From positions 1-64,000 of IMG/VR virus record IMGVR_UViG_3300024308_000018: a DNA stretch of 64,000 nucleotides. One strand, written 5' to 3'. Positions 1 through 64,000 of the stretch are shown piece by piece; within the stretch, counting starts at the first letter, position 1, and every line of letters starts with the position of its first letter. The position numbers and the translations under genes were made by a program. The notes below the pieces were generated by a model. It did no database searches and had not been told where the DNA came from. It worked only from the letters and a program-made list of their open reading frames with translations. This stretch comes from a virus.

Positions 1-120
1 AGCGTCGGGGTCTTCCTCTTCAGCGTCGGGGTCTTCCTCTTCAGCGTCGGGGTCTTCCTCTTCAGCGTCGGGGTCTTCCTCTTCAGCGTCGGGGTCTTCT
101 TCAGCGTCGGGGTCTTCTTC
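1..120 (-). repeat. 21/18-bp tandem coding repeat
   Basis: Four perfect 21-bp copies (1-21, 22-42, 43-63, 64-84) are followed by two 18-bp copies (85-102, 103-120) that lack one codon. On the minus strand they encode EEEDPDA and EEDPDA. The array continues to, and perhaps past, the window edge. Copy number is likely to vary between isolates by slippage without breaking the frame, because both unit lengths are multiples of three. Confidence 0.95.
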
Positions 121-1473
121 AGTGGCCGGATCTTCCTCTTCCTCTTCCTCGTCAGCAGGTTCTTCACCGCTGGCCTTAGCTTCCCACTTCGCGACGATGG
201 CGTCCTTGTCCTCTTCGGTAGTATCCGCAGCCTTCAGAGCCTTGGCATCTTCCTTATACTCGGCACGGGCAGCGGCTTCCGCTTCCTTGTCGTCACCAGC
301 GGCTTCGATCACAGACTTCAGAGCTTCAGCCATTCGCAGGCTGATGTCTTCGGCACGCTTGCGAGCATCGAGCTTGGATTTCTCCACGTCGTTCTCTTTG
401 GTGCGCTCGGCTTTCTTGTCATCCGACTGGCGAGTGACGTCACCTTCCAGATCCTCGCCGAAGTCCTCGTCATCGTCGACGTCTTCCTCTTCCATCGCGT
501 GCTCAAGCGGCTTCATCTTGCTTGCCTTGGCATTGCGGAGATCTTCATCCTGCAATCCGGCCTTGGCGCGGCGCTCTTCTTTCTGCTGCTCGGCCTTGGC
601 GGTTTCAACGCGGGCCACTTCGGCAACCTGCTTGGCGATTTCGCTATTCTCTTTGGCGTCGAGGATGCGGCGCTGCTTCTGCTCTTCCTCGCGCTTGGCC
701 TTGGCTTCACGTTCAGCGTTACGTGCAGCAGCCTGTTGGGCACGCTCTTCCTTCTCACGCTCGTTACGTTCGCGGACACGTTGGCGCTCTTTGTTGAGCT
801 GGTACTCCTTGATCATCTCGGGAGTAACAACGGTCTGCGGCCAGCGGCCCTTCGGCATTACCGGAAGGTCGGAGGCGATGCGGTCATACTCGGCGGTGGT
901 TACCGTTTCGTACAGGCCGTTGAGGTCGACGATCTTACCGCCCTGTGACGGACGGCCGAAGCGCATACCGATCTTATCGCCACGGCGCAGCTTGATAGGG
1001 CGCTTGTTGGTTTGAATCAGGTACTCGGGATCGCGAACAATGCGCCACTGATAGTTAGTGGTATCGACACCGAACGCTTCAGTGCCATCCCGACCGAATG
1101 CCTCGTTGCGCACAGCGCCCAGCGGTTTGAAGCGGTCGGAATCAAACTTCTGAGTAGCGGCGTCGTCGAGGATTTCTTTGGTCTTGGCAGTGGGCTGATC
1201 GCCTTGCAGGATAACGCGCTTGATGCGCTTGCCTGTGCTCGCAATCTTGTTGGCGCGCTGCTTGGTGATCTTGAACAGTTTCTTCGGCGCGTCCTCGGTT
1301 ACGATGTAGTAATCCTTGGAACGTGCAACGGGGCGGATGCCAACCCGCGTCCCTTCTTTGACTTGCGCCCGAGCAGTACCGCCAGTGACAGTGAAGGTGC
1401 TGCCCTTGTAGATGTACCACTCGAAATCTTGCTGCGCAGAAGTCGAGGCAATAGAGCTAATCGACAGTTGCAT
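1..1473 (-). CDS. Unknown protein with acidic repeat tail (3' end off window)
   Basis: An open frame starts at the ATG at 1473 and stays open for 491 codons to the window edge, so the stop codon is missing. The N-terminus reads MQLSISSIASTSAQQ, which resembles the short signature shared by the 20313-27630 operon. Residues ~1-230 look globular, with beta-rich and basic stretches. Then comes a long charged, probably coiled-coil region (roughly 240-340) rich in Lys, Arg, Glu and Ala. The last ~70 visible residues are almost all Asp/Glu, including a tandem repeat of EEEDPDA and EEDPDA units. The family is not recognised. Position after virion genes suggests a structural, internal or scaffold-like protein, but that is inference. 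Basic mid-part plus acidic tail could also suit a nucleic-acid-interacting protein. Confidence 0.85.
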   Translation of the reverse strand, partial: MQLSISSIASTSAQQDFEWYIYKGSTFTVTGGTARAQVKEGTRVGIRPVARSKDYYIVTEDAPKKLFKITKQRANKIASTGKRIKRVILQGDQPTAKTKEILDDAATQKFDSDRFKPLGAVRNEAFGRDGTEAFGVDTTNYQWRIVRDPEYLIQTNKRPIKLRRGDKIGMRFGRPSQGGKIVDLNGLYETVTTAEYDRIASDLPVMPKGRWPQTVVTPEMIKEYQLNKERQRVRERNEREKEERAQQAAARNAEREAKAKREEEQKQRRILDAKENSEIAKQVAEVARVETAKAEQQKEERRAKAGLQDEDLRNAKASKMKPLEHAMEEEDVDDDEDFGEDLEGDVTRQSDDKKAERTKENDVEKSKLDARKRAEDISLRMAEALKSVIEAAGDDKEAEAAARAEYKEDAKALKAADTTEEDKDAIVAKWEAKASGEEPADEEEEEEDPATEEDPDAEEDPDAEEEDPDAEEEDPDAEEEDPDAEEEDPDA

Positions 1474-1487
1474 ACTTGGATCCTAAT

Positions 1488-1508
1488 GTTGAATTCAACA
1501 ACGTTGTT
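1488..1508. repeat. Two overlapping perfect palindromes
   Basis: GTTGAATTCAAC (1488-1499) and AACAACGTTGTT (1497-1508) are perfect 12-bp palindromes that share three bases. They lie in the 51-base gap just upstream of the gene starting at 1473. They could be a protein-binding site or contribute to a transcript structure. No function is shown. Confidence 0.6.
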
Positions 1509-1517
1509 TACAGTATG

Positions 1518-1535
1518 GTGGCGGTTACCCGCCAC
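1518..1535 (-). terminator. Hairpin with stop codon in loop
   Basis: A perfect 7-bp stem (1518-1524 with 1529-1535) encloses a 4-base loop that contains the TAA stop of the 1525-5208 gene. No U-tract follows, so it may be a weak terminator or an RNA-stability element rather than a classical intrinsic terminator. Confidence 0.4.
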
Positions 1536-4500
1536 TCAAATACCCATAAGGGGGACATTCAACGCACATGTTGACGCACAGATCTGGGGTAGCCCAGTAC
1601 CACTGACCCGTAGGCAGCTGACGCGCAACAACGTCGGACGGTTCCATCTTCCACACGCGCACCGCATTCTGCAACGCCTCCACTTCAGTCGCGAAGTATC
1701 CACGGTCAAGCAAGTCCGGATTCCCGTCGTGCGACGTTGCCAGATTGAACACAACCGTGCGGCCTTCGAACGACTGCGTTGCCGTCTGCACAAACTCACC
1801 AGTGCGGGGAGCGTGCGACGTTACGGCCGACGAAGCAGCGAATGACGAAGTGCTACCGAACCGCGAGAAGCTGTTAACGCGCACGGCCTTAGCGGGCTTC
1901 AACTCTGCGCTCTGGCTTTGCGATTCCACGTACTCAGCGGGCGCTGCGTCGACGGCTGCGGCTTTGCCGATCTGCGCGTAGTCAGCGGCGAGAGACAGCT
2001 GCCATGGTGCATACTGCACGTGCCACGTTACGCCGGGAATCGGGTCGGCCATCTCGTACAGTTTGGGGAAGACGAACGAACGCGACTCAATCTTGACGGT
2101 GCGCTTCTTCACCTGCCGATACAGAGCGCGGATCGGGATCGTGTCGGGCTGCCGGGCTTGCGCGCTACGTGCCTCAGTTCCCCAGTGCGTGAGGCCAAGA
2201 ATTTGCTTCTGCGCTGCGTTCAGTTCTAGGTACTGCTTCTTGGGCAATGGAGCGAACGTTGCATCCAACTCAAGCGTCATGGCTGTGCGGTAGACAGCAC
2301 CCGTGACATCCAATGCCTCGACGGTGTACGCTGGCTTCGGCGTTGCCCCGTTGGCGGCGAGCGATAGGCCCTCAGCTGCGCGCTGTGTTACAGCCTGCGC
2401 ATCCAGCCCCAGTGCGGCAGCGCGTTGTGCGCGAACCTCTGCGTACTTCGCGCTCTTGGTTTCCGCACGATTACGCTTCATGTGAGTGAAATTAGAGGAT
2501 TCAACATCGACATGTTGCATTTGGCGGAATTTCGGAGCCGACGGCGCATGGCTGTGTGCCGCATGCACGTTCGAGACGATTTGGAAATCGAGATCGTTGA
2601 ACGTCCGTACCTCCTGCCGCTTGGTGTGTTGCGCAGTAGAGCGCTCGACACTGCTGACAGTGAACTCGTTGTGGTCAAATGTCGGAGTCCGGATACCACC
2701 ATTCGTAGGCACCGCGTTGCGCTGGAACCCAACCCCTGCATAAGAGGACGAATCTGGGCGCGTGAACGACTGGTGCTTGCGGAGCGGATACAGCACAAAA
2801 GTGCTCGGCTCATGTTCAACGATTGGGGTGCGTGGGATAGTGAGCAGCGAATCGACGGGCAACACGATGTCGCGTGCCGGAACTTTCAGGAGCTGCTGTT
2901 TCTCCAACTTGATGGCGGTGACAATCGGGTCATAGTGCCAGCGGGCAACTACATCGCCGAAATCCAAAGTGCGACCGTCAGCGAACGGAATAGCGCGGTA
3001 GGTCAGTGGCTGATCAAGGTCAAACTCAACCTCTTCCTCTGCCCTGTTGAATCCGCGAGCATCGGTATCTGCTGGCAGTGCATCGCCATCGACGGAAACC
3101 CACACACCAGCCGGAGTGCGCGCCACGGCGTAGAATCCCTCGGGTATTGCATCGAAGGGGAACGCTGGCGACGTGCCGATAACGTAACGCGCTGCCGCAT
3201 CAGTTACAGGCTCGGCATCGAGGAAGTGGTCATCCGCCCAGATACGAAGCACGTGATCGGTGCGCCCGAACTTGTACGGGATTTCGTAGTGGGCGTGCTC
3301 GGTCACTTCGAACTTGATGTGAGCCGTCTGGCTGGGGCCCAACACAATGGATCGCAGTGGCGTATTTTGGAACTCGCCAAGATCGCTGGTCAACGTCAGG
3401 ATCACACGGCTATCATGCGTGTTCTCGATGGCACGACTGACGAACTTGCCCAGCGGCATGTACGCGCGTCCCTTGATGCCAACTGTGATCGGCTGCGCGT
3501 CCTGAATGGAGTTGAAGGTCACCCGCAGCGCGCCAGTGGTCACCCACCAGTTATCGACAAACTCGTCGCTCTGCGTAACGCGAATCGCCAAGCTCTGGCC
3601 GGGGCGAATCAGCGTACCGTCAGCAACCTCAACGCCATCGATCAGGATCACGCCATTACTGTGTACCGGAATAGCGGTGTCGTAAGCAGTAGGTGTCACG
3701 GCAACCGTGGCGCGCACTTCCTGCGGGCGGATGTTGTAGATGTCGTCGATTACGAACGTGTCGGGCAGCTCGTCGGGAATCATCGGTTCGTCGAGGGCAT
3801 TGCGGCCAACGGCAATGACGAACAGGTTGTCGCGAATGCTGTTGGTATCGACTACGATCTTGAGCTGCTGGCCGTTGCGTGCGCTGACCGTTGGTGCGTC
3901 ATTGACGGTAACTGTCGCGTTAGACCCTTCAGGCAGCGCGAGCGGGAACGCCTCGTTGGCGTCACCCACAACGTCCACCCACAACGTCATCCAGTTGCCA
4001 GCGGTTTCCTTCTTGGCAATCGTCAGGGTGGTGGCGTGCTTGCTGCTGTCAGTGCGCAGCGATACCACGGGAGCCATGGCACAAACAGCATGCGCAACGT
4101 TGTTGAGGTAGATGATGCCCAACAGCGTGCGACCATCCGGCAGATTGCCCGTCAGCGTTCCGGCCTCGTAGCGCTTACCGTCCGTGCTCAGGTACTTGCC
4201 AGACGCTGGGTAGAGCAGCTGGCCTGCACACGCGTCGTAGGAGACGGCAATCGACGTGGTGTCAGTCAGCAGCTTGCGATAAGCGCCGTGCATGAACCCA
4301 GTATCGGTTAAGCCGAGACCAGTATACGACTCGCCAGCAAACGTGGGAGTCAGTTCAGTGCCGTAGGTGAACGCGTTGTCGGTTACGGCATCGCTGACGC
4401 AGTAGACGCGGCTGGCATCTTGCGGATCGGGCTGCACACGTGTCCACGTGCGAGTTGAATCCAACAGGGTGACCGCACTTGGCGCATAGCTGGCCCCAAG

Positions 4501-5208
4501 AGCAACACGTTTCAGGCTACCATCGTCGGCAACAAACACGAACCCGGTGGCGATGCCGTTGGTGTAAGTGAATGCGCCGTTGCGTACCCCAACACCGATG
4601 TCGTGTGGCGCTAGGGGATTGAAGCTGTGGTCGTAGCGATGGAGGCGGCCCGCGACGTCAACGAACAAATGCGCACGCTGATCACTAGAGTTACGGGAGA
4701 TTCCGGTCGCGACTGTTACTTCACCGATATTGATGGAGCGGCCGACCGTGGGGACAGTCAGTGTTGAATTCGAGCGCAGGGCCCAAACGCGCTTGCCCGC
4801 AGCGTCTGGGACGAGGATGTAATCGAGCCAAGGATCCGCAGCCGTGGCCGGAGCAGTCAGCACAGTTTCGACATTGGTAACCAAGTTGATTACACAGATG
4901 CCGCTGCTGTTCCAGTCAAGGTGGTTACCGATGCCGCGCAGTGCCGCGAGCGACCAACGGTCAGCGGTCGGGCTCAGCACGCAGTAGGTTTCGATTCGAC
5001 GCCCGCTCTCACTTACCTCAACGAGTCGGGCTTGCAGCGCACGGTTTGCTTCAATCGTAATGTTTACGTTTTGCAGCCCCGTGAGTGTCAGCTCTTTGCT
5101 GCCGTTGGGGAATGTTGCGTTGCCCGTGATCCGATACGTTTTGGTTTGACCGATTGCACCCAGCGACAGAGGTTCAATGACCGCGCCGCTCGTTGTGATG
5201 TATTTCAT
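1525..5208 (-). CDS. Large virion/tail-fibre-like protein
   Basis: 1227 residues from an ATG at 5208, preceded by GAGG at suitable spacing. The sequence is beta-rich throughout, with no transmembrane segment or enzyme motif that I can see. Residues ~50-330 contain short repeats of the kind 'V..D.aGr.....' that suggest a beta-propeller or similar fold. Residues ~870-1000 hold a more helical, Ala/Gln/Arg-rich stretch. The last residues carry a Cys cluster (CVNMCVECPP), unusual for a phage fibre. The gene is alone between the hairpin terminator at 5228-5256 and the hairpin at 1518-1535. It follows two related fibre-like genes, so a tail fibre, tail tip or other virion role is likely. Function is inferred from context and composition only. 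Confidence 0.8.
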   Translation of the reverse strand: MKYITTSGAVIEPLSLGAIGQTKTYRITGNATFPNGSKELTLTGLQNVNITIEANRALQARLVEVSESGRRIETYCVLSPTADRWSLAALRGIGNHLDWNSSGICVINLVTNVETVLTAPATAADPWLDYILVPDAAGKRVWALRSNSTLTVPTVGRSINIGEVTVATGISRNSSDQRAHLFVDVAGRLHRYDHSFNPLAPHDIGVGVRNGAFTYTNGIATGFVFVADDGSLKRVALGASYAPSAVTLLDSTRTWTRVQPDPQDASRVYCVSDAVTDNAFTYGTELTPTFAGESYTGLGLTDTGFMHGAYRKLLTDTTSIAVSYDACAGQLLYPASGKYLSTDGKRYEAGTLTGNLPDGRTLLGIIYLNNVAHAVCAMAPVVSLRTDSSKHATTLTIAKKETAGNWMTLWVDVVGDANEAFPLALPEGSNATVTVNDAPTVSARNGQQLKIVVDTNSIRDNLFVIAVGRNALDEPMIPDELPDTFVIDDIYNIRPQEVRATVAVTPTAYDTAIPVHSNGVILIDGVEVADGTLIRPGQSLAIRVTQSDEFVDNWWVTTGALRVTFNSIQDAQPITVGIKGRAYMPLGKFVSRAIENTHDSRVILTLTSDLGEFQNTPLRSIVLGPSQTAHIKFEVTEHAHYEIPYKFGRTDHVLRIWADDHFLDAEPVTDAAARYVIGTSPAFPFDAIPEGFYAVARTPAGVWVSVDGDALPADTDARGFNRAEEEVEFDLDQPLTYRAIPFADGRTLDFGDVVARWHYDPIVTAIKLEKQQLLKVPARDIVLPVDSLLTIPRTPIVEHEPSTFVLYPLRKHQSFTRPDSSSYAGVGFQRNAVPTNGGIRTPTFDHNEFTVSSVERSTAQHTKRQEVRTFNDLDFQIVSNVHAAHSHAPSAPKFRQMQHVDVESSNFTHMKRNRAETKSAKYAEVRAQRAAALGLDAQAVTQRAAEGLSLAANGATPKPAYTVEALDVTGAVYRTAMTLELDATFAPLPKKQYLELNAAQKQILGLTHWGTEARSAQARQPDTIPIRALYRQVKKRTVKIESRSFVFPKLYEMADPIPGVTWHVQYAPWQLSLAADYAQIGKAAAVDAAPAEYVESQSQSAELKPAKAVRVNSFSRFGSTSSFAASSAVTSHAPRTGEFVQTATQSFEGRTVVFNLATSHDGNPDLLDRGYFATEVEALQNAVRVWKMEPSDVVARQLPTGQWYWATPDLCVNMCVECPPYGYLSGG

Positions 5209-5227
5209 TCAGTCACCTCGGAGAAAG

Positions 5228-5256
5228 AAAAAAGGGCAGCCCGAAGGCCGCCCTGT
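5228..5256 (-). terminator. Intrinsic terminator
   Basis: On the minus strand AGGGC-GGCC-TTCG-GGCT-GCCCT forms a strong stem with a UUCG loop, directly followed by six T. It lies just after the 5271-6404 gene and would end the 15395-5271 operon. Confidence 0.85.
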
Positions 5257-5270
5257 CTCGGGGTTGTTGC

Positions 5271-6404
5271 TTATGCCACACCGCCGCCTTCTTGCAGCAA
5301 GAACAGGCGCATGCCAGTGTTCTTCGGCCCGTTGGCGGCACAGGCGCGGTACTTGCGCAGCTTCGGAGAACCGCCGTCCATCTCGTTATATACCTGCACC
5401 TCGATAGAGATGTCGTTGGTGCTGGTATCAGCGGAACCGTAACCGATCATGTCGATCTCATACGGGTAGCTGTAACGTTGGGTGTTCAGGCCAGCAGGCA
5501 GACGGAAGTCGTAACGGCCGTTTTCGTTGAACGACACCTGCTGCAACGGGTTCATAACCGCGAACGAGTCGGGGGTATGAGTGGTCGCAGAGGTAGCCCA
5601 CGCCGGAGAGTTCATGTCGTCTTCGCGCACGGTGAAGCGCATGATACCAGACGGCCAGATGGTGTTGGCATCGGGGGCACCGCCACCAGAGCAGGAGTAC
5701 AGGCAGAACAGCGGAGCCGCGCCAGTAGTAACGACAGTGCCGTCCGGATTGATCGCGCGCTGGATACAGAACCAGTTTTGACGGCAGCCGAAATCGTCCT
5801 GCGCTTCCACGCTGGTCACAACCGCGATGCCGTGGGTGCTGACGGAGCAGAAGTAGGAGAACGGGGTTGCGGTGTAGTCAGCATTGACCAGCGGAGCAGG
5901 GCCCGCGTCATCAGCAAACTGCATGGAACCGAAAGCGTCGAAGTCCTTAGCGGTCGCACCGCCAGTCCCTTTCTTACCGCGATGGTAGAAGAAGGTGTCG
6001 CGCAGTTCGGCCGGAGTGGACGTAACCCCCATGGCCTGCTCGGGGCGATAGTTGCCGATGGTGCCCGAGTAGAGAGGCAGGCTGTAGGAAGTCGGGTTAC
6101 CGCCGACCTTCAGGGAGCCTGCTTTGGACACAGTGCCATCGTCGGTGATCTGAGTCGGAGTCGCGCAGTACATCTTCACGCTGTCCTCGGTGACCTTGAT
6201 CGCCAGACGCCACTTCTGGGTGGCTGCCAGCGGATCCATAGTGGTGGTGGCTTCGAGCACGATTGCCTCGATGGACTCACCGACTGCGGAAGCCGCGATG
6301 CCATTTTGAGAAATGACGGTCATGCCACCAGCGACAAGATCCTTGGCGATAGCTGCCCACAGTTTACGTTGATCGGTAAAACCTTGGCCTGTAGTAAATC
6401 CCAT
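5271..6404 (-). CDS. Tail-fibre-like virion protein, paralogue A
   Basis: 377 residues from the ATG at 6404. The protein is clearly related to its upstream neighbour (6416-7369): both have a helical N-terminus, a middle 'STHGIAV.../STSDHGF...' segment, a 'QR....DG.V...GAAPLF' block, 'I.RFTVRE.D', 'P....MQQVS' and a C-terminal block ending with NGP/NGA-N-x-G-x-R-x-L. Residues ~105-175 are an insertion not present in the neighbour. Such paired proteins are common in phage tail-tip regions, where they form part of the baseplate or adsorption apparatus; this is inference. It is the last gene before a strong terminator. Confidence 0.8.
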   Translation of the reverse strand: MGFTTGQGFTDQRKLWAAIAKDLVAGGMTVISQNGIAASAVGESIEAIVLEATTTMDPLAATQKWRLAIKVTEDSVKMYCATPTQITDDGTVSKAGSLKVGGNPTSYSLPLYSGTIGNYRPEQAMGVTSTPAELRDTFFYHRGKKGTGGATAKDFDAFGSMQFADDAGPAPLVNADYTATPFSYFCSVSTHGIAVVTSVEAQDDFGCRQNWFCIQRAINPDGTVVTTGAAPLFCLYSCSGGGAPDANTIWPSGIMRFTVREDDMNSPAWATSATTHTPDSFAVMNPLQQVSFNENGRYDFRLPAGLNTQRYSYPYEIDMIGYGSADTSTNDISIEVQVYNEMDGGSPKLRKYRACAANGPKNTGMRLFLLQEGGGVA

Positions 6405-6415
6405 GATGGAACCTC

Positions 6416-7369
6416 TTAGTCAGTAGGGAACAGAACGCGGAGCCCACGGTTGTTGGCACCGTTCGCGTTCATTGCTTTATACGTGCGCTGCGGAACACCA
6501 GCGAACGCAATAGGGACGTCACTTGCGGAACTCATGATGTCAGCACTGGTGTAGCCCAGCATATCCAACATCAGAGCGTACACGTGGCGATGGGTGTTGA
6601 TCCGTTGAGGGAACGACACGACGGCGTTGTTATCTACCGTGACCGAAACCTGCTGCATCGAGTTGATGATGGGAGCAACATCGGGAGCAAAGCTGCACGC
6701 GGTTACAGCCAAAGCCGCAGCATGAATGTCGGCTTCGCGGACTGTGATGCGTTGAATCTCTTTGGCGTTGAGGACGTCGGGATCCCCAGAGCCTTCGGCA
6801 CGGAACACCGCGAACAACGGAGCAGGGCCAGCGGGAACAGCCATAGAGCTTTCCAGCACCGGACGTTGAACCACGGCCCAGCTGTAGGCTTTGCCTGTAT
6901 TGTCCAGAGCATCAGCTGCGACATGCAACGTGAATCCGTGGTCGGACGTTGAGATGAACAGGGTCAGGGGAACGGCCGTGTAATCAGCCTCTTCTGCAAT
7001 GCCCCACGCGTCGAACGACACGAAGTAGCGATTGATAAGATTGTCCACTGACAAACGTCCGGCTTCAGCGGTAGCGGTAATCTTTGCCACCTTGCCGTCG
7101 TCGGAAATCTGCGGAGTCGGAACAACATTCAGCGAGACCCAGCGGTCGAGGTCATGGCCTTCAACCACAACAGACCAAGGCTCGTTGTTGAACTTGGGAT
7201 CGATAGTAGGCCCAGCACTCAGCACAATGCGGCTGCTGTCATCGAGCACAGCGTTGGCTGCAACTCCATCGACGTTGGTCACGGTAAACCCGAGACCAGC
7301 AAGCTCGCGCGCAATGGTACGTGCAAGGCCCTGCATACCGATCACATCCTTTTTAATGACGTGAGGCAT
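6416..7369 (-). CDS. Tail-fibre-like virion protein, paralogue B
   Basis: 317 residues from the ATG at 7369, three bases after the stop of the gene upstream. It shares its whole architecture with the 5271-6404 protein (see blocks 'STSDHGF', 'APLFAVFRAEGSGDPD', 'IQRITVREADI', 'INSMQQVSV', 'RINTHRHVYALMLDMLGYTSAD', 'ANGANNRGLRVLF'). The N-terminal helix contains KKDVIGMQGLARTIARELAG. No enzymatic motif is seen. The two genes most likely arose by duplication, and their products may form a hetero-oligomer in the virion. Confidence 0.8.
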   Translation of the reverse strand: MPHVIKKDVIGMQGLARTIARELAGLGFTVTNVDGVAANAVLDDSSRIVLSAGPTIDPKFNNEPWSVVVEGHDLDRWVSLNVVPTPQISDDGKVAKITATAEAGRLSVDNLINRYFVSFDAWGIAEEADYTAVPLTLFISTSDHGFTLHVAADALDNTGKAYSWAVVQRPVLESSMAVPAGPAPLFAVFRAEGSGDPDVLNAKEIQRITVREADIHAAALAVTACSFAPDVAPIINSMQQVSVTVDNNAVVSFPQRINTHRHVYALMLDMLGYTSADIMSSASDVPIAFAGVPQRTYKAMNANGANNRGLRVLFPTD

Positions 7370-7372
7370 CTA

Positions 7373-8188
7373 TTACTCCAAAACCAGATAGTTGATCGTT
7401 ACCGTCGGCTTGCTTGCTGCGGCACCAACGTTGGTGAAACGACAGTACAGCTGATCAGCGCTCGGCGAACGATTGACGAATACCGCGTAACGACGATGTT
7501 TGACTTTCTTGCCGTCCTGCACCGTGATGCCTTGGTCGGACATGACGTCTACCCCGCTCACAAAGCGATAGGGGTTTTCATCGTCGTAAGCAGCGGTAGA
7601 AAAGATTTGAAAGTCGATGTCTACCGCATTCAAAATTACGTCAATTAGCAGCAGAGCCCGCGACGCCTTGATAGAAAAGTCGTGCGCCTGCGAGGGCTGC
7701 AAGTAAGTTGGAGCTTCGTACTCCACAGACGAGCGCGTACCTGCTTTGTCCTGCCCACTGGTATCAATCCAAATGAGCGTTCCGTTAGCGCCAGACATCA
7801 AGGTGTAGCCAGCAGCTGGAGCGGGAGGAATCTTCTGGCTGTTGTGCAGCGAGATGATTTGCTTCTTGTCGACAGGGGTCAGGAGGATCGGCAGCTCTGC
7901 GCCAATCTTGTCTCCTGTATCCATGCCTTCAATCAACGCCCTCACGTCCTCTTCACTCATGCCCATCTTAAACTCTTCCCAGTTCGTTTTGTCTGGTTGG
8001 AGTTTGTAGATTTTGTCGTCAGCGATTACGTAAGCGAGCATCCCCACCTTCTTCGCGAACGGGTGTATCTTCGCAAGCTCGGCGAAGGTGGCCTTCACTT
8101 GAAAGCCACCCTTGACATAAATGTCCTCGACGAGAAACGGCACAGCCGTGTTCGAAGGCAGAAGGAATGCCGACATTGAAATCGGCAT
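7373..8188 (-). CDS. Virion-associated protein, fibre-like
   Basis: 271 residues from the ATG at 8188. The N-terminal half has a 'YVKGGFQVKATFAELAKIHPFAKKVGMLAYV' domain: many phage fibre and baseplate proteins start with such a 'G.F..V.T..ELA.I.....K.GMLAYV' module that describes field-like beta-strands. A linker with 'GYTLMSGANGTLIWID' follows; this is typical of fibre proteins. The C-terminal ~110 residues are beta-rich (IDVILNAVDIDFQIF...). It lies between the 1131-residue Ig-repeat protein and the fibre-like pair, in the same operon. A tail-fibre or fibre-connector role is probable. Confidence 0.75.
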   Translation of the reverse strand: MPISMSAFLLPSNTAVPFLVEDIYVKGGFQVKATFAELAKIHPFAKKVGMLAYVIADDKIYKLQPDKTNWEEFKMGMSEEDVRALIEGMDTGDKIGAELPILLTPVDKKQIISLHNSQKIPPAPAAGYTLMSGANGTLIWIDTSGQDKAGTRSSVEYEAPTYLQPSQAHDFSIKASRALLLIDVILNAVDIDFQIFSTAAYDDENPYRFVSGVDVMSDQGITVQDGKKVKHRRYAVFVNRSPSADQLYCRFTNVGAAASKPTVTINYLVLE

Positions 8189-8199
8189 ACGCTTTCTCC

Positions 8200-11100
8200 T
8201 TATGGGTTACCAGACATCGGATCGGTTGCGTGGTACTGGAACTCGTAGGTGTATTCCATCTGGTTGAACGGGAAGTCGTTACGATACACCACGTAGTCGA
8301 CGCCATCGATCTTCCCTTCCCACGGGCCAGTAAAGTCCCATGCGTCCGGATAATCTTTCGCGCCATCCCACGAACCAGCGAAGCCGTACTGACCGCCCAC
8401 CGCAACGAAGCCCGGCTTGCCGTCAATAGAAGTTACGGAACGCACATATGCGTAACCGCACTTGGCTTTCGGCATCGCGAAGTATCCCCACTTGTCGTTA
8501 TCTTGGGTAGAAGAGAACGCAGGCATGTAGATACGGTCAGACACGGTGCCCGTGAGTTCTTGCGTCAGGCTATCGAGGAAAGCCTTGTTGAACCCAGAGG
8601 GACTGTTGACCCGCGAGACAATGCCGAACTTGATCTTGGATTCCCCAATGGGAGGAACGCTGGTGTCGGTGATAGTCACAGTCTTGGTCGCCGTCTTGGT
8701 AACGCCGCCCTCAGTGTACGAGGCGGTGATTACGATGTTGGTGTTGGCCGCTACTGCCGGAGTGGTCAGGATGCCAGACGAAGAGATCGACACACCAGTC
8801 AGGCCGCCCGCGTTGCTAATGCTCCACGTGGGGTTGACGTTCTTGGTGCTGTTGTCGCTCATGGTGGCAACGCAGGTGTAAGTTGCGGTGGCCGTACTCT
8901 CGGCGGCAGTGTTCGGGCCCTGAATCACGATGGAGCTGAGAACAAGCGGCACGTTCTTGATCACGATGTCCTTGTCCGCAGTCCAGCTCTTGCCTTCGGC
9001 GGTTACCGTACCACGAATGGTCAGCGGCACATCCGCAGAAACCTGACTCGCCGTTACAACGTTGCCGCTGATGGTGGCGTTACTGGTCGGCGTCACGAAC
9101 GTGAGCGCGGGCGTACTGAAGAGGGATTTGGATCCGTCTTCGAGCGTGGCTTCCATGGTGTAGGTGCCCGTCTGACCTTCGGTAATCTGTGCAGGGCCCA
9201 ACAGTGCGACCGACACAATATTGCCGAGGTTGACGATGTTCACGTTCAGCGTAGCAGTGAACGCTTGGCCCGCCTTCACGGCCTTCAGCTCAATGACGAC
9301 CGGAGTGTTCGCCAGAACTTTCGGCCAAGTCGCGAGACCAGCAGCCGAGATGGTGCCGACGCCAGACTTGATTGTCCACGAAGTGATGGAGTCGGGAGCA
9401 ACTTTGCTGCCGTCACTCATGGTAATCTGAGCGCTGTACTGCGACGTGGTGTTCTCGTTGGCAGTAGTCGGGCCGAGAATCTGCATGGACGCAGGCAACA
9501 CCGCACGATCCTTGATGGTTACGTCGATGGTATCGGACTTCACGATGCCGCCGATGTTCGCACGCAGCGAAATGGTGACCAGAGTGTCCTGAGTTACCTG
9601 CTGCGCGACCAGCATACCGACGTTGGAGATAGTGCTAGTGCCCGTTACCTGCCACTGCTCCATTTCACCGGGAGCTACACCACGCACGCTACCGTCAGAG
9701 AAGTAGGCGTCCGCTTGGTACTGCGTCGAGCTGCCTTCGTCTACGGAAGTCGCGCCCGTGATCACAATGCTTTCCAGCGTGATGATCACTTCGTTCTTGA
9801 CCATGAGGTCAAGGTGGCCTTGGATTGCGTAGCCCGCAACAGTCGCCTTACAGGTGACGGTGTTAGGAGTATCAATCGTTACCTCGGGCGCAGTGAACAC
9901 GCCGGACGCACCGGATGCCGCGATGCTGCCGACCAGAGTTTCCCAGCCAGTGAGTTCCGCAACCTTCAGGTCTTCCTTGCTGCCGTCGCTGTAGACAACT
10001 TTGGCAGTGTAGGTCGAACTGGTCTTCTCTTGTACCAGAGTAGCACCCAGAACTTGAATGGATTCCGGAATACGCTCGGGCGGGTTGCTCACGTTGCGCA
10101 GCGTGATATTCTTGGTTGCGGTGACCGTCACACCATTGACCATTTTGGTGGCCGTCAGGATTGCAGCTTCATCGGCAGCGACTTCGGCGGCTGCGACCTT
10201 GTTGCCAGTCACGGTGCCTTTCGGGTTGTCACACTTGAAGGAATCGACCGTGGTCTGTTCCTGTGTGCCGTCGTTGTACGCTACGTAGAACGCGTAAGCC
10301 TGTTCGGTGTGCTCGTCGATAACCGCAGCACCTTGGATGGTGAGGGTCACTGGCTTGAACTGGCGAATCAGCACGTCGTGGGTATCGGTCAGGCCGTCTT
10401 TCACGGCGGACAGAGTTACCACGGTGTCTTGGGTTACGCGCTTCGCAACACCGACGAACCCGTTGAGGGCCAGCGCATCGTTGTTGTTCGATGCGAACGT
10501 ATCGGGAATCAGAGCCGCGCTGCTGCCGTCGCTGTAGTGGCCGACGACGCCGAACGTGGTTTGATCCGCAGGCATCATCTCGGTGACACCGACGATCTCG
10601 ATACTGACCAGCGTGACGACGGTGGACTTAACGATGATGCGCAGCAGGTACTCGGCTTCTACCCACTTGTTGAACACGACGTCGCGCAACTTAACCTTGA
10701 CGGTCAGGTCGGTGTCGAACTGCAACTTCGGACAGGTGACAACGCCAGTAGCCGGATCGATGGTCACGCCAACGGTGTTCTGCTGAATGCTCCACACCAG
10801 ACCCTCGGGGTCAACTTCGGTGCGGTCAGTCCAGATAGCCGTGCCGATCAGATCCATCGTGCCGTTGTCGTTCATGTACGACGCGTTGCCCGGCAGGCTG
10901 ATGATTACGCGTTCGAGGCGCGGGCTTACCCAGTCGATGTGCTCGATGGTGGGCTTGCCCCAGCGTGCGTAATACACGTTGCGGTCGGTGGGATGGGCGC
11001 GAACCAGATACAGGATGTCACCAGCAGCCGGGGCGTTGCCCTCGATGATTGCGTAGTGAGTGGCGCTGATCTTTACCAGCTTGCGCGGGTAGTCCGGGTG

Positions 11101-11595
11101 GTCGTGCTCGGTCGGATAGCGCTTGTCCGACATTGCCGGATGGTTGGACACCACGACGACAGCATCTGCCTGCTCGGCTTCCAGCTGCACAACACCCATG
11201 ACTTTCGGGGTTGCGTGCGGGATGGTGGTGTCGGCAGGGTCGAGACCGATGTCGGCCGGATTCTCCACAACCGGACGGAAGAACTGATCTACAACGTAGA
11301 TTTGTGCCAGCTCAGTGATCTCTTCCCACGTGCCACGGTGCACGCCATCGGTGCTGTGACTGGTGCGGCGACGCAGCGAACGGAACTCTGGGGAGCCCGG
11401 ATTCATGTTCAGCCACAACGTGTTGTAGGGAACTTCACTGAAGGTCGGCTCAGTGAAAGAGCACACGATGATAAACGAGCGTGCGGTCTCAGTGTCGTTC
11501 TCCATCTGCGTCAGTTGAACTGGATGTGCGGGATTACAGCCCCGCACACGTGCCAGATCATACCAACGCGCAATGGCTTTGTTGAGCAATTCCAT
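8200..11595 (-). CDS. Virion protein with seven Ig-like repeats
   Basis: 1131 residues from the ATG at 11595, which has GGGG five bases upstream; a GTG at 11601 overlapping the previous stop is an alternative. Residues ~1-190 match the two proteins encoded just upstream (aromatic/Asn 'LWLNMNP' block and the 'SDKRYPTEHDHP' block). Seven bacterial Ig-like (BIG-type) repeats then start near residues 328, 417, 513, 610, 703, 797 and 890, each with a pattern such as 'SI.I.G.......S..Y.A...YSDGS' and ~95 residues long. The last ~145 residues form a separate aromatic-rich domain (GYAYVRSVTS, FVAVGGQYGFAGSW). BIG domains on virions are known to bind host-surface carbohydrates weakly. The likely role is a long baseplate-anchored fibre: N-terminal anchor, Ig stalk, C-terminal tip. 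Confidence 0.85.
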   Translation of the reverse strand: MELLNKAIARWYDLARVRGCNPAHPVQLTQMENDTETARSFIIVCSFTEPTFSEVPYNTLWLNMNPGSPEFRSLRRRTSHSTDGVHRGTWEEITELAQIYVVDQFFRPVVENPADIGLDPADTTIPHATPKVMGVVQLEAEQADAVVVVSNHPAMSDKRYPTEHDHPDYPRKLVKISATHYAIIEGNAPAAGDILYLVRAHPTDRNVYYARWGKPTIEHIDWVSPRLERVIISLPGNASYMNDNGTMDLIGTAIWTDRTEVDPEGLVWSIQQNTVGVTIDPATGVVTCPKLQFDTDLTVKVKLRDVVFNKWVEAEYLLRIIVKSTVVTLVSIEIVGVTEMMPADQTTFGVVGHYSDGSSAALIPDTFASNNNDALALNGFVGVAKRVTQDTVVTLSAVKDGLTDTHDVLIRQFKPVTLTIQGAAVIDEHTEQAYAFYVAYNDGTQEQTTVDSFKCDNPKGTVTGNKVAAAEVAADEAAILTATKMVNGVTVTATKNITLRNVSNPPERIPESIQVLGATLVQEKTSSTYTAKVVYSDGSKEDLKVAELTGWETLVGSIAASGASGVFTAPEVTIDTPNTVTCKATVAGYAIQGHLDLMVKNEVIITLESIVITGATSVDEGSSTQYQADAYFSDGSVRGVAPGEMEQWQVTGTSTISNVGMLVAQQVTQDTLVTISLRANIGGIVKSDTIDVTIKDRAVLPASMQILGPTTANENTTSQYSAQITMSDGSKVAPDSITSWTIKSGVGTISAAGLATWPKVLANTPVVIELKAVKAGQAFTATLNVNIVNLGNIVSVALLGPAQITEGQTGTYTMEATLEDGSKSLFSTPALTFVTPTSNATISGNVVTASQVSADVPLTIRGTVTAEGKSWTADKDIVIKNVPLVLSSIVIQGPNTAAESTATATYTCVATMSDNSTKNVNPTWSISNAGGLTGVSISSSGILTTPAVAANTNIVITASYTEGGVTKTATKTVTITDTSVPPIGESKIKFGIVSRVNSPSGFNKAFLDSLTQELTGTVSDRIYMPAFSSTQDNDKWGYFAMPKAKCGYAYVRSVTSIDGKPGFVAVGGQYGFAGSWDGAKDYPDAWDFTGPWEGKIDGVDYVVYRNDFPFNQMEYTYEFQYHATDPMSGNP

Positions 11596-11597
11596 AA

Positions 11598-12206
11598 TCA
11601 CCCCGTGATTTCAGTGCGGGCCAGTTTGCGCTGGTCAGCGGAAGTGGGAGAGGCTGCGACGAAAGTTGCACCTTGCGCTGCGGCCCCGTTGTCCATGTTG
11701 ACCACGCCGATAACGTCGACAAGCGGTTTCTCGGGGTGCATCTCGTCATGCGGCAGCGGGTAGCGCTCGTCGGTCAGGCGCGGGTCACTTGCGGCGACGA
11801 ATGCGGGCGCAGTCTCTTGAGCTGCCGGATGGTTGAGCTTGGCGATGCCGTAGCGCGTGGTGGTCGCGATGTCGACGTTGCCCAGATTCGGATCGCCGTC
11901 GGCCGCGTCGTAGTATTGCGCAGACCAGATACTCTCAACGCGCTCGACCAGCTCCCACGTGTTGTTCAGTCCGTTGCTCGGAACCTTGCTCACGCGACGC
12001 ACGAACTTCATGTAGGTATCGCGGTCGCGGTTCATGTCGAGCCACACGACGTTGAGCGGCAGCATGCGCGTTGGCTCTTCGTCAGATACCCACACCATTG
12101 CGCTGTTGTTCAGCACTGCGTTGTACTGGCGGAAGATCTTCGCGCTCTGCCCAACGGTGTAACCAGTTACGGTCAGGATGGCCTGCGCCATTTCACGAAT
12201 GTTCAT
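11598..12206 (-). CDS. Wedge/fibre-anchor-like virion protein, paralogue 2
   Basis: 202 residues from the ATG at 12206, which overlaps the TGA of the gene upstream (ATGA). It shows the block 'LPLNVVWLDMNRDRDTYMKFVRR', an aromatic/acidic middle (SAQYYDAADGDPNLGNVD) and the conserved 'DPRLTDERYPLPHDEMHPEKP'. The same blocks occur in the 12206-12841 protein and in the N-terminus of the 8200-11595 protein. The clustered histidines in H-x3-HP could bind metal, as histidine motifs do in some tail proteins; that is a guess. Location between the sheath and fibre genes suggests a baseplate component. Confidence 0.8.
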   Translation of the reverse strand: MNIREMAQAILTVTGYTVGQSAKIFRQYNAVLNNSAMVWVSDEEPTRMLPLNVVWLDMNRDRDTYMKFVRRVSKVPSNGLNNTWELVERVESIWSAQYYDAADGDPNLGNVDIATTTRYGIAKLNHPAAQETAPAFVAASDPRLTDERYPLPHDEMHPEKPLVDVIGVVNMDNGAAAQGATFVAASPTSADQRKLARTEITG

Positions 12207-12841
12207 CAGACCTCCAAATCGCTTTCTTTCAGGTGACGCCACGTGTAGACGGGAACGCCCTCTACGACATCAGCAACCAGAGTGTCGCCCAAGCGCGGGG
12301 CAACCTGACTAGCGATTTTCACCGAGGTGCCGTCGCCAGTGCGGATGATGGTCGCGGGCTTCTCTGGGTGCATCTCCATATGCGGCTTCGGATCGCGGTC
12401 GTTGGTCAGGCGAATGTCGCCCTCGATTACAACCTTGGAATCCGGTTCCGGTGCCGACAGGTAACCGATGCCGTGCACTTGCTGGGTAGCTGGCGGCGGC
12501 AGCGTGATGGAGATCATGCCAGTGTCTTCCGGATCGTACTGCTGATCGGGGAACGCGTCGGCGTAGAAGTAGAGAACCTTCCACTCGTCACCGTCCGGAG
12601 TTTCCCCTTTCTTGGTACGCAGGTACGCATGCTGGTAGGTGTCGGACTCCGGATTGAAGTCAATCCAGATGGCCTGAATCGGCAGCAGCACGTACTTGGG
12701 TTGATGATACGAACAGCACACGACAGTCGCCTTGCCCGTAGCATCGTCCGTAAGGCGAACGATGATCGGGGCTTCTTGTTGACGGTGAATGTTCGTAGTC
12801 AACTCAAGTGCAGCGATATATTTCTCTAACTTGAGTTCCAT
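12206..12841 (-). CDS. Wedge/fibre-anchor-like virion protein, paralogue 1
   Basis: 211 residues from the ATG at 12841, eleven bases after the sheath gene. It carries the family blocks 'LLPIQAIWIDFNPESDTYQHAYLR', 'DQQYDPEDTGM', 'GIGYLSAPEPDSKVVIEGDIRLTNDRDPKPHMEMHPEKP' (quoted in part) and ends in a beta-rich 'LVADVVEGVPVYTWRHL'. It lacks the Ig stalk of the third family member. Function is unknown; gene order suggests a tail or baseplate protein. Confidence 0.8.
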   Translation of the reverse strand: MELKLEKYIAALELTTNIHRQQEAPIIVRLTDDATGKATVVCCSYHQPKYVLLPIQAIWIDFNPESDTYQHAYLRTKKGETPDGDEWKVLYFYADAFPDQQYDPEDTGMISITLPPPATQQVHGIGYLSAPEPDSKVVIEGDIRLTNDRDPKPHMEMHPEKPATIIRTGDGTSVKIASQVAPRLGDTLVADVVEGVPVYTWRHLKESDLEV

Positions 12842-12852
12842 GGATTACCCTC

Positions 12853-14511
12853 TTACTGGATTTCGGTGGCCCGAGAACCCTTCGGATTGATGTTGTAGCG
12901 GAAGAAGATCCGACGCACGGAGTTCGCCGGGTCGATGATCACGTCCAGAATCAGATCACCGTTAGCGATAGCGGTGTTCGGGTTGTTGGTGTGGTCACAG
13001 ATAACCTCGAACGGAGTAGCGCCGTCCACAGTGTTGAATGCACCCAGCAGGTTCAGGGCACTCAGCTCGTCGGTCGCCTTGGTTTTCAGATCCTGACGGA
13101 GCACAATGTCGTTGGGATCGAAGAGACCGTACTTGGCGCGGGCCGCTACCAGTTCCAGAACGCGACCGCTGACCGCACTGGCGTTGATGTTGCGCAGCGC
13201 AGACGGGCGACGGTACAGTGTGAGCTGTTCCCAGACGGCAAAGCTGCCTCCAATCTCGTCCGGCATCTTGCGGGCGTAGTTGATCTGGGCGTTGGTCAAC
13301 ACGTTACGCATCGGCTGATCGTAAATGATGTTGGTGCCGAGAACCTTGATGTGTTCACTCATGCGAAGACCAGCAGGAGCGCGCACAAAGTTTGCAGCAG
13401 CATACGCACCAGCAGCAAAAGCGACCACAGGCACATAGACTTTGCGAGCTTCTTGATCATCGAAGACCAAGAAGTCCCCGACGTAAAGGGCACCGTAGTA
13501 AGTGTCCAAGTTGAGAGTCTGTTCACGGTACTTAACAGCCTCACGCACGGAATGCTTATCGCTGGCAATCTGCATGAAGGCACGGCAGTTGTTATGGACG
13601 GCAGATGCGGCGACCATTGCGCGGTGAACGATGTGATCGTTACCTTGGCAGTTCAGCAACATGTGCGGGGAAAGTTGTTCAGGGTCACTGAAGAACTTGG
13701 CGTAGGCTTGCGCGATTTCATCGCTGGTTGCACGACGGCCAGCTGTACCACCACGCATGTCGGACTTCGCGGTGCGCAGGACGGGGACAGCAGGGCAGCT
13801 CTTGTTACGCTTGAAGCGCAGGATCTTACTGTCGCGTTCCAGAACTTCGGACAGCTCGTACTGGCGGCCCTCGCCGTCGACGTAGTGGTCGAAGGTGACG
13901 AGGTGGCTTTCGTTGGGCATTGCGCCAGCAACGTAGTTCTCGAAAACCTGCACACGGAAGATCGTCGGGTCGTACTCGCCACGGTTCTTGATAGGGTCAA
14001 GGCCCTTGGGTACGTTCGGCTGCACGAATACCAGCGTGCCTTCGGCCCAGTCGCCGGGGTTTGCTTGGAAGAAGCAGCCGAGCACGGTGTCGATCAGCGG
14101 GTCGGTGGGCAGCCAGCCGAGTTCGTCGGGAGACAGTACGCCCTCGACCTCGCCGTTTGCATTGGTGCGCGGGGACAGGTTGATCTTCGGAACGTTGGCT
14201 TTCGGGTCATCCACGGACAGGTTCAACACGGCGTAGTGCGCTTCCGGCGCGAGACGCAGGTTGTAGAGTTGGTTCGTGAACTTGTGAACGAGTTCAGCGA
14301 ACGTGCCCATGTACCCGAACTTTTTGTGGTTGCGCTTACCGAAGTATGCAGTCCAGTCGTCGGCCGTCAGGGAACGAAACACCATGTTGACGGGGCCGCG
14401 CTCAGCTTCACCAACCATCGCGACACGCAGGCCGCTGTTGACGATGTTGAGGCGAGAGAAATCTCGGATCTTGGTATATACACCAGCCGAGCTATGCGGA
14501 ACATTACTCAT
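12853..14511 (-). CDS. Tail sheath protein
   Basis: 552 residues from the ATG at 14511, whose ATGA overlaps the lysozyme stop. The start reads MSNVPHSSAGVYTKIRDFS, like the 'PGVYT.E.D.S' start of contractile-tail sheath proteins, followed by 'VAMVGEAERGPVN', the usual second block. The C-terminal part has 'NVLTNAQINYARK' and 'FEVICDHTNNPNTAIANGDLILDVIIDP', consistent with the sheath C-terminal domain that closes with 'V....N....I..G.L..D....P...'. The length suits sheath proteins. It polymerises around the tail tube and contracts on infection. The assignment rests on these short similarities and context. A tube gene is not obvious next to it. Confidence 0.65.
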   Translation of the reverse strand: MSNVPHSSAGVYTKIRDFSRLNIVNSGLRVAMVGEAERGPVNMVFRSLTADDWTAYFGKRNHKKFGYMGTFAELVHKFTNQLYNLRLAPEAHYAVLNLSVDDPKANVPKINLSPRTNANGEVEGVLSPDELGWLPTDPLIDTVLGCFFQANPGDWAEGTLVFVQPNVPKGLDPIKNRGEYDPTIFRVQVFENYVAGAMPNESHLVTFDHYVDGEGRQYELSEVLERDSKILRFKRNKSCPAVPVLRTAKSDMRGGTAGRRATSDEIAQAYAKFFSDPEQLSPHMLLNCQGNDHIVHRAMVAASAVHNNCRAFMQIASDKHSVREAVKYREQTLNLDTYYGALYVGDFLVFDDQEARKVYVPVVAFAAGAYAAANFVRAPAGLRMSEHIKVLGTNIIYDQPMRNVLTNAQINYARKMPDEIGGSFAVWEQLTLYRRPSALRNINASAVSGRVLELVAARAKYGLFDPNDIVLRQDLKTKATDELSALNLLGAFNTVDGATPFEVICDHTNNPNTAIANGDLILDVIIDPANSVRRIFFRYNINPKGSRATEIQ

Positions 14512-14993
14512 AGCTTCAATACTCCGTTGTAAACTTGTGGAATTGAACCGTGATACATGACCAGTGCGTGTCGCTGCGCGCGTTCCGGAGTATCGCGTTT
14601 GGCCCATTTGCTATCCAGCATTTGGTTGTAGGCTTCACGCCAGTTACCAGCGGCGGCTGCCTTCAGGAACTGACCAAACCCGAGCACGCCGGAAATACCC
14701 AGCTGGTGAATCATAGACACGACGATGGCGCGGCGATCCTCATTCATCTGGTTCCACGCAGCGGCCAGCTTTGCTTCTGCCTGCTGCACGTACTCTTCGG
14801 AAAGCTCACTCAACATCAGGTGAGAAACTTTCCGGCTCATGCTGAAGTTTGCGTAGTGGGCGAGCGGAGCATTCAGCCTACAAAGCAGAAATCCCGAGCC
14901 AATGGTCGGGAAACCTTTCGTATCGTAGTACGCTTTGGGGCGAAACCCTTCTTCGAAGTCCATGACGACAACGGCGTGAGTTGGGACTGTCAT
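14508..14993 (-). CDS. T4-type lysozyme (GH24 muramidase)
   Basis: 161 residues. Cleaves the N-acetylmuramic acid to N-acetylglucosamine bond in peptidoglycan. The catalytic triad of T4 lysozyme (Glu11, Asp20, Thr26) aligns with Glu15, Asp24 and Thr30 in 'FEEGFRPKAYYDTKGFPTIGSG', with identical spacing. The later 'AIVVSMIHQLGISGVLGFGQFLKAAAAGNW' matches the GH24 C-terminal lobe. No signal peptide is present. It sits directly upstream of, and overlaps, the sheath gene, so it may be a virion-associated enzyme that opens the wall at infection rather than the endolysin for lysis; no holin or spanin is seen next to it. Confidence 0.85.
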   Translation of the reverse strand: MTVPTHAVVVMDFEEGFRPKAYYDTKGFPTIGSGFLLCRLNAPLAHYANFSMSRKVSHLMLSELSEEYVQQAEAKLAAAWNQMNEDRRAIVVSMIHQLGISGVLGFGQFLKAAAAGNWREAYNQMLDSKWAKRDTPERAQRHALVMYHGSIPQVYNGVLKL

Positions 14994-14996
14994 GAT

Positions 14997-15395
14997 TTAC
15001 TTCCGCTGCTTTTTCTTGCGGGCCCGCGCCATCGCTTCGTTGCGCTTCGCGTTCAGAATGGACACGCGATTACGCAGGCTCTCGATAGACTTGCGGGTGT
15101 TGTTCAGACGGCTCACCAGTTTCTTTTGCAGGGCTTGCGTTTCCTTGAGGGGTCGCGGGCTTGTGCCGAGGTAGCCTTTGTTCTTCGCATCGAACTTTTC
15201 GAGTTCGGCGCGGGCACCTTCACGGACAAGTTGGCGACGCTGCTTGGTGAGCTTGATGATGTTGTCGACCTTATTACGCGACGCAACAAGGCCCTTACGC
15301 TTCGCCACCAACTCACGGCCTTTTGCTTTTGCCGCTGCCAGTCGCTTGTCGTAAGTTGCAACGCTGTATAAACGTTGCGGCTTATCAGTTGGCAT
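14997..15395 (-). CDS. Small basic coiled-coil protein
   Basis: 132 residues from the ATG at 15395, with GGAG six bases upstream. It is very rich in Lys, Arg, Ala and Gln, predicted almost entirely helical (for example KRLAAAKAKGRELVAKRKGL and SRLNNTRKSIESLRNRVSIL), and ends in RKKKQRK. It is the first gene of the 15395-5271 virion operon, behind a candidate promoter and terminator. No family is recognised; it could be an assembly chaperone or a small DNA- or RNA-binding protein. Confidence 0.75.
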   Translation of the reverse strand: MPTDKPQRLYSVATYDKRLAAAKAKGRELVAKRKGLVASRNKVDNIIKLTKQRRQLVREGARAELEKFDAKNKGYLGTSPRPLKETQALQKKLVSRLNNTRKSIESLRNRVSILNAKRNEAMARARKKKQRK

Positions 15396-15405
15396 TCTCG
15401 CCTCC

Positions 15406-15419
15406 AATCAACGTTGATT
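15406..15419. repeat. Perfect 14-bp palindrome before virion operon
   Basis: AATCAACGTTGATT lies 11 bases upstream of the ATG at 15395 and overlaps the ribosome-binding region. It shares the CAACGTTG core with the palindrome at 1497-1508. It could be an operator or fold in the mRNA leader. Confidence 0.5.
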
Positions 15420-15442
15420 AAACACATTTTGACGTCGGTGGT

Positions 15443-15458
15443 AAATTAGCGTTTGAAT
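15443..15458 (-). promoter_or_regulatory. Candidate phage promoter element (P1)
   Basis: Minus strand ATTCAAACGCTAATTT, between the terminator at 15462-15487 and the first gene of the virion operon. The TAATTT core recurs at 27658, 52439 and 53280 in the same setting. P1 and P2 share the longer CGCTAATTT. It is not a clear sigma-70 pair, because no good -35 box is seen. Confidence 0.45.
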
Positions 15459-15461
15459 GCG

Positions 15462-15487
15462 AAAAGGGCCCGCAAAAGCAGGCCCTT
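15462..15487 (-). terminator. Intrinsic terminator
   Basis: Minus strand AAGGGCC...GGCCCTT stem with a 10-base loop, followed by TTTT. It ends the 20250-15498 operon. Confidence 0.85.
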
Positions 15488-15497
15488 GTTCTACGCG

Positions 15498-16358
15498 TTA
15501 GCTGTTCATATCCAACACAATGCGGTGAAGATCTAGCACGGCTTGGAGTGCAGCTTTGTTCTCAGGCAGCTGCACGCGACCAACGCAACCCTTCTCGATG
15601 AAGCGGATCTGTGCACGGCAGAAGGTTTCGATGTCCAAGTGTGCATCGTTACCTTGGGTCGCCATGTCATGCGCAATCACGCTGCCCAGTGCAGGCCAGA
15701 ACGGAGTGGCTGACATCATGAGATCAGCTTCAGCCACGATACGCGCTGCCAGCGCAAACTGCTCTTCCCATGTGGCGGTGGCCGCAAGAGGGTCAAGAGA
15801 GCTTTCTGGAATGTCATGAGGGAATTCCCCGCACGTCCATTCAGTGAGGCGCAAAATCTCAGAGATGTGTTGCGCTTCCTTAATGTCGAGCCCAAGACTA
15901 TCACCGTGGACTGCAACAACGTTGCGGATGTAACGTTGTGCACGTGACACATTGTCTGAGTCGGGCAGTGCGCCATGAGAATGGAACGAATCGTGGAACA
16001 TTGCAGCTACTACTGCAACGCGAGCCATGACCGGATGGTACGGCAAGTATATGTTGCACAACCGCCGCGTCAGAATCGCAATCAACACACCATGCGATAG
16101 GCAGTGATAGCCATATGTGGTGTAGGAGTCGGTGAACGCCGCCACCCAGTGCGGGTCGTAGATCCCCACGTGGTTGGAGAGCGTGGCCGCAGTGTGCAGC
16201 TCCATATCGCGCTCGCTAGGCATGTCGGAGCGGAACAACTCAAACCGCTCGTCCTTCCAGTAGGGAGCGCCTTCGCCGTAGACTGCGGCCAGCGCTTCCT
16301 CTATCTTGCGTGCACGAATGGATGCCAGTTCGTGGAGTGCATCTTCGTAACGTTTCAT
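15498..16358 (-). CDS. HD-domain phosphohydrolase
   Basis: 286 residues from the ATG at 16358. HD-type metal ligands are visible: 'YGYHCLSHG' (first His), 'AAMFHDSFHSHGALPDSDNVSRA' (the HD pair and a further His) and 'IVAEADLMMS' (late Asp). The HD superfamily hydrolyses phosphomonoesters or phosphodiesters, often of nucleotides or (p)ppGpp. The 'HDSFHSHG....DSDN..RA' arrangement recalls small-molecule nucleotide phosphohydrolases. It sits next to a HAD-family nucleotidase-like gene, which supports a role in nucleotide turnover. Last gene of its operon. Confidence 0.7.
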   Translation of the reverse strand: MKRYEDALHELASIRARKIEEALAAVYGEGAPYWKDERFELFRSDMPSERDMELHTAATLSNHVGIYDPHWVAAFTDSYTTYGYHCLSHGVLIAILTRRLCNIYLPYHPVMARVAVVAAMFHDSFHSHGALPDSDNVSRAQRYIRNVVAVHGDSLGLDIKEAQHISEILRLTEWTCGEFPHDIPESSLDPLAATATWEEQFALAARIVAEADLMMSATPFWPALGSVIAHDMATQGNDAHLDIETFCRAQIRFIEKGCVGRVQLPENKAALQAVLDLHRIVLDMNS

Positions 16359-16370
16359 ATCCTTTCCTTG

Positions 16371-17186
16371 TCAGTGGCAGACGTCCACGCCTACCGGTTG
16401 ATTATTGGCGAGCAGGTCGATGCGCTGCTGACGTTTGGGGGCGTGCTCTTCGGGAACGGTGTAGGGAGAAGTGCGAATGTAGTTCCACAACTTCTTGTAC
16501 ATGTTCTTCGCCATGGCAGAGCCACGGACTTCGGCGTAGACGTGTAGCTCTTGCAGCAGAACCTTGATGATGGACTCAACGTGAATGACGCGAGTGCTAC
16601 CGAACGCGACGTCAACGTTCCACGGCTGCGACACCACGACAGTACGAGCCCAGCGGTCGTGAACGAGAGTGCCACCAGCATCCGGACGGCGGCAGTGAGT
16701 GTTGTCATCCACCAGCACGTAGTTTCCGCGACCGGACAGTCCGGAGAAGTGGGACTCCATGAATTCGTGCTTGGAGACCGACGAGGGAACGGCGACGACT
16801 TGCGGAGTTGCGGTCGGCACGTGCTTGGCGAAGAACTCTTCGGTAAATCGCTGGCCGTCTTCGTGGTAACCGCGATGCGTGAGCACGAAGTGCGGGTACT
16901 CGATGTAGCTCAGAGCTTTCAGCAGATACTCGGCACCCGGCAGCAGCGGAGCTTCGCGCATGAACGTTGCATCTTGCAACGCAGTGTTTTGATACTTGCG
17001 CTCAATCAGATCGTCACCTAGAGACAGCGTTGGGCACGCCAAGCACTTGGCCTCGTTGGCGCCTGCGGCTACCGCCACCTTGGTGAACCATGAGCGGGTA
17101 TCGACCAGCGTGTCGTCGGCGTCCAGAGCCAGTACCGGAAGATGGTGATGAATGTCAGCAGCGAACTTGAAAGTGAAGTTAGACAT
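16371..17186 (-). CDS. HAD-family 5'(3')-nucleotidase-like
   Basis: 271 residues from the ATG at 17186, which overlaps the TGA of the gene upstream (TGATG). HAD motif I is 'LALDADDTLVDT' (nucleophile Asp22, acid/base Asp24), motif II Thr in 'FVLTHRG', a Lys in 'SVSKHEFM', and motif III in 'NYVLVDDNTH'. This matches small HAD phosphatases of the 5'(3')-deoxyribonucleotidase type, which dephosphorylate dNMPs. The ~80 C-terminal residues are extra and basic. With the HD gene next to it, a nucleotide-pool function is probable; a polynucleotide 3'-phosphatase is another option. Confidence 0.7.
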   Translation of the reverse strand: MSNFTFKFAADIHHHLPVLALDADDTLVDTRSWFTKVAVAAGANEAKCLACPTLSLGDDLIERKYQNTALQDATFMREAPLLPGAEYLLKALSYIEYPHFVLTHRGYHEDGQRFTEEFFAKHVPTATPQVVAVPSSVSKHEFMESHFSGLSGRGNYVLVDDNTHCRRPDAGGTLVHDRWARTVVVSQPWNVDVAFGSTRVIHVESIIKVLLQELHVYAEVRGSAMAKNMYKKLWNYIRTSPYTVPEEHAPKRQQRIDLLANNQPVGVDVCH

Positions 17187-17920
17187 CAGTGATGAATTCC
17201 GTTGATGATGTAGGTTTGGTCGTTACTGCGTATCGCTACGCATGAATAGCGTGTGGTGCTTTGCGGATCGTCTGACGGCACTACAGATACCGCCACGCTG
17301 TCCGGTCGGCCACCGCACATATAAGAAATAAGTATGAACAGGCGGAACGTTACGCACTCTTCAGTGTTCAGCGGGGCCCCGTGCTTGAGGCCGTCCTCGA
17401 CAATGCTTGAGCACGCTGCCGCAATCCTGTCCCCATACTCTGGGTTCCGCGTGCGCAGCGCCACAAGGTAATCAACCACAGAGACGTTGTTGTAGTCCTT
17501 GAGGTCGGTCATTGTGGAGCGCCGCGCGTACTGAATGGAGCGCGTTGTCTTCGGCACCACGTAGTCCCATGGCATTTCACGCAGCTCTTCCTGAGTGATT
17601 CCAGACAGCTCGCTCATACGGCGGCGTGCCGTGGAGTTGCGGTGGTTGTAACGGTCACAGCCCAGCATCCGGTTCGCCATGTTGTAGCGAATCGGCGACG
17701 GGAACAGTGCTGCGATCCACAGGTAACCATGCTCAGGCGCATGGAAGTTGGATTCAACGAGGGAGAACATTGCGCTCATTGGATCCGGACTTTCCATGAT
17801 CTGGGTGCGCCACTGCTGCCAGCTGTGATACGCGAACCCTGTCAGAGGAATGTATGTGGCAGGTACGCCACCACGAATCCAGCTAGTGGGGATGCCTCGG
17901 TGTTTGGGGAACAGCTTCAT
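17186..17920 (-). CDS. Unknown protein, paralogous trio member 3
   Basis: 244 residues; the ATG at 17920 overlaps the TAA of the gene upstream (TAATG). It shares a pattern with the next two genes upstream: a hydrophobic 'hxxLhPxxxRxxxAxxhL' block (here LWIAALFPSPIRYNMANRML) and a C-terminal 'R.F...SYMCGGRPD.VAVSVVP' block where the others have 'LRLFLEFMFGFVCYP...ISITP'. It ends with a small beta domain. No enzyme motif is seen. The trio was probably formed by tandem duplication with strong divergence. Confidence 0.75.
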   Translation of the reverse strand: MKLFPKHRGIPTSWIRGGVPATYIPLTGFAYHSWQQWRTQIMESPDPMSAMFSLVESNFHAPEHGYLWIAALFPSPIRYNMANRMLGCDRYNHRNSTARRRMSELSGITQEELREMPWDYVVPKTTRSIQYARRSTMTDLKDYNNVSVVDYLVALRTRNPEYGDRIAAACSSIVEDGLKHGAPLNTEECVTFRLFILISYMCGGRPDSVAVSVVPSDDPQSTTRYSCVAIRSNDQTYIINGIHH

Positions 17921-18495
17921 TACTTGCACTCCGCGACAGTAGACCAATCGAAGTTGAGATCGAACTGGTTGGGCTCTTGGATCACCACGTCACCTGACGG
18001 GAACTTCAGCACGATGCGCTCGGGGGTAATCTCGATCTCGTCCATAGAAGGCGCGGCCCCGTAGACGTAATCAAGAAACAAGCGCAGCACCGCTTTCAAC
18101 TTCCACTCTTCGACGTTCGCGTAATCAGCCGCATTGCGCAGCGAGGTAATGCCGCAGCGAATGCGCGCGTACATTGACTTGTACTCGTCTTCGATGTGCG
18201 CCATGTAATCTGGCAGTTCCATGAACACCGTCGGGCGCATGTAGTAGCGGCACTTGACGCTCTTCCCTGCCGAGCGTGAGATGGCAACGCGCTTGCAAAG
18301 GTGGTGGCCAAAGTGCATTGGTGGCAGCAGACCCGCCAACATCGTGATACTGAACGTTGACATGCCGTACTTGGTGCGGTCGAGCCAGTCGTAGGTGAAG
18401 TTCACCGGAGACGTGGTTACCAGCAGGGAGCCCAGCATTTCATCGCCAAAGTAGGCCATCGCTTTATGGAGGTAAGGCAAACTTATTTTCGACAT
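17920..18495 (-). CDS. Unknown protein, paralogous trio member 2
   Basis: 191 residues if translation starts at the second of two adjacent ATGs (18495, six bases after GAGG); 192 if at 18498. Family blocks: 'ITMLAGLLPPMHFGHHLCKRV', 'YKSMYARIRCGI' and 'VLRLFLDYVYGAAPSMDEIEITPE', then a short beta domain. It resembles the neighbours at 17186 and 18504. No known family. Confidence 0.75.
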   Translation of the reverse strand: MSKISLPYLHKAMAYFGDEMLGSLLVTTSPVNFTYDWLDRTKYGMSTFSITMLAGLLPPMHFGHHLCKRVAISRSAGKSVKCRYYMRPTVFMELPDYMAHIEDEYKSMYARIRCGITSLRNAADYANVEEWKLKAVLRLFLDYVYGAAPSMDEIEITPERIVLKFPSGDVVIQEPNQFDLNFDWSTVAECK

Positions 18496-18503
18496 CATTC
18501 ACC

Positions 18504-19070
18504 TCACAGCGGGCCGTCGTAGATGGAGAAGCTGGGGCCTGCGGGATCCGCGTACAGCTCAATCTTGGCCCAGCCGACTTTTACCACGCCGTTTTCTCTG
18601 GTCTTCGGAGTGATGGAGATGTCGAACGCGTGGGGATAGCACACGAACCCGAACATGAATTCGAGGAACAGACGCAACCGCGATTGCAGGTAGTTGTCGC
18701 TCGGGGAATCCAAGTGGTCGTAGATAATCTCGCGCACGCCGTCACCCCAGCGATTGATTCGATCCAACTCATACTTGGGCAGCGTGCCGCCCAAGTGGTC
18801 GCGCAGTGTATCGAAATCTTCAACGCGCTTGGTGCGGTGCTTGCCTATGTAGAATGGCGCGACGGGCGGCAGCAACTTCTTCTTGGTGTCGAGAAGTTCG
18901 CGGGCCACACGCTCGCGGGCCGTGTACGGGTACAACAGCATCAGGACGTCCACGGTCGTCGCACTACGTCCGAATGTGTTGAGGATTGTTTCTATAGTTG
19001 AGGATGGGGCATCTGCGTCGAGCAACCAGTCAACGCGTGCGCCAAACATTTCTATCACTTTGTGTCTCAT
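18504..19070 (-). CDS. Unknown protein, paralogous trio member 1
   Basis: 188 residues from the ATG at 19070. Family blocks: 'VDVLMLLYPYTARERVARELL', 'GVREIIYDHL', 'RLRLFLEFMFGFVCYPHAFDISITP', and a C-terminal beta hairpin. It starts with a short amphipathic segment. Together with the two downstream genes it forms a divergent tandem family; function unknown. Confidence 0.75.
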   Translation of the reverse strand: MRHKVIEMFGARVDWLLDADAPSSTIETILNTFGRSATTVDVLMLLYPYTARERVARELLDTKKKLLPPVAPFYIGKHRTKRVEDFDTLRDHLGGTLPKYELDRINRWGDGVREIIYDHLDSPSDNYLQSRLRLFLEFMFGFVCYPHAFDISITPKTRENGVVKVGWAKIELYADPAGPSFSIYDGPL

Positions 19071-19083
19071 GGGAAGTACCGTA

Positions 19084-20250
19084 TCAGTCTACACTGCAAT
19101 TGGAGGAAGATTCACTGCCCCAGCTTGTGGACGGGGAGGCGTCTCGACAAACAGGGGACGGGTCGGGCTCGCGATAGGTCGGCGTCGGGTCGGGAGCGCG
19201 GTAGCACGGCTCAGGGTCAGCAATGCTGAGGCCGTGCGCAATGTCATTGGCAACCGCGTCATCACCTGCACGTCCAAGTTTGAACGCGGGGCTTTCGTGC
19301 GGTGAGCTAACGAGATTGTCAGCGATGGAGGCCGCCAGTGCGACATCAGCAATCGTCATGCCATCCTGTTGCCGAACGTTGCCATGGTAGTGAATGCGCG
19401 TGAGATCAATGTGGTTGATAGAGTAAGTGTCGGGAGCTTGCGCGCTTGTGCGTCCTGTCGAGGTGGGCCCCGCTGGTGCATTACGACGCGGGGCTTCTGC
19501 CCGCTCCTTCGGTTTCCACGCCGGAACTTCCATAGTGCCTTCGAAGTATTCCGGCACGCGATCATAAAAGGAAGTGAAGCCGATGCGATTGTCGATAACT
19601 GCTGGGATACCGATAACGAACGACAAGTGCCCGGACGGGGACAGCAGCGTGAGGATCATTGAACGCAACAAACGCACGGTAGTCACCAGACCTATGTGGG
19701 GAGGTAGGTTGGCTTTAATCAGGTTGGTCAGCGCAATGACTTCCGACGGTAGCCACTTGCCATCGACAATGGGAGGACGGCAGTTATTTTTGCAGTAGCT
19801 GGACGCGGTTGGTGCGGCGTTCGTGTAGCGTCCGGACACATGCCCGTAGACATGCGGAGTCTGTGTAGCAACCAGAGCAGAGAACATGAAAGCATTGTGG
19901 GCGAACCGCGCGGGTAGCACCTGCACTTTCTGACTGAAAGGGATCCAGCTTGTACGTTCCCAGCATGCTTGCTTGGTCAGCAGCTTGAGCAAGCGATTGC
20001 GGCGCTCGGCATCTGTGGGAACCCAGAACTCAACGAACGCCTTCAGTTGGTCGTCGGCACTGGTTATGCCTTTGAGGTGACGATGCGTAATGTCCAACGC
20101 TACGTCAATCGGGTGATGCAGCATCCACGTTGCATGACGCTTCTTTACCTCGGCCTCGCTGCGGGGAATTGCGTGCAGCTGATCCCAGAACTCGTCTGCA
20201 AGGTTGATGGGGCGAGGCGGGGCTGACAGACTGCGGAACAATGTTCTCAT
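19084..20250 (-). CDS. Unknown protein with disordered Pro/Ser-rich tail
   Basis: 388 residues from the ATG at 20250, six bases after GGAG. The N-terminal ~230 residues look helical and folded (LLTKQACWERTSWIPFSQKVQ, LIKANLPPHIGLVTTVRLLRSM). From ~240 on the sequence is low-complexity; its end holds repeats such as 'PDPTPTYREPDPSPVCRDASPS' (quoted in part) and finishes in Ser/Asn. It is the first gene after the terminator at 20264-20298. No family is recognised. Confidence 0.75.
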   Translation of the reverse strand: MRTLFRSLSAPPRPINLADEFWDQLHAIPRSEAEVKKRHATWMLHHPIDVALDITHRHLKGITSADDQLKAFVEFWVPTDAERRNRLLKLLTKQACWERTSWIPFSQKVQVLPARFAHNAFMFSALVATQTPHVYGHVSGRYTNAAPTASSYCKNNCRPPIVDGKWLPSEVIALTNLIKANLPPHIGLVTTVRLLRSMILTLLSPSGHLSFVIGIPAVIDNRIGFTSFYDRVPEYFEGTMEVPAWKPKERAEAPRRNAPAGPTSTGRTSAQAPDTYSINHIDLTRIHYHGNVRQQDGMTIADVALAASIADNLVSSPHESPAFKLGRAGDDAVANDIAHGLSIADPEPCYRAPDPTPTYREPDPSPVCRDASPSTSWGSESSSNCSVD

Positions 20251-20263
20251 GATGATCTCCAAT

Positions 20264-20298
20264 GGAAAAAGGGTAGCAGGTTGCCCCACTACCCTTTG
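20264..20298 (-). terminator. Intrinsic terminator
   Basis: Minus strand AAAGGGTAG...CTACCCTTTTT: a 9-bp stem with a 12-base loop and a run of T. It ends the 27630-20313 operon. Confidence 0.85.
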
Positions 20299-20312
20299 TT
20301 TACAGATTTGCG

Positions 20313-22520
20313 TTACATAGTGCCCAGCCCAGAATTGAGCAGCATGCGCACGGCAGCAGGGTTGAAGTCTGCACCGAATCTGTCACGCAATTCCTCTTCG
20401 ATAGTGACGCCATGTTCCTGTGCATCTTCCACCGACTCTTGAACGTTGTACGCTGCTTGCATCAGCGGGAACATTCGGGCCACACGCAAGAACGACGGAA
20501 CGTTGCGGAGAGCTTGCTTCAGCAACGTCAGCATCTTGTTGGCGGTCTTCGGGTCAGCAGCGATTGCATTCATTACCGATCCGAAGGGGCCGCCATTGAA
20601 GTCCTCGGTGTTTGCCAGCGCCATGATACGAACGGGAGCAGCAGAAATCCACGACGTGATTCCAAGCGCGCCCTCAATTTCGCCGCGACCCCCGCTGCCG
20701 TTCAATAGCACGTCGAGACCGATCATTGCCATGGCGGGCTCAGTCCACAGCGCGTCCGGAATAGCATGGAAGAACTCGGGCCCATACTGCGGGCCTGACA
20801 TTGCTCCCTCAAAGGGAAGCATCAGCTTCACCATGAAGTTGCCACGTTTGGTTTCGTCCTTCATGTAATCCGCAATGCGCTTTGCAAGGTACGGACGCAT
20901 AGCGCTGATTGCCGTGTCGTTGGTGTCGTTGGCATACGTGCTATGCACCAGCAACGGCATCAGGTAGCTACCACGGAAAGCAGTCGCCCACTTGTCGGCA
21001 GGCATGCGCTCAATCAGCAGCTTCATCGTTGCTGGGCTGTGCGTACTGCCAGTCGACCGTCCCCTTACAAACTCGTTGTTGGCGGCTTCGACGAACTTCT
21101 TGAACATTGCGGGCATCTTGGTGTCGGGAGCAAGTGCGGCCTCGTAATACGGCGGCAGCTCGTCGACACCTTCATCCGCCCACGTCCGCTTCAAGATTTT
21201 GAGTTCGGCCTTGGTGAGGGTAACGCGGTGCCAGTTGTTGTGCGTGTCGGTCGTCATCAGTGACAACGCCTTCGCCGGAGAGATCCCAAACTTCGGAGCC
21301 GCGTCGAGCAGCGGACGACTGGCTTCCACATCCATCAGCATGGTGTAGAGGCGGGACATTGAAATGTCGCGTTCGGCGCGTACCGTGGAGGCCGCAACCT
21401 TGAACGCGTCAATCTCCGACAGCAGCTTCTGGCCCATCAGAGCGGATACCCGCAGCAGCGCAAGCGCGTCGTGCGTTACGAACGTGCTCGGGTTGTGGCA
21501 ATATCCGCGCGCTGCGATTTCCGCACAGTCCTTATAGGCGAGCGTGACCGCGTTGTCCTCGACGAGGATTCGGATCTTGCGCACGGCGCTCTCGGCCAGC
21601 CGCATATCCATCTCTTTCGAGTTGATCGCGTTGACCAGAGCGTAGAACTCGGACGCATCGGAACCGAACTTGGTCTCGAACATCCCCAACTCTTCCACTA
21701 CGGATTTGGGATTGGCGCGCAGCGACTTTTCCAACTCCTTCAGCGCGGTTGCCGGATCGTAGTTGTCATTGACTACAGTCTTGCGTCCATCGTTGTAGAG
21801 GTCGTCGAGCAGATCCATCGTCATGCCGTAGGGGATGCCGAAGTACGTTGCGTTCACTTCACTGCACCACTTACGCACGGTGTCGAAGAACAGTTGCGAA
21901 CGGGCGCCGTAAATGCCGGACGGGAACAGGCCCTTCTTGCCGTTCTCTGCACGATAGACACGCAGCAAGATACGGGCGCTCGGGCGCTGCAAGTTCAGGT
22001 CGTCTTTGCCCACAAGGTACGCGATGATCGATCCCTGAATGATGTCGTCCTTGACGTACTTGGCGTTGGAGCCGCCGACAAGGTGCATGCAGCTTACCCA
22101 ACCACGATCTGTCGACATGCCCGCCACGTCGTAAGGGTGGCGGGAGATCACGATCATCTGATTGCCTGACGCCGCGTTGCGTGCGTTACTACGCGACTTG
22201 TCGTTGGCGAACACCTTCTGCAACTCCGGCGTCAGCAGCTTACCGATCTTGATGCGACGTTTACCGCTGGCGTCCACGGCGATCCCCGTGATGTAGTCCT
22301 CGACAACGTAACCCTTTTCCGCAACTGACTTCTGGATTGCTTCAGGTACTGGGGCGTAAGCCACACGTTTTGCACCAGCCACTAGCGGCAAGTGGATGCG
22401 GTAGTTATTACGGTCACCAGTGTACTTGCGAAACAGATCGGCGTAGCGTTCTTTGTTCCACCCCTTCACGTACTGTCGGTATTGGCTGGGTTTCAGCGCC
22501 GACGTTGAGATGTTGATCAT
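20313..22520 (-). CDS. Large 'STSALKPSQY' protein, paralogue B
   Basis: 735 residues from the ATG at 22520. The first ~245 residues are strongly similar to those of the next gene upstream: MINISTSALKPSQYRQ, 'GYVVEDYITGIAVD..GKRRIKIGKLL', 'VISRHPYDVAGMSTDRGWVSCMHL', 'GSIIAYLVGKDDLNLQRPSARILLRV' and 'GLFPSGIYGA'. A conserved 'TDRGW.SCM' segment contains a Cys that could be catalytic or metal-binding. The remaining ~490 residues are helical and diverge from the paralogue. The short start motif is shared with four other proteins in this operon. No enzyme family is certain. The protein may be packaged in the virion and ejected into the host (inference from the shared tag). Confidence 0.85.
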   Translation of the reverse strand: MINISTSALKPSQYRQYVKGWNKERYADLFRKYTGDRNNYRIHLPLVAGAKRVAYAPVPEAIQKSVAEKGYVVEDYITGIAVDASGKRRIKIGKLLTPELQKVFANDKSRSNARNAASGNQMIVISRHPYDVAGMSTDRGWVSCMHLVGGSNAKYVKDDIIQGSIIAYLVGKDDLNLQRPSARILLRVYRAENGKKGLFPSGIYGARSQLFFDTVRKWCSEVNATYFGIPYGMTMDLLDDLYNDGRKTVVNDNYDPATALKELEKSLRANPKSVVEELGMFETKFGSDASEFYALVNAINSKEMDMRLAESAVRKIRILVEDNAVTLAYKDCAEIAARGYCHNPSTFVTHDALALLRVSALMGQKLLSEIDAFKVAASTVRAERDISMSRLYTMLMDVEASRPLLDAAPKFGISPAKALSLMTTDTHNNWHRVTLTKAELKILKRTWADEGVDELPPYYEAALAPDTKMPAMFKKFVEAANNEFVRGRSTGSTHSPATMKLLIERMPADKWATAFRGSYLMPLLVHSTYANDTNDTAISAMRPYLAKRIADYMKDETKRGNFMVKLMLPFEGAMSGPQYGPEFFHAIPDALWTEPAMAMIGLDVLLNGSGGRGEIEGALGITSWISAAPVRIMALANTEDFNGGPFGSVMNAIAADPKTANKMLTLLKQALRNVPSFLRVARMFPLMQAAYNVQESVEDAQEHGVTIEEELRDRFGADFNPAAVRMLLNSGLGTM

Positions 22521-22523
22521 TGA

Positions 22524-25169
22524 TTACTCCTGTGCCAGTCCAATAAGGGCTGCGGCGTAACGGGTGACGTCAGCCGGATTTGGCTTACGGGGCGAGAGGC
22601 GGCGGCGAAGTCCCGGCTCAATCGCGAGTTCGACACGACGCTGTAGCGAGACGTCTTCTTCGAAGTCTTCCTCTTCGTCAGCCACCAAGCGGTCAATCAT
22701 GCTTTGGATGCCTGCTTTGACTTTGTAGGTAAAGGTCTCGTTACCTATGGCAGCACGCAGCTTAGGCGGCAGCTTCGCCATGAAGGCGGTAACGCCCTCT
22801 TCCAGCTGCTTCCATGCAGGGCTCGCGATAGTGTCGAGCAGCTGGATCGGCAGTAACCGCTCGATGTAGTCGATGCGCCCTTTGTCGTCAAAGTCTTCGC
22901 TATCGAAGATGTAGTGCAGGGCCAGCAGCATCTCCATCTCTGGAGTCCGCCGCTTCGGCAACGCTGCCGTCAGTATCCGAGCAGAGTCAATACCTAGCGC
23001 ATGGTCGCACCCAGTAACGAAAGGAATTGCCACCATCAGATACGGAGCAAGCGGAGATCCCAGCGCCACAATCTGCGTATGCGACAGACCATGATACGAG
23101 ATGTCGACCTCGTTGTTCGGGTCGTGGGAGTTGAACATCTTCTCCATAGTGACCAACGCTGCATCTTCGGTGCTGATACTTGCGATCATTGCCGCGCGCA
23201 TAGTCTTGGACAATTTCTTGAACAGTGCGCTGTTGCCGAAGAGTGGGCTGCTCTTACGTGTGTGCATCAGGCCGCGCTTCTCCCCAGTGTAGAGGGATTC
23301 CGCAACACGAATCAGAATATCACTGCCGAGCAATGCGGGGTCTGAAGGTGCAGCCGCCGTCCATTCTTCAATGAACTTGGCTACGTTGTATCCCTCGCGG
23401 CGGATATGGGCGGCCAGCAACGCAACAGCGATGGAGGTTTTGTTGCCTGCCTTCAGGGTCTCAATCACCGATTCCAGACTCTTGGCGTTTAGGGCGGAGC
23501 GCAAGGTTCCCACAGATCTGCTCATGGGCATGGCGTTCACGCGAGCGAACGCAATAAACTCCGGCTTCGGATTGAACTGGGGAGCGTAGCTAATGCGCAT
23601 ACCGCTGATGTCCACAAGCCCATCCTTACCAACTTGCTTGAGCAGCTGCTTGATCGTAATGCGGCCTCGGCAGTAGTTGGCAAACTGTGCGAGCAGGTAG
23701 TCGTCGGATCCTTCTTCAAAGGACGCTGCAAGTTTCTTTGCATCCTCTTCTTCAAGGTAGAGGCCGAACAGAAGGTCGGCAACATTGGCCCCATCCCGAT
23801 CAGAAAGAGCGTCGACGTATGACGGCTCGTTCGAATAGATGTTCTCACCCTGATACTGCGCTAACTTGAACAGGTCTTTGATGAAGGTGACGACATCATC
23901 TCCGGAGTACGGGCTACTCTTGAAGTGATCGGAGGACAGACTAAACACCAGTGACTCAAAGCCTTTAATCTCCATCCACGTGTTAAACTGCTTGAAGACT
24001 TTGATGTTCGGCTCCCGCTTCGTCGCATTGGTGCGGGCCAGCGAGATCATCTGGGCGATGCAGCTAGTCAGGTACTCACGACTTGCGTCCGGCAGTCGCT
24101 GCACGTTGGTTATCAAGTTCTGGTCGCGCAGATGAATCATAGCACGCGGCACAAACACCGAACGTATGGCTTTCACCGAAGAGGGGTACTTGGCCTCGAA
24201 CACCTTGGCAGATTGAATAACGCTGTCTGCTTGCTTGGCGCTGGCATCGTATGAATTTGGATCAAACCCAGCGGCGCGCGCTTCACGGTCTGCCATGTTG
24301 TCCACGAGAACCACATAGGTATTGCGAAGTACCGCTTCTGAAATTTTGGATGGTGCGGTAGGTGCGTCGAGCAACGTGCGGATATTGGCAGCAGCGGTAT
24401 CCTCTTGCGGCAGGTGCGTCTCACGGGTCGCTGAGTCCGGATACAGCGACGAGAGCATTTTCATGGTCGTGCCGTAGGGGATCTTGAAGAACTTGGAGTT
24501 CACTTCACTGCACCACTTGGAGACCGTTAGGGCAAACGCGTCCGGCGCAGTTCCGTACACTCCTGACGGGAACAGTCCGATCTTGCCCTTGGCCTTGAAC
24601 ACGCGCATCAGGATTCTGGCTTTAGGTGACTGGATATTCAAGTCAGTGGCATCGACAAGATACGCAATGAGCGAGCCTTCTTTGACATCCTTGTTGACGT
24701 AGTGCTTGTTCTGACCGTCGATCAGATTCATGCAGCTAGTCCAGCCACGGTCAGTCGACATGCCAGCAACGTCATAAGGGTGACGCGAAATAACAACGGT
24801 CAGAGCACCAGACTTCTGCTTTGCCGCGCCCCGGCGTTTGTCGTTAGCAAACTCCTGCGCCACGTCGGAAGACTTCAGGATCTTACCGATGCGCACGCGG
24901 CGTTTACCAGTAGCGGAGTCCACGGCATAACCGCCGATGTAATCGTCAACGATGTAGCCAGCAGATTCCACGGCGGCCTTGACTGACGGCAGCGGCTCCA
25001 CTGGCTTTGCATCACGCGCTAAGGTCTTAGCAAGAGGCAGTGAGAAGCGGTATGCTTTAGGATCCGAAGTGTAGGCAGCAAATATGTCTGCGTACCGTCC
25101 CTTATCCCAGCCGCGCACAAACTTGCGATACTGGCTCGGCTTCAACGCCGATGTTGAAATATGAAGCAT
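22524..25169 (-). CDS. Large 'STSALKPSQY' protein, paralogue A
   Basis: 881 residues from the ATG at 25169. Homologous to the downstream gene in residues 1-~245 (MLHISTSALKPSQYRKF, 'GYIVDDYIGGYAVDSATGKRRVRIG', 'VISRHPYDVAGMSTDRGWTSCMNL', 'GSLIAYLVDATDLNIQSPKARILMRV', 'GLFPSGVYG'). The C-terminal ~630 residues are helical with little low complexity and end with 'DEEEDFEEDVSLQRRVELAIEPGLRRR' (quoted in part). The gene is three bases upstream of its paralogue. A conserved N-terminal module with different C-terminal bodies suggests a common activity or targeting domain with variable partners. Confidence 0.85.
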   Translation of the reverse strand: MLHISTSALKPSQYRKFVRGWDKGRYADIFAAYTSDPKAYRFSLPLAKTLARDAKPVEPLPSVKAAVESAGYIVDDYIGGYAVDSATGKRRVRIGKILKSSDVAQEFANDKRRGAAKQKSGALTVVISRHPYDVAGMSTDRGWTSCMNLIDGQNKHYVNKDVKEGSLIAYLVDATDLNIQSPKARILMRVFKAKGKIGLFPSGVYGTAPDAFALTVSKWCSEVNSKFFKIPYGTTMKMLSSLYPDSATRETHLPQEDTAAANIRTLLDAPTAPSKISEAVLRNTYVVLVDNMADREARAAGFDPNSYDASAKQADSVIQSAKVFEAKYPSSVKAIRSVFVPRAMIHLRDQNLITNVQRLPDASREYLTSCIAQMISLARTNATKREPNIKVFKQFNTWMEIKGFESLVFSLSSDHFKSSPYSGDDVVTFIKDLFKLAQYQGENIYSNEPSYVDALSDRDGANVADLLFGLYLEEEDAKKLAASFEEGSDDYLLAQFANYCRGRITIKQLLKQVGKDGLVDISGMRISYAPQFNPKPEFIAFARVNAMPMSRSVGTLRSALNAKSLESVIETLKAGNKTSIAVALLAAHIRREGYNVAKFIEEWTAAAPSDPALLGSDILIRVAESLYTGEKRGLMHTRKSSPLFGNSALFKKLSKTMRAAMIASISTEDAALVTMEKMFNSHDPNNEVDISYHGLSHTQIVALGSPLAPYLMVAIPFVTGCDHALGIDSARILTAALPKRRTPEMEMLLALHYIFDSEDFDDKGRIDYIERLLPIQLLDTIASPAWKQLEEGVTAFMAKLPPKLRAAIGNETFTYKVKAGIQSMIDRLVADEEEDFEEDVSLQRRVELAIEPGLRRRLSPRKPNPADVTRYAAALIGLAQE

Positions 25170-25178
25170 GGAATTTCC

Positions 25179-26018
25179 TTACAGCGCGTTCAGGGAGCCG
25201 ATATAGAGAACCTTATACAGCTTGCCAGTGGCCTTGTCGGTGACGACCTTCTCAACCAAGTTGCAATTGACGCCGTGACTGCGGTAGTGAGCAGCAATGT
25301 TGCTCGGACGTGCGACGCCCGTGGCGCTGTACTGAGTTGCACTGCCGAGGTTGATGCCACACACGCGGCACTTGGCGAACCCACGGAACTCAACAGCTTT
25401 GACTGACTTGAAGGCAATGGTCGGTGCCGAGCCCATCATGGCGAACAGGTCAGAGCGCGGAATCGTACCGTATAGGGTCTTGACCTTGCGAGTGACTGGG
25501 CCGTAGGCGAACGGCCAGAACATGAGGTGCGTGCCAGTATCGGTCTTCACTTCCTTGATAGCCAGCAACGCGGTGCCGAGCGCAATCACTTTCTTGGCGA
25601 GCGCCGTGCCATACTTGGCGGTGACTTCGGCGCGCTGCTCCTTGGTCAACTTGGCTGGGGCCTTCGCCTTGAACTTGATTTGCTTGCGCGCCTGTTCAGA
25701 TCCGGCCTTGGGGCCTATGGCCGCGAGCTTGGCTTTCAGCATATCGCCGCGCTTGGAGGCAGTCGTGCTTTGGGTGGAAGTAAGTCGGGCACCTACGCGA
25801 GGGGCGGGAAATTCCAGAAGCATTTTGCCGTCGTGTTTGACGAACACGTGGCCGCCTTGCTGGTCGTAAGTGATCACAACGTTATCGCCAGATGCAGTGT
25901 ACTTGGTGCCTCGCTTGGATGTTTTGATTCCAGACAGGCCAGCACGCTGTGCAATGATGCGCGCGAACAACTCGGGAGGGGTAGGCAGGTTGGCTGAGAT
26001 TGACAGTTGAATTTTCAT
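25179..26018 (-). CDS. Tagged protein with C2H2-like zinc finger
   Basis: 279 residues from the ATG at 26018. The start, MKIQLSISANLPTPPE, belongs to the tag shared in this operon. The middle is basic (Lys/Ala/Gln-rich, ~80-130). Near the C-terminus 'KCRVCGINLGSATQYS' followed by 'NIAAHYRSHGVNC' gives C-x2-C ... H-x3-H, consistent with a zinc-finger-like fold. A nucleic-acid-binding effector is a reasonable guess. No homologue is recognised. Confidence 0.8.
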   Translation of the reverse strand: MKIQLSISANLPTPPELFARIIAQRAGLSGIKTSKRGTKYTASGDNVVITYDQQGGHVFVKHDGKMLLEFPAPRVGARLTSTQSTTASKRGDMLKAKLAAIGPKAGSEQARKQIKFKAKAPAKLTKEQRAEVTAKYGTALAKKVIALGTALLAIKEVKTDTGTHLMFWPFAYGPVTRKVKTLYGTIPRSDLFAMMGSAPTIAFKSVKAVEFRGFAKCRVCGINLGSATQYSATGVARPSNIAAHYRSHGVNCNLVEKVVTDKATGKLYKVLYIGSLNAL

Positions 26019-26027
26019 GACAGATCC

Positions 26028-26456
26028 TTACCAGTCGTCGGCGACTGCTGGGCTATCTTGGCGGCGACGTTCGTCAAACTTGCGGCGGTCGGCTTCGCGT
26101 CGGTTGATGATGTACTCGGCGTAGTCATGCGCAGTACGCAGACCGAACTTCTTCATCTCAAGCAAGAGACGGTCGAGGCGCGTGCGATCCTTCATCATGC
26201 GAGAGCCCGCAGCACGTGACGCATTCTGGAACGCGGCAGACAGCTGACGTTCGAGGTCTTCGGCGTAACGTAGGTAACCGAGGAATCGCTTGTCGATTCC
26301 CTTGACGTCGTAGATCGCATCGTAGGTGTCGAACTCGGGGTCAGCAGTCAGGCGCAGCACGTGAAGCGCGGAACTCAGAATAGTCTCAAGTCCACGGCCA
26401 CTGTCGCCATACTTTGGGGCGGGTGCCTGTTTGTCCACCGCTTCTTCGATAGACAA
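26028..26456 (-). CDS. Small charged protein overlapping ART-like gene
   Basis: Up to 142 residues, but the only start that gives the full length is a TTG at 26456, so the true start is uncertain. It overlaps the upstream gene by up to 71 bases in a different frame. The sequence is helical and charged (LRYAEDLERQLSAAFQNASR, EYIINRREADRRKFDERRRQ) and ends in ADDW. It lacks the MKIQLS tag of its neighbours, so it may be a partner or immunity-type protein, or the product of a frameshift-linked extension of the gene upstream. Confidence 0.55.
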   Translation of the reverse strand: MSIEEAVDKQAPAPKYGDSGRGLETILSSALHVLRLTADPEFDTYDAIYDVKGIDKRFLGYLRYAEDLERQLSAAFQNASRAAGSRMMKDRTRLDRLLLEMKKFGLRTAHDYAEYIINRREADRRKFDERRRQDSPAVADDW

Positions 26457-26904
26457 GCGGCCCTTCCCTGCCGATCACGTGGTCGTAACCAGCGGCCTTG
26501 AGCATGTCGACGATGCTCTTGTCCTCCATGTACCACGCCCAGACTTTCTTGAACTTGCCAGTGTCCTTTTCAGTCATATCGAACAACTGATCCATTACGT
26601 TGCGATACTGCGCTTTGGTCATAGAGCCGCTGTTCGCTCTGTTATTCACGGCGGTCTTGATGCGGTCGAGTACGTCGGCTCGCTTTACCTCCGTGTCGAA
26701 CGTGCGGAAGCCGAAGTTGAACCCGTGGTTGACGTTCACGGAGAAGCGCATCAGGTGGCGCGGGTCACCAGCGTAACGCATTGCGTACTGACGATCAGTT
26801 GTGAGCCACACGATATGCGAGCGGTCATGAACGGCTTGGTCAAACGCAACTTGCAGGCCACGGTAATAAATCCTGTGGCCCGATAGTGAGAGTTGGATTT
26901 GCAT
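26386..26904 (-). CDS. Tagged ADP-ribosyltransferase-like protein 2
   Basis: 172 residues from the ATG at 26904. It starts MQIQLSLSGHRIYYRG, carrying the operon tag fused almost directly to an ART-like first strand ('IYYRG'). 'IVWLTTDRQYAMRYAG' follows, matching the second conserved strand-helix of ADP-ribosyltransferases ('h.hT.d...A..YA'), and 'AAGYDHVIGREGPLVYR' matches the closing 'GYD.h......h.hh' strand. ART enzymes transfer ADP-ribose from NAD+ to proteins or nucleic acids; phages use them to reprogram the host. Catalytic residues cannot be fixed by eye. A 71-base overlap with the downstream frame makes the exact C-terminus worth checking. Confidence 0.6.
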   Translation of the reverse strand: MQIQLSLSGHRIYYRGLQVAFDQAVHDRSHIVWLTTDRQYAMRYAGDPRHLMRFSVNVNHGFNFGFRTFDTEVKRADVLDRIKTAVNNRANSGSMTKAQYRNVMDQLFDMTEKDTGKFKKVWAWYMEDKSIVDMLKAAGYDHVIGREGPLVYRRSGGQTGTRPKVWRQWPWT

Positions 26905-26913
26905 CTTGGTTCC

Positions 26914-27630
26914 CTAGTCGGTGATGTCGGCAACGCGACGGTAACGTCCACTGTTACCTACAGCGGATTTGATCTGCAACGGAGAGAACACGACGTACAC
27001 GTCGCCTCCCGGTCGCCGGGCAACGACACCATCGTATCCGGTAGCCGCAGCGAAAATCTCTGGGAAGTGTCCAGCGGTAGGCTGCCCCTCGTAGAGGTCG
27101 CTCCACAACATCATCGACGCGTGAATCAGATCGTGTCCGATGTAGTTCTCGGCGTATTCGTGGATACTGCGTTGCATGCCCTGAAATTCCACGTCGTAGT
27201 TGTCGCGGATGAAGCGTTCAAGGTTGCGGCGGCCGAGGCCAGTCAACATCTTGCTTACTTGCGTGCGGGTAATCTTCGGCTGGCGGTAGAAGTCGATGGG
27301 CTTCTTGATGCGCAGGTACACGGGCATGACGTTACTGCTCTCAGGGTCAGTGCCGTCCTTTCCCGTAACGCGGTCAATCTTGTTGCGCGTGTAGGTGTTC
27401 GCCATCTCTGGCGCGCTTGTGAAGTAGTAGCCAATCCCGTACTGGTCAACGCCGGAGCCGATGTACTTGGGGTCGAACTGCTTGAATTCTTTGGGAGTGC
27501 CATGGTAACAACGCAGAGGCGCACCAGACTTGTCGCGAACCACACTTTTGCCGAACCAACGTTCGAACTTTGCAAGTTCTGCGGAGGTCAATGCCGAATA
27601 CGCTTTCGACATTGAAAGTTGGATTTTCAT
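26914..27630 (-). CDS. Tagged ADP-ribosyltransferase (ART-PolyVal-like)
   Basis: 238 residues from the ATG at 27630, first gene of the operon. After the tag MKIQLSMSKAYSALTSAE, the ART-PolyVal pattern is clear: 'LRCYHGTPKEFKQFD' (first strand, His), 'GIGYYFTSAPEMANTYT' (Tyr), 'VMPVYLRIKKPIDF', and at the end 'GYDGVVARRPGGDVYVVFSPLQIKSAVGN'. This family occurs in polyvalent proteins of phages and conjugative elements, thought to be delivered with the DNA into a new host. It probably modifies host targets with ADP-ribose. Target unknown. Confidence 0.75.
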   Translation of the reverse strand: MKIQLSMSKAYSALTSAELAKFERWFGKSVVRDKSGAPLRCYHGTPKEFKQFDPKYIGSGVDQYGIGYYFTSAPEMANTYTRNKIDRVTGKDGTDPESSNVMPVYLRIKKPIDFYRQPKITRTQVSKMLTGLGRRNLERFIRDNYDVEFQGMQRSIHEYAENYIGHDLIHASMMLWSDLYEGQPTAGHFPEIFAAATGYDGVVARRPGGDVYVVFSPLQIKSAVGNSGRYRRVADITD

Positions 27631-27657
27631 CGCGATACCTCTTGGTGAATGTAGAGC

Positions 27658-27673
27658 AAAATTAGCGACGGAA
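27658..27673 (-). promoter_or_regulatory. Candidate phage promoter element (P2)
   Basis: Minus strand TTTCCGTCGCTAATTT, immediately downstream of the terminator at 27679-27706 and 27 bases before the first start codon of the tagged-effector operon. Shares CGCTAATTT with P1. Confidence 0.45.
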
Positions 27674-27678
27674 ACGCG

Positions 27679-27706
27679 AAAGGGGCAGGCAAATGCCCAC
27701 CCCCTT
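27679..27706 (-). terminator. Probable intrinsic terminator
   Basis: Minus strand AAGGGG..GGGC-ATTT-GCC..CCCCTTT, an imperfect but GC-rich stem-loop followed by TTT. It lies 23 bases after the small gene at 27730-27870. Confidence 0.65.
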
Positions 27707-27729
27707 CTACAGGTTGCCTTGTTCGTCGG

Positions 27730-27870
27730 TTAGTGCGACCAGAATTCGCATGCAATACCTGCAAGAGCAACGTGCGTGCTCCTACCGCCGGAAGCGTTGG
27801 AATCTGTCCAACTCAGGTCTAGGTGTGCACCAAGGCTAATGCACGCTAAACAAATCAGGAACCAGATCAC
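27730..27870 (-). CDS. 46-residue membrane or lipoprotein-like peptide
   Basis: A short open frame with a GTG start at 27870 whose GTGA overlaps the TGA stop of the exonuclease gene, and a TAA stop at 27730, 23 bases before a terminator. The product begins MIWFLICLACISLGAHLDLSW, one hydrophobic segment of about 14 residues with an 'LICLAC'-like lipobox, then a short polar tail ending CEFWSH. The stop-start overlap and terminator placement support a real gene, but the start codon is weak and no family is known. It could be a small membrane protein acting at the host envelope. Confidence 0.5.
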   Translation of the reverse strand: MIWFLICLACISLGAHLDLSWTDSNASGGRSTHVALAGIACEFWSH

Positions 27871-29030
27871 TCAGCGTCGTCGCCGCCGAGGATGGATTCA
27901 GCGAACTGACGAGCCGCGCTACCGTTGAGGGTAGGCAGGATCAGCAGTGCGTCGTACAGGGAATCGAACTCGCCGACGTGACGGCCACCGGAGGCACGCA
28001 ACGCCAACGCAGTTTGCTTGTTACCCAGACCGTTGTAGAGGTTGGATTTGCCTTGGTCGTTGTACGCCAACTGGGCGAACTGGTTGGCGGCAGTGCGGCG
28101 TTGAGTTGCAGCGTTTTTGTAGGCCATGTCCAAATGCTCTTTGGTTGCCTGTGGGTTGCCGCTGGCCGCCAACAGACCAGAACGGTAGCCGTCGAGGTAC
28201 GAACGGATTTCGGTGACGGAACGGAAGAACCAGATGGTTCGGAATTCGGCACCTGTGTCTGGATCCGGAATGTTGGCGAACGCGGTTTCCGGAGTAGCGG
28301 CGGGCCGGATGTCCAGTACCTGCTGGAACAGGGTTTCCAGCGCAGCGGCATCGTACTGCGAACCGCGTACCACGAAACGCACGCTCTTCATCACGGTCTC
28401 TGCATCTTCCAGAGTGAGACCTTCGACGGCTTCACTGAGGCGGTGGATCACGAAGTGGCGAATGCTGTCCAGCGTGTCACCCAGACAGTGCTTATGCGAA
28501 TAGCGCGGTGCACTGGCGGCAGCATGAGCTTGCGGGGAGGCATTGGCCCACCACGCCTGAGTGGACTTGGATACGGTACGGCCGTAACGGCGGATCTGGG
28601 CGTCGACGTCGAAGTTCCAGCTGCGGACAACTACGCTCGGGGAAACAACGGAGTCACCGCAGAGATCCGAATCGTCGTTTGGGCCACGGGCGCGTTCACG
28701 GTGAGATTCCAGCGCGGACTCCGCAACGGCGTCGACCAGATCGGACGGCATGGCGCGGGAGGCGTCCATGTAGATGGCACCGAGGCTGGCGATTGCGGTG
28801 GAGGCCAGCACGTCCATACCTTCGATGTCCAGCAGGATCACGGGGGACGGCAGGATCTCGGAAGAGCTGCGACGAGTCGGCAACGCGTGCGCTTCGGCTA
28901 CGCTGTTCAACAGCGCTTCGCGCGTGCTGACTTCGGTCACGACTTCGGGCTCGGGTGCCTGATTGGCTTTCGGTGCACTCTTTTTCGCAGTGGGCTTCTG
29001 CCCATCGACGTTTACTTTCTTTGCAGTCAT
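27867..29030 (-). CDS. DexA-like 3'-5' exonuclease (DnaQ fold)
   Basis: 387 residues from the ATG at 29030, with AAGGA seven bases upstream; a longer TTG version is unlikely. The first ~60 residues are a disordered Lys/Ala/Pro-rich leader. The exonuclease fold follows: motif I 'VILLDIEGMDVLASTAIASLGAIYMD' (D-x-E), 'VSKSTQAWWANASPQA' (the 'T..WW...S.EA' block of DexA/Rv2179c-type enzymes), and motif II 'RFVVRGSQYDAAALETLF'. The third acidic motif is less clear. Such enzymes degrade single-stranded DNA or RNA 3' to 5'. In T4, DexA contributes to host-genome breakdown. The ~150 C-terminal residues are extra. Confidence 0.7.
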   Translation of the reverse strand: MTAKKVNVDGQKPTAKKSAPKANQAPEPEVVTEVSTREALLNSVAEAHALPTRRSSSEILPSPVILLDIEGMDVLASTAIASLGAIYMDASRAMPSDLVDAVAESALESHRERARGPNDDSDLCGDSVVSPSVVVRSWNFDVDAQIRRYGRTVSKSTQAWWANASPQAHAAASAPRYSHKHCLGDTLDSIRHFVIHRLSEAVEGLTLEDAETVMKSVRFVVRGSQYDAAALETLFQQVLDIRPAATPETAFANIPDPDTGAEFRTIWFFRSVTEIRSYLDGYRSGLLAASGNPQATKEHLDMAYKNAATQRRTAANQFAQLAYNDQGKSNLYNGLGNKQTALALRASGGRHVGEFDSLYDALLILPTLNGSAARQFAESILGGDDAE

Positions 29031-29055
29031 TTCTATTTCCTTGTTACATGATCCA

Positions 29056-29069
29056 AACCCATCTGGGTT
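29056..29069. repeat. Inverted repeat upstream of exonuclease gene
   Basis: AACCCA-TC-TGGGTT, two perfect 6-base arms, located 26 bases upstream of the ATG at 29030. Could be an operator or a leader hairpin. Confidence 0.45.
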
Positions 29070-29075
29070 CAATGA

Positions 29076-29102
29076 ATTGGCCGAAGGCTGGCCCCGGCCA
29101 AT
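29076..29102 (-). terminator. Weak hairpin after methyltransferase gene
   Basis: ATTGGCC (29076-29082) pairs with GGCCAAT (29096-29102) around a GC-rich loop. It has no U-tract, so termination may be partial, leaving the exonuclease gene partly linked to the upstream operon. Confidence 0.4.
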
Positions 29103-29113
29103 AGTAGGCAGAC

Positions 29114-29989
29114 CTAGAAGCGGTCGACGTCGTTACCAAGCACCGTAATGTGCGGACGGCGCTGTCGGGCAAACAACTCGACGGTCGGATACTTCTTGAG
29201 GTCATATAGACGGTTTACAGATTTGTAGAACGCTTCAGGCTTCTGACTGTGCTCACGCAACGCTTCGTAGATAACCTGCTTGACGTTGTTGTTGAAGCGC
29301 GGAATGCGCTTGCCGCGAACACCAATCAACACGAACTCGCTGTTGCTGCGGGTGTAGTGACCGCCGCCCATGAAGTCGATGTCGGTTTGCAGCTTGTTGC
29401 GCTTGACCCACACGAACGCGTTGGTCTTGTACTTGAAGCCCCACGCGCGCATTACGGCTTTCGCTTCATCCAGCAGCGGCCACGTTCCCCAGAGAAGAAG
29501 CACGGCATCTTTTGCCACAATGCTGTTCACATCGAGGTTCTTGATGTCGCGCAACTTCATGACCGGATACTTGAACTCGGCACCCCGCTCGCCAGCTGCC
29601 GCCTTGTCCTCGTACTCCCACGGAGGATCCGCGATTACGATGTTGAACTTCTTGCCTTTGCGAGCCAGCTTCTTGACTTGCTGGTGAATCGGCGACGCCT
29701 TCTCGTCGAAGGGCACGAACTTCTCGCGGCGAGTTTTCATCTGAGATGCGCAACCGTCAGCAATGATGTTCGCCACGGCGTGCAGCACCTTGCGCGGATT
29801 CGGCTCATTCTCCTGATAACGCAACTGGCGCAGAAGACGACGCATCGAGTCCTCTGTCCGGTTCGTTGGTTCGAGCAGCTGGTTGATGATCAAGGCCAAG
29901 TCGCATTCCGCATCAGTGGCAATGCCAATAACGCGGTTATCAACGTTCAGTGAGCCGAGCGTCCCATTCGTGTTACGCTCTATAATCAC
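29114..29989 (-). CDS. MT-A70-family DNA adenine methyltransferase
   Basis: 291 residues from a GTG at 29989 (GTGA overlaps the previous stop; AAGGGG lies eight bases upstream). The catalytic motif DPPW is at residues 121-124 in 'FNIVIADPPWEYEDK'; downstream 'AVLLLWGTWPLLDEAKAVMRAWGFKYKTNAFVWVK' (quoted in part) and 'NSEFVLIGVRGK' match MT-A70 enzymes, which methylate N6 of adenine. The first ~110 residues are a separate helical region. No restriction enzyme is adjacent, so it is an orphan methylase, perhaps protecting phage DNA or marking it for replication or packaging. Confidence 0.85.
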   Translation of the reverse strand: MIIERNTNGTLGSLNVDNRVIGIATDAECDLALIINQLLEPTNRTEDSMRRLLRQLRYQENEPNPRKVLHAVANIIADGCASQMKTRREKFVPFDEKASPIHQQVKKLARKGKKFNIVIADPPWEYEDKAAAGERGAEFKYPVMKLRDIKNLDVNSIVAKDAVLLLWGTWPLLDEAKAVMRAWGFKYKTNAFVWVKRNKLQTDIDFMGGGHYTRSNSEFVLIGVRGKRIPRFNNNVKQVIYEALREHSQKPEAFYKSVNRLYDLKKYPTVELFARQRRPHITVLGNDVDRF

Positions 29990-30177
29990 TTGATCAGCCC
30001 CTTGATTTCCAAGGCCGCCAGCTCCTTGATTTCAGCCGGAGCGTCAATCTTCTTCAGAGCCTTGCGCAGCCAGCTGAGGTTGCCGCCACTTGCGTCAATC
30101 TTGCGGCGGAAGGATGGAAAGTCGTGGGTGTCAGCTTCCTTGGCAAGCCACGCATTGAGTTGATCCAACTTGCTCAT
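29986..30177 (-). CDS. Small helical protein
   Basis: 63 residues from the ATG at 30177, six bases after AAGGA. Predicted helical, with LNAWLAKEADTHDF and ALKKIDAPAEIKELAALEIKGLIK. Its stop overlaps the methyltransferase start. May be a partner of one of its neighbours. No family recognised. Confidence 0.65.
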   Translation of the reverse strand: MSKLDQLNAWLAKEADTHDFPSFRRKIDASGGNLSWLRKALKKIDAPAEIKELAALEIKGLIK

Positions 30178-30186
30178 AGAGGTTCC

Positions 30187-30846
30187 TTACATGAAGAGGT
30201 GGTACTGTTCAAGGTTGCCATCCTTGCGCAGGGCAGCCAGCATGGTTTGCGCCCACATGGATTGCAGAGGCACGTGATAGTGGTGAGCGAGCACCACACG
30301 CTGCAACATCTCGCCACTGCGATAATGGGTGTAGGCATCCGGCAGGTTAACGTCTCCGCTTACTTGCACGCCGCCCAGCACAGGCACGTACCAATCAGCT
30401 GGCTTGTCCGCGAGCATGAGGGCGTACAGGGCATAAGCTGGTTCTACGCAAGCACCGTGCGATGCGTACTTGAGCAGGTCGGCCGCGAACAACTCAAGCG
30501 CATCCGGTGCGAACGTCCGCAACGCAGAGCGTGACACATTGAAGTGCGGATTACGATCAACGACTTCCGCCAGCGTTGAGATAAGCTGACCGCTGAGAGG
30601 GCGCAACGCGTCGCACACCTTGGCGATGAAGTGGGTGCGGAACTCTTCGGTAGTGAAGGCACGCAGGAACAGTCCGTACTGCTGGGTACGGTCGGCGCGC
30701 ACGTACACGTCTTCCGGTTTGGAGAAGAGGCCCTTCTTACGCGGCGGGTTGAAAATCCGCATCTTGTGGTCAGGGCCGAAAGACAGCTGGCCGCGAACGA
30801 GGTTCGCTTCAACGCGCTGCCAGCAACGCAGCTTGAGATTGATCAT
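30187..30846 (-). CDS. Unknown protein in replication operon
   Basis: 219 residues; the ATG at 30846 overlaps the previous stop (ATGA). The N-terminus is basic (NPPRKKGLFSKPEDVYVRADR), the rest mainly helical, including a Tyr-rich 'PAYALYALMLADKPADWYVPVLGG' stretch (quoted in part). No motif is recognised. Its place beside a putative loader-like gene and a UvsW-like helicase suggests a DNA-metabolism accessory protein. Confidence 0.7.
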   Translation of the reverse strand: MINLKLRCWQRVEANLVRGQLSFGPDHKMRIFNPPRKKGLFSKPEDVYVRADRTQQYGLFLRAFTTEEFRTHFIAKVCDALRPLSGQLISTLAEVVDRNPHFNVSRSALRTFAPDALELFAADLLKYASHGACVEPAYALYALMLADKPADWYVPVLGGVQVSGDVNLPDAYTHYRSGEMLQRVVLAHHYHVPLQSMWAQTMLAALRKDGNLEQYHLFM

Positions 30847-31466
30847 AGTCCATCCAGTATTGAGACCACAACGGTCTTGCCTTTGAACATCAGCGGGTGA
30901 GTAACAGCGTAACGCAGCCGAGTTGCCGACAGCGTTACGGGGTCAATGGAAGAGCCGCACATTACAACGCGCGGGATACCTGAAAACAATTCGAGGACGT
31001 CGCGCAGTCGCTCCATCTTTTGCGGTGTTGTGTCGTCCGTTATGTTGGAGATGAACAACGCAGTCGGGTTACGCTTACGCAACGCCTCGTAGTCGAGATA
31101 CGAGTTGTAGAGCGTGATCCAGTGCGGACGCCGCTTGCGAATGTCAGGGTTCGGGTGGTTGCGGCCCTCTTCCCAGCAACGCTTCAGCAACTCCGCACCG
31201 AACAACTTGGCACGCACGTCAGTCGGGTAACTGCAAACCATCGCACAGTAGTTGGCGGCCAGCGGATTCTCCAACAACTTCAGCGCGCTCGCTTCCTGCA
31301 TCTCTTGCGACACCGTTGCACGTTGCACGCCGTTGATTGCAGGCTGGAACTCGAAGAAAGAGCCTTCAAGTTCGAAGGCATCCTTTTCGTGATACAGGGT
31401 GCGCGGGTCGGTGCCGAGCTGGTGCAGTACGCTCGCGTAACCGTCAAACTTACCATCGAGGAACAT
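30843..31466 (-). CDS. Unknown protein, loader/AAA-lid-like C-terminus
   Basis: 207 residues; the ATG at 31466 overlaps the helicase stop (TGATG), with AGGAG six bases upstream. The C-terminal part 'PTALFISNITDDTTPQKMERLRDVLELFSGIPRVVMCGSSIDPVTLSATRLRY' (quoted here in pieces) resembles the second half of DnaC/IstB-like P-loop loaders, with the 'DDTT..K...LRD.L....G.PRVVM..S.DP' pattern. A Walker A motif is not visible, so it may be a degenerate loader. Could load the SF2 helicase or polymerase. Confidence 0.6.
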   Translation of the reverse strand: MFLDGKFDGYASVLHQLGTDPRTLYHEKDAFELEGSFFEFQPAINGVQRATVSQEMQEASALKLLENPLAANYCAMVCSYPTDVRAKLFGAELLKRCWEEGRNHPNPDIRKRRPHWITLYNSYLDYEALRKRNPTALFISNITDDTTPQKMERLRDVLELFSGIPRVVMCGSSIDPVTLSATRLRYAVTHPLMFKGKTVVVSILDGL

Positions 31467-33103
31467 CAGAAACTCCTAGACAAAATACTGTTCGCTTGTA
31501 CCTTGTTTACAGATCCTGCGCGCGGCACGTCGTAGATTGCCGAACCGTACTCGTTTTGCAGGTAGGCCCGCGACTTCTCGCTCAACTGGTGGTTGAACTT
31601 CATCGACGCCTGCAACGTTACCTTGAAGCAGCCCACGCTACGTTGCATGTACTTGTCGAGGAACATGCGAATGCGCGGTGTCGGCTTGTCTGGCATTGGC
31701 GTCAGGATCCGATACGACTCCTGCTCCCAGTTTGGCTCGTTCGACATCGGCATGATGTAGTAGAGGGTGTCCCAGCATGGAATGTTGATCCCCAGCTGAA
31801 TCAGACTACGGATACCGATAACGACTTTGATTTTGCCGCTACGTGCATCGTCCACAACCTGCTTCCGCTTCTTGGCTTCCTTGCTGCCGCCCATGAACAA
31901 CGCAACGACGGACGTGTCGTAACCGAGAGCGAAGTCAATCTCGCGCTTCAGCTTGTCGGCATGCTCCTTATACATGATCGGGATACACACCGAGCGTCCG
32001 GCCTTCACGTCCTTCACCGCCATCTCCACAATCTGCATGTTACGGTCTTCATGACGCGCAAGGAACTGGCAGAACTTCGTCCATCCGGCTTGGCCGTTGA
32101 ACTGGGCTTTGGTGCGCACAGTGTCGGGCGTTGGGTGCACAACGATGGTGGGGCACATGGCTTCCGCGCGGGTCGTCGCAATGACGGGCCCGATCAGGTT
32201 GTACGCCAGCACCTCGCGCTTGTTCTTCTTCTTCGGTGTTGCCGAGAGCCCGAACCGTGAGCGCGCTTTCATCTTACCCAGCACCTTGCTGAACTCGGGA
32301 GCACAAGTCCGATGCACTTCGTCGACTGCCAGTGTCCCGTAGTTCATGCGCAACAGCTTCAGGCGCTTGCGGGACATCTCGCTATCTTTGATCAGCTGCT
32401 GGTAGGTGACGAGGATAACTTGGAACGTCTCGTAATCCTTCAGCGTTTTCGGGAACCCGATCAGCTTGGTGCCTGCTTGCTCTTCCAACTCCTTCATGTT
32501 GGTCAGGGCTTCGAACGTTTCGAGGAAGCCGTCGAGAAAGTCCTTCTGATCCGCCATGATGATCGCGCGCTGCTTCATCCGACAGATTGCGGCTACCGCC
32601 ATGACGGTCTTGCCCGTCCGTGGTTTGGATTTCAGGATGCCCATCTTCTTCTTGCAGATGATGCGTACCGGATCCTCTTGGTAGTCAAACAGGTTGCCCG
32701 TGAACTTGAGCGGATAGGTAAACTGGCGCTTCGTGGTCTTGTCCACAAGTTCGAAGTCGTCGAAGTCAATGCCGAGCTTGTACTCAACGTTGTCGATGTC
32801 CCCGAGCGGCGTGGTGTAATACTCATTGCCGCTAACCATCCGGTGGCCCGCCATGCAGAACGTCTGCTTCAGGCCACCCCACTCGCACGCGTAGCAGTCC
32901 TCGCAGGGACGAACGTTGCGCATATCACAGCCACGACAGATGTTGTCGTCGAATTCGCAGTGAGTGTACGCTTTCTTCAGTCGGTCTTCGTCCACGAACC
33001 TGACTGGGATGTAGATCTTGTCGCTCAAGTAGATCTTGGGCATGCGTGGTTTGCGCGTGCTTGCTTTCTTCTTGGGCGCGGGCTTCTTGGATTTCTTTTC
33101 CAC
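31466..33103 (-). CDS. SF2 DNA helicase, UvsW-like
   Basis: 545 residues from a GTG at 33103, six bases after AAGGG. A Cys cluster near the N-terminus (Cys49, 56, 59, 67, 70, 73, 83 and His87) suggests one or two zinc sites. The SF2 core follows: Walker A 'KPRTGKT' near residue 163, DEVH box near 262, 'SATP' near 288, and C-terminal helicase blocks including 'VVIGIRSLIQLGINIPCWDTLYY' and 'QESYRILTPMP'. T4 UvsW unwinds branched DNA and R-loops and supports recombination-dependent replication. The zinc region is an addition relative to T4. Confidence 0.85.
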   Translation of the reverse strand: MEKKSKKPAPKKKASTRKPRMPKIYLSDKIYIPVRFVDEDRLKKAYTHCEFDDNICRGCDMRNVRPCEDCYACEWGGLKQTFCMAGHRMVSGNEYYTTPLGDIDNVEYKLGIDFDDFELVDKTTKRQFTYPLKFTGNLFDYQEDPVRIICKKKMGILKSKPRTGKTVMAVAAICRMKQRAIIMADQKDFLDGFLETFEALTNMKELEEQAGTKLIGFPKTLKDYETFQVILVTYQQLIKDSEMSRKRLKLLRMNYGTLAVDEVHRTCAPEFSKVLGKMKARSRFGLSATPKKKNKREVLAYNLIGPVIATTRAEAMCPTIVVHPTPDTVRTKAQFNGQAGWTKFCQFLARHEDRNMQIVEMAVKDVKAGRSVCIPIMYKEHADKLKREIDFALGYDTSVVALFMGGSKEAKKRKQVVDDARSGKIKVVIGIRSLIQLGINIPCWDTLYYIMPMSNEPNWEQESYRILTPMPDKPTPRIRMFLDKYMQRSVGCFKVTLQASMKFNHQLSEKSRAYLQNEYGSAIYDVPRAGSVNKVQANSILSRSF

Positions 33104-33112
33104 AGCTTACCC

Positions 33113-33661
33113 TTACAAATCGACTCGACCTTCCGCTTTGAATATCGCACCGAACACGTCGGCCATCGCGCGTATCCCATAACCAGCTTGGTCGATGTCT
33201 TTGATGTAGTAGTTGAGTTCTTGCAGGAAGTTCTCGGTGTCGTCCATCAGCCGTATGTAGCTGCGCATCGTGTTCGCGATTAACGACTCCCGCTCCTTTG
33301 CCGTTTTACAAACTTGCGACACCTCGTAGCTGTACTCAACGGTCAGCCAGTCAGTCAGCGCCTCGATGTGCTGCTTGAGCTTGCGGTGCACAGTGTTGGT
33401 CTGCACCAACATTTCGGTGAATCGTCCACGGGCAGCAGTTTCCATAGCCTGCGCCTTCACCAGCTTGCGTGCAAAGTTAGGTGACGAGCCACTGAGTTTC
33501 TTTACCGTGCGGGCCCCGAAGAGGAGGCGGGCTTCTTGCCGCCATTCATCTATGGGTAGGCGCAGCGCGTTATCGGCCGCAACGAGGTCGCGGAATTTCA
33601 CAAAGCGCTTATCACTTCGGAGTAAGCGCTTCGCAATATCCAGAGGGTCTGTCGATGCCAT
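33113..33661 (-). CDS. Unknown helical protein
   Basis: 182 residues from the ATG at 33661, which overlaps the TAA of the gene upstream (TAATG). Predicted mostly helical (KRLLRSDKRFVKFRDLV, VQTNTVHRKLKQHIEALTDW, EFLQELNYYIK-like). No motif seen. It lies between the clamp-like gene and the UvsW-like helicase, so a replication accessory function is possible. Confidence 0.7.
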   Translation of the reverse strand: MASTDPLDIAKRLLRSDKRFVKFRDLVAADNALRLPIDEWRQEARLLFGARTVKKLSGSSPNFARKLVKAQAMETAARGRFTEMLVQTNTVHRKLKQHIEALTDWLTVEYSYEVSQVCKTAKERESLIANTMRSYIRLMDDTENFLQELNYYIKDIDQAGYGIRAMADVFGAIFKAEGRVDL

Positions 33662-34098
33662 TAGAGTTTGTCCCTTATCACCAGCGGGCTGGACGGGTAC
33701 GCCGCTGCTTCGGACAGCGCCATGCACGAACCATTCCCGTCACTGAACATGTAGAGCCCGCCGCAGGCACTGCCCGTAATGCAGCGCATGTCATGGTGGG
33801 CACCATCAATTAAAACTCGGCTGACGGTCAGCGCACTGTACTCACAAAACTTGGCGCGCACATACAGGATGGAGCCGACCACAATGTTGTCGACGTCAAT
33901 CACGTAGTGCTGACGGAATTCAGGATCGTTGTTGACGTCAATGGAGCTGTCGACTGTGAGTCGGCTGCTGTTCACTGGAATGCGCATTAGAATCAAAAAC
34001 GTGTGGCAGCCCTTGTTCGTATCCAGCAGGATGAACGAACCGGGATGGAGCGATGCCAATTGCTCGGCACTGAGTTTGAGGTAGTTGTTCTTCGTCAT
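33661..34098 (-). CDS. Unknown beta-rich protein
   Basis: 145 residues from the ATG at 34098, overlapping the clamp-like gene's stop (ATGA). Beta-rich (FLILMRIPVN, YVIDVDNIVVGSILYVRAKFCEY, SALTVSRVLIDG) with several Cys and Gly, and 'GSACGGLYMFSDGNGSCM'. No family recognised. Translational overlaps with both neighbours suggest co-production. Confidence 0.7.
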   Translation of the reverse strand: MTKNNYLKLSAEQLASLHPGSFILLDTNKGCHTFLILMRIPVNSSRLTVDSSIDVNNDPEFRQHYVIDVDNIVVGSILYVRAKFCEYSALTVSRVLIDGAHHDMRCITGSACGGLYMFSDGNGSCMALSEAAAYPSSPLVIRDKL

Positions 34099-35291
34099 CA
34101 GTTGGTGCAGTGCATGAGGTACTTGATACGGAACTCTTTCATGTCGTAGTCCAACATGAACGCTTTGTACTTGCCGACTGGGCCGAACACCCGCATCAGG
34201 TGATCGCACTCACCGCCCTTGATTCCATTACCCAATGCCTTGAGCAGAAGTTGGAACAGGCGGATGTCAGCATTGAACGTGAACGTATCCTTGGTTGCGA
34301 ACTTGATCTTCTCAACCAGAGACTGGCCGTCGGTGCTGAACTTCAACAGAGCTTGGCCGGACTTCGCACTGAAGTTGAACTTCACGCTCTGGCCCTTCAG
34401 TGCCTTGTTCGCACTGACCAGCGCAGCTAACGTATTCACCGCCAACACCATATCGTGATGTCCGTTACCCGTGGCAGTTGCGGAGCCCAGCGTATCCAAC
34501 GCGATGTCGAACTTCTGGAAGTCTTCTTTCGAGCTACGTACCGGAGGCAGCAGCACCAAGAAGTTGTCGGCACTTGCAACGAAGTTCGCACCGTTGACAT
34601 AGAACTGGGTGTCGGCATCGCCCACGACTTTGTAGAGCAGCTTCAGCATGTCGGAGCCCAAGCTGATCTTGGTGTCAGGCACGCGCTCTTTGAACTCGGC
34701 CTCGTACAGCGCACTGATAAAGTTGCTGCTGGTGACGACCGTCAGCTGGCCGGACTTCAACGTGATGTGCGAGTTAACACTGGCGTCGGTGTAGAGGTCG
34801 GGGATGTACGACATATCGACCGCACGCTTCAGCTCGCTAACCACGTTCGGCGGCAGGATGTCCGCGTTGTTCTTCACTTCGATATTACGGATCGTCATGT
34901 CCAGCGACATCAGCTGGTCTTGCGAAACGTGACGCACGCTGATCTTGAGCTTGCTGTTGCGGGACTTGGCCAACATCTCGCCGCGCGTGAACTCGAACTT
35001 GATCAGGTCTTTGCGGACAACCGGAGACAGCTGAGAGAAGTCCAGCAGTGCGGCACCAACGCCTTCAATGCCGGAAGCCGACAGCTCATTGATGATGAAG
35101 GTGTCGATGGTGCGTCCGATCAGATAGACCTTGCTGCCAGTGCACACCACCATGTTGAGGTCTTCGATCATCTTGTCAGCTTCACTGAACTTGATTACCT
35201 CGTCGCACAGTTTGAGGCTCTTGCCGAAGAGGTTGCCATCGAGAGTAAAGCTGAAGTCTTCAATGGTCTTTGGAATCTGCGGTAACTGCAT
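34098..35291 (-). CDS. Possible DNA sliding clamp
   Basis: 397 residues from the ATG at 35291, with AGGA eight bases upstream; an earlier in-frame start at 35336 lies inside the gene before. The protein has three repeats of a beta-strand and helix pattern typical of processivity clamps, for example 'ALVSANKALKGQSVKFNFS' and 'HITLKSGQLTVVTSSNFISALY', without other motifs. It is placed between the polymerase and the UvsW-like helicase genes. A clamp would tether the polymerase to DNA. The match is by fold-like pattern only and needs structural comparison. Confidence 0.45.
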   Translation of the reverse strand: MQLPQIPKTIEDFSFTLDGNLFGKSLKLCDEVIKFSEADKMIEDLNMVVCTGSKVYLIGRTIDTFIINELSASGIEGVGAALLDFSQLSPVVRKDLIKFEFTRGEMLAKSRNSKLKISVRHVSQDQLMSLDMTIRNIEVKNNADILPPNVVSELKRAVDMSYIPDLYTDASVNSHITLKSGQLTVVTSSNFISALYEAEFKERVPDTKISLGSDMLKLLYKVVGDADTQFYVNGANFVASADNFLVLLPPVRSSKEDFQKFDIALDTLGSATATGNGHHDMVLAVNTLAALVSANKALKGQSVKFNFSAKSGQALLKFSTDGQSLVEKIKFATKDTFTFNADIRLFQLLLKALGNGIKGGECDHLMRVFGPVGKYKAFMLDYDMKEFRIKYLMHCTN

Positions 35292-35565
35292 CAGCCGGAT
35301 CCTTGTAGTTTTGTGGGTCGCATTTCTCTGGGACAAACACTGTCCGCCCTTGAATAACCTTTACAGCAATGCGCATTCCGGTTGGCCCGTAAATGCCATT
35401 GAGGAAACCAATGACGTTGAAGCGCAGTGCCTCGGCCCCGAGCTGGGTGTACTCGACAGCAAAGTGCGGAGTACGCGCGTCCCATGACGTATTGGTCATC
35501 GCAGCGAGTGACAGGTAATCAACCTCGCCAAGTTCATTCAGAAGATTGCACGCTTGTTCGATCAT
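35260..35565 (-). CDS. Small unknown protein
   Basis: 101 residues from the ATG at 35565, eight bases after a strong AGGAGG. It has a helix (MIEQACNLLNELGEVDYLSLAAM), then a beta domain (PHFAVEYTQLGAEALRFNVIGFLNGIYG, RIAVKVIQGRTVFVP; quoted in part). The 3' end overlaps the start of the clamp-like gene by 32 bases. It is the first gene after the polymerase terminator. Confidence 0.7.
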   Translation of the reverse strand: MIEQACNLLNELGEVDYLSLAAMTNTSWDARTPHFAVEYTQLGAEALRFNVIGFLNGIYGPTGMRIAVKVIQGRTVFVPEKCDPQNYKDPADAVTADSKDH

Positions 35566-35584
35566 GATTTGATCCTCCTACGGC

Positions 35585-35606
35585 AAAAGGGAGCCGAAGC
35601 TCCCTT
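35585..35606 (-). terminator. Intrinsic terminator after DNA polymerase gene
   Basis: Minus strand AAGGGAGC-TTCG-GCTCCCTT, a perfect 8-bp stem with UUCG loop, followed by TT. Confidence 0.9.
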
Positions 35607-35608
35607 GT

Positions 35609-38600
35609 TTATGCCGCCTTTCTCTTGAGACGACGTTTCTTTTTCGGCTCGGCCTCTTTGGCCCCACCGTTCTTAGCGCGCTCTTCATCCTCGATGATTT
35701 TCTGCAACAGCGGCTCGTTGGTTTCAATCTCCTGACGCCACTTCTTAGCACGGCGGCGGGTGACTTCATCCAACGGGTTCTCCTTGCACATAGAACGAAT
35801 CTTGATGCCGTTGGCCCACAGCTGTTGCTGCATCCACTCAGGCATAAGGTCGTACTGGTCTTCCATCATGGAGTCCAAAATGCGGTCGAACGTTTTGGGG
35901 TCGGCCAGTTGCTTATCGCCCAGTTCGTCACGCTTGAATTCCAACGACGCCTTGAAGATGTCGCGAATTGCAGCGTAGCTGAAGTCCCAGCTCTTGACCG
36001 TTGCTTCTGAACCACCGATCTCGAAGTCGATCTCTGGAATCGACGTGAACTTCATGCCATGGCGACGTTCCATTTCTTTCGCGACGTCCTTGGTCATACA
36101 CTCTTCGATGATCTTGATGGCGAACCACACCCAGTCGTAGGCAGCCTCTACCGACAGCGAGTCGTGCACTGAGATACTGAAACGGATGTCAGGCCACACG
36201 CCATGTTCCTTCCAGTGGTCAAAGCAACGACGCTCCATCATGCGAATAGCGGTCATCATCAAGTCAGAGCCGAAGCCCTGTACCGGACTGTTCACCGACT
36301 GGCGCTCACTTCGGCTGATGGTGCTGCGTGCTCCCTGTAGAGTTTCGTCCAACAGGAATGCAAACAGGTTACGACGCCGACCAAGTGGGGACTCCACGTA
36401 GTAGTTCTTCCGCGCGAAGTTCTTGATCTTGTCGAACCACTTCAGGCCGATTGGGAAGCGGTTAAGGAACCGCGCCTTGATGTCCACGATCTCTTCGACC
36501 GGACGTTTCGTTGAGTTCGCGAGACCTTCATCGCCCTGCTGATAGATCAGGCCGAAGATTACAGTCTTAACCGCGTTACGAATGTCCTTCACTACTTCGT
36601 AGATTGGAATCCCGAAGAAGTAGGCCGCGTTGATCTTGTGAACGTCACCTTCGTACTCAAGCCGCTTTGCAATGTACGGGTCAGGAACCAGACGGTACTG
36701 ACGTCGCAACTTTGCACCCTGCTCGAATACGTCAGCCACACCTTGGTCGCCCGAGATGATTGACCAACCTCGCACTTCGTGAGCTGAGTAGTCGACCTTG
36801 ATAACCAAGTAGCCCATCGTGGAAATCAGCAGGCGCTTGATGTACTTCGCCATTGGCCCACGGCTAGGAACCTGCTGCAAGTTTGGATCATTAGCGGACG
36901 TCCGGCCCGTTACGATCCTGTCGTAGTTGTACGTCGCACGCAATCGCTTGGTCGTGTTGAAGTCGATGTCCTCACCGAACTTCTTGATCAGGCTCTTTAC
37001 GTATGCGTTACGCAACTTCAGCAGCTTGGTCATCGAGGTATACATGGCAACCACTGGGTTGTCCTTGTATTTCTCTTGGAACGCCTTGTCGATCTTGGCT
37101 TCCGGTTTTCCGTTGTCGCGTATCTTGGTTTCCGATACCACGACAGGCTCCAACTTCATGACGTCGAAGAACAGAGTTTGCAGGTGCTCACGCGACGACA
37201 GCTTGAACATGCGATCCTTGATCTTGCCGAACAGTCCGACCTCTGGGACATTGGCGCGCTTCTTCAAGCGGGAGTCGGCACGGGCAACCTCGTCGGTGTC
37301 CTTGAACTTCTGCACGGTTTCCCGCAGCAACGAGTTGATTGGCGAGTCCGGCATCGAGAGACGGAACAGGTAGTCAACGTCAGTCGCGGCTCCCGTGTAC
37401 TCCAACGTCGAGAACGTGTGAATCTGATCGCTGATCTGCTCGCCCACAATCGACTGATACTTCTCGTACCCCATCGACGCGGCCTTCTTCATCTGCTGGA
37501 AGGCAATGCGCCAAGGGATGATGGTATCAAGCGCCGCATATTCGCACACGTCTTCGTCGAGCGGGACGTCCTTGATCAGCGCTCGGTTCTGCTTGCCGAA
37601 GTTCGCTTCAAGGTACGCGGTGCAGCCGTACTGCATCGACAGGTTCGCCAAGCTGTAGTACCAATGCCCGGTAACCTGCGACAGGACTTTCATGTTTTCA
37701 TCCATCGCGAAGTCGCCCGCGATGATGTCCCACACGTTGTTGATGAAGCTGCGAACCTTGATGCAGTTACGCAGGATGTTCAAGTCGAACTTCGCGTTGG
37801 TGTAGATATGCAGGCGGTTACGGTTGTCGTACTCGAAGTAAGCCTGCAACGTCTGCCGGATCTCTTCCAGCTGCTTACTGGTGAACGGCGAGTCGTTGTG
37901 CATGAAGGGAAGCACGTAGCTGGTTTCACCGTCGGCACTGAATTGCAGCGTCAACATATTCACGTTGATGCGGTGCAGGCCGTCGGTTTCCGTATCTATT
38001 GCGACGTACTTGGCGCGACGAAGCACCTTCATCATCAGGTGGAACTTCTTCATCGTGTCAACGACGATCATGTTCCAGTTGCGCTTCTCCCCGGTCTTGA
38101 CGGGCTTGATCTTGAACGGCATCTTGCCTTCGTTGAAGATGGGCAGGAAGTTGCGCGCGTAGTACCCCAGCAGGTAAGCCGAACTCGTAATCGACTTGCT
38201 GTTGAGCAGGCTGTTGATCGAGAGGTTCGGAATCAGGCGAACCTTACGGCCCTCGGGAGTTGTCATCGGCAGACTGTTACCCAGCCAGCCGTTGGGCTTG
38301 TCGGGAGCGCGGTCGAAATATTTGCGCCCCAGATGTTGGAACGGAGCCCGACCACACGTTACCACGTAGTCAGCGCCGTACTCGTCGATGATACCTAGCA
38401 CGCGCTCGGCAAAGTAAGAGTCGCTTTCCTGTCGGCGCTCTTCCGACATCGTGTAGGTCTTCCAGCAGTTCCAGTTCACAAACAAGAGGTCGAGGTCTTC
38501 CATCTTGTGCGTGTTGGTCTTGAACGCTGTTGCCGCGTAGTGCATTACGCGGTTGATCGTGCCGCCCGTGCCGCCGCTCAGCAGCTTGCCGGACTTCAGG

Positions 38601-38746
38601 TCTTCCGTGGGAACGTGGTCGAGAACTATGACAACGCGCGCAGCAGGCTTGTCCACCTTCTGCCGAATACACTGCACGTTGTAGTGCTCTTCTCCCCTGA
38701 ATGCCTTGGGCACCTTGATTGGTAGATTAAGGTGTTGGATTTTCAT
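35609..38746 (-). CDS. Family A DNA polymerase with 3'-5' exonuclease
   Basis: 1045 residues from the ATG at 38746 (MKIQHLNLPIKV); a longer version is less likely. The exonuclease motif I 'YVAIDTETDGLH' lies near residue 248. Polymerase motif A 'VIKVDYSAHEVRGW' lies near 649, motif B with 'KTVIFGLIYQQGDEGLA' follows, and motif C 'SVHDSLSVEA' lies near 862. The first ~200 residues and the ~190-residue tail exceed the core of E. coli Pol I Klenow-type enzymes. It is the replicative polymerase candidate. It is flanked by terminators on both sides, so it is transcribed alone. Confidence 0.9.
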   Translation of the reverse strand: MKIQHLNLPIKVPKAFRGEEHYNVQCIRQKVDKPAARVVIVLDHVPTEDLKSGKLLSGGTGGTINRVMHYAATAFKTNTHKMEDLDLLFVNWNCWKTYTMSEERRQESDSYFAERVLGIIDEYGADYVVTCGRAPFQHLGRKYFDRAPDKPNGWLGNSLPMTTPEGRKVRLIPNLSINSLLNSKSITSSAYLLGYYARNFLPIFNEGKMPFKIKPVKTGEKRNWNMIVVDTMKKFHLMMKVLRRAKYVAIDTETDGLHRINVNMLTLQFSADGETSYVLPFMHNDSPFTSKQLEEIRQTLQAYFEYDNRNRLHIYTNAKFDLNILRNCIKVRSFINNVWDIIAGDFAMDENMKVLSQVTGHWYYSLANLSMQYGCTAYLEANFGKQNRALIKDVPLDEDVCEYAALDTIIPWRIAFQQMKKAASMGYEKYQSIVGEQISDQIHTFSTLEYTGAATDVDYLFRLSMPDSPINSLLRETVQKFKDTDEVARADSRLKKRANVPEVGLFGKIKDRMFKLSSREHLQTLFFDVMKLEPVVVSETKIRDNGKPEAKIDKAFQEKYKDNPVVAMYTSMTKLLKLRNAYVKSLIKKFGEDIDFNTTKRLRATYNYDRIVTGRTSANDPNLQQVPSRGPMAKYIKRLLISTMGYLVIKVDYSAHEVRGWSIISGDQGVADVFEQGAKLRRQYRLVPDPYIAKRLEYEGDVHKINAAYFFGIPIYEVVKDIRNAVKTVIFGLIYQQGDEGLANSTKRPVEEIVDIKARFLNRFPIGLKWFDKIKNFARKNYYVESPLGRRRNLFAFLLDETLQGARSTISRSERQSVNSPVQGFGSDLMMTAIRMMERRCFDHWKEHGVWPDIRFSISVHDSLSVEAAYDWVWFAIKIIEECMTKDVAKEMERRHGMKFTSIPEIDFEIGGSEATVKSWDFSYAAIRDIFKASLEFKRDELGDKQLADPKTFDRILDSMMEDQYDLMPEWMQQQLWANGIKIRSMCKENPLDEVTRRRAKKWRQEIETNEPLLQKIIEDEERAKNGGAKEAEPKKKRRLKRKAA

Positions 38747-38796
38747 ACGGCCACTCGGTTGAAGTGTTACCAGCTTCTTTACAGTTTTCGGAAACA

Positions 38797-38820
38797 AGAA
38801 AGGGAGCACTAGGCTCCCTT
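38797..38820 (-). terminator. Intrinsic terminator
   Basis: Minus strand AAGGGAGC-CTAGT-GCTCCCTT stem-loop followed by TCTTGTTT. Ends the 39294-38827 gene. Confidence 0.85.
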
Positions 38821-38826
38821 GTAACG

Positions 38827-39294
38827 TTACTTGCGCTGTTGGTTTTGCTGGTGCTTCTGACCTTGCTGCTGAACGTTGTTCTGTTGAACGTTGTTCTGCT
38901 GCTGGGTCGGAGCAGGCGCAGGCGCTTCAGCCTTCACAGCAACTGGCTTGGGCTCAAGGCCCTCGTCGATTGCGGAAGACGTCAGCGGATTGAACGTCGC
39001 CATGTGCTTGTCGACTTCTGCCCGCAGCGCAGGGCTCAACAACACGTAGCTGATTTTCGGTACGGGGCCAGACGCCCAGCTCAGACCTTTCGGCAAGCGG
39101 GACGGGTAGGCCATCGGGTAGCCGCGAGTCGGCAACGCGGGATCGAAACTCTCTTCCATCTCCCACAGTCTCATTGCCGCTACAGCCTTCGGGCCCCAGC
39201 TCCCGTCGATTTCGCCGTCGTAGAATCCGAGCGCGGCCATGACTGCCTGCTGAGTGGCAAGCATTCGCTGCATCGGTGTTCCTTTGTTATCCAT
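38827..39294 (-). CDS. Peptidoglycan-binding-like protein with Q/N tail
   Basis: 155 residues from the ATG at 39294 (six bases after GGAG; an adjacent ATG at 39297 is possible). Residues ~10-45 match a peptidoglycan-binding domain 1 repeat: 'TQQAVMAALGFYDGEIDGSWGPKAVAAMRLWE'-like (L..lG.YdG.iDG.wGp.t..A...w). The last 30 residues are nearly all Gln, Asn and Val (QQQNNVQQNNV...). No catalytic domain. It may target a virion or a secreted complex to the cell wall. Isolated single-gene operon. Confidence 0.7.
   Translation of the reverse strand: MDNKGTPMQRMLATQQAVMAALGFYDGEIDGSWGPKAVAAMRLWEMEESFDPALPTRGYPMAYPSRLPKGLSWASGPVPKISYVLLSPALRAEVDKHMATFNPLTSSAIDEGLEPKPVAVKAEAPAPAPTQQQNNVQQNNVQQQGQKHQQNQQRK
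38871..38900 (-). repeat. 15-bp tandem coding repeat
   Basis: Two near-perfect 15-bp copies (38871-38885 and 38886-38900) encode QQNNV-type units in the Q/N-rich tail. Confidence 0.7.
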
Positions 39295-39311
39295 CATGTT
39301 CTCCAAGTAGA

Positions 39312-39329
39312 GAGGGCCGAAGCCCCCTC
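39312..39329 (-). terminator. Possible weak terminator
   Basis: A bulged GC hairpin with UUCG loop (GAGGGGGC-TTCG-GCCCTC type) directly after the giant helicase stop. No U-tract. Confidence 0.5.
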
Positions 39330-39330
39330 G

Positions 39331-42300
39331 TTACTTCTTGGGCTCGTCGGCGGTGGGGCGCACGCGGATTTCCGAGAGCGTCTTGACCACGGCCTTGAGG
39401 TTGGTAATGGTGTAACCAGCTTTCTGCAACTGGGACAGCACGCGCTTGGCTTCCGTGGGGTTAGCCACGAAGTTGATCGCCATGCTTTCGTGCAGTTTCC
39501 AAGTCGCGTACTTGGCGGTGGCACCGACCGATACCTTGCCGACGAGCTTGCGCGCGTGCGGGTTGGTCTTCAGGTCGATCATCACGCGCATACGGTCACG
39601 CATGAAGGACGGATATGCCTTCAGGATGTTGGGCTTCTGGTTGTCGATGTGGCGCGTGCGGAAGAACTCGATAACTTCGTTCTTCAGTTTGTACGCAACC
39701 GGGTAGAGGAACTTCGAACGGCCAGACTCGCTGAACACGTTCTGGATCTCTTCCAGTCGCTTGGCACTTGCCTTGTCGAACGGGCCTTCACCGAACACTG
39801 AATCCAAGTAATCAAGGTGAGCGTAGAAGTCCTTGATATACAGGGAGTCGGCATAGACGTACTCGCCGAACACTTTGAACCCGAAGCTCTTGACCAGTTC
39901 CTTGTAGTCACTGTCGCTGGTGTTCACGTAGATAGCCAGCAGGCCGTTATACACGGTCGGGTAAACTTCGATGCTCTTGTCGGGAGCGGCAGCGGCAGCT
40001 TTCGGGGTACGCGTGCGCGGAACCTTGTTGCCCGCAACGTCGACGTCCTTGCCAGTAGGCATAACGATCTTGCCTTCGGTGTCGGTGTCGCTGAGTACAG
40101 GCAGACCCGAGTTGATGGCCTTGCCCTCCTTGACGTTCTGCTTGCGAGTACCGCTGGCCTTCGCGCCTTCGGTTGCAACTTCGGCCCCTTCGCGGATCTG
40201 TTTGTCGATGTCGCGTTGGATTGCTTCTTCTTGCTTCCGACGTTTGTCCTCGGCCTTGGTGATTGCATCCTCGACTTCGGAGTCGCGCTTGGTCTTCGGC
40301 ACGGGCTTGACTCCGCCCTTGCTTCCCTTGGCGAACACGCTGCTACGCAGTACCGGATCCTTGATGGCGTTGACCGACACGTGGACACGACCTACCCCGA
40401 CAATGCGCTCACTGCCATCCTGATACTGCACTCGGACGGTGGTGAACGTCGGGTCAGCTTGACGCCGCTCGACGTCTGCGAACTTCTCGTCGTTGACCTT
40501 GCCAATACCGACGATGATACCGTTGCCCCATTCGGTGTGAACCGGAACCCCGTCAAACAACTTGCGGTGCTCTGCCTTGTTGTCGTTGTACGGAACCTTG
40601 GAGCCGCGCGACTTGTAGTAGTCACGGAACGATACCAGACCAAAGCCCCAGCGGTCGTGGATGCGTTGGTTCGGAACATACGGCACGTTGTCCAGCATGC
40701 GATAGCCAGCAGCAGGATCAACAGGCGCACCTTCAATGACGTGCATCGCGGACGCAGTTGACAGGCGCATCTCTGCGAACTCTGCGGCGTCGATAGCACT
40801 CAGGTTTGCCTTGGCGACGAAGTGTTGCAGGCTCTCGTCTTCCGGATCCATGTAGGTGTCGAAGTTGATCCACTTACCAGTCTTATCCAGAATGGTTTCG
40901 GCGTTGTAGGGCGGCTCTTGCATTGCTGCCCACTTCTTCACCTCGTCGTAGCGTGGGTTGCCCGCTTCGTCCCAGATGGTGGTCTTCACATCCTTGGCCG
41001 TCACACGCGCTACCTTCAGCACCTCCATCGTGTTGTTGGTCATCACCCAGTCGATGAAGATTACTTCACGCTTCATGTCACCCGGCTTTCCGTTCTCGTC
41101 GAAGATTGCGGAGTTGAAGTCCGGACGCATGATACGTGCATGCGACTGGCGAACGCGACCCGGTGACCACGGAGTGTCACAGCGGATAATGCGCGAACCG
41201 ATCTGCATGTTGTAGCCTTCAGTGATCCGCTGCTCGTTCGCCACCAGAATGCGGGCTTCAGAGTTGTTGCGGAACTGTTCGACCAGCTCTTTGGTGTCGG
41301 CACCTTTGCCCAGACGGATGGCGTAACGCGCCAGCTTCGGAGCGAGCTTCTTGAGCGACTTGATCACGGAATCGCCGGAGCGGGTGTATTCGCACAGCAC
41401 GATAACCTTGCCCGTGTCTTCCGGTTTCCAGTATTCCAGATCCTTGTCCGGAGTGACGTTGGATTCCGGCAGGCGGAAACGTTGCGGCGTACCCTGCTTC
41501 TGCTTACGTGCCAGATAGCGCTTGCCCTGATACACGCACAGGTCGAGTTCGAACGGACGGCAGCCCGCTTTCCACTCAAACATCTGGTGCATCTGTGCGA
41601 TCTCTTCGCCGTCATCATTGCGCTGCGGCTTGGCAGGCTCGATGAAGTTGGGCTGGACTTCGAAGTGCTTCTTGATCCGCTCGACAATCTTGTGCATCTT
41701 GACGGGGATGAAGTCTTTCACGCCCTGCTCTTTGAAGATCTCGACAGCTTCTGGGTCACCCATCGGGTCAGACAGGATCATTTCCATGCGCTGCCAGTAT
41801 TGGCGCAGCTTCACGGACGACGCAATCATCGAGCCGATAGAGTCAGCCGCTTCTTCCTCTTCTTCGAGCACTGCATCTTCATCAGCCAGCTCGTCGTCTT
41901 CGGATTCCGCGTCCTCGTCTTTCTTGACCGGGCCCTTGCGCTTGATCTCGGCCATCACCTCTTCGACCAACGCAGCGTACACAGCGTCATAGGCAATCTT
42001 GTGCAGGCCGGAGTGCGGCACGCTCGGATCGTCGATGTCGAAGTGCAGGAAGGTCTCGATAGGGTTGGGCAGCATGAACGCCCACTCTTTCCGCTTGTAC
42101 GATGCCATCGTTGCATAGTTGCTGAAGCGACCACGCATTGCGGCAACGCGCTTGTTGAACAGGTCAACAGCGTCCAGAGTTACAGCGCCATCACCGTTGG
42201 AGCGGGAGGCGTCTTCGATGTCCTGACCGTCGCCGAAGATACCCGGCGTGAACATTGCGGCTTGACCAACAACGTCAGACACCTTGTCGGGCACCAGAGT

Positions 42301-45300
42301 ACCGGTAGCCAGACGCTTGAACTTGACAGTGGATTGCAGGAACATCTGCTTGATAGCAGCGTGCACGCCGGAGCCAGAGTTCTTGACGCGGTGCGATTCG
42401 TCGAGGATCACGTAGTTGAACTTGTAGCGACGCAGGAATTCAGTCTGCGCCATGATAGTCACGCGCTCGCCACCGATGTCGGCATCGAAGCGGCCATGGT
42501 GGTTGGCGATGAACGTATCGGCGAACACGAAAATGGTGTTGACCGGAGCGTTGGACAGCAACTCCTGAATGCGCTCAAGGCCGTGCTCTTTCACGGTCTC
42601 GTTGGTGATCGGAACCACGTTCCAGTCGTGAGTGACCAGCAGCAAGTCTTCGCACCAGTTGGCGACCAGACCCTTCGGCGCGATTACCGCAGGTTTAATC
42701 GGCTCGTCCATGATCGACGCACACCACAGAATGTCGTGCAGGCCGAGGATGGTCTTACCGCCACCCGGATGGATGTCGAGCGTCGCGTAGGGCGGCGGCA
42801 CTTTCTTCGACAGCTGAGTCTGCGCCTTGAACTGGTGCGGCATCAGCGTGAAGTCGTGCGTACCTGCAATCTTCAGCGACTCTTCGCTCACGCTATCGTC
42901 AGGCTGGTTGGCCTCAACGTGGGCTTCGACGGCCTCGAAGTAACGGCGGGTGTCGGGAATCGCATGACCGAACATGAACGCGGTCGGCAGCACTGCACGC
43001 ATCAGGAAGCCGGACGGCATCAGGTTGGTTTCGTACAGGGCGCTGAACACTTTCTTCCGGTCGGCGTCGAACACAGCACGCGACATCGCAACCAGCAACG
43101 CACCGCCCAGATAACCACGCAGGTTACCCATGGTATGCAGGCCGGACTTCGACGGGCTGTCGATGAAGCGCCAGTCGTTCACGATCTCAGTGCTTTGACC
43201 CTGACGTTCCCAGAAGCCACGCAGGCGGCCACCGCGATACGAATCACGGGCGTCTTCGATTGCCAGCAGGACGCGGTACATTGCGATCTCGCCATCGTTC
43301 GCCAGACGGCCTTGCGCGGAGTACATGCCAGCGTCGATATAGTTGGCGGGCTCGGCTTCGGGATCGTGCTCCTGAGTGTACGCCATCTGGATCGCTTTCG
43401 CTTGGTTGTTGATTTCCTCGAAGGAGGGAACCAGACCCTTCTGCTGCATCCAGTCGTAGGTGCGGACGATCATGCACGCGGCATAACGCAGCATGTGCGG
43501 GCTACGGGCAGACTTCAGATCGTTCCAGTTGTTATTGTTGTAGCCAGCGTGCGGCACAGCAAACTCGTACTTGGTGCCGATACTAGCGGACATCGCGCTG
43601 ACCACGCGGTCGGTCACAGCACCTACCAGCATCAAGCGCTCGTTGGTTGCGTTGTAGCGCAGGAACTGGCCGAGTACGCGGGAGCCAGTGCGGATGTTCG
43701 GCGCTTCGCCTTCGGCTGCAAAGTTGAAGCCCAAGCTATCACCGATTTCCAGATCGGCAGCGGGTACTGCGCCGCTCTCCTGAATGGAGTCGAAGTTCAG
43801 GAAGTCCGCAGAGGTCTGGATAACCAAACCGGAAGTCGGATCCGTACCAACGACAACGTTGGAGAAGCGGTTGGCCTTGGCGCTGAAGTCGTTGTGCAGC
43901 GACGCGATGTTGACAGTGGTCTCACCGTTGACGCGCTCCAAATCGAGTTCCAGCACCTTGCGGTACTCGGTGCTCAAGTGGCCGACGGGGATGCCGTGCT
44001 CGTACAGAGTGCTCATGCCGTCGGCAAGTGCGGATTCTGCTTTCGCTACGACTTCGAGGTCGATGTCTTGGGTACGCGGGTACACGACCAGCGCGCCGTT
44101 GCTGCTGACTGCTACGCCCTTGTCATCGCCGATGGAGTCGGAGATGGGGAAGCCCAGCTTTTTGCGCATGTCGTTCAGGCGCTTGATCTCGGTGCTCGAA
44201 GTCAGGCAGCGCGGAACGTTGCTGCGGCTACCAGTGCGAGAACCGGACAGGCGGAAGAAGCCTTGGCACCAGCGGTTGAACCAACGAGCAAGCAGCAGCT
44301 CGGCCGCAGAGTGATCGTCGTTCTGGATGATGTAGTCGACCACAGGGTTCGGCAGGTGCAGGGTGTAACCCACGTGCACTACGAAACCGCAGTATGGCAA
44401 CATCGCATCGTGCATGGAAGCCATGCTACCAGCGTTGGTGCTACCGCTCAAGAGCGCGGCGGCGCGGGCGGTGTGTGCTTCAGCCAGTACACGACGCACG
44501 GTGAACTTGAACATCGGGCCGAGGTTAACGCGCACGGGATCAGGCACGAAGCGCGACGGGAAGAACACGGTGTTACCGATGGCTTCCTTGACGCCGGGGA
44601 TTTTCTGCAACGCAGCATTCAGCACGCTGAAGTTGGTGTCGAGATCGAAGTGCACAGTCTTCGACTTCAGGTTGGCCTTGGAGGGCACGTCGCCGAAGAA
44701 GAACTTGTGGAACGCCAGCGCTGCCTTGTGCACCGCTTGCCCGAACTCGGACTGCATGCCGCCGAAGTAGAAGTCACGGAACTCCTTGCTGGCTGATGTG
44801 TCGTCGGGCTTGCCAGACTTCTCGAACTCGGGCGAGCTGCCGTTGTACTGGAAGTAGGGGTCAATACCGGAGCCAACTTCGGAAACCAGCGAGTCGTTGC
44901 GGTAGGTCTGAAACGCGTTCCAGTAACCTTCGTTGGTGCCCGCAATCTTCACAACTTGCAATTCGTAGCCGTCGTTCCCGCGCTTGATTACCAAGTCGCT
45001 GGTGTTCGACATTGCCGCAGTGATCATGCCGCGAGTGGCGGACGTAATCATGGGCGTGCCGCTCTGCATCTTGGCGAGTACGGAGCCGCAGCTGGATTCG
45101 AACACTTGGGAAATCAGGGCAGCCGCACGACCGTTAGTGCCACGCATCTTTTCGAAGATCAGGGTGTTGCTGATCTCGACACTATTACGCATCAGCGCAG
45201 ATAAGAAGGACTGATACAGCTTGATGCGAACGTTCAAGGTGATCAGAGACTCAGCGAACGGGCCGTATTGGTCGGGACGCGGAGTGTTAGCCACGTCGCG

Positions 45301-45480
45301 CGTTGCCTTGGTCAGGCGATCAGGCGGAAACAGCGCATTGGAGAATACGGTTTCGTACTTCGGGTCGAGCGGGCGCGCCGTCAGCTCTGCCCCAATCTGA
45401 GCGCGCAGCTGGCTGGCTACGCCACCCGTTTCCTTGGGCGCTGCCGACTCAGATTGGAAGACGTTGAAGGGATATTGCAT
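39331..45480 (-). CDS. Giant SNF2-type helicase (2049 residues)
   Basis: 2049 residues from the ATG at 45480, three bases after the previous gene. Residues 1-~890 are a large unknown N-terminal region with no methyltransferase signature seen. A SNF2/SF2 ATPase core follows: Walker A 'HPGGGKT' near 905, 'PKGLVANWCEDLL' (motif Ia), DESH near 1024, 'LATGTLVP' (motif III); then an acidic insert (DEEEEEAADS), and the second RecA domain with 'GKVIVLCEYTRSGDSV' and motif VI 'QSHARIMRPD' near 1447. Near 1650 'VHTEWGNGIIVGIGKV' looks like an SH3-type fold. The tail holds charged linkers and a small domain. Remodels DNA-protein complexes or unwinds DNA. Possibly virion-packaged, as is known for some giant phage helicases; unproven. 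Confidence 0.8.
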   Translation of the reverse strand: MQYPFNVFQSESAAPKETGGVASQLRAQIGAELTARPLDPKYETVFSNALFPPDRLTKATRDVANTPRPDQYGPFAESLITLNVRIKLYQSFLSALMRNSVEISNTLIFEKMRGTNGRAAALISQVFESSCGSVLAKMQSGTPMITSATRGMITAAMSNTSDLVIKRGNDGYELQVVKIAGTNEGYWNAFQTYRNDSLVSEVGSGIDPYFQYNGSSPEFEKSGKPDDTSASKEFRDFYFGGMQSEFGQAVHKAALAFHKFFFGDVPSKANLKSKTVHFDLDTNFSVLNAALQKIPGVKEAIGNTVFFPSRFVPDPVRVNLGPMFKFTVRRVLAEAHTARAAALLSGSTNAGSMASMHDAMLPYCGFVVHVGYTLHLPNPVVDYIIQNDDHSAAELLLARWFNRWCQGFFRLSGSRTGSRSNVPRCLTSSTEIKRLNDMRKKLGFPISDSIGDDKGVAVSSNGALVVYPRTQDIDLEVVAKAESALADGMSTLYEHGIPVGHLSTEYRKVLELDLERVNGETTVNIASLHNDFSAKANRFSNVVVGTDPTSGLVIQTSADFLNFDSIQESGAVPAADLEIGDSLGFNFAAEGEAPNIRTGSRVLGQFLRYNATNERLMLVGAVTDRVVSAMSASIGTKYEFAVPHAGYNNNNWNDLKSARSPHMLRYAACMIVRTYDWMQQKGLVPSFEEINNQAKAIQMAYTQEHDPEAEPANYIDAGMYSAQGRLANDGEIAMYRVLLAIEDARDSYRGGRLRGFWERQGQSTEIVNDWRFIDSPSKSGLHTMGNLRGYLGGALLVAMSRAVFDADRKKVFSALYETNLMPSGFLMRAVLPTAFMFGHAIPDTRRYFEAVEAHVEANQPDDSVSEESLKIAGTHDFTLMPHQFKAQTQLSKKVPPPYATLDIHPGGGKTILGLHDILWCASIMDEPIKPAVIAPKGLVANWCEDLLLVTHDWNVVPITNETVKEHGLERIQELLSNAPVNTIFVFADTFIANHHGRFDADIGGERVTIMAQTEFLRRYKFNYVILDESHRVKNSGSGVHAAIKQMFLQSTVKFKRLATGTLVPDKVSDVVGQAAMFTPGIFGDGQDIEDASRSNGDGAVTLDAVDLFNKRVAAMRGRFSNYATMASYKRKEWAFMLPNPIETFLHFDIDDPSVPHSGLHKIAYDAVYAALVEEVMAEIKRKGPVKKDEDAESEDDELADEDAVLEEEEEAADSIGSMIASSVKLRQYWQRMEMILSDPMGDPEAVEIFKEQGVKDFIPVKMHKIVERIKKHFEVQPNFIEPAKPQRNDDGEEIAQMHQMFEWKAGCRPFELDLCVYQGKRYLARKQKQGTPQRFRLPESNVTPDKDLEYWKPEDTGKVIVLCEYTRSGDSVIKSLKKLAPKLARYAIRLGKGADTKELVEQFRNNSEARILVANEQRITEGYNMQIGSRIIRCDTPWSPGRVRQSHARIMRPDFNSAIFDENGKPGDMKREVIFIDWVMTNNTMEVLKVARVTAKDVKTTIWDEAGNPRYDEVKKWAAMQEPPYNAETILDKTGKWINFDTYMDPEDESLQHFVAKANLSAIDAAEFAEMRLSTASAMHVIEGAPVDPAAGYRMLDNVPYVPNQRIHDRWGFGLVSFRDYYKSRGSKVPYNDNKAEHRKLFDGVPVHTEWGNGIIVGIGKVNDEKFADVERRQADPTFTTVRVQYQDGSERIVGVGRVHVSVNAIKDPVLRSSVFAKGSKGGVKPVPKTKRDSEVEDAITKAEDKRRKQEEAIQRDIDKQIREGAEVATEGAKASGTRKQNVKEGKAINSGLPVLSDTDTEGKIVMPTGKDVDVAGNKVPRTRTPKAAAAAPDKSIEVYPTVYNGLLAIYVNTSDSDYKELVKSFGFKVFGEYVYADSLYIKDFYAHLDYLDSVFGEGPFDKASAKRLEEIQNVFSESGRSKFLYPVAYKLKNEVIEFFRTRHIDNQKPNILKAYPSFMRDRMRVMIDLKTNPHARKLVGKVSVGATAKYATWKLHESMAINFVANPTEAKRVLSQLQKAGYTITNLKAVVKTLSEIRVRPTADEPKK

Positions 45481-45483
45481 CGC

Positions 45484-46008
45484 TTACTTTCCTCGTCCGG
45501 TGTTGGAGATTTCGACCCAGAGGGGCCGCGTGACTTTCGTTACAGCGATAAGGGCGCGAGCCAGTCCCGCTGCCTCTTCAGGCTTCAGGTTCTGGAACAG
45601 GACAGGATCGTCATAAACGATTTCGGCCTGTGCCACACCGCGCAGCTTCTCGCGGTAGTAGGTGTCAAAGCTCTGCACCTCAGACTGGTTGAGGCTGCTG
45701 ACTTCTGCGCTCTCGGCATCTTTGGTTACCGCGTTGCGCATCCCGATCAGGATGGACGACAGCTTGATAACGAGGGCAACAGGGTCTTCCTTCTCTTCAG
45801 GCGAGATGATACCGGACGCGAGCAGCGCTTCAACGTTGGAGTCGTAAGCGAACGGGTCAGTAGAGCCTTCAGGTTCCGCAACTTCGTCAGCGGAATGTGA
45901 CTGAATCTTGAACCCATCATGCGACAGGATAGAGCGCGCATAGCTTCCAAGCGGCCCTCCATCATGTGACAGACGAGTCAACAGTTTCGTTAGATCTTTA
46001 CCTGCCAT
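45484..46008 (-). CDS. Unknown small protein
   Basis: 174 residues from the ATG at 46008, seven bases after AGGAG; a longer upstream extension lacks a good ribosome site. Helical, slightly acidic, with 'ALLASGIISPEEKEDPVALVIKLSSILIGMRNAV' (quoted in part). No motif. Just upstream of the giant helicase gene, possibly its partner. Confidence 0.7.
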   Translation of the reverse strand: MAGKDLTKLLTRLSHDGGPLGSYARSILSHDGFKIQSHSADEVAEPEGSTDPFAYDSNVEALLASGIISPEEKEDPVALVIKLSSILIGMRNAVTKDAESAEVSSLNQSEVQSFDTYYREKLRGVAQAEIVYDDPVLFQNLKPEEAAGLARALIAVTKVTRPLWVEISNTGRGK

Positions 46009-46018
46009 GAAGCAGCTC

Positions 46019-46801
46019 CTATTTTTTCGAAAGCCGCTGGGCGGCCATGCGGAAGAAATCTGAAATCTTACGGTGGTCAATATAAACTACCGTTTTCGGA
46101 TAGATGCGCGTGCGGAACACAAGGACGTTGCCTTCAGCGCGTGCGACCGAGATGTCAGGCACGACCTCTACCCAGCGACTTGGCATTTGCGTAAGCTCGT
46201 CAACACTGGGCCACTTGGCATTACGCAGCGCCGGAATGTCGGTGGGCGACAGCAGCTTGCTTGGCACCGAGACTTTCGACAGCCAATGCTGAGAACGCAG
46301 TTTAAGTGCAGCAGCCATGTCAGCAGGCTTCGGCCCTTTGCGTCGCAGCACCAGCGAGTAATAGACGTCGACGTACTCGGGAACGTGCGCACTGATCGCC
46401 TTGTCGTAGTCGTAGTCCGGCCACAGGTTAACAGCCACCTTGGTGAAGTCGTTGAATATGCCACGCTGGCGTATGTAGGTCTCAAGGGATCTGCGCACCA
46501 GATCATCCAGCTCACGCACCGCTTTGTCCGCTGACATCTTGGCAGCAGAGAACGCGACGTTGCTGATGAACGGGCGCATCCGCTTGCTCTCAAGCGAGGC
46601 GATGAATGCCATAACAACTTCGAGCATCGCGGAGTCTGGATCGGTGTGGCGATTGTAGAGTTCGTAGCAGGTGGGCGATGCCACGAAGGTAGCCCACGCT
46701 TGCAAATGCTTCGGGTGAAGCGTAGTTGGAAAGTTCACCACGCTGCAATCGTTGTTGGCGACGCCAAGATTGCGTAGCAGCGTGCGGTTAGCAATTGACA
46801 T
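46019..46801 (-). CDS. Unknown protein
   Basis: 260 residues; the ATG at 46801 overlaps the HNH gene stop (TGATG). Mostly helical N-terminal half (MLEVVMAFIASLESKRMRPF, ELDDLVRRSLETYIRQRG), then a beta-rich C-terminal domain (WVEVVPDISVARAEGNVLVF). No recognised motif. Confidence 0.7.
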   Translation of the reverse strand: MSIANRTLLRNLGVANNDCSVVNFPTTLHPKHLQAWATFVASPTCYELYNRHTDPDSAMLEVVMAFIASLESKRMRPFISNVAFSAAKMSADKAVRELDDLVRRSLETYIRQRGIFNDFTKVAVNLWPDYDYDKAISAHVPEYVDVYYSLVLRRKGPKPADMAAALKLRSQHWLSKVSVPSKLLSPTDIPALRNAKWPSVDELTQMPSRWVEVVPDISVARAEGNVLVFRTRIYPKTVVYIDHRKISDFFRMAAQRLSKK

Positions 46802-47181
46802 CAGCGCCTCCGACGTTTGATGCCGCGCAGCAGTCTCGCCCCATTACGGTTCGAAGTCCCTATCTCATTGTTCATGTGACAGTCGATGCAGCGCAGTCGT
46901 AGGTTGTTGGGAGTGTAGGGGCCGCCGTCGGCATGTGCGATGATGTGAGCCACAGTGATTGTGGTCTGGTCTTCGCCTTTACCGCAGCGGGTGCAGCAAC
47001 GATTGTCGCGCGCCCACACGTAGGCATCGACCGCAGCCTTGACGCTTGCGGGAATCGCACGCACCAGAGTTCCGGCACGGGTACGATCCAATCCGCTGGT
47101 TGCGCCGCGCAGCCGCTGACTAACCTTGCGCGGGTGGCCGCCGAATGGGGCAGCGCGTGCCGCAATTCCACCTTTTGCCAT
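46801..47181 (-). CDS. HNH endonuclease
   Basis: 126 residues from the ATG at 47181. The HNH core is clear: 'RCCTRCG' (Cys63, Cys66), 'AHIIAHADGGPYTPNNLRLRC' (His79, His83, Asn93), and 'CIDCHMNNE' (Cys98, Cys101, His102). Zinc-binding pairs bracket the active site. Small stand-alone HNH enzymes in phages act in DNA packaging or as homing nucleases; the basic ends suit DNA binding. Not next to a terminase, so the homing option stands. Confidence 0.85.
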   Translation of the reverse strand: MAKGGIAARAAPFGGHPRKVSQRLRGATSGLDRTRAGTLVRAIPASVKAAVDAYVWARDNRCCTRCGKGEDQTTITVAHIIAHADGGPYTPNNLRLRCIDCHMNNEIGTSNRNGARLLRGIKRRRR

Positions 47182-47958
47182 TTAGCCTCCAAGTACAGTC
47201 TGCGATTTGTCGAGCGAGTTTTCGTAAGAGCGCTGCATGCTGGTAGCAGCACTTGAAAACAGCTGATCCACTTTTGGCTTTAACGCGGCAGCCTGCTGGG
47301 GGTCAAGGTGGGAAGCGTGCAATCGGACTACGGCCTGATAGAGGTCGACCGTATCCTGCGAGATAGATTGCATCATTGGCGCAAGCACCTCGTCGTTCAA
47401 CAGCGAGCCCATGGCGCCAACGTCACGCAGCGCCCGCATGTCGGCAATCACTTCACGAATCTGGTTGTACGTCTGCATGAGCGGGTACACTTCGCGCCCG
47501 TTCTTGTTCCGTGTGATGTTGTCTTCCAGAATGTTCGCAATGTCCACCAGCTTGTCAAACATGTGGCGATACTGGGCAAGCTGCTCAGCGTCTTCACTGT
47601 TGTTGACCGGAATGCGTTCAATGACGGCTTCCGCTTCAGCCTTCAGCCTCTCCAATTCATCGCGGCGCTCGCTTGCCGAAGACGACGCGGTAATCTTGGC
47701 GATGGCCTTTTTGGTTGTAACCTTCTTCTTTACAGTTTCAGGTTCAACGTTTGCGGACTTGCGACGTTTGGGTTTGCGCTTAGGCATCGCCTCGTCGTCA
47801 GCTGGACGCTTCCGCTTGCGGTTCGGGGCGAACTCGTCGGCAACGCTCAGCTTCTTTTTCTTTTTGACACGCAGTGGCTTGGCGTCTTCCGCCTCGGGCT
47901 TACGCTTTTTTACCACGCGTTTCTTTTTGGCAAGTGCACCAAGTTCCACTTCGATCAT
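47182..47958 (-). CDS. Unknown protein with polybasic N-terminus
   Basis: 258 residues from the ATG at 47958. Residues ~10-75 are extremely Lys/Arg-rich (KKKRVVKKRKPEAEDAKP, VKKKKKLSVADEF, NRKRKRPADDEAMPKRKPKR), then an unstructured link and a ~180-residue helical body. The basic patches resemble nuclear-localisation-like or DNA-binding segments. First gene of the operon that ends with the giant helicase. Function unknown; DNA compaction or protein docking are options. Confidence 0.7.
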   Translation of the reverse strand: MIEVELGALAKKKRVVKKRKPEAEDAKPLRVKKKKKLSVADEFAPNRKRKRPADDEAMPKRKPKRRKSANVEPETVKKKVTTKKAIAKITASSSASERRDELERLKAEAEAVIERIPVNNSEDAEQLAQYRHMFDKLVDIANILEDNITRNKNGREVYPLMQTYNQIREVIADMRALRDVGAMGSLLNDEVLAPMMQSISQDTVDLYQAVVRLHASHLDPQQAAALKPKVDQLFSSAATSMQRSYENSLDKSQTVLGG

Positions 47959-47971
47959 GGCAGGATCCTCG

Positions 47972-47991
47972 AAGGGGGCCGAAGCCCCCTT
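47972..47991 (-). terminator. Intrinsic terminator
   Basis: Minus strand AAGGGGGC-TTCG-GCCCCCTT, a perfect 8-bp stem with UUCG loop, after the 48001 gene. No long U-tract. Confidence 0.75.
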
Positions 47992-48000
47992 GTTGATTGG

Positions 48001-48804
48001 TTACGCGAAGGCGTGACCTTTGATGATTTCGGACAGCTTCTTGAAATACTCGGGAGCGTGACCGAACACACGACGGTAGTAGTCGAGCAGAGTCTTGCTG
48101 CTGTTGGCGGCAGCGCTCTCGCTCAGGTGCACGTCGGGGTACTTGATGTTGTCGCTGGGCAGTACCGCGATCACCGCTTCACGGCTCACGCTGAACACTT
48201 CGCCGTCCATGCTCTGAACAGCCAGCGCTTCTTGCCCGTCAGCGGACTTGCTCACGTAGGCGATGAAGCCAACGTCGACTTGCTTGTCGTCGCGCACGAA
48301 GGACACGATGTCGGAACCTTCAGCAGCGGACAGACTGGCAGCGAAGTTGGCGCACGCTTTACGCAGGATCGGGTCGCGGCCGATTTCAACAGCGATGTCG
48401 CTGGAGCAGGACTGCATCATATCCGCGAGTTCGGCCGGGTCTTCGCTCACGCTACGCACCAGCATTTGCTGATCGCCGGAGCTACGCAGAGCCCACAACT
48501 TCTCGTTGGCATCCATGAACATGTTGGAGGACAGCGCGGTCATGTTGCCAGCAGCGGTAGCAGGCAGCACTTCGTGGGCCGGGGCCATCATGGCACGGAA
48601 GATCGCTTCGTTGGCGCCACGCTCTTCCATCATTACGACAGAGCCGGGAATGGTGGACATGCGGTGGCCGCTGGCAGCAGACAGAGCAACCAGCATCTCG
48701 TCGGCGGACGACATGGAGGCAATGCCCTGCACGGTAGCGATCACGCTAACGATGTTGGAAGAGGAATGAGCAACTTCGGTATTCTTGATTTGAGCAGACA
48801 GCAT
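48001..48804 (-). CDS. Unknown protein, Ser/Met-rich
   Basis: 267 residues from the ATG at 48804. Starts with a small-residue-rich helical region (VIATVQGIASMSSADEMLVAL, ATAAGNMTALSSNMFMDANE), then a small beta domain (VGFIAYVSKSADGQEALAVQ) and a helical end. No family recognised. Last gene of a group of virion-like genes; possibly structural. Confidence 0.65.
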   Translation of the reverse strand: MLSAQIKNTEVAHSSSNIVSVIATVQGIASMSSADEMLVALSAASGHRMSTIPGSVVMMEERGANEAIFRAMMAPAHEVLPATAAGNMTALSSNMFMDANEKLWALRSSGDQQMLVRSVSEDPAELADMMQSCSSDIAVEIGRDPILRKACANFAASLSAAEGSDIVSFVRDDKQVDVGFIAYVSKSADGQEALAVQSMDGEVFSVSREAVIAVLPSDNIKYPDVHLSESAAANSSKTLLDYYRRVFGHAPEYFKKLSEIIKGHAFA

Positions 48805-48818
48805 GGCTGTTCTCCTAG

Positions 48819-50000
48819 TTAACGTCTAAGTCCGTAATGGGCACGCATCCACATACGTTGTTGTCCGTGGATTGACGATGCACCATAGCGAGTTGTTGGT
48901 GATACAGTGACACCCAGAACACCCATCTTCTGCGCGCCGTCTACACGTTTGCCGCCAATGGAGCCGTCGCCCTCGAACGCGCCAGCACGCGCCAACAATT
49001 TCTTGTAGGGCATGACTATCGTGTTGAGCTGGCCTTCAAGGCGGCCGAGCGTTGCTTCAATGGCAGGCGTCCGATCCATGTTGAGGCTGACAGTCTGACC
49101 GCTAAAGTCAAACGCCAAGCTACCTTCAGCAAGGAACTGTGCACTCAGCGCGTGAATGCTTGCGCAGATTACCCACGAATCGAGAAGCGGGCCCTGCATG
49201 TTGGTTCCGGTGAAGTTGGTTGCTCGCGACGGCAGAGAGTTGAACATCGCGAGGCCCCGATACAGGTAGTTCATCAAATCAGATTCGACGTACTCCAACT
49301 CGGGAATCACGTTCTCCATCCGTGCACGGTCGATGAAGTTTTGCAGCATGCCCATCGCCACACCAATCTGCGGGTTCACTGTCCACAGAATGAATTGTGT
49401 GTTGCGCACCATGTTACCAGTGATCGGATTCACGGGGTCAATGCGTGCGCTCAGCGAGTATGGTGCCACGATAGGCGGCCAGCCACTGAGAGGCAGACGG
49501 TATACCGTCCGGTCAGACAGCTGGGCAACCAGCTCAACGTCGGAGTCGAGATTCGTGTAGCGTGCAATCACATCGTTGTTGAGTGACAGCGCCAGCTTCA
49601 CCTTGTCACCGTCGCGAATCACCCACGGCAGAACGACGTCGTAATAAACGGTCTCGCCGGGTTCATCGAAGTAGACACAGATGTCGGTGATACGCTTGCG
49701 GCTCTCTGGTTCGATCACAACCTGCTGCGACATGCGTTCGCGGCCTTGCTCGGTCTCGAATACCCAGACAACTGTCACCTCGATTTCATCTTCCAGCCCC
49801 ATTACCGGGTACGCAACGTCACACGTCCAAACACCCGGCGTCAAATCAGGAGCTGCGGATCCTTCGAAGAGGATTTCCCCGTCGCTGGTGATAGCGCGCA
49901 CCAGCGGGCCGGATCCGAAATCGGTAGGCTGCAACGGCAAGCCGTCATCGTCTACGAACTTTTGAGTGACTGGCAGGATCCCGCCTTCAGTTACCCGCAT
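48819..50000 (-). CDS. Virion-like protein (neck or tail completion type)
   Basis: 393 residues from the ATG at 50000 (GAGG nine bases upstream, 14-base overlap with the gene before). N-terminal ~110 residues form an Ig-like beta fold (FVDDDGLPLQPTDFG, GEILFEGSAAPDLTPGVWT). The C-terminal half is helical, with 'PELEYVESDLMNYLYRGLAMFN' and 'FDFSGQTVSLNMDRTPAIEATLGRL' (quoted in part), a pattern I associate with phage head-tail connector and neck proteins. Tentative. Confidence 0.55.
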   Translation of the reverse strand: MRVTEGGILPVTQKFVDDDGLPLQPTDFGSGPLVRAITSDGEILFEGSAAPDLTPGVWTCDVAYPVMGLEDEIEVTVVWVFETEQGRERMSQQVVIEPESRKRITDICVYFDEPGETVYYDVVLPWVIRDGDKVKLALSLNNDVIARYTNLDSDVELVAQLSDRTVYRLPLSGWPPIVAPYSLSARIDPVNPITGNMVRNTQFILWTVNPQIGVAMGMLQNFIDRARMENVIPELEYVESDLMNYLYRGLAMFNSLPSRATNFTGTNMQGPLLDSWVICASIHALSAQFLAEGSLAFDFSGQTVSLNMDRTPAIEATLGRLEGQLNTIVMPYKKLLARAGAFEGDGSIGGKRVDGAQKMGVLGVTVSPTTRYGASSIHGQQRMWMRAHYGLRR

Positions 50001-51096
50001 TGTACGCCGCCTCAATCAGCTGAATGAGGGTTTTCATTGCGGGAAGCGTCACCAGACCTTGAGTCAGGCATTCGGCCGCCTCAAGGTTACGCATCTGCGC
50101 GATGGTATCCAGCAACCCTTGTTGCAGTGACGGGGTATTTGCACACCCAGCAATCACACGCATCATGAACATCGTGACGTAGCGTTCGGACTCCGCGTAA
50201 CGCTTCTCGTCGATGGGCACACCTTGCAGTGCACGCATGCGGGTGATCAGCGCAACGAGTTCGGGGGCCGGACGAATTGGAGCCACCAGATTCTTGATTG
50301 CAACGGACATCAGGGCCATCGCGGGCGCAAGGAACTGAGTCACCGACGTTTCGATCAGAGCACGTGCGCGGTCGCCGACACCGAAGCGGTAGACGTCATC
50401 ATCCAGATAGAGGCTCCAATACAGCGGGAACATGGCGGGCAATTCGCGCTGCCAGATCAGGTAGCTGTACTCGGCCCACACTTTCGGAACCATGATCCAC
50501 TCGGACACCGGAACGTTATCAACGATCTGACTCAGGGTAGTCGCAGCGTAAGCGCGGTTGGCGTAGATGTGGAAGTATTGGGGATCGCATTCGGTCTCCA
50601 ACACCATGCCGTTACGCAGCAGGTTCTTGGTTGCGGCACCCACTACATTGTAGAGAACGCGCAGCACAGGTTCAAGCAGCGTGGTGGCTTGGGTCTTTGC
50701 CAGCTCGGTGCGCGGCACAAACACGGTGGCAAACTTGGTGCGGCTATCGCCCCAGATTACCAGACCGCGACCGCGACTGTCTTCCGGCGTAGGCCAGACA
50801 AACTTGCTCTTGCCTTTGATGGGCTTGAGTGCGAAGGTGAACGCGATACCCGCATCTTGCGTCACAATCTGAGGCGCATCTTCAATGTAGCCGATACTGA
50901 TTTGGTTCGGCGCATAGAACATGTTGATCAGCGTGAAGTCGATTGCGAATGGTGCGAGCAGGGATCCGGCAGCACTGGATTTCAACGTGGAGAGCACAGA
51001 CCCGAGGATCGGCCCTACACGATCAACGCCGGAGATGTTGTCCTGAAAGAACGACATCCCCGCGCTGGGTGCAGTTTTGAATGTGGTTTTCCACAT
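49987..51096 (-). CDS. Probable virion protein
   Basis: 369 residues from the ATG at 51096. Mixed fold with a hydrophobic, small-residue-rich N-terminal part (SVLSTLKSSAAGSLLAPFAI), beta-rich middle (IVIWGDSRTKFATVFV) and helical C-terminus (PSLQQGLLDTIAQMRNL). No enzyme motif. Virion role is a guess from neighbours. Confidence 0.6.
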   Translation of the reverse strand: MWKTTFKTAPSAGMSFFQDNISGVDRVGPILGSVLSTLKSSAAGSLLAPFAIDFTLINMFYAPNQISIGYIEDAPQIVTQDAGIAFTFALKPIKGKSKFVWPTPEDSRGRGLVIWGDSRTKFATVFVPRTELAKTQATTLLEPVLRVLYNVVGAATKNLLRNGMVLETECDPQYFHIYANRAYAATTLSQIVDNVPVSEWIMVPKVWAEYSYLIWQRELPAMFPLYWSLYLDDDVYRFGVGDRARALIETSVTQFLAPAMALMSVAIKNLVAPIRPAPELVALITRMRALQGVPIDEKRYAESERYVTMFMMRVIAGCANTPSLQQGLLDTIAQMRNLEAAECLTQGLVTLPAMKTLIQLIEAAYNAGN

Positions 51097-51107
51097 AGAG
51101 CACTCCC

Positions 51108-52409
51108 TTACTTCATGGCGGCAACGAGATTGCGACGTTGGCTTTCATCCATGCCCAGCAGGCTGGCGACTTCGTTGATCTTCTGAAGCGTCATCGAGCC
51201 AGCCTTGGAACCGCGCGTCGGCAGGATACTGAATTCCAGCCACTCACGACCTTGCTGCCCGCGAACAACCTTGTAGGTGATCGCGTTGTTCTTGCGTTGG
51301 CTGGTCATGCCGCCGCTATACATGCTGCTGACAATGGCAACGACTTCGTTGATTGCTGCGGCGCGTTCGCGGGGGCTCATGCCCTTGACCAGACGCACGA
51401 AGATCTTGTGGTTCGAGACGCGCACGCCGTCGATGATCTGCACGTCTTTGCCGTTGATGTTGTGGGTCTTGAGGCCGAGCGCAGTTGCTTTACGCATGTG
51501 GTCGGTGCTACGCCCAACAGGACGACGGTCGCCAAACGCCGGAGTACCGTCAATCGCGAGCAGGCGGTTAACGGACGCTTTCAGCTGCGGCAGCGACTTG
51601 AACTCGGAACCGAACGGGAAGGTGCCCGGCGCTTTGCTGTCAACCAGACTGGTGATGAAGCGTGCGGTCTTGCCCGTCATGGTATTCAGGGAGCTGGTGA
51701 TCACCATGATGTACGTGGGGTACGTGTACCCGTCATCGCTGGTGAAATCCGCAACCGTGATATACGACTGGTAGTTAACGAGGGAGCCGCTGCTGCCTGC
51801 AATGTAGTGCACCAGAGAGATCTTGGTGTAGCGATCTTTCTCGATGGTGGACTTCAGGTAGCGACCGACAGAAGCCGCGAGGCTCTGGTGTTCTGCGGGA
51901 ACTTCGTCTTTCGCTGCTTGCGACAACTTGAACCAGCGGTCGCGAATGATAGTAGCTTCCTTGATGGTTGCGGCTACCGATGCAGCGGTGTCCTTGGCCG
52001 TCTTCATCTTGCTGAAGTTGGGGGACATGAGCAGTTGATACGCTGCGTTCAACTCAGTGATTGTCTGGTTGAGGATCGCAAGGTTGCGGGCAGCGCGGGC
52101 ACGGGATTGTGCGGTGTCGAGTTTGAGACCTTCGAGATCGGTAACGTCGTCGAGCACCGGGTGCGCAGCACGCGCAGGACGAACAGGCTGCTTGGAGACA
52201 AGCGTGCCTGACTCAATCTCCGCCGATGCAGAATTCAACTTGGCACGCACCTTCAGAGAAGAAGGGCGCTGCTTCAAGTCCAGCACTGCGTCGAGTTCGG
52301 TTTGCATGGAACTGACGGAAGTGATTAGCGGACTGACGTGCGCCCTCAACTCAGTAACGGTGCGACTGGCAGTTATCTTCTGCAACGTTGCACTTGGTTG
52401 ATTGGACAT
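51108..52409 (-). CDS. Unknown protein with helical N-terminal half
   Basis: 433 residues from the ATG at 52409, 18 bases after AAGGGAG-type sequence. The first ~190 residues are helical coiled-coil-like (ITASRTVTELRAHVSPLITS, AVLDLKQRPSSLKVRAKLN). The rest has mixed segments with 'YTKISLVHYIAGSSGSLVNYQSYITVADFTSDDGYTYPTYIMVITSSLN' (quoted in part) and 'RGSKAGSMTLQKINEVASLLGMDESQRRNLVAAMK' (quoted in part). First gene of an operon with probable virion genes. Confidence 0.65.
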   Translation of the reverse strand: MSNQPSATLQKITASRTVTELRAHVSPLITSVSSMQTELDAVLDLKQRPSSLKVRAKLNSASAEIESGTLVSKQPVRPARAAHPVLDDVTDLEGLKLDTAQSRARAARNLAILNQTITELNAAYQLLMSPNFSKMKTAKDTAASVAATIKEATIIRDRWFKLSQAAKDEVPAEHQSLAASVGRYLKSTIEKDRYTKISLVHYIAGSSGSLVNYQSYITVADFTSDDGYTYPTYIMVITSSLNTMTGKTARFITSLVDSKAPGTFPFGSEFKSLPQLKASVNRLLAIDGTPAFGDRRPVGRSTDHMRKATALGLKTHNINGKDVQIIDGVRVSNHKIFVRLVKGMSPRERAAAINEVVAIVSSMYSGGMTSQRKNNAITYKVVRGQQGREWLEFSILPTRGSKAGSMTLQKINEVASLLGMDESQRRNLVAAMK

Positions 52410-52426
52410 TCTGGGAACTCCCTTGG

Positions 52427-52459
52427 CTGTGACAACGTAAATTATTGAGCAAGTCACAG
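52427..52459. promoter_or_regulatory. Inverted repeat enclosing candidate promoter
   Basis: CTGTGAC (52427-52433) and GTCACAG (52453-52459) are perfect 7-base arms with a 19-base spacer. The minus-strand AATAATTT element lies in the spacer. This layout is what an operator over a promoter would look like. Confidence 0.5.
52439..52453 (-). promoter_or_regulatory. Candidate phage promoter element (P4)
   Basis: Minus strand CTTGCTCAATAATTT, upstream of the 52409 operon and downstream of the strong terminator at 52523-52549. TAATTT core as in P1-P3. Confidence 0.45.
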
Positions 52460-52522
52460 TAGCCTTGCATACACGTTCTGTTTACAGAATCCGCGAACGC
52501 ATTTCGGTGGATTTTGAATGTG

Positions 52523-52549
52523 AAAAAGGGAGCACGAGGCTCCCTTTTT
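52523..52549 (-). terminator. Strong intrinsic terminator
   Basis: Minus strand AAAAAGGGAGC-CTCGT-GCTCCCTTTTT, an 11-bp stem ending in a T-run. Ends the 52571 gene. Confidence 0.95.
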
Positions 52550-52570
52550 GGTTCGCACTAGACCGGAAGG

Positions 52571-53227
52571 TTAGGCGGCTTTCGGGCCGGACTTCTTGCG
52601 GGTCTTGGCGGCTTGCTTGCCAGCGGCCTTGTCTTCGGCAGCCGGAGCATGCTTCACTTTCGGCTTGTAGGTGATCTTGCCGTTTTCCAGACGCGGCATC
52701 GGCTTCAGCTTCGGCTTCTTCGGAGTGTAGACCGGAGCGGTGACCTTCGGAGTCACAACCTTGCCATCTTTCAGCACCGGCTTCTTGGCCTTCATGTACT
52801 TGAGGCGGGCTTCGTTACGCGCCTTGATGTTGGCGTCAGTGGCGTTCTGACGAGCCTTCAGGTTGACGTTCTGAACAGCCTTGCGCTTCTCTTGCAGAGT
52901 TTTCTGCAAGCTGGCGGTCTTCTCGGCTTTGGCGACGGCAGCGTCGTGAGCCTTCAGACGCTCGGCCAGCTGGGCGGAAGCGTCTTTCTTGGTTACGCCA
53001 GCCTTCTGGCCGTTCTTGCGCTCTTCCAGAACGTTGCGACGCTTCTTGTTGAAGTCCTTGTCGGCAGCGGTCAGATCTTTGTTGGCTTTCGGAGCGCGCT
53101 TCGGCTTCGGAGACGCGGCCGGAGTAGCCGGAGCTTTGGTGCCCTGCTTGCGCTGTACGGTAGCAGAGGTGGAACCCATTTTCGGGTCGTGAACGCTTTT
53201 CAGCTTACGTTTGATGGGCTTGGCCAT
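52571..53227 (-). CDS. Histone-H1-like Lys/Ala-rich basic protein
   Basis: 218 residues from the ATG at 53227, nine bases after AGGA. About a third Lys or Arg, with Ala/Pro linkers and no obvious folded core: for example KPKRAPKANKDLTAADKDF, NVNLKARQNATDANIKAR and a tail ending KTRKKSGPKAA. It resembles C-terminal tails of histone H1 or mycobacterial Lsr2/HU tails in composition. It probably binds and compacts DNA, perhaps in the virion; RNA binding is also possible. Preceded by promoter element P3. Confidence 0.75.
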   Translation of the reverse strand: MAKPIKRKLKSVHDPKMGSTSATVQRKQGTKAPATPAASPKPKRAPKANKDLTAADKDFNKKRRNVLEERKNGQKAGVTKKDASAQLAERLKAHDAAVAKAEKTASLQKTLQEKRKAVQNVNLKARQNATDANIKARNEARLKYMKAKKPVLKDGKVVTPKVTAPVYTPKKPKLKPMPRLENGKITYKPKVKHAPAAEDKAAGKQAAKTRKKSGPKAA

Positions 53228-53279
53228 GATAGTGATTCCTGTAGTGATGCCGATTTCGGCGGTTACCTTTTGCATGTAA

Positions 53280-53296
53280 AAATTAGTATTGAATAC
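53280..53296 (-). promoter_or_regulatory. Candidate phage promoter element (P3)
   Basis: Minus strand GTATTCAATACTAATTT; the GTATTCAATAC part is a perfect 5+1+5 palindrome next to the TAATTT core. It lies in an AT-rich gap before the 53227 start. Confidence 0.45.
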
Positions 53297-53310
53297 AAAA
53301 TTTCTTCACG

Positions 53311-54357
53311 CTATGAATAACCAATTTCAGAGAGGGCTGTTTTTAGCAGGCGTCCGCAACTTTTGATTTCGTCTTTCGAAAGTCCAGCCGAAACCAAGTG
53401 TCGCTTCAAACCTTTGCGCGGGTGCATTGCGGTTGACGCAATCTTCACTTCCAACGTTCCATGTTCTTCAATTTGCTGCAACGTATGTTTCGCAACGCCT
53501 TTCAGTTGTGCAATGTTGGGATAGCGAATCCGCAAGTCAGCTGGCACTACAACTCCCTCTTCAATGAAGAGGCGATAACGTAGGTACTTGTTTTCCACAA
53601 GTGAGCTGAAATCCTGCTGCTCTGAAATTATCTTCGTTTCAAGAATAAACTTCGGAGTGTTTGGCACAAACTTATGGGAAATATTTAACTTCGATTTCGC
53701 ATAGTATGCTTTGAACTCCAAGAAACCTTTCGGCAAACTTTCACCGAACGTTTTCTGGTATGGCGAACCATTGATGATCATTCTTCGTTTCAACAATTCT
53801 TGGTACAGGTGAATGTGCCCGCCAATTGTGAAGTCACGATCATTGACTGTGATGTCATGCGAAGTTCGCAACGGATGTCCGTTGTCACCGCGCGCACCAA
53901 CAACGTCACAGTGCACAAAGTTCAAACATGGTTTCTTGTGCGGTATGCTTTCCTTTGCCGGATGCGGCAGGAAGTTTACAACGACACCGCCAATCACAAG
54001 TTGCTCAGGCTCCAGAAACACGTGGAACGTTTTCAGGAAATCCCATTCGCAGAACTGCGAGATCAAATCCATCGACGTGTGCTTTGCATCAGCACGGTCA
54101 TGGTTGCCGCCGATGTAGTAAGTGTTGATCTTGCCATCATACTTAATGAGCAAGGCGAGCAACTTACGTTTGGTCTCGTCCGTCATTGTCGACGTGTCGG
54201 TGATGTCACCGGGAACGAAAACGTGGTTGATGCCTTGCTCCAACGCGTAAAGATAAATCTTGTCAATCTCGGCCAGCTGTAGGTCAACTCCCTCGGGGCC
54301 GAAATGCTTGTTCATTGCTTCAAGGTGCCAGTCACTGGTCGAGATTGCGTGCAACAT
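53311..54357 (-). CDS. Mre11/SbcD-like nuclease (T4 gp47 type)
   Basis: 348 residues from the ATG at 54357. Calcineurin-like phosphoesterase ligands are visible: Asp9-x-His11 in 'STSDWHLE', Asp51 in 'VPGDITD', Asn85-His86-Asp87 in 'IGGNHDRAD', a later His in 'FVHCDVVGARG' and G-H-x-H in 'IGGHIHLYQEL'. It forms a complex with a Rad50-like ATPase (here the 61784-64000 gene) to process DNA ends for recombination-dependent replication. The gene is visibly richer in A+T than its neighbours (see findings). Ends without a visible terminator. Confidence 0.85.
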   Translation of the reverse strand: MLHAISTSDWHLEAMNKHFGPEGVDLQLAEIDKIYLYALEQGINHVFVPGDITDTSTMTDETKRKLLALLIKYDGKINTYYIGGNHDRADAKHTSMDLISQFCEWDFLKTFHVFLEPEQLVIGGVVVNFLPHPAKESIPHKKPCLNFVHCDVVGARGDNGHPLRTSHDITVNDRDFTIGGHIHLYQELLKRRMIINGSPYQKTFGESLPKGFLEFKAYYAKSKLNISHKFVPNTPKFILETKIISEQQDFSSLVENKYLRYRLFIEEGVVVPADLRIRYPNIAQLKGVAKHTLQQIEEHGTLEVKIASTAMHPRKGLKRHLVSAGLSKDEIKSCGRLLKTALSEIGYS

Positions 54358-54362
54358 TGGTC

Positions 54363-54854
54363 TTATCTCAGGTAGGTGTTGATGTAATGGGGACGTACAG
54401 GTTGCTTACCCTTGATGTCGTTCACGGTTGCGGGTTCGCAGTAACGTTGGAAGGACATCAGCACGCAGTAGTCAGCCATCGTTCCGGATACTGACGCTTT
54501 GCAGAATTGCTGCCACTGGTTCGCTTGCACCAACTGCGCTTCCGTGCAGACAGTCAGCAACGGGACGTTCACGTTCGCGAGTCGGGTATCCGCATCTTGG
54601 TCTGCGACAGAAACTGTCTGCGCACTTGCTTGAGTTGCTGCCGTAGTTGCGATCACTGCTGCCGTTGCCAGCAGTGCAGCGTTGGTGCCACTGTTGGATT
54701 TTGCAACGTTGTTAACCTGCACTGGCTTTGCCGCTTGTACCGGAACCGGACGACTGATGGTAATCGGTCGGCTGATAGACACAGGGCGCGACACGACGGC
54801 GGCACCCGCAGTTGCGGACAGGAGAAGAACGGCGGCGACAACAAACTTTTTCAT
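54363..54854 (-). CDS. Exported Cys-containing protein with signal peptide
   Basis: 163 residues from the ATG at 54854, six bases after GGAG. The N-terminus is a textbook Sec signal (MKKFVVAAVLLLSATAGAAVV, cleavage probably after AGA). Then repeats of 'SRPITI/SRPVSI/SRPVPV', a small-residue hydrophobic segment (ALLATAAVIATTAATQASA) and a C-terminal domain with four Cys (TVCTEAQ, QFCKAS, DYCVLM, RYCEPA) that likely form disulfides in the periplasm. Such genes in phages can alter the host envelope or block superinfection. Confidence 0.75.
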   Translation of the reverse strand: MKKFVVAAVLLLSATAGAAVVSRPVSISRPITISRPVPVQAAKPVQVNNVAKSNSGTNAALLATAAVIATTAATQASAQTVSVADQDADTRLANVNVPLLTVCTEAQLVQANQWQQFCKASVSGTMADYCVLMSFQRYCEPATVNDIKGKQPVRPHYINTYLR

Positions 54855-54873
54855 ATGGGCTCCAGAAAGTAGA

Positions 54874-54905
54874 AGAGGACGAACACCACTTGGCATCCGT
54901 CCTCT
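54874..54905 (-). terminator. Probable intrinsic terminator
   Basis: Minus strand AGAGGACG...CGTCCTCT, a perfect 8-bp stem with a 16-base loop, followed by TCTACTTT. Lies after the 54916 gene. Confidence 0.7.
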
Positions 54906-54915
54906 CGTTTACAGT

Positions 54916-56874
54916 TTAGCCGAGCACTGGTGTGAAGTGCGAAAGGAACCACTCACGTCCGCCAGTGATTGCCTTGTCGCCACACAGAACAACGTAGTTG
55001 TCCGTCTGCACCACAAAGTCGGAGATGCTGCCTTCACTGTTGTAGATAGTCAGACCGTTGCGGCCGTAGCACACGGTAGACTTCTGGCAACGTTGCGCGG
55101 CTGCAACGATGACGCCAGCGACAGCGGGGGAGCCATCGTAGATATAGGCGATTGCGGTTTCGCCTTCCTTGTCGATAACATGGAACGGGCCATTGTCTAC
55201 GGCTTCATCCTGCTCGACCGGATCGGTGTTGCCGTCGAAGGCCATGTCGTACTCTTTGCGCACCGAGTCTTCGCTCATGACGCGGAAGTGGCCGTTGCCG
55301 ACGTGCACGATGTAGTCACCAACGTTGATCGGAGTCAGCGGGAATTCGCCGTCCCACTTGAGTGCGATGGAGTCGGTGGCCGGAGTTTTGTCATACACGA
55401 TGCGGCAGATGTCGGTGCTGTTGTTCACCCACTCGACAACTTGGTCTGCGCTCTCCACGGTGCCATCGAAACGGGCCATGTCGTGGTAAGCGGCGCGGCG
55501 GCGAACGTTGAACACACCACGGAAGAGATGCGCGTTGCTCTGCGCTGCAATAAACTGGTCGAGACCTTCGAGAGGCAGCGAGTCCCGCACAGGCTTACGT
55601 ACCTGCTCGGCCACGTCACCTACTTGCGATGGAGAGTTGATCTGTACCAGACGACGGCCATTTTTCTTGTCGCCATTGATCAGGTCGATGCGCACGCCGG
55701 GAACAAAGGCGAGAGCTTCAGCAACCTCGTCACCTTGCTGCGTCGTAACCTGCACCACGCAACCGACGCCCGGAATTTCCATGGCCTTCGTGCTCTTCAT
55801 CCAGCCTTCGTCCTCGCTGCTGGCCTTACAGATCAACTTGAAGGTATCACCATCGCCGTAGATCTGAATGTCGCGAACGTTGTCGCGTGCACCGCTGACC
55901 GAGCTGTTGTGCAGGGTCTTGCCACCTTTCTTTTCTTTCTTTTCTTTCTTCACTTTCTTTGCCTTGTCCGCCATGATGTCTTCCTCGTTTACTTCGATGT
56001 AGGTTGCTTGAAAGTCCGACGCCGTTACAACTTCGATCTTGCTGTAGTCGGTGCCGAGGTCGTGGGCAACGATGTAATCGCCAACGTTGACCGGAGTTTG
56101 ATTACCCATTACGTTGAGCACCAGCCCCAGACTGTTGGACAGGAACTTGGACTGTGCGCGCTTGCTGTAAATCTGATCCAATATACGGAAGCGACAGCGG
56201 GCAGTCCCATCGTAGACGAGGGCCAAGCTGTTGGTCACCACCATACTCGCGCGCTCACGGATGTGCTTCATCTCGTAGCTCAGGAATTTCGGGAGCGCAC
56301 CTTCTTCGACCACTGAGAGTACGCCATCGGCATCGACACGCACTGTCCGCCCTTCAGCGATTGTGATACTACCATTGCTGTCGGTCAGTACCACGTAGCC
56401 ATCGTGTGTCAGCCGGAAAGCCTTACCGAACTCGCTGGCGTAGATGCGCAGGATCTCCAACGAAGGCAAGCCGCTGTACTTCATGAAGAACGAATAGTCT
56501 TCAGTGTTGCAGCGCTTGGCACACGGGTGATAGTCCAGCATGTTCTTGAGCTTCAATACAGTATGGCGCTTGTCAATCTCATAGAGCTTGAGGAACGTCT
56601 CGGTGTTGAAGTAGATGATGTGCGGCGAGTCATCAGGGGCGTGCGTTATCGCCACGTAGTTGTTGAATGGGATTTTCTGCATGTCGCCGTGAGGGGTCGT
56701 GATGAACTTGATCCCGTCGAGTTCCTTGAACCCAACGGGGAATCCATGACACGCCAGAAACTCCGTCACTTCCGAAATGCTTTCCGGTTGGTTGAGGAAT
56801 CTGAAGAAGACGCCGACGTCAGGGGCGGCACCGACTGCACCATTGCGCAGTTTCACTTCTACCTTGTGGTACAT
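54916..56874 (-). CDS. Large protein with repeated 'VGDYIV' domains
   Basis: 652 residues from the ATG at 56874. Related beta segments recur: 'PVNVGDYIVAHDLG' near residue 267 and 'PINVGDYIVHVGNGHFRVMSED' near 510, and weaker ones near 158 and 625 (AFRLTHDGYVVLTD, TDNYVVLCGDKAITG). A Lys-rich linker (MADKAKKVKKEKKEKK) near 308 splits two halves; the second half could be a separately translated protein if internal initiation occurs. The GDY-type fold is common in phage proteins that cap or decorate larger assemblies. No enzyme motif. Confidence 0.75.
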   Translation of the reverse strand: MYHKVEVKLRNGAVGAAPDVGVFFRFLNQPESISEVTEFLACHGFPVGFKELDGIKFITTPHGDMQKIPFNNYVAITHAPDDSPHIIYFNTETFLKLYEIDKRHTVLKLKNMLDYHPCAKRCNTEDYSFFMKYSGLPSLEILRIYASEFGKAFRLTHDGYVVLTDSNGSITIAEGRTVRVDADGVLSVVEEGALPKFLSYEMKHIRERASMVVTNSLALVYDGTARCRFRILDQIYSKRAQSKFLSNSLGLVLNVMGNQTPVNVGDYIVAHDLGTDYSKIEVVTASDFQATYIEVNEEDIMADKAKKVKKEKKEKKGGKTLHNSSVSGARDNVRDIQIYGDGDTFKLICKASSEDEGWMKSTKAMEIPGVGCVVQVTTQQGDEVAEALAFVPGVRIDLINGDKKNGRRLVQINSPSQVGDVAEQVRKPVRDSLPLEGLDQFIAAQSNAHLFRGVFNVRRRAAYHDMARFDGTVESADQVVEWVNNSTDICRIVYDKTPATDSIALKWDGEFPLTPINVGDYIVHVGNGHFRVMSEDSVRKEYDMAFDGNTDPVEQDEAVDNGPFHVIDKEGETAIAYIYDGSPAVAGVIVAAAQRCQKSTVCYGRNGLTIYNSEGSISDFVVQTDNYVVLCGDKAITGGREWFLSHFTPVLG

Positions 56875-56877
56875 TTC

Positions 56878-57843
56878 TTACTCCGTTACGTCGTCGCTGC
56901 CTACGTCACCTGTCCCAGTGACCGGACGCTCGCTCACGCGCCAGTACGTGTAGTCACCGATGTGCAGCGAGAGGCCCTTGTTGTCTTCTATGAGTGTGCG
57001 CACTGCGTGAGTTGCGCGCGTCACGCACGACACACGTTCTACCAATGCGGTACTGGTCGTTGTACTGTGACGATTCACCAAGGCACTGCGCACGGACTCC
57101 ACATCGTGGGGATAGCGGCGGCCCAAGTCGAACACGTTCTCTTCAGCGCGCAGAGTGTCGTTTTCCACGACACGCAATACACGCAGGCCATAACGGCGAC
57201 GTATCTTGTTCCGCACGTAGGTCTCGGCTTTGTACGCGAGCTTGTGCATGCCACGCACGATGGAGAATCCGTTGGGGCAACCCAGATAGCAATCGCCCAT
57301 ACCGCCGAAGTAGCCGTAGTCGAGGAACACTAGGCGGCCGTCTGCGGTGTAACCGAGATTGCGCATGTAGCCATCGTCGTGAAAGCGGAAGCCTTTGACG
57401 TTGAACGTCGCATCCATTGTCGCGAAGTCACGTTCAAAGTTCGGCTCGTCGACTACGGGCGCACAGCGTCGGCTGATCTGGACGAGGCCGAAACGGTCGG
57501 CCCACAGGATCTCATTGAGAAACGGATAGTTCCACTTGTGCGTGCCGCTTTCGCTACACCACCAGTAACGTTCCTCCAACTGTTCACGGAAACCCGAAAT
57601 CATCCGCACGAAGTTTGCGAACGTCGGGAACTTGAACACCAGATGGCCGATCATGAATCCCCAGCGGCGTGAGCCGCTGAAGAATTCCAGCGCCTTGGAG
57701 ATCTTCGGAGCTGGGGCCGCCATGGAGTAGCGGTAATCCACGATGGCTTTGCGGCGGCGCTCTTCGTGCGCACGCTCCTGCTCGTCGGGTTTTGCATTGC
57801 GATACCAATCCTTGTAGCGCTCAGCTTCAGATTTCTGAGACAT
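56878..57843 (-). CDS. Divergent protein-kinase-like protein
   Basis: 321 residues from the ATG at 57843. A kinase-type catalytic core is visible. 'LVFKFPTF' has a Lys (71) in a beta-strand; 'RFHDDGYMRN' fits H-x-D-x4-N (His155, Asp157, Asn162), exactly the HRDLKxxN spacing; and 'LVFLDYG' supplies D-Y-G in place of DFG (Asp175), 13 residues after Asn162, again the standard spacing. A Gly-rich loop is weak. A role in modifying host proteins by phosphorylation, as by T7 gp0.7, is likely; aminoglycoside-type small-molecule kinases share the fold. N-terminal ~40 residues are charged and helical. Confidence 0.6.
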   Translation of the reverse strand: MSQKSEAERYKDWYRNAKPDEQERAHEERRRKAIVDYRYSMAAPAPKISKALEFFSGSRRWGFMIGHLVFKFPTFANFVRMISGFREQLEERYWWCSESGTHKWNYPFLNEILWADRFGLVQISRRCAPVVDEPNFERDFATMDATFNVKGFRFHDDGYMRNLGYTADGRLVFLDYGYFGGMGDCYLGCPNGFSIVRGMHKLAYKAETYVRNKIRRRYGLRVLRVVENDTLRAEENVFDLGRRYPHDVESVRSALVNRHSTTTSTALVERVSCVTRATHAVRTLIEDNKGLSLHIGDYTYWRVSERPVTGTGDVGSDDVTE

Positions 57844-58195
57844 CTTCTTCCCTCTCTATGTCCAGCAGGTCAACGGTTTGACCGCTCAGTTCATGCGTAG
57901 TGTCCGGTAGGAATTGCGCACGGCCATCAGTGATCCACGTGTGGCAGCGAACCTCTACCGCCTTGGTTCCCACAAGGCGTTGCGTTGTGCTCAACACACT
58001 CGGGTGCAGAGTCGGGGCATTCACTGATCCGTTCCAGCTCCAACAGTTGGTGCCAGCTCGGGTGCCGCGCAGTATCACCGGAATGTAGCGCGTTGGAATC
58101 GGGCCGGGCATATTGAGTTCAACGTGCGTTGCTTCCTCGACGCTGCAATCGAAGTACCCCTGCCCGTAAACGAGTTTGACTGGACGTGCTTTCAT
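57827..58195 (-). CDS. DUF6527-like protein
   Basis: 122 residues; ATG at 58195 overlaps the stop of the gene upstream. The motif 'WSWNGSVNAPTLHPSVL' and the ending 'CHTWITDGRAQFLPDTTHELSGQTVDLLD' (quoted in part) match a small family found in many phages and prophages, often labelled 'ammonia monooxygenase' by mistake. Conserved Cys/His residues suggest metal binding. Function unknown. Confidence 0.75.
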   Translation of the reverse strand: MKARPVKLVYGQGYFDCSVEEATHVELNMPGPIPTRYIPVILRGTRAGTNCWSWNGSVNAPTLHPSVLSTTQRLVGTKAVEVRCHTWITDGRAQFLPDTTHELSGQTVDLLDIEREEDVSEI

Positions 58196-58806
58196 CGCCG
58201 CAGCCTCGCCAGATTAAGGTGCTCGACTACGGATTCTAAATTGTAGACGACTGCCGCGCGATTGCGACGCACCAGATCAGCAACCGACTGAATGGATCGT
58301 GATTGAGCTTCCGTCCAGAAGTCGCCATCATCTGCGCTCAGCACACAGAGCACGGTGCGGCGCGGGCGCTTGTTGCTATCGTCCACAACTTCAGCGACCG
58401 AATACACGCCAGTCATCTTGGGAGTGAGAACGTAGAGACACACGTCGCAGGATTCGCGTTCCTGAATCTCGATAGCCTTGCACTCCGGCGTCCAATCAGG
58501 CACGACAGGATCGAAGTAATCGAAGCCCTGACGCACCAACATCGGAATCAGGGTCTCACGCCACTTGCTATCGTTACACGTGCCGCCGAGGAAAACGCGC
58601 ATCTTCCGGATCTGCTGAGGATGGCCGGAGTGGTAGCGTTCACGCTTTTGGATTTCTTCAGCGTCGCGTTCGCGCGCAATCACGTGAGCGGGAGAGTTGT
58701 CGCCCGCGTAGTTCTTGGCGTCGAGCACTACCTGCTGGCGCATTTCCTGATCGAGCTTCTGCTCTTCGCTGGGCTTCGGAGCTTCCATGAAAAGTTTGTC
58801 ACCCAT
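58192..58806 (-). CDS. Nucleoside deoxyribosyltransferase-like protein
   Basis: 204 residues from the ATG at 58806, which overlaps the stop of the 92-residue gene. After a ~68-residue charged leader, 'MRVFLGGTCNDSKWRETLI', 'YFDPVVPDWTPECKAIEIQERESCDVCLYVLTPKMTGVYSVAEVVDDSNK' (quoted in part) matches the nucleoside 2-deoxyribosyltransferase-like fold, related to TIR-like NADases. It may exchange bases on nucleosides or cleave a nucleotide. The conserved Glu needed for catalysis may be in 'SVAEVVDD'. Confidence 0.7.
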   Translation of the reverse strand: MGDKLFMEAPKPSEEQKLDQEMRQQVVLDAKNYAGDNSPAHVIARERDAEEIQKRERYHSGHPQQIRKMRVFLGGTCNDSKWRETLIPMLVRQGFDYFDPVVPDWTPECKAIEIQERESCDVCLYVLTPKMTGVYSVAEVVDDSNKRPRRTVLCVLSADDGDFWTEAQSRSIQSVADLVRRNRAAVVYNLESVVEHLNLARLRR

Positions 58807-59077
58807 GGCGACCTTCCTTGCACGCGGCCTTTCTGGTAGCGGCACGCAGCAGATCTTCCAGCGTTTCAGTCTGCCAGACCGGGAGCAGGGCATCGGCCCG
58901 GCCAGTGAACACCAGCCACGCGCAACGCAGACGAGCCCGCAGAGTGTCGTGGAACGGATGCGGACGGGCCGGGATCCAGTTGCCGGAGTTCGGGCACTTC
59001 GCCATCGTGGTCTCGCCCCGTTCACGCAGTTCCTTGTGGGTCAGGACATCCGGGGCATGGTTCTTGAAGATGCGCAT
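58799..59077 (-). CDS. Small unknown protein
   Basis: 92 residues from the ATG at 59077, seven bases after GGAG. Contains a Cys/Trp-rich middle (KCPNSGNWIPARPHPFHDTLRARLRCAWLVF; quoted in part) and a basic end. Overlaps the gene after it. No family recognised. Confidence 0.65.
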   Translation of the reverse strand: MRIFKNHAPDVLTHKELRERGETTMAKCPNSGNWIPARPHPFHDTLRARLRCAWLVFTGRADALLPVWQTETLEDLLRAATRKAACKEGRHG

Positions 59078-59078
59078 T

Positions 59079-59975
59079 TTAAATCTCCGCTACGTAGGTT
59101 TGAAGATCGTGGACTACGGAATCGAACAGGTGAACGTTCGACGGCTTGTCATTGAGCGAGGCGGCCAGACTGTTGGAAGTGCAGTAACCGACGCGGCCCT
59201 TGTTGGGCAACGCATCGTTGAGAGTACGCACGACGTACTGACTGCTCAGCAGTTCAGGGTGGCTCAACACAACGCGGTGAATGTCGCGCGATACCAGAAC
59301 ACGCGTCAGCACGTGCATGAGGTAGGCACCGCGAGCCGGGTCTGCTTCGTGCTTCCGCAGCGCGGACAGCAGGTAGCGCTCAAGGTACGATTGCGGCAGA
59401 ACCGCAAGAACGTTGTCGCCCTCAACCTCGCCATACGGCAGGAACGGGAACGGGTTGGCGTCCACGGCTTCGGCGAACGGGTCGTGCGCAAAAATCGTGG
59501 GGCGCAGCGTAAGGTGCGATTGCAGGAACTCACACGGTGCGTCGGTGAACAGGAAGATGGGGCCGAGGTGGCAGCGGATCATCTTTGCCACTTGCATGAG
59601 GTTGTCCGCCAGTTGCGGCATGTCGAGAATCAGCGGAGCTTGAGCGAACTTGCTAGACATCTCGCTCAGCCCCTGCGCGTTCGTGGTCACACCACTGCCC
59701 TCGACGCGGCTGATAGTCGGGTCACCTTCACCCAGCAGTCCCTTGCAGTAGCGATGCAACTGCCCAGCGGTCAGGAACATTGCATGCGAGCCGAAGAATT
59801 CTTCGTGCAACAGGCGGTTGAGAGTGAAGGTGAGGCCGGAGCGCGGGACAGCGGTGTAGACAACGTTGAAGCCAGACTTCATCGCGCTGCCCAGTACGTT
59901 GATCAGAGTCTGGTCACTGTGGCGGAAGAGAGGGTCAACGCCAGTAGCCATCGCAGTTTCCTGTTGATCATTCAT
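59079..59975 (-). CDS. Unknown protein, P-loop-like fold
   Basis: 298 residues from the ATG at 59975, overlapping the previous gene by eight bases. Strand-turn 'GFNVVYTAVPRSGLTFTLNRLL' looks like a degenerate Walker A, followed by 'APLILDMPQL' and 'PIFLFTD', strands expected in an AAA or RecA-like sheet. The canonical GxxxxGKS is absent, so any nucleotide binding is uncertain. Confidence 0.6.
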   Translation of the reverse strand: MNDQQETAMATGVDPLFRHSDQTLINVLGSAMKSGFNVVYTAVPRSGLTFTLNRLLHEEFFGSHAMFLTAGQLHRYCKGLLGEGDPTISRVEGSGVTTNAQGLSEMSSKFAQAPLILDMPQLADNLMQVAKMIRCHLGPIFLFTDAPCEFLQSHLTLRPTIFAHDPFAEAVDANPFPFLPYGEVEGDNVLAVLPQSYLERYLLSALRKHEADPARGAYLMHVLTRVLVSRDIHRVVLSHPELLSSQYVVRTLNDALPNKGRVGYCTSNSLAASLNDKPSNVHLFDSVVHDLQTYVAEI

Positions 59976-60486
59976 GTGTGGTTCCCCAGATCATTTCCAT
60001 CAGCTGATTGAGTTCGACCAGAATAAAGTCGAGATAGTAGAGCGTGAACTGCTGCCACGCGGTGGCACCCAGTGTAGTCAGGCGGTAATCAAACGTGCCG
60101 TCCTCGTCTTCATCTAGCACACAGAAGCCACTGTGCAGCAGAGTCTTGTACGACGCGGTAGGGGCGGCGTAGATGCGCAGGCCGTACAGCTCATTGAATG
60201 CGAGGCTGCACAGTGCGGACGCCACACCACGGGAGAGGTGCATGCCGCGCTCGCCATACGGATAAGGCGCAACGCAGAACTTGGCCCTCTGCCAGAGCAG
60301 CACCGCGACGGTGGCTTCGATGATCGTGCGCTCGCGAAGTTGCGTCGGCTTCTTCACCGGGCGACGACGTACAGCGTTGCGCTCAAAGTCAGCGATGGTA
60401 GCAATCGGCATTTCGAGGAAATCGCGCGGGGCGATGTTGTCGACGATGCGGGCGATTGCGGGGTTATCCTTGTAGTCTCTTTTCAT
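59968..60486 (-). CDS. Unknown protein
   Basis: 172 residues; ATG at 60486 overlaps the TAA of the 65-residue gene (TAATG). Helical, with 'TIIEATVAVLLWQRAKFCV' and 'MHLSRGVASALCSLAFNELYG' hydrophobic segments and a beta hairpin 'YRLTTLGATAWQ'. Not recognised. The winged-helix-like pattern at 95-150 could bind DNA. Confidence 0.65.
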   Translation of the reverse strand: MKRDYKDNPAIARIVDNIAPRDFLEMPIATIADFERNAVRRRPVKKPTQLRERTIIEATVAVLLWQRAKFCVAPYPYGERGMHLSRGVASALCSLAFNELYGLRIYAAPTASYKTLLHSGFCVLDEDEDGTFDYRLTTLGATAWQQFTLYYLDFILVELNQLMEMIWGTTHE

Positions 60487-60683
60487 TACGGGGCCTTTAC
60501 GAATTTCGTGCGCCACTCTGAAATCGGACGTGACCAAACATGTCCGTGAGTCAGGCAGCGGTAAACCACAGTTGGTTTGAACTTGTAGAGTTGGGTGCTC
60601 GCCAAGTTAGACAGCGCGATTATCTCATAGCGCCGCCCACTAGATACGTGCACCCATACTCCGGTCAGGTCATCGACGGGCAT
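60486..60683 (-). CDS. Small SH3-like protein
   Basis: 65 residues from the ATG at 60683. Pattern 'GVWVHVSSGRRYEIIALSN' ... 'PTVVYR' ... 'HVWSRPISEWRTKFVKA' is that of short phage proteins with a DUF1653/SH3-like beta barrel. Role unknown. Confidence 0.7.
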   Translation of the reverse strand: MPVDDLTGVWVHVSSGRRYEIIALSNLASTQLYKFKPTVVYRCLTHGHVWSRPISEWRTKFVKAP

Positions 60684-60684
60684 A

Positions 60685-61059
60685 TCAGCGGCGGGTGACT
60701 GCTGCGGGAACGCCGACCGGATTCAACATCGCGCGGTAGCTACGAATATCCTTCGAGCCGAACAGCGCCAGCAGCACCTTGCTACCAGCTTCGGTCAACG
60801 CAACCGCATGCTTACCCTTGTGGACGATCTCGTTGTAGACCTTGCCGTAGCACGCACCATGCTGCACCAGAGTGTACGCAGGATCGTCATTGCAGATTAC
60901 ACCGACGTCAGCCAGCTTCAACATAACCGAAAGGTCTGCCATGTTCAGGTCGTAGGTTACGCCTTCGGTGATGCCATTAGCCATAACACTGAAGCACTTG
61001 AGGCTAGTCAGCTGCTCGGGGCTGACGTCAGCCAGCTTGTTAGATTCAATCATCATCAT
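60685..61059 (-). CDS. Small unknown protein
   Basis: 124 residues; three adjacent ATGs at the start, with the second (61056) best spaced from AGGAG. Mixed helix and strand (LNMADLSVMLKLADVGVICN), no motif. Overlaps the previous gene's stop. Confidence 0.65.
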   Translation of the reverse strand: MMMIESNKLADVSPEQLTSLKCFSVMANGITEGVTYDLNMADLSVMLKLADVGVICNDDPAYTLVQHGACYGKVYNEIVHKGKHAVALTEAGSKVLLALFGSKDIRSYRAMLNPVGVPAAVTRR

Positions 61060-61784
61060 TCTTCTCCTGTGTTTTGAACGTAGATGTCGGTGACGTCAGC
61101 CTTGCGATCAAGGCTGCCATTCACGAATCCGATCTCGAACGGGCGAACGCTGTTCTTACGGGCAGCGTCCTCCACACTCATTCCCTTCGCTACGTCGTTC
61201 AATGCTTTCTGCAAGCGCAGTGCAATCGGACGTTGCATAACTTCCATTATGCCTTCGAGCACGTGGTGCTTGCTCTTGGTGATTCCGGCCAGCGTCTTGC
61301 GCAGTTCGGTAAGATCCTTGTCCTTACCAGTCAGCCACTGACAGCACGCGGTGGTCGCTGGCTTCTGCGCCACACGACTCGGCAGGTCGTAGATGTGCGA
61401 CATCAAATCACCGAACAGCGAATACTGCTGCACGATGTCCAGCACACGCTCCGTCATGCCACCGCTCACTGGCTTCTTCGGCACGCGAATCACTTGATCG
61501 AAGTCAACGTCCATGATGGAGTCGACATCATCGTCGGCGGGCGCGATACCCCAGCGACCCAAATCGAATGCTGACCCGAAGACATAGATCTTGTACTTCA
61601 TCACCCGCAACAGCGCCGCGTTCTCTTCGAAGTCCGCGAAGTCGAACATGATCAGGTGGTCGATCTTCTTGGATGAAGGAGGCACGTCGCCGGACTTCAG
61701 AATGTGGATACGTTTCGGATCTACGGTTTTGATCAAACGCCCGAACACTTGCTCGGGCCCTTGGTGTGCAAAGCCTATAACCAT
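61056..61784 (-). CDS. Unknown protein paired with Rad50-like gene
   Basis: 242 residues; ATG at 61784 overlaps the TGA of the ATPase gene (TGATG). N-terminal ~85 residues form a Rossmann-like alternation (VIGFAHQGPEQVFGRLIK, HLIMFDFADFEENAALL). The C-terminal 50 residues contain a helix-turn-helix-like 'DVAKGMSVEDAARKNSVRPFEIGFV' (quoted in part). Not a known Mre11 or gp59 type. Co-translated with the recombination ATPase, so a recombination accessory function is likely. Confidence 0.7.
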   Translation of the reverse strand: MVIGFAHQGPEQVFGRLIKTVDPKRIHILKSGDVPPSSKKIDHLIMFDFADFEENAALLRVMKYKIYVFGSAFDLGRWGIAPADDDVDSIMDVDFDQVIRVPKKPVSGGMTERVLDIVQQYSLFGDLMSHIYDLPSRVAQKPATTACCQWLTGKDKDLTELRKTLAGITKSKHHVLEGIMEVMQRPIALRLQKALNDVAKGMSVEDAARKNSVRPFEIGFVNGSLDRKADVTDIYVQNTGEE

Positions 61785-64000
61785 CAATATGATTCCTCTA
61801 CCGTGGAGACACCGCCGCTCTTCACAATCGTCCACTTGGGAACATCGTCACCGAACACGTCAGTGTCGAGCGGGGTGATCCAGAACACGTGCGGGACAAT
61901 GCTCATTAACTTCGGCAGGAACTCGGTGATCAGGTGCTCACGAACTCCGGGCGAGCAAGTGTTATCCGGCTCGTCCAGTATGATGAAGTTCGGGCGCTTG
62001 TGCTCTGGCGCAAACACCAACATGGTTACCGCCCACAGCAAGGCAAAGCAGTTACTCTCTGCACCACTGAGGTTCGCAATGTCTGATGTCCTTCCGTCGT
62101 GGCGGATGGCCTGCGCCTCTACCTCGTTCCTGTTATTTACAGCTAATCGGAAGCGCATTGACTCGGGGAACGCCAGCGACTGCAACTCGTTGAGTTGTTC
62201 CTCAATCATGCCCAGTACCTCGGCCACTGCCTGCGACTTGATGTCACCAGCGTAAGCCTTCTGCATGACCTTGTAGAGCTTGAGACGCTGCATCACGTCT
62301 TCTGAGGCGTCCAGTTCGGTACGCAGGCGACGCACGGTTTTCAACACGCTGCGCTTCTGCATGTAGGCAGCACGCAGCGTTGAAACCTCTTTCGCCGCCT
62401 TGTCGCTCTGGCCCAACAGCTTGACGCGCTTGTCATCCAGCACCTTGATTCTGGTGTCGAGGGTTGCGACGTCCACGTCGTGCTCGGGCAGTTCCGCCAG
62501 CTGGTCACGCAGCTCAATGAAGGTGCTGAGTGCCCGGCCCCTTGCTTTGATTTCCTTCGACGTCAACTTGGTGGCTGGCTTCTTCACGGCACGCGGTTCA
62601 CGCAATGCCCGCAACTCACGTTGGAGTTCGGTGCGCTCACGTTGCAGCTGTTCCGTTTTCTCAAGCTCGTCGAGTTCACGTGCAAGGTCGCGGCCTTCAG
62701 CTTTCAACGCCTTAACGTTAGGCATTGGCGGCAGTGCCTCCAACTCTGCAACGATTTCGGCCCGAGTATCCAACCCGTCGAAGTATGCAAGCGCATGATC
62801 GATCTCAACCAAGCGCTTCTGCGCACGCAGCGACGCTTTCTTCAAAGCAGCGACGTCTACTTTCTGGCGGCAAGTAGGGCACACGCAACCTTTCTTGTCG
62901 CTGACGATCTCTGAACCAAACTCTTTGGCGACCTTGATGATTGCGCGCTCTGCCGCTCTGTCTTCCAGCCATGACTCACGTTCCCCTTCCATCGGATTGG
63001 GATATTCGGAAAGCAGCTCGTCAATGCGACGAATGCGGGCTCTGAGTTCCCCGCGCTTCTCCTTGGTGTCGTCGGCCGCATCCAGCTCTTCATCGATCTC
63101 GGTCAGGCGGTCACGGATTTCATCGACACGCGCACTGACAGGTTCTTTGCTGACTTTGATGGCCTTCAGTTTCTTGGACAACGCCGCGTGCGCTTCGTCG
63201 TACTCTTCCTTTCGCGCAAGGTAGTTGCGATAGTCGGCCAGATCGTCGACTAGCTTTTCCAGCTTGGCGATCTCGGCTTCCGGATCATCGGACTTCACGT
63301 CGAGGTCATCGAGGCGCGATTGCAACGTGTGACGTTGCTTCACTGCGCTGCGCTGCTCGCGGTACTTCTGAATCTTGGTCAGGATTCCGCTGTCGCCCAT
63401 GAGCTGATCGCGGATCTTGGCTTCGCGGGCTTCCGCGTCGTCTACCTGCTCCTTAGTAACCTTGATTGCCTTCAACTCGACTTCGGCAACCTGCAACTCG
63501 GACGCCAAGGTTTCCGCGCGGTCGGCTTCCTTCTGAGTGGCGCTGACCTTCGCGCTGAAATTTGCACGGAGCTTGTCGTACACGTCGAGATCGAACAAGT
63601 CGATGATGTACTTCATACGCTCGGTGCCCGTTACGCGCTGGAACGGGTGCGGACGCTGAGTCGTCAGGTACGCGTAGGAATAGAACTCGGCTTGGCTGAG
63701 CGGGAACATCTTGCGAATCCAGTCCCGCCCAACTTCTTGACGGCTCTTGTGGACTTCCATATCCACGCCGTCGATTTCGATGAAGTAGTTCTTGCTGTTG
63801 AGTGCGGCTTTCACCTTCTGCCCGAGGTGCGACCACTCGAACCCAATGCGACTTTCCTTGTCATTGAGTGCCTTCTTCTTGCTGCTGCGTTTGGTCAGCG
63901 AGAGAGGATCGTTGTCGTACATGAGAATGGGGAGCGTGCCCCACAGAACAGACTTACCAACACCGTTGCGGTTGTTGGGCGTATCCGAATCCAGATTACG
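61784..64000 (-). CDS. Rad50/SbcC-like ATPase (T4 gp46 type; 5' end off window)
   Basis: The frame is open to the window edge: codons upstream of the internal ATG at 63922 read through 'NNRNGVGKSVLWG', a Walker A, so the start lies past 64000. It then has a long coiled coil with the zinc-hook 'CVCPTC' near 62868-62884, the return coil, and at the C-terminus the ABC signature LSGAE (62057-62071) and Walker B 'FIILDEPD' (near 61960-61990). With the Mre11-like protein it processes DNA ends for recombination and replication. Partner gene is 7.4 kb downstream, not adjacent. Confidence 0.9.
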   Translation of the reverse strand, partial: RNLDSDTPNNRNGVGKSVLWGTLPILMYDNDPLSLTKRSSKKKALNDKESRIGFEWSHLGQKVKAALNSKNYFIEIDGVDMEVHKSRQEVGRDWIRKMFPLSQAEFYSYAYLTTQRPHPFQRVTGTERMKYIIDLFDLDVYDKLRANFSAKVSATQKEADRAETLASELQVAEVELKAIKVTKEQVDDAEAREAKIRDQLMGDSGILTKIQKYREQRSAVKQRHTLQSRLDDLDVKSDDPEAEIAKLEKLVDDLADYRNYLARKEEYDEAHAALSKKLKAIKVSKEPVSARVDEIRDRLTEIDEELDAADDTKEKRGELRARIRRIDELLSEYPNPMEGERESWLEDRAAERAIIKVAKEFGSEIVSDKKGCVCPTCRQKVDVAALKKASLRAQKRLVEIDHALAYFDGLDTRAEIVAELEALPPMPNVKALKAEGRDLARELDELEKTEQLQRERTELQRELRALREPRAVKKPATKLTSKEIKARGRALSTFIELRDQLAELPEHDVDVATLDTRIKVLDDKRVKLLGQSDKAAKEVSTLRAAYMQKRSVLKTVRRLRTELDASEDVMQRLKLYKVMQKAYAGDIKSQAVAEVLGMIEEQLNELQSLAFPESMRFRLAVNNRNEVEAQAIRHDGRTSDIANLSGAESNCFALLWAVTMLVFAPEHKRPNFIILDEPDNTCSPGVREHLITEFLPKLMSIVPHVFWITPLDTDVFGDDVPKWTIVKSGGVSTVEESY

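Follow-up and report, generated by a model that had tools for sequence, protein, structure and literature searches.

What is the function of a short N-terminal sequence that recurs on otherwise unrelated phage proteins? The question is raised by an operon on the minus strand at 20313-27630 of the window, as we call the whole 64,000-nt stretch of DNA analysed here, which belongs to a virus record of 229,746 bases. Its five tagged starts, predicted earlier from the sequence, were all confirmed as ATG open reading frames beginning with MxIQLSxS or MxxISTSA (Table 1). As argued below from sequence comparison, the tag is very probably a T4-like capsid-targeting propeptide, which would be cut by a Ser/Ala-preferring prohead protease and would mark cargo for packaging and injection.

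The window's proteins have relatives in the 'Lupandier' jumbo myoviruses, a group defined in PMC7412058 (Pseudomonas Lu11 and PaBG, Dickeya JA29, Erwinia Alexandra and Yoloswag), and in Pseudomonas HRDY3. The comparison covered the full-length genomes of our own record, Lu11, JA29, HRDY3, Alexandra and Yoloswag; PaBG was covered by four stretches of 50 kb and, for selected genes, a fifth. A simple purpose-made gene caller was used on all genomes, so the tag counts could move slightly with another caller. The two ends of the virus record (window 1-1473, record 228742-229746) are joined by an 825-aa gene that runs through a GTCGGGGTCTTCCTCTTCA tandem repeat; circularity or circular permutation of the record is probable.

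Table 1 Tagged genes and related features. Positions are those of the window unless marked as record; an arrow marks the end of the tag.
Feature	Position	Strand	Start	Remarks
Large paralogue 2	20313-22520	-	MINISTS↓ALKPSQYR	
Large paralogue 1 (881 aa)	22524-25169	-	MLHISTS↓ALKPSQYR	
Tagged protein with Cys/His zinc-finger-like stretch	25179-26018	-	MKIQLSIS↓A	
Untagged deletion remnant	26028-26456	-		C-terminal end of a tagged gene intact in L132 (7186-8133)
Tagged protein, possibly ART-like	26386-26904	-	MQIQLSLS↓G	
Tagged ADP-ribosyltransferase	26914-27630	-	MKIQLSMS↓K	Pfam ART-PolyVal, 3.6e-24
N-terminal part of 825-aa protein	1-1473	-	MQLSISSIASTSA	continues at other record end to 228742
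Giant helicase	39331-45480	-	MQYPFNVFQSESA↓A	PHROG DNA helicase
Head-region protein (267 aa)	48001-48804	-		three S-x-S-A sites
Tagged gene outside window	record 196636-197859		MEIQLSVSA	
Tagged gene outside window	record 208950-209615		MLLNLSLSA	
Core protein	record 216266-218563			near MCP gene
Head maturation (prohead) protease	record 222754-223545			E 4.5e-90

Once the first 14 amino acids are removed, the two large paralogues are the only homologous pair among the five proteins (54.7% identity, E 1e-77). Synonymous codons vary among the five tag-coding starts; the likeness therefore sits at the protein level, and a DNA-level element over the start codon is ruled out. Two of the bodies had been described as ADP-ribosyltransferase (ART)-like. 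This holds for 26914-27630, which scores 86.6 bits for ART-PolyVal (PF18760), above the curated cut-off of 31.2, and whose JA29 homologue (47% identity) starts MELLISLSK. It does not hold to the same degree for 26386-26904, for which we found no Pfam match and obtained a poor structure model (pLDDT 61); the YYRG and W-T-DR-YA--YA conserved between this protein and its relatives are only suggestive of an ART, and its tag is kept in 14 relatives. A single-sequence viral scan with the zinc-finger-like protein (279 aa) found nothing, and phage records gave no relative; its relative in contig L132 begins MQVQLSLS.

Contig L132 is the closest relative, with 88% identity in the N-terminal part of the 881-aa paralogue; its corresponding operon holds about 11 tagged genes. 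Compared with L132 2878-8133, the window is without about 4.8 kb, including several tagged genes. Alignment with L132 also shows that 26386-26904 has lost its native end and carries a foreign C-terminus, a deletion scar. Cargo genes appear to be exchanged while the tag persists, as would be expected of a delivery signal.

We then compared the frequency of the motif at gene starts with chance. By regular expression, nine of our phage's 249 genes have h-S-x-S starts, where internal Met positions predict 0.77; the motif is thus above chance genome-wide, and the five or six tagged proteins of the original prediction were too small a set, since genes outside the window belong to it as well. Such starts number 11 in JA29 (0.41 expected), 9 in Alexandra (0.35) and 14 in Yoloswag (0.56), and h-A-x-A starts 14 in Lu11 (1.34) and 13 in HRDY3 (1.58); PaBG has few tags, with four h-A-x-A starts against 0.9 expected. 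Pairs of N-terminal 8-mers alike at six or more of the eight positions number 4 in our genome, where two nulls give 0.1-0.2, and 32 in Lu11, 15 in HRDY3, 4 in JA29 and 3 in Alexandra, the two nulls averaging 0 to 0.8 across genomes. Our tagged genes also cluster (10 pairs at most five genes apart vs 1.5 after shuffling; 0/2000), as do those of JA29, Lu11 and HRDY3 (0/2000 shuffles), and the same shuffle test found no clustering in Alexandra or Yoloswag. More tagged genes emerge from a per-genome profile, although some of its lower-scoring matches are probably chance. Among the nine h-S-x-S starts, 53311 and perhaps 7373 are probably chance matches. The tag-like start MLHAISTSDWHLE (ISTSDWH) of 53311-54357 (minus strand) was rejected as such, being the first strand of an SbcD-type nuclease fold, and is a useful decoy for motif searches.

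The protein starting at 1473, originally proposed as a sixth tagged one, does have a tag-like start, but its gene is incomplete in the window; the whole protein has 825 aa, and its relatives start MIISLAAAA (Lu11) and MILSVSAS (Alexandra). The giant helicases of Alexandra and JA29 carry S-x-S close to the N-terminus, and relatives of the 267-aa head-region protein carry VLSESA or VATASA. A second class of N-termini was seen at record 198593, 199655, 200058 and 71200 (-), namely MNINLGLNMVSES, MNIALGLN and MIELTISMVSES, the last of which precedes a Lys-rich 104-aa protein. The strand is present in these N-termini and S-x-S often lies a few residues downstream; they are perhaps a longer form of the tag.

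Between 9 and 14 tagged genes each are found in Lu11, HRDY3, JA29, Yoloswag and Alexandra, with S-x-S or A-x-A depending on the phage. The tag thereby comes in dialects: MKIQLSxS in our phage, MKIQLAVA in Lu11, MEMMLALA in HRDY3 and M[EQ][ILV]xxSLS in JA29. Behind it stand ART-PolyVal domains (above the Pfam cut-off in our phage and in contigs L166 and L176, sub-threshold in L132 and Lu11). L132 also has a tagged NUDIX protein (E 6.6e-17), and Lu11 and HRDY3 each have a tagged topoisomerase I; one tagged L132 gene has a weak Pfam match below its curated cut-off. In JA29, the protein encoded at 106684-108654 (L050) starts MTEFKSISAS and resembles the NAD-dependent DNA ligase of Yersinia phage fHe-Yen9-02, with a start longer than in that phage; this ligase-like protein is possibly packaged.

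The motif at the end of the tag recurs in head proteins. Our core protein contains 15 hSxS sites against 3.6 expected (z 6.6), and those of the other S-phages 10 vs 3.5 (JA29) and 9 vs 2.8 (Alexandra). The core proteins of the A-phages are instead enriched for hAxA, with 17 vs 3.8 in Lu11 (z 6.9), 15 vs 3.5 in HRDY3 and 11 vs 2.9 in PaBG; as a control, the same test on T4 gp22 gave 16 [LI]xE sites against 5.7 expected. The S/A split is not absolute, because the JA29 core protein is also enriched for hAxA (6 vs 1.3 expected). Within our proteome the core protein leads by far in S-x-S-A content (9 sites, p 8e-9, 0/5000 composition shuffles); its Lu11 counterpart ranks first in that proteome for A[TSV]A[SA] (p 5e-11). 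Second in Lu11 is a small Zn-ribbon protein (IATASA...LATASA), whose gene adjoins the portal gene in our phage, JA29 and Alexandra. All 11 MCPs compared carry a site of the S-x-S/A-x-A type at 18-22% of their length, and most carry another at about 9%. Single internal S/A sites can be chance, S and A being common residues. The PaBG MCP was reported to lose about 20% on maturation, and a predicted cut at its AVAA site removes 20.4-21.0%. For the mature MCP N-terminus, solved structures gave only the distant match 6wkk, aligned from residue 108. An S-x-S close to the N-terminus is present in all three S-phages in families that include the MCP, core protein, protease, giant helicase and 267-aa head-region protein, a list that alone is no proof because some members (such as 77103 and 109691) are without a known head tie. 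In contigs L152, L156 and L176, tag arrays directly adjoin the core-MCP genes.

The large paralogues allow the end of the tag to be compared at a homologous position. An alignment scan found the family at 79 IMG/VR loci (a single-sequence viral scan with the 881-aa paralogue found nothing), with relatives in jumbo phages and megaphages and invariant H-P-Y-D, G, R, W and C residues (HPYDxxGMSTDRGWxSCM). We scored the propeptide end in those members whose N-terminus was successfully anchored on the conserved body. Of these, 27 have E at P1, and in 22 of the 27 the end reads [LI]-x-E, with the xxE member L142 (EFAIE↓AL) left out of this count; S-x-S occurs in 14 (7 found by script and 7 by eye as SLS↓AL or SIS↓AL) and A-x-A in 6, P3 and P1 switching together. 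Examples of the first kind are MKLAELLE↓ALKPSQYR, MRIQELVE↓ALKPSQYR and, in Agrobacterium phage Atu_ph07, MQYTDLIE↓ALKPSEYR. [LI]-x-E is the T4 gp21 motif. An LIE site of gp21 is mentioned in PMC9026906. The replacement of [LI]-x-E by S-x-S or A-x-A at the homologous position links the tag with prohead proteases in a way that does not depend on the statistics of the head proteins. The statement that no clear protease site follows the tag must therefore be revised, as the tag ends in the very motif that is enriched in the core, lies at about 20% of the MCP and replaces [LI]xE.

Residues 1-290 of the 881-aa paralogue gave a good model (pLDDT 82), in which residues 1-5 fall below 50; the tag therefore does not look part of the fold. 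A PDB search for the fold of this domain gave no match with E <= 0.001. With unrelated bodies and a tag disordered in the large-domain model, the first strand of a common fold is ruled out, and with it the concern that the motif belonged to a single known fold.

Virion data are available for PaBG, in which 14 virion proteins were identified (PMC7412058), most of them without the tag. One of the 14, gp202, is a homologue of our giant helicase and begins MGSLFTLNSLSA↓A. Another, gp83, whose gene lies next to that of topoisomerase I, begins MLIKINLLEAVAA and resembles Alexandra's MALIKINLAGAVESVSA.

Taken together, the dialects, the head-protein motifs and the homologous position strongly support the capsid-targeting idea of the original prediction. 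We propose that the beginning of the tag (M-x-I-x-L/V) would attach to the scaffold core while the prohead grows and thereby bring the protein in. The tag end (h-S-x-S in our phage, h-A-x-A in Lu11 and HRDY3) would be the site of the phage's prohead protease, which would remove the tag during processing of the core and of the MCP propeptide, and the freed cargo would be kept in the head and pass into the host together with the DNA. Candidate cargo comprises the ADP-ribosyltransferase, the zinc-finger-like protein and the two large paralogues, together with the NUDIX protein and another ART-like protein in L132. For the window's own proteins, we infer core binding, cleavage, packaging and injection from these comparisons.

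A targeting tag could also bind the core or inner shell and stay on; its likeness to a protease site would then be incidental, the result of a shared binding groove. The residue after the tag is K, G, N or D in some cases, which leaves P1' free, and T4 IPIII with Asp at position 10 was targeted yet not processed (PMC9026906). However, the large-family tag ends exactly at its relatives' [LI]-x-E, the T4 processing motif, and the tag dialect tracks the core and MCP sites, so we consider an uncleaved tag unlikely. Still less probable is a localisation or partner-binding signal that acts in the infected cell, for example at the replication compartment or host membrane, rather than in the capsid. 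The hydrophobic start of the tag would suit such a signal, as would the tagged topoisomerase I of Lu11 and HRDY3, which would also act on intracellular DNA; yet the motif repeats in core and MCP and the exchange with [LI]-x-E would be left unexplained, the presence of gp202 and gp83 in PaBG virions speaks against it, and phiKZ-like nuclear import reportedly does not use conventional terminal signals (PMC13282480).

We give very little credence to coincidence or a translation-start effect, whether through biased early codons or an initial beta strand that many folds have. Early codons in this genome are generally enriched for K, I and N, and the tag-like start at 53311 is indeed such a first strand. 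But column-shuffled N-termini, in which the bias is kept, give 0.1 alike pairs against the 4, 32 and 15 counted in our genome, Lu11 and HRDY3, the S or A letter tracks the phage and not the gene family, and the tag is of low confidence in the structure model.

For the Lu11/PaBG/Salmondvirus jumbo phages as a whole, it appears likely that the P1 preference of the protease has moved from Glu to Ser/Ala, that head proteins and injected effectors have changed along with it, and that the tag lists the injected proteins. If so, a tag of 7-9 residues readable from sequence would reveal the injected proteins across a whole genome, DNA topoisomerase I and the giant helicase among them, and the injected effector set would be open-ended and quickly exchanged. 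Such a sequence rule would predict early-injected proteins, otherwise obtained only by virion proteomics, and would offer dozens of unstudied candidate effectors, among them ADP-ribosyltransferases, NUDIX proteins and the large HPYD/GMSTDRGW family. The findings further suggest a protease and many substrates shifting specificity jointly, a clean case of co-evolution, and a 9-residue tag would be a simple signal for loading reporters into large phage heads. No earlier report of the S-x-S/A-x-A tag was found in the literature searched (outside subscription journals and preprints).

Among known systems, the capsid-targeting sequence (CTS) of T4 IPIII, IPII, IPI and Alt likewise is an N-terminal propeptide on unrelated proteins with a protease site at its end, and T4 Alt is likewise an ADP-ribosyltransferase. 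A core protein rich in the propeptide's own cleavage motif is a further likeness to T4. The propeptide of the T4 internal proteins has 10-19 residues, with the targeting part first and the protease site last (PMC9026906). Our tag, too, is a short N-terminal propeptide common to unrelated proteins, and its end matches, by motif, the predicted protease sites of core and MCP. It differs in having S-x-S or A-x-A at P3-x-P1 where T4 has [LI]-x-E, in its length of only 7-9 residues with a beta-strand-like character, and in its presence on as many as a dozen genes of a single operon. Because [LI]-x-E with Glu at P1 is not what this phage group carries, the tag is not of the canonical T4 type. In the jumbo phages phiKZ and SPN3US, many head or ejected proteins are cut at one short motif (gp175 and gp245, respectively; PMC10052503, PMC13282480), but these motifs, S/A/G-X-E and A-X-E, retain Glu at P1, unlike the tag here. 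The CTS of P1 DarB, also located at the N-terminus, directs a large protein, and likewise a reporter, into the head (PMC9024508); it differs in requiring >9 and <30 residues and in lacking a consensus among Dar proteins. Finally, 26914-27630 is a member of the ART-PolyVal family, whose name describes the cargo rather than the tag.
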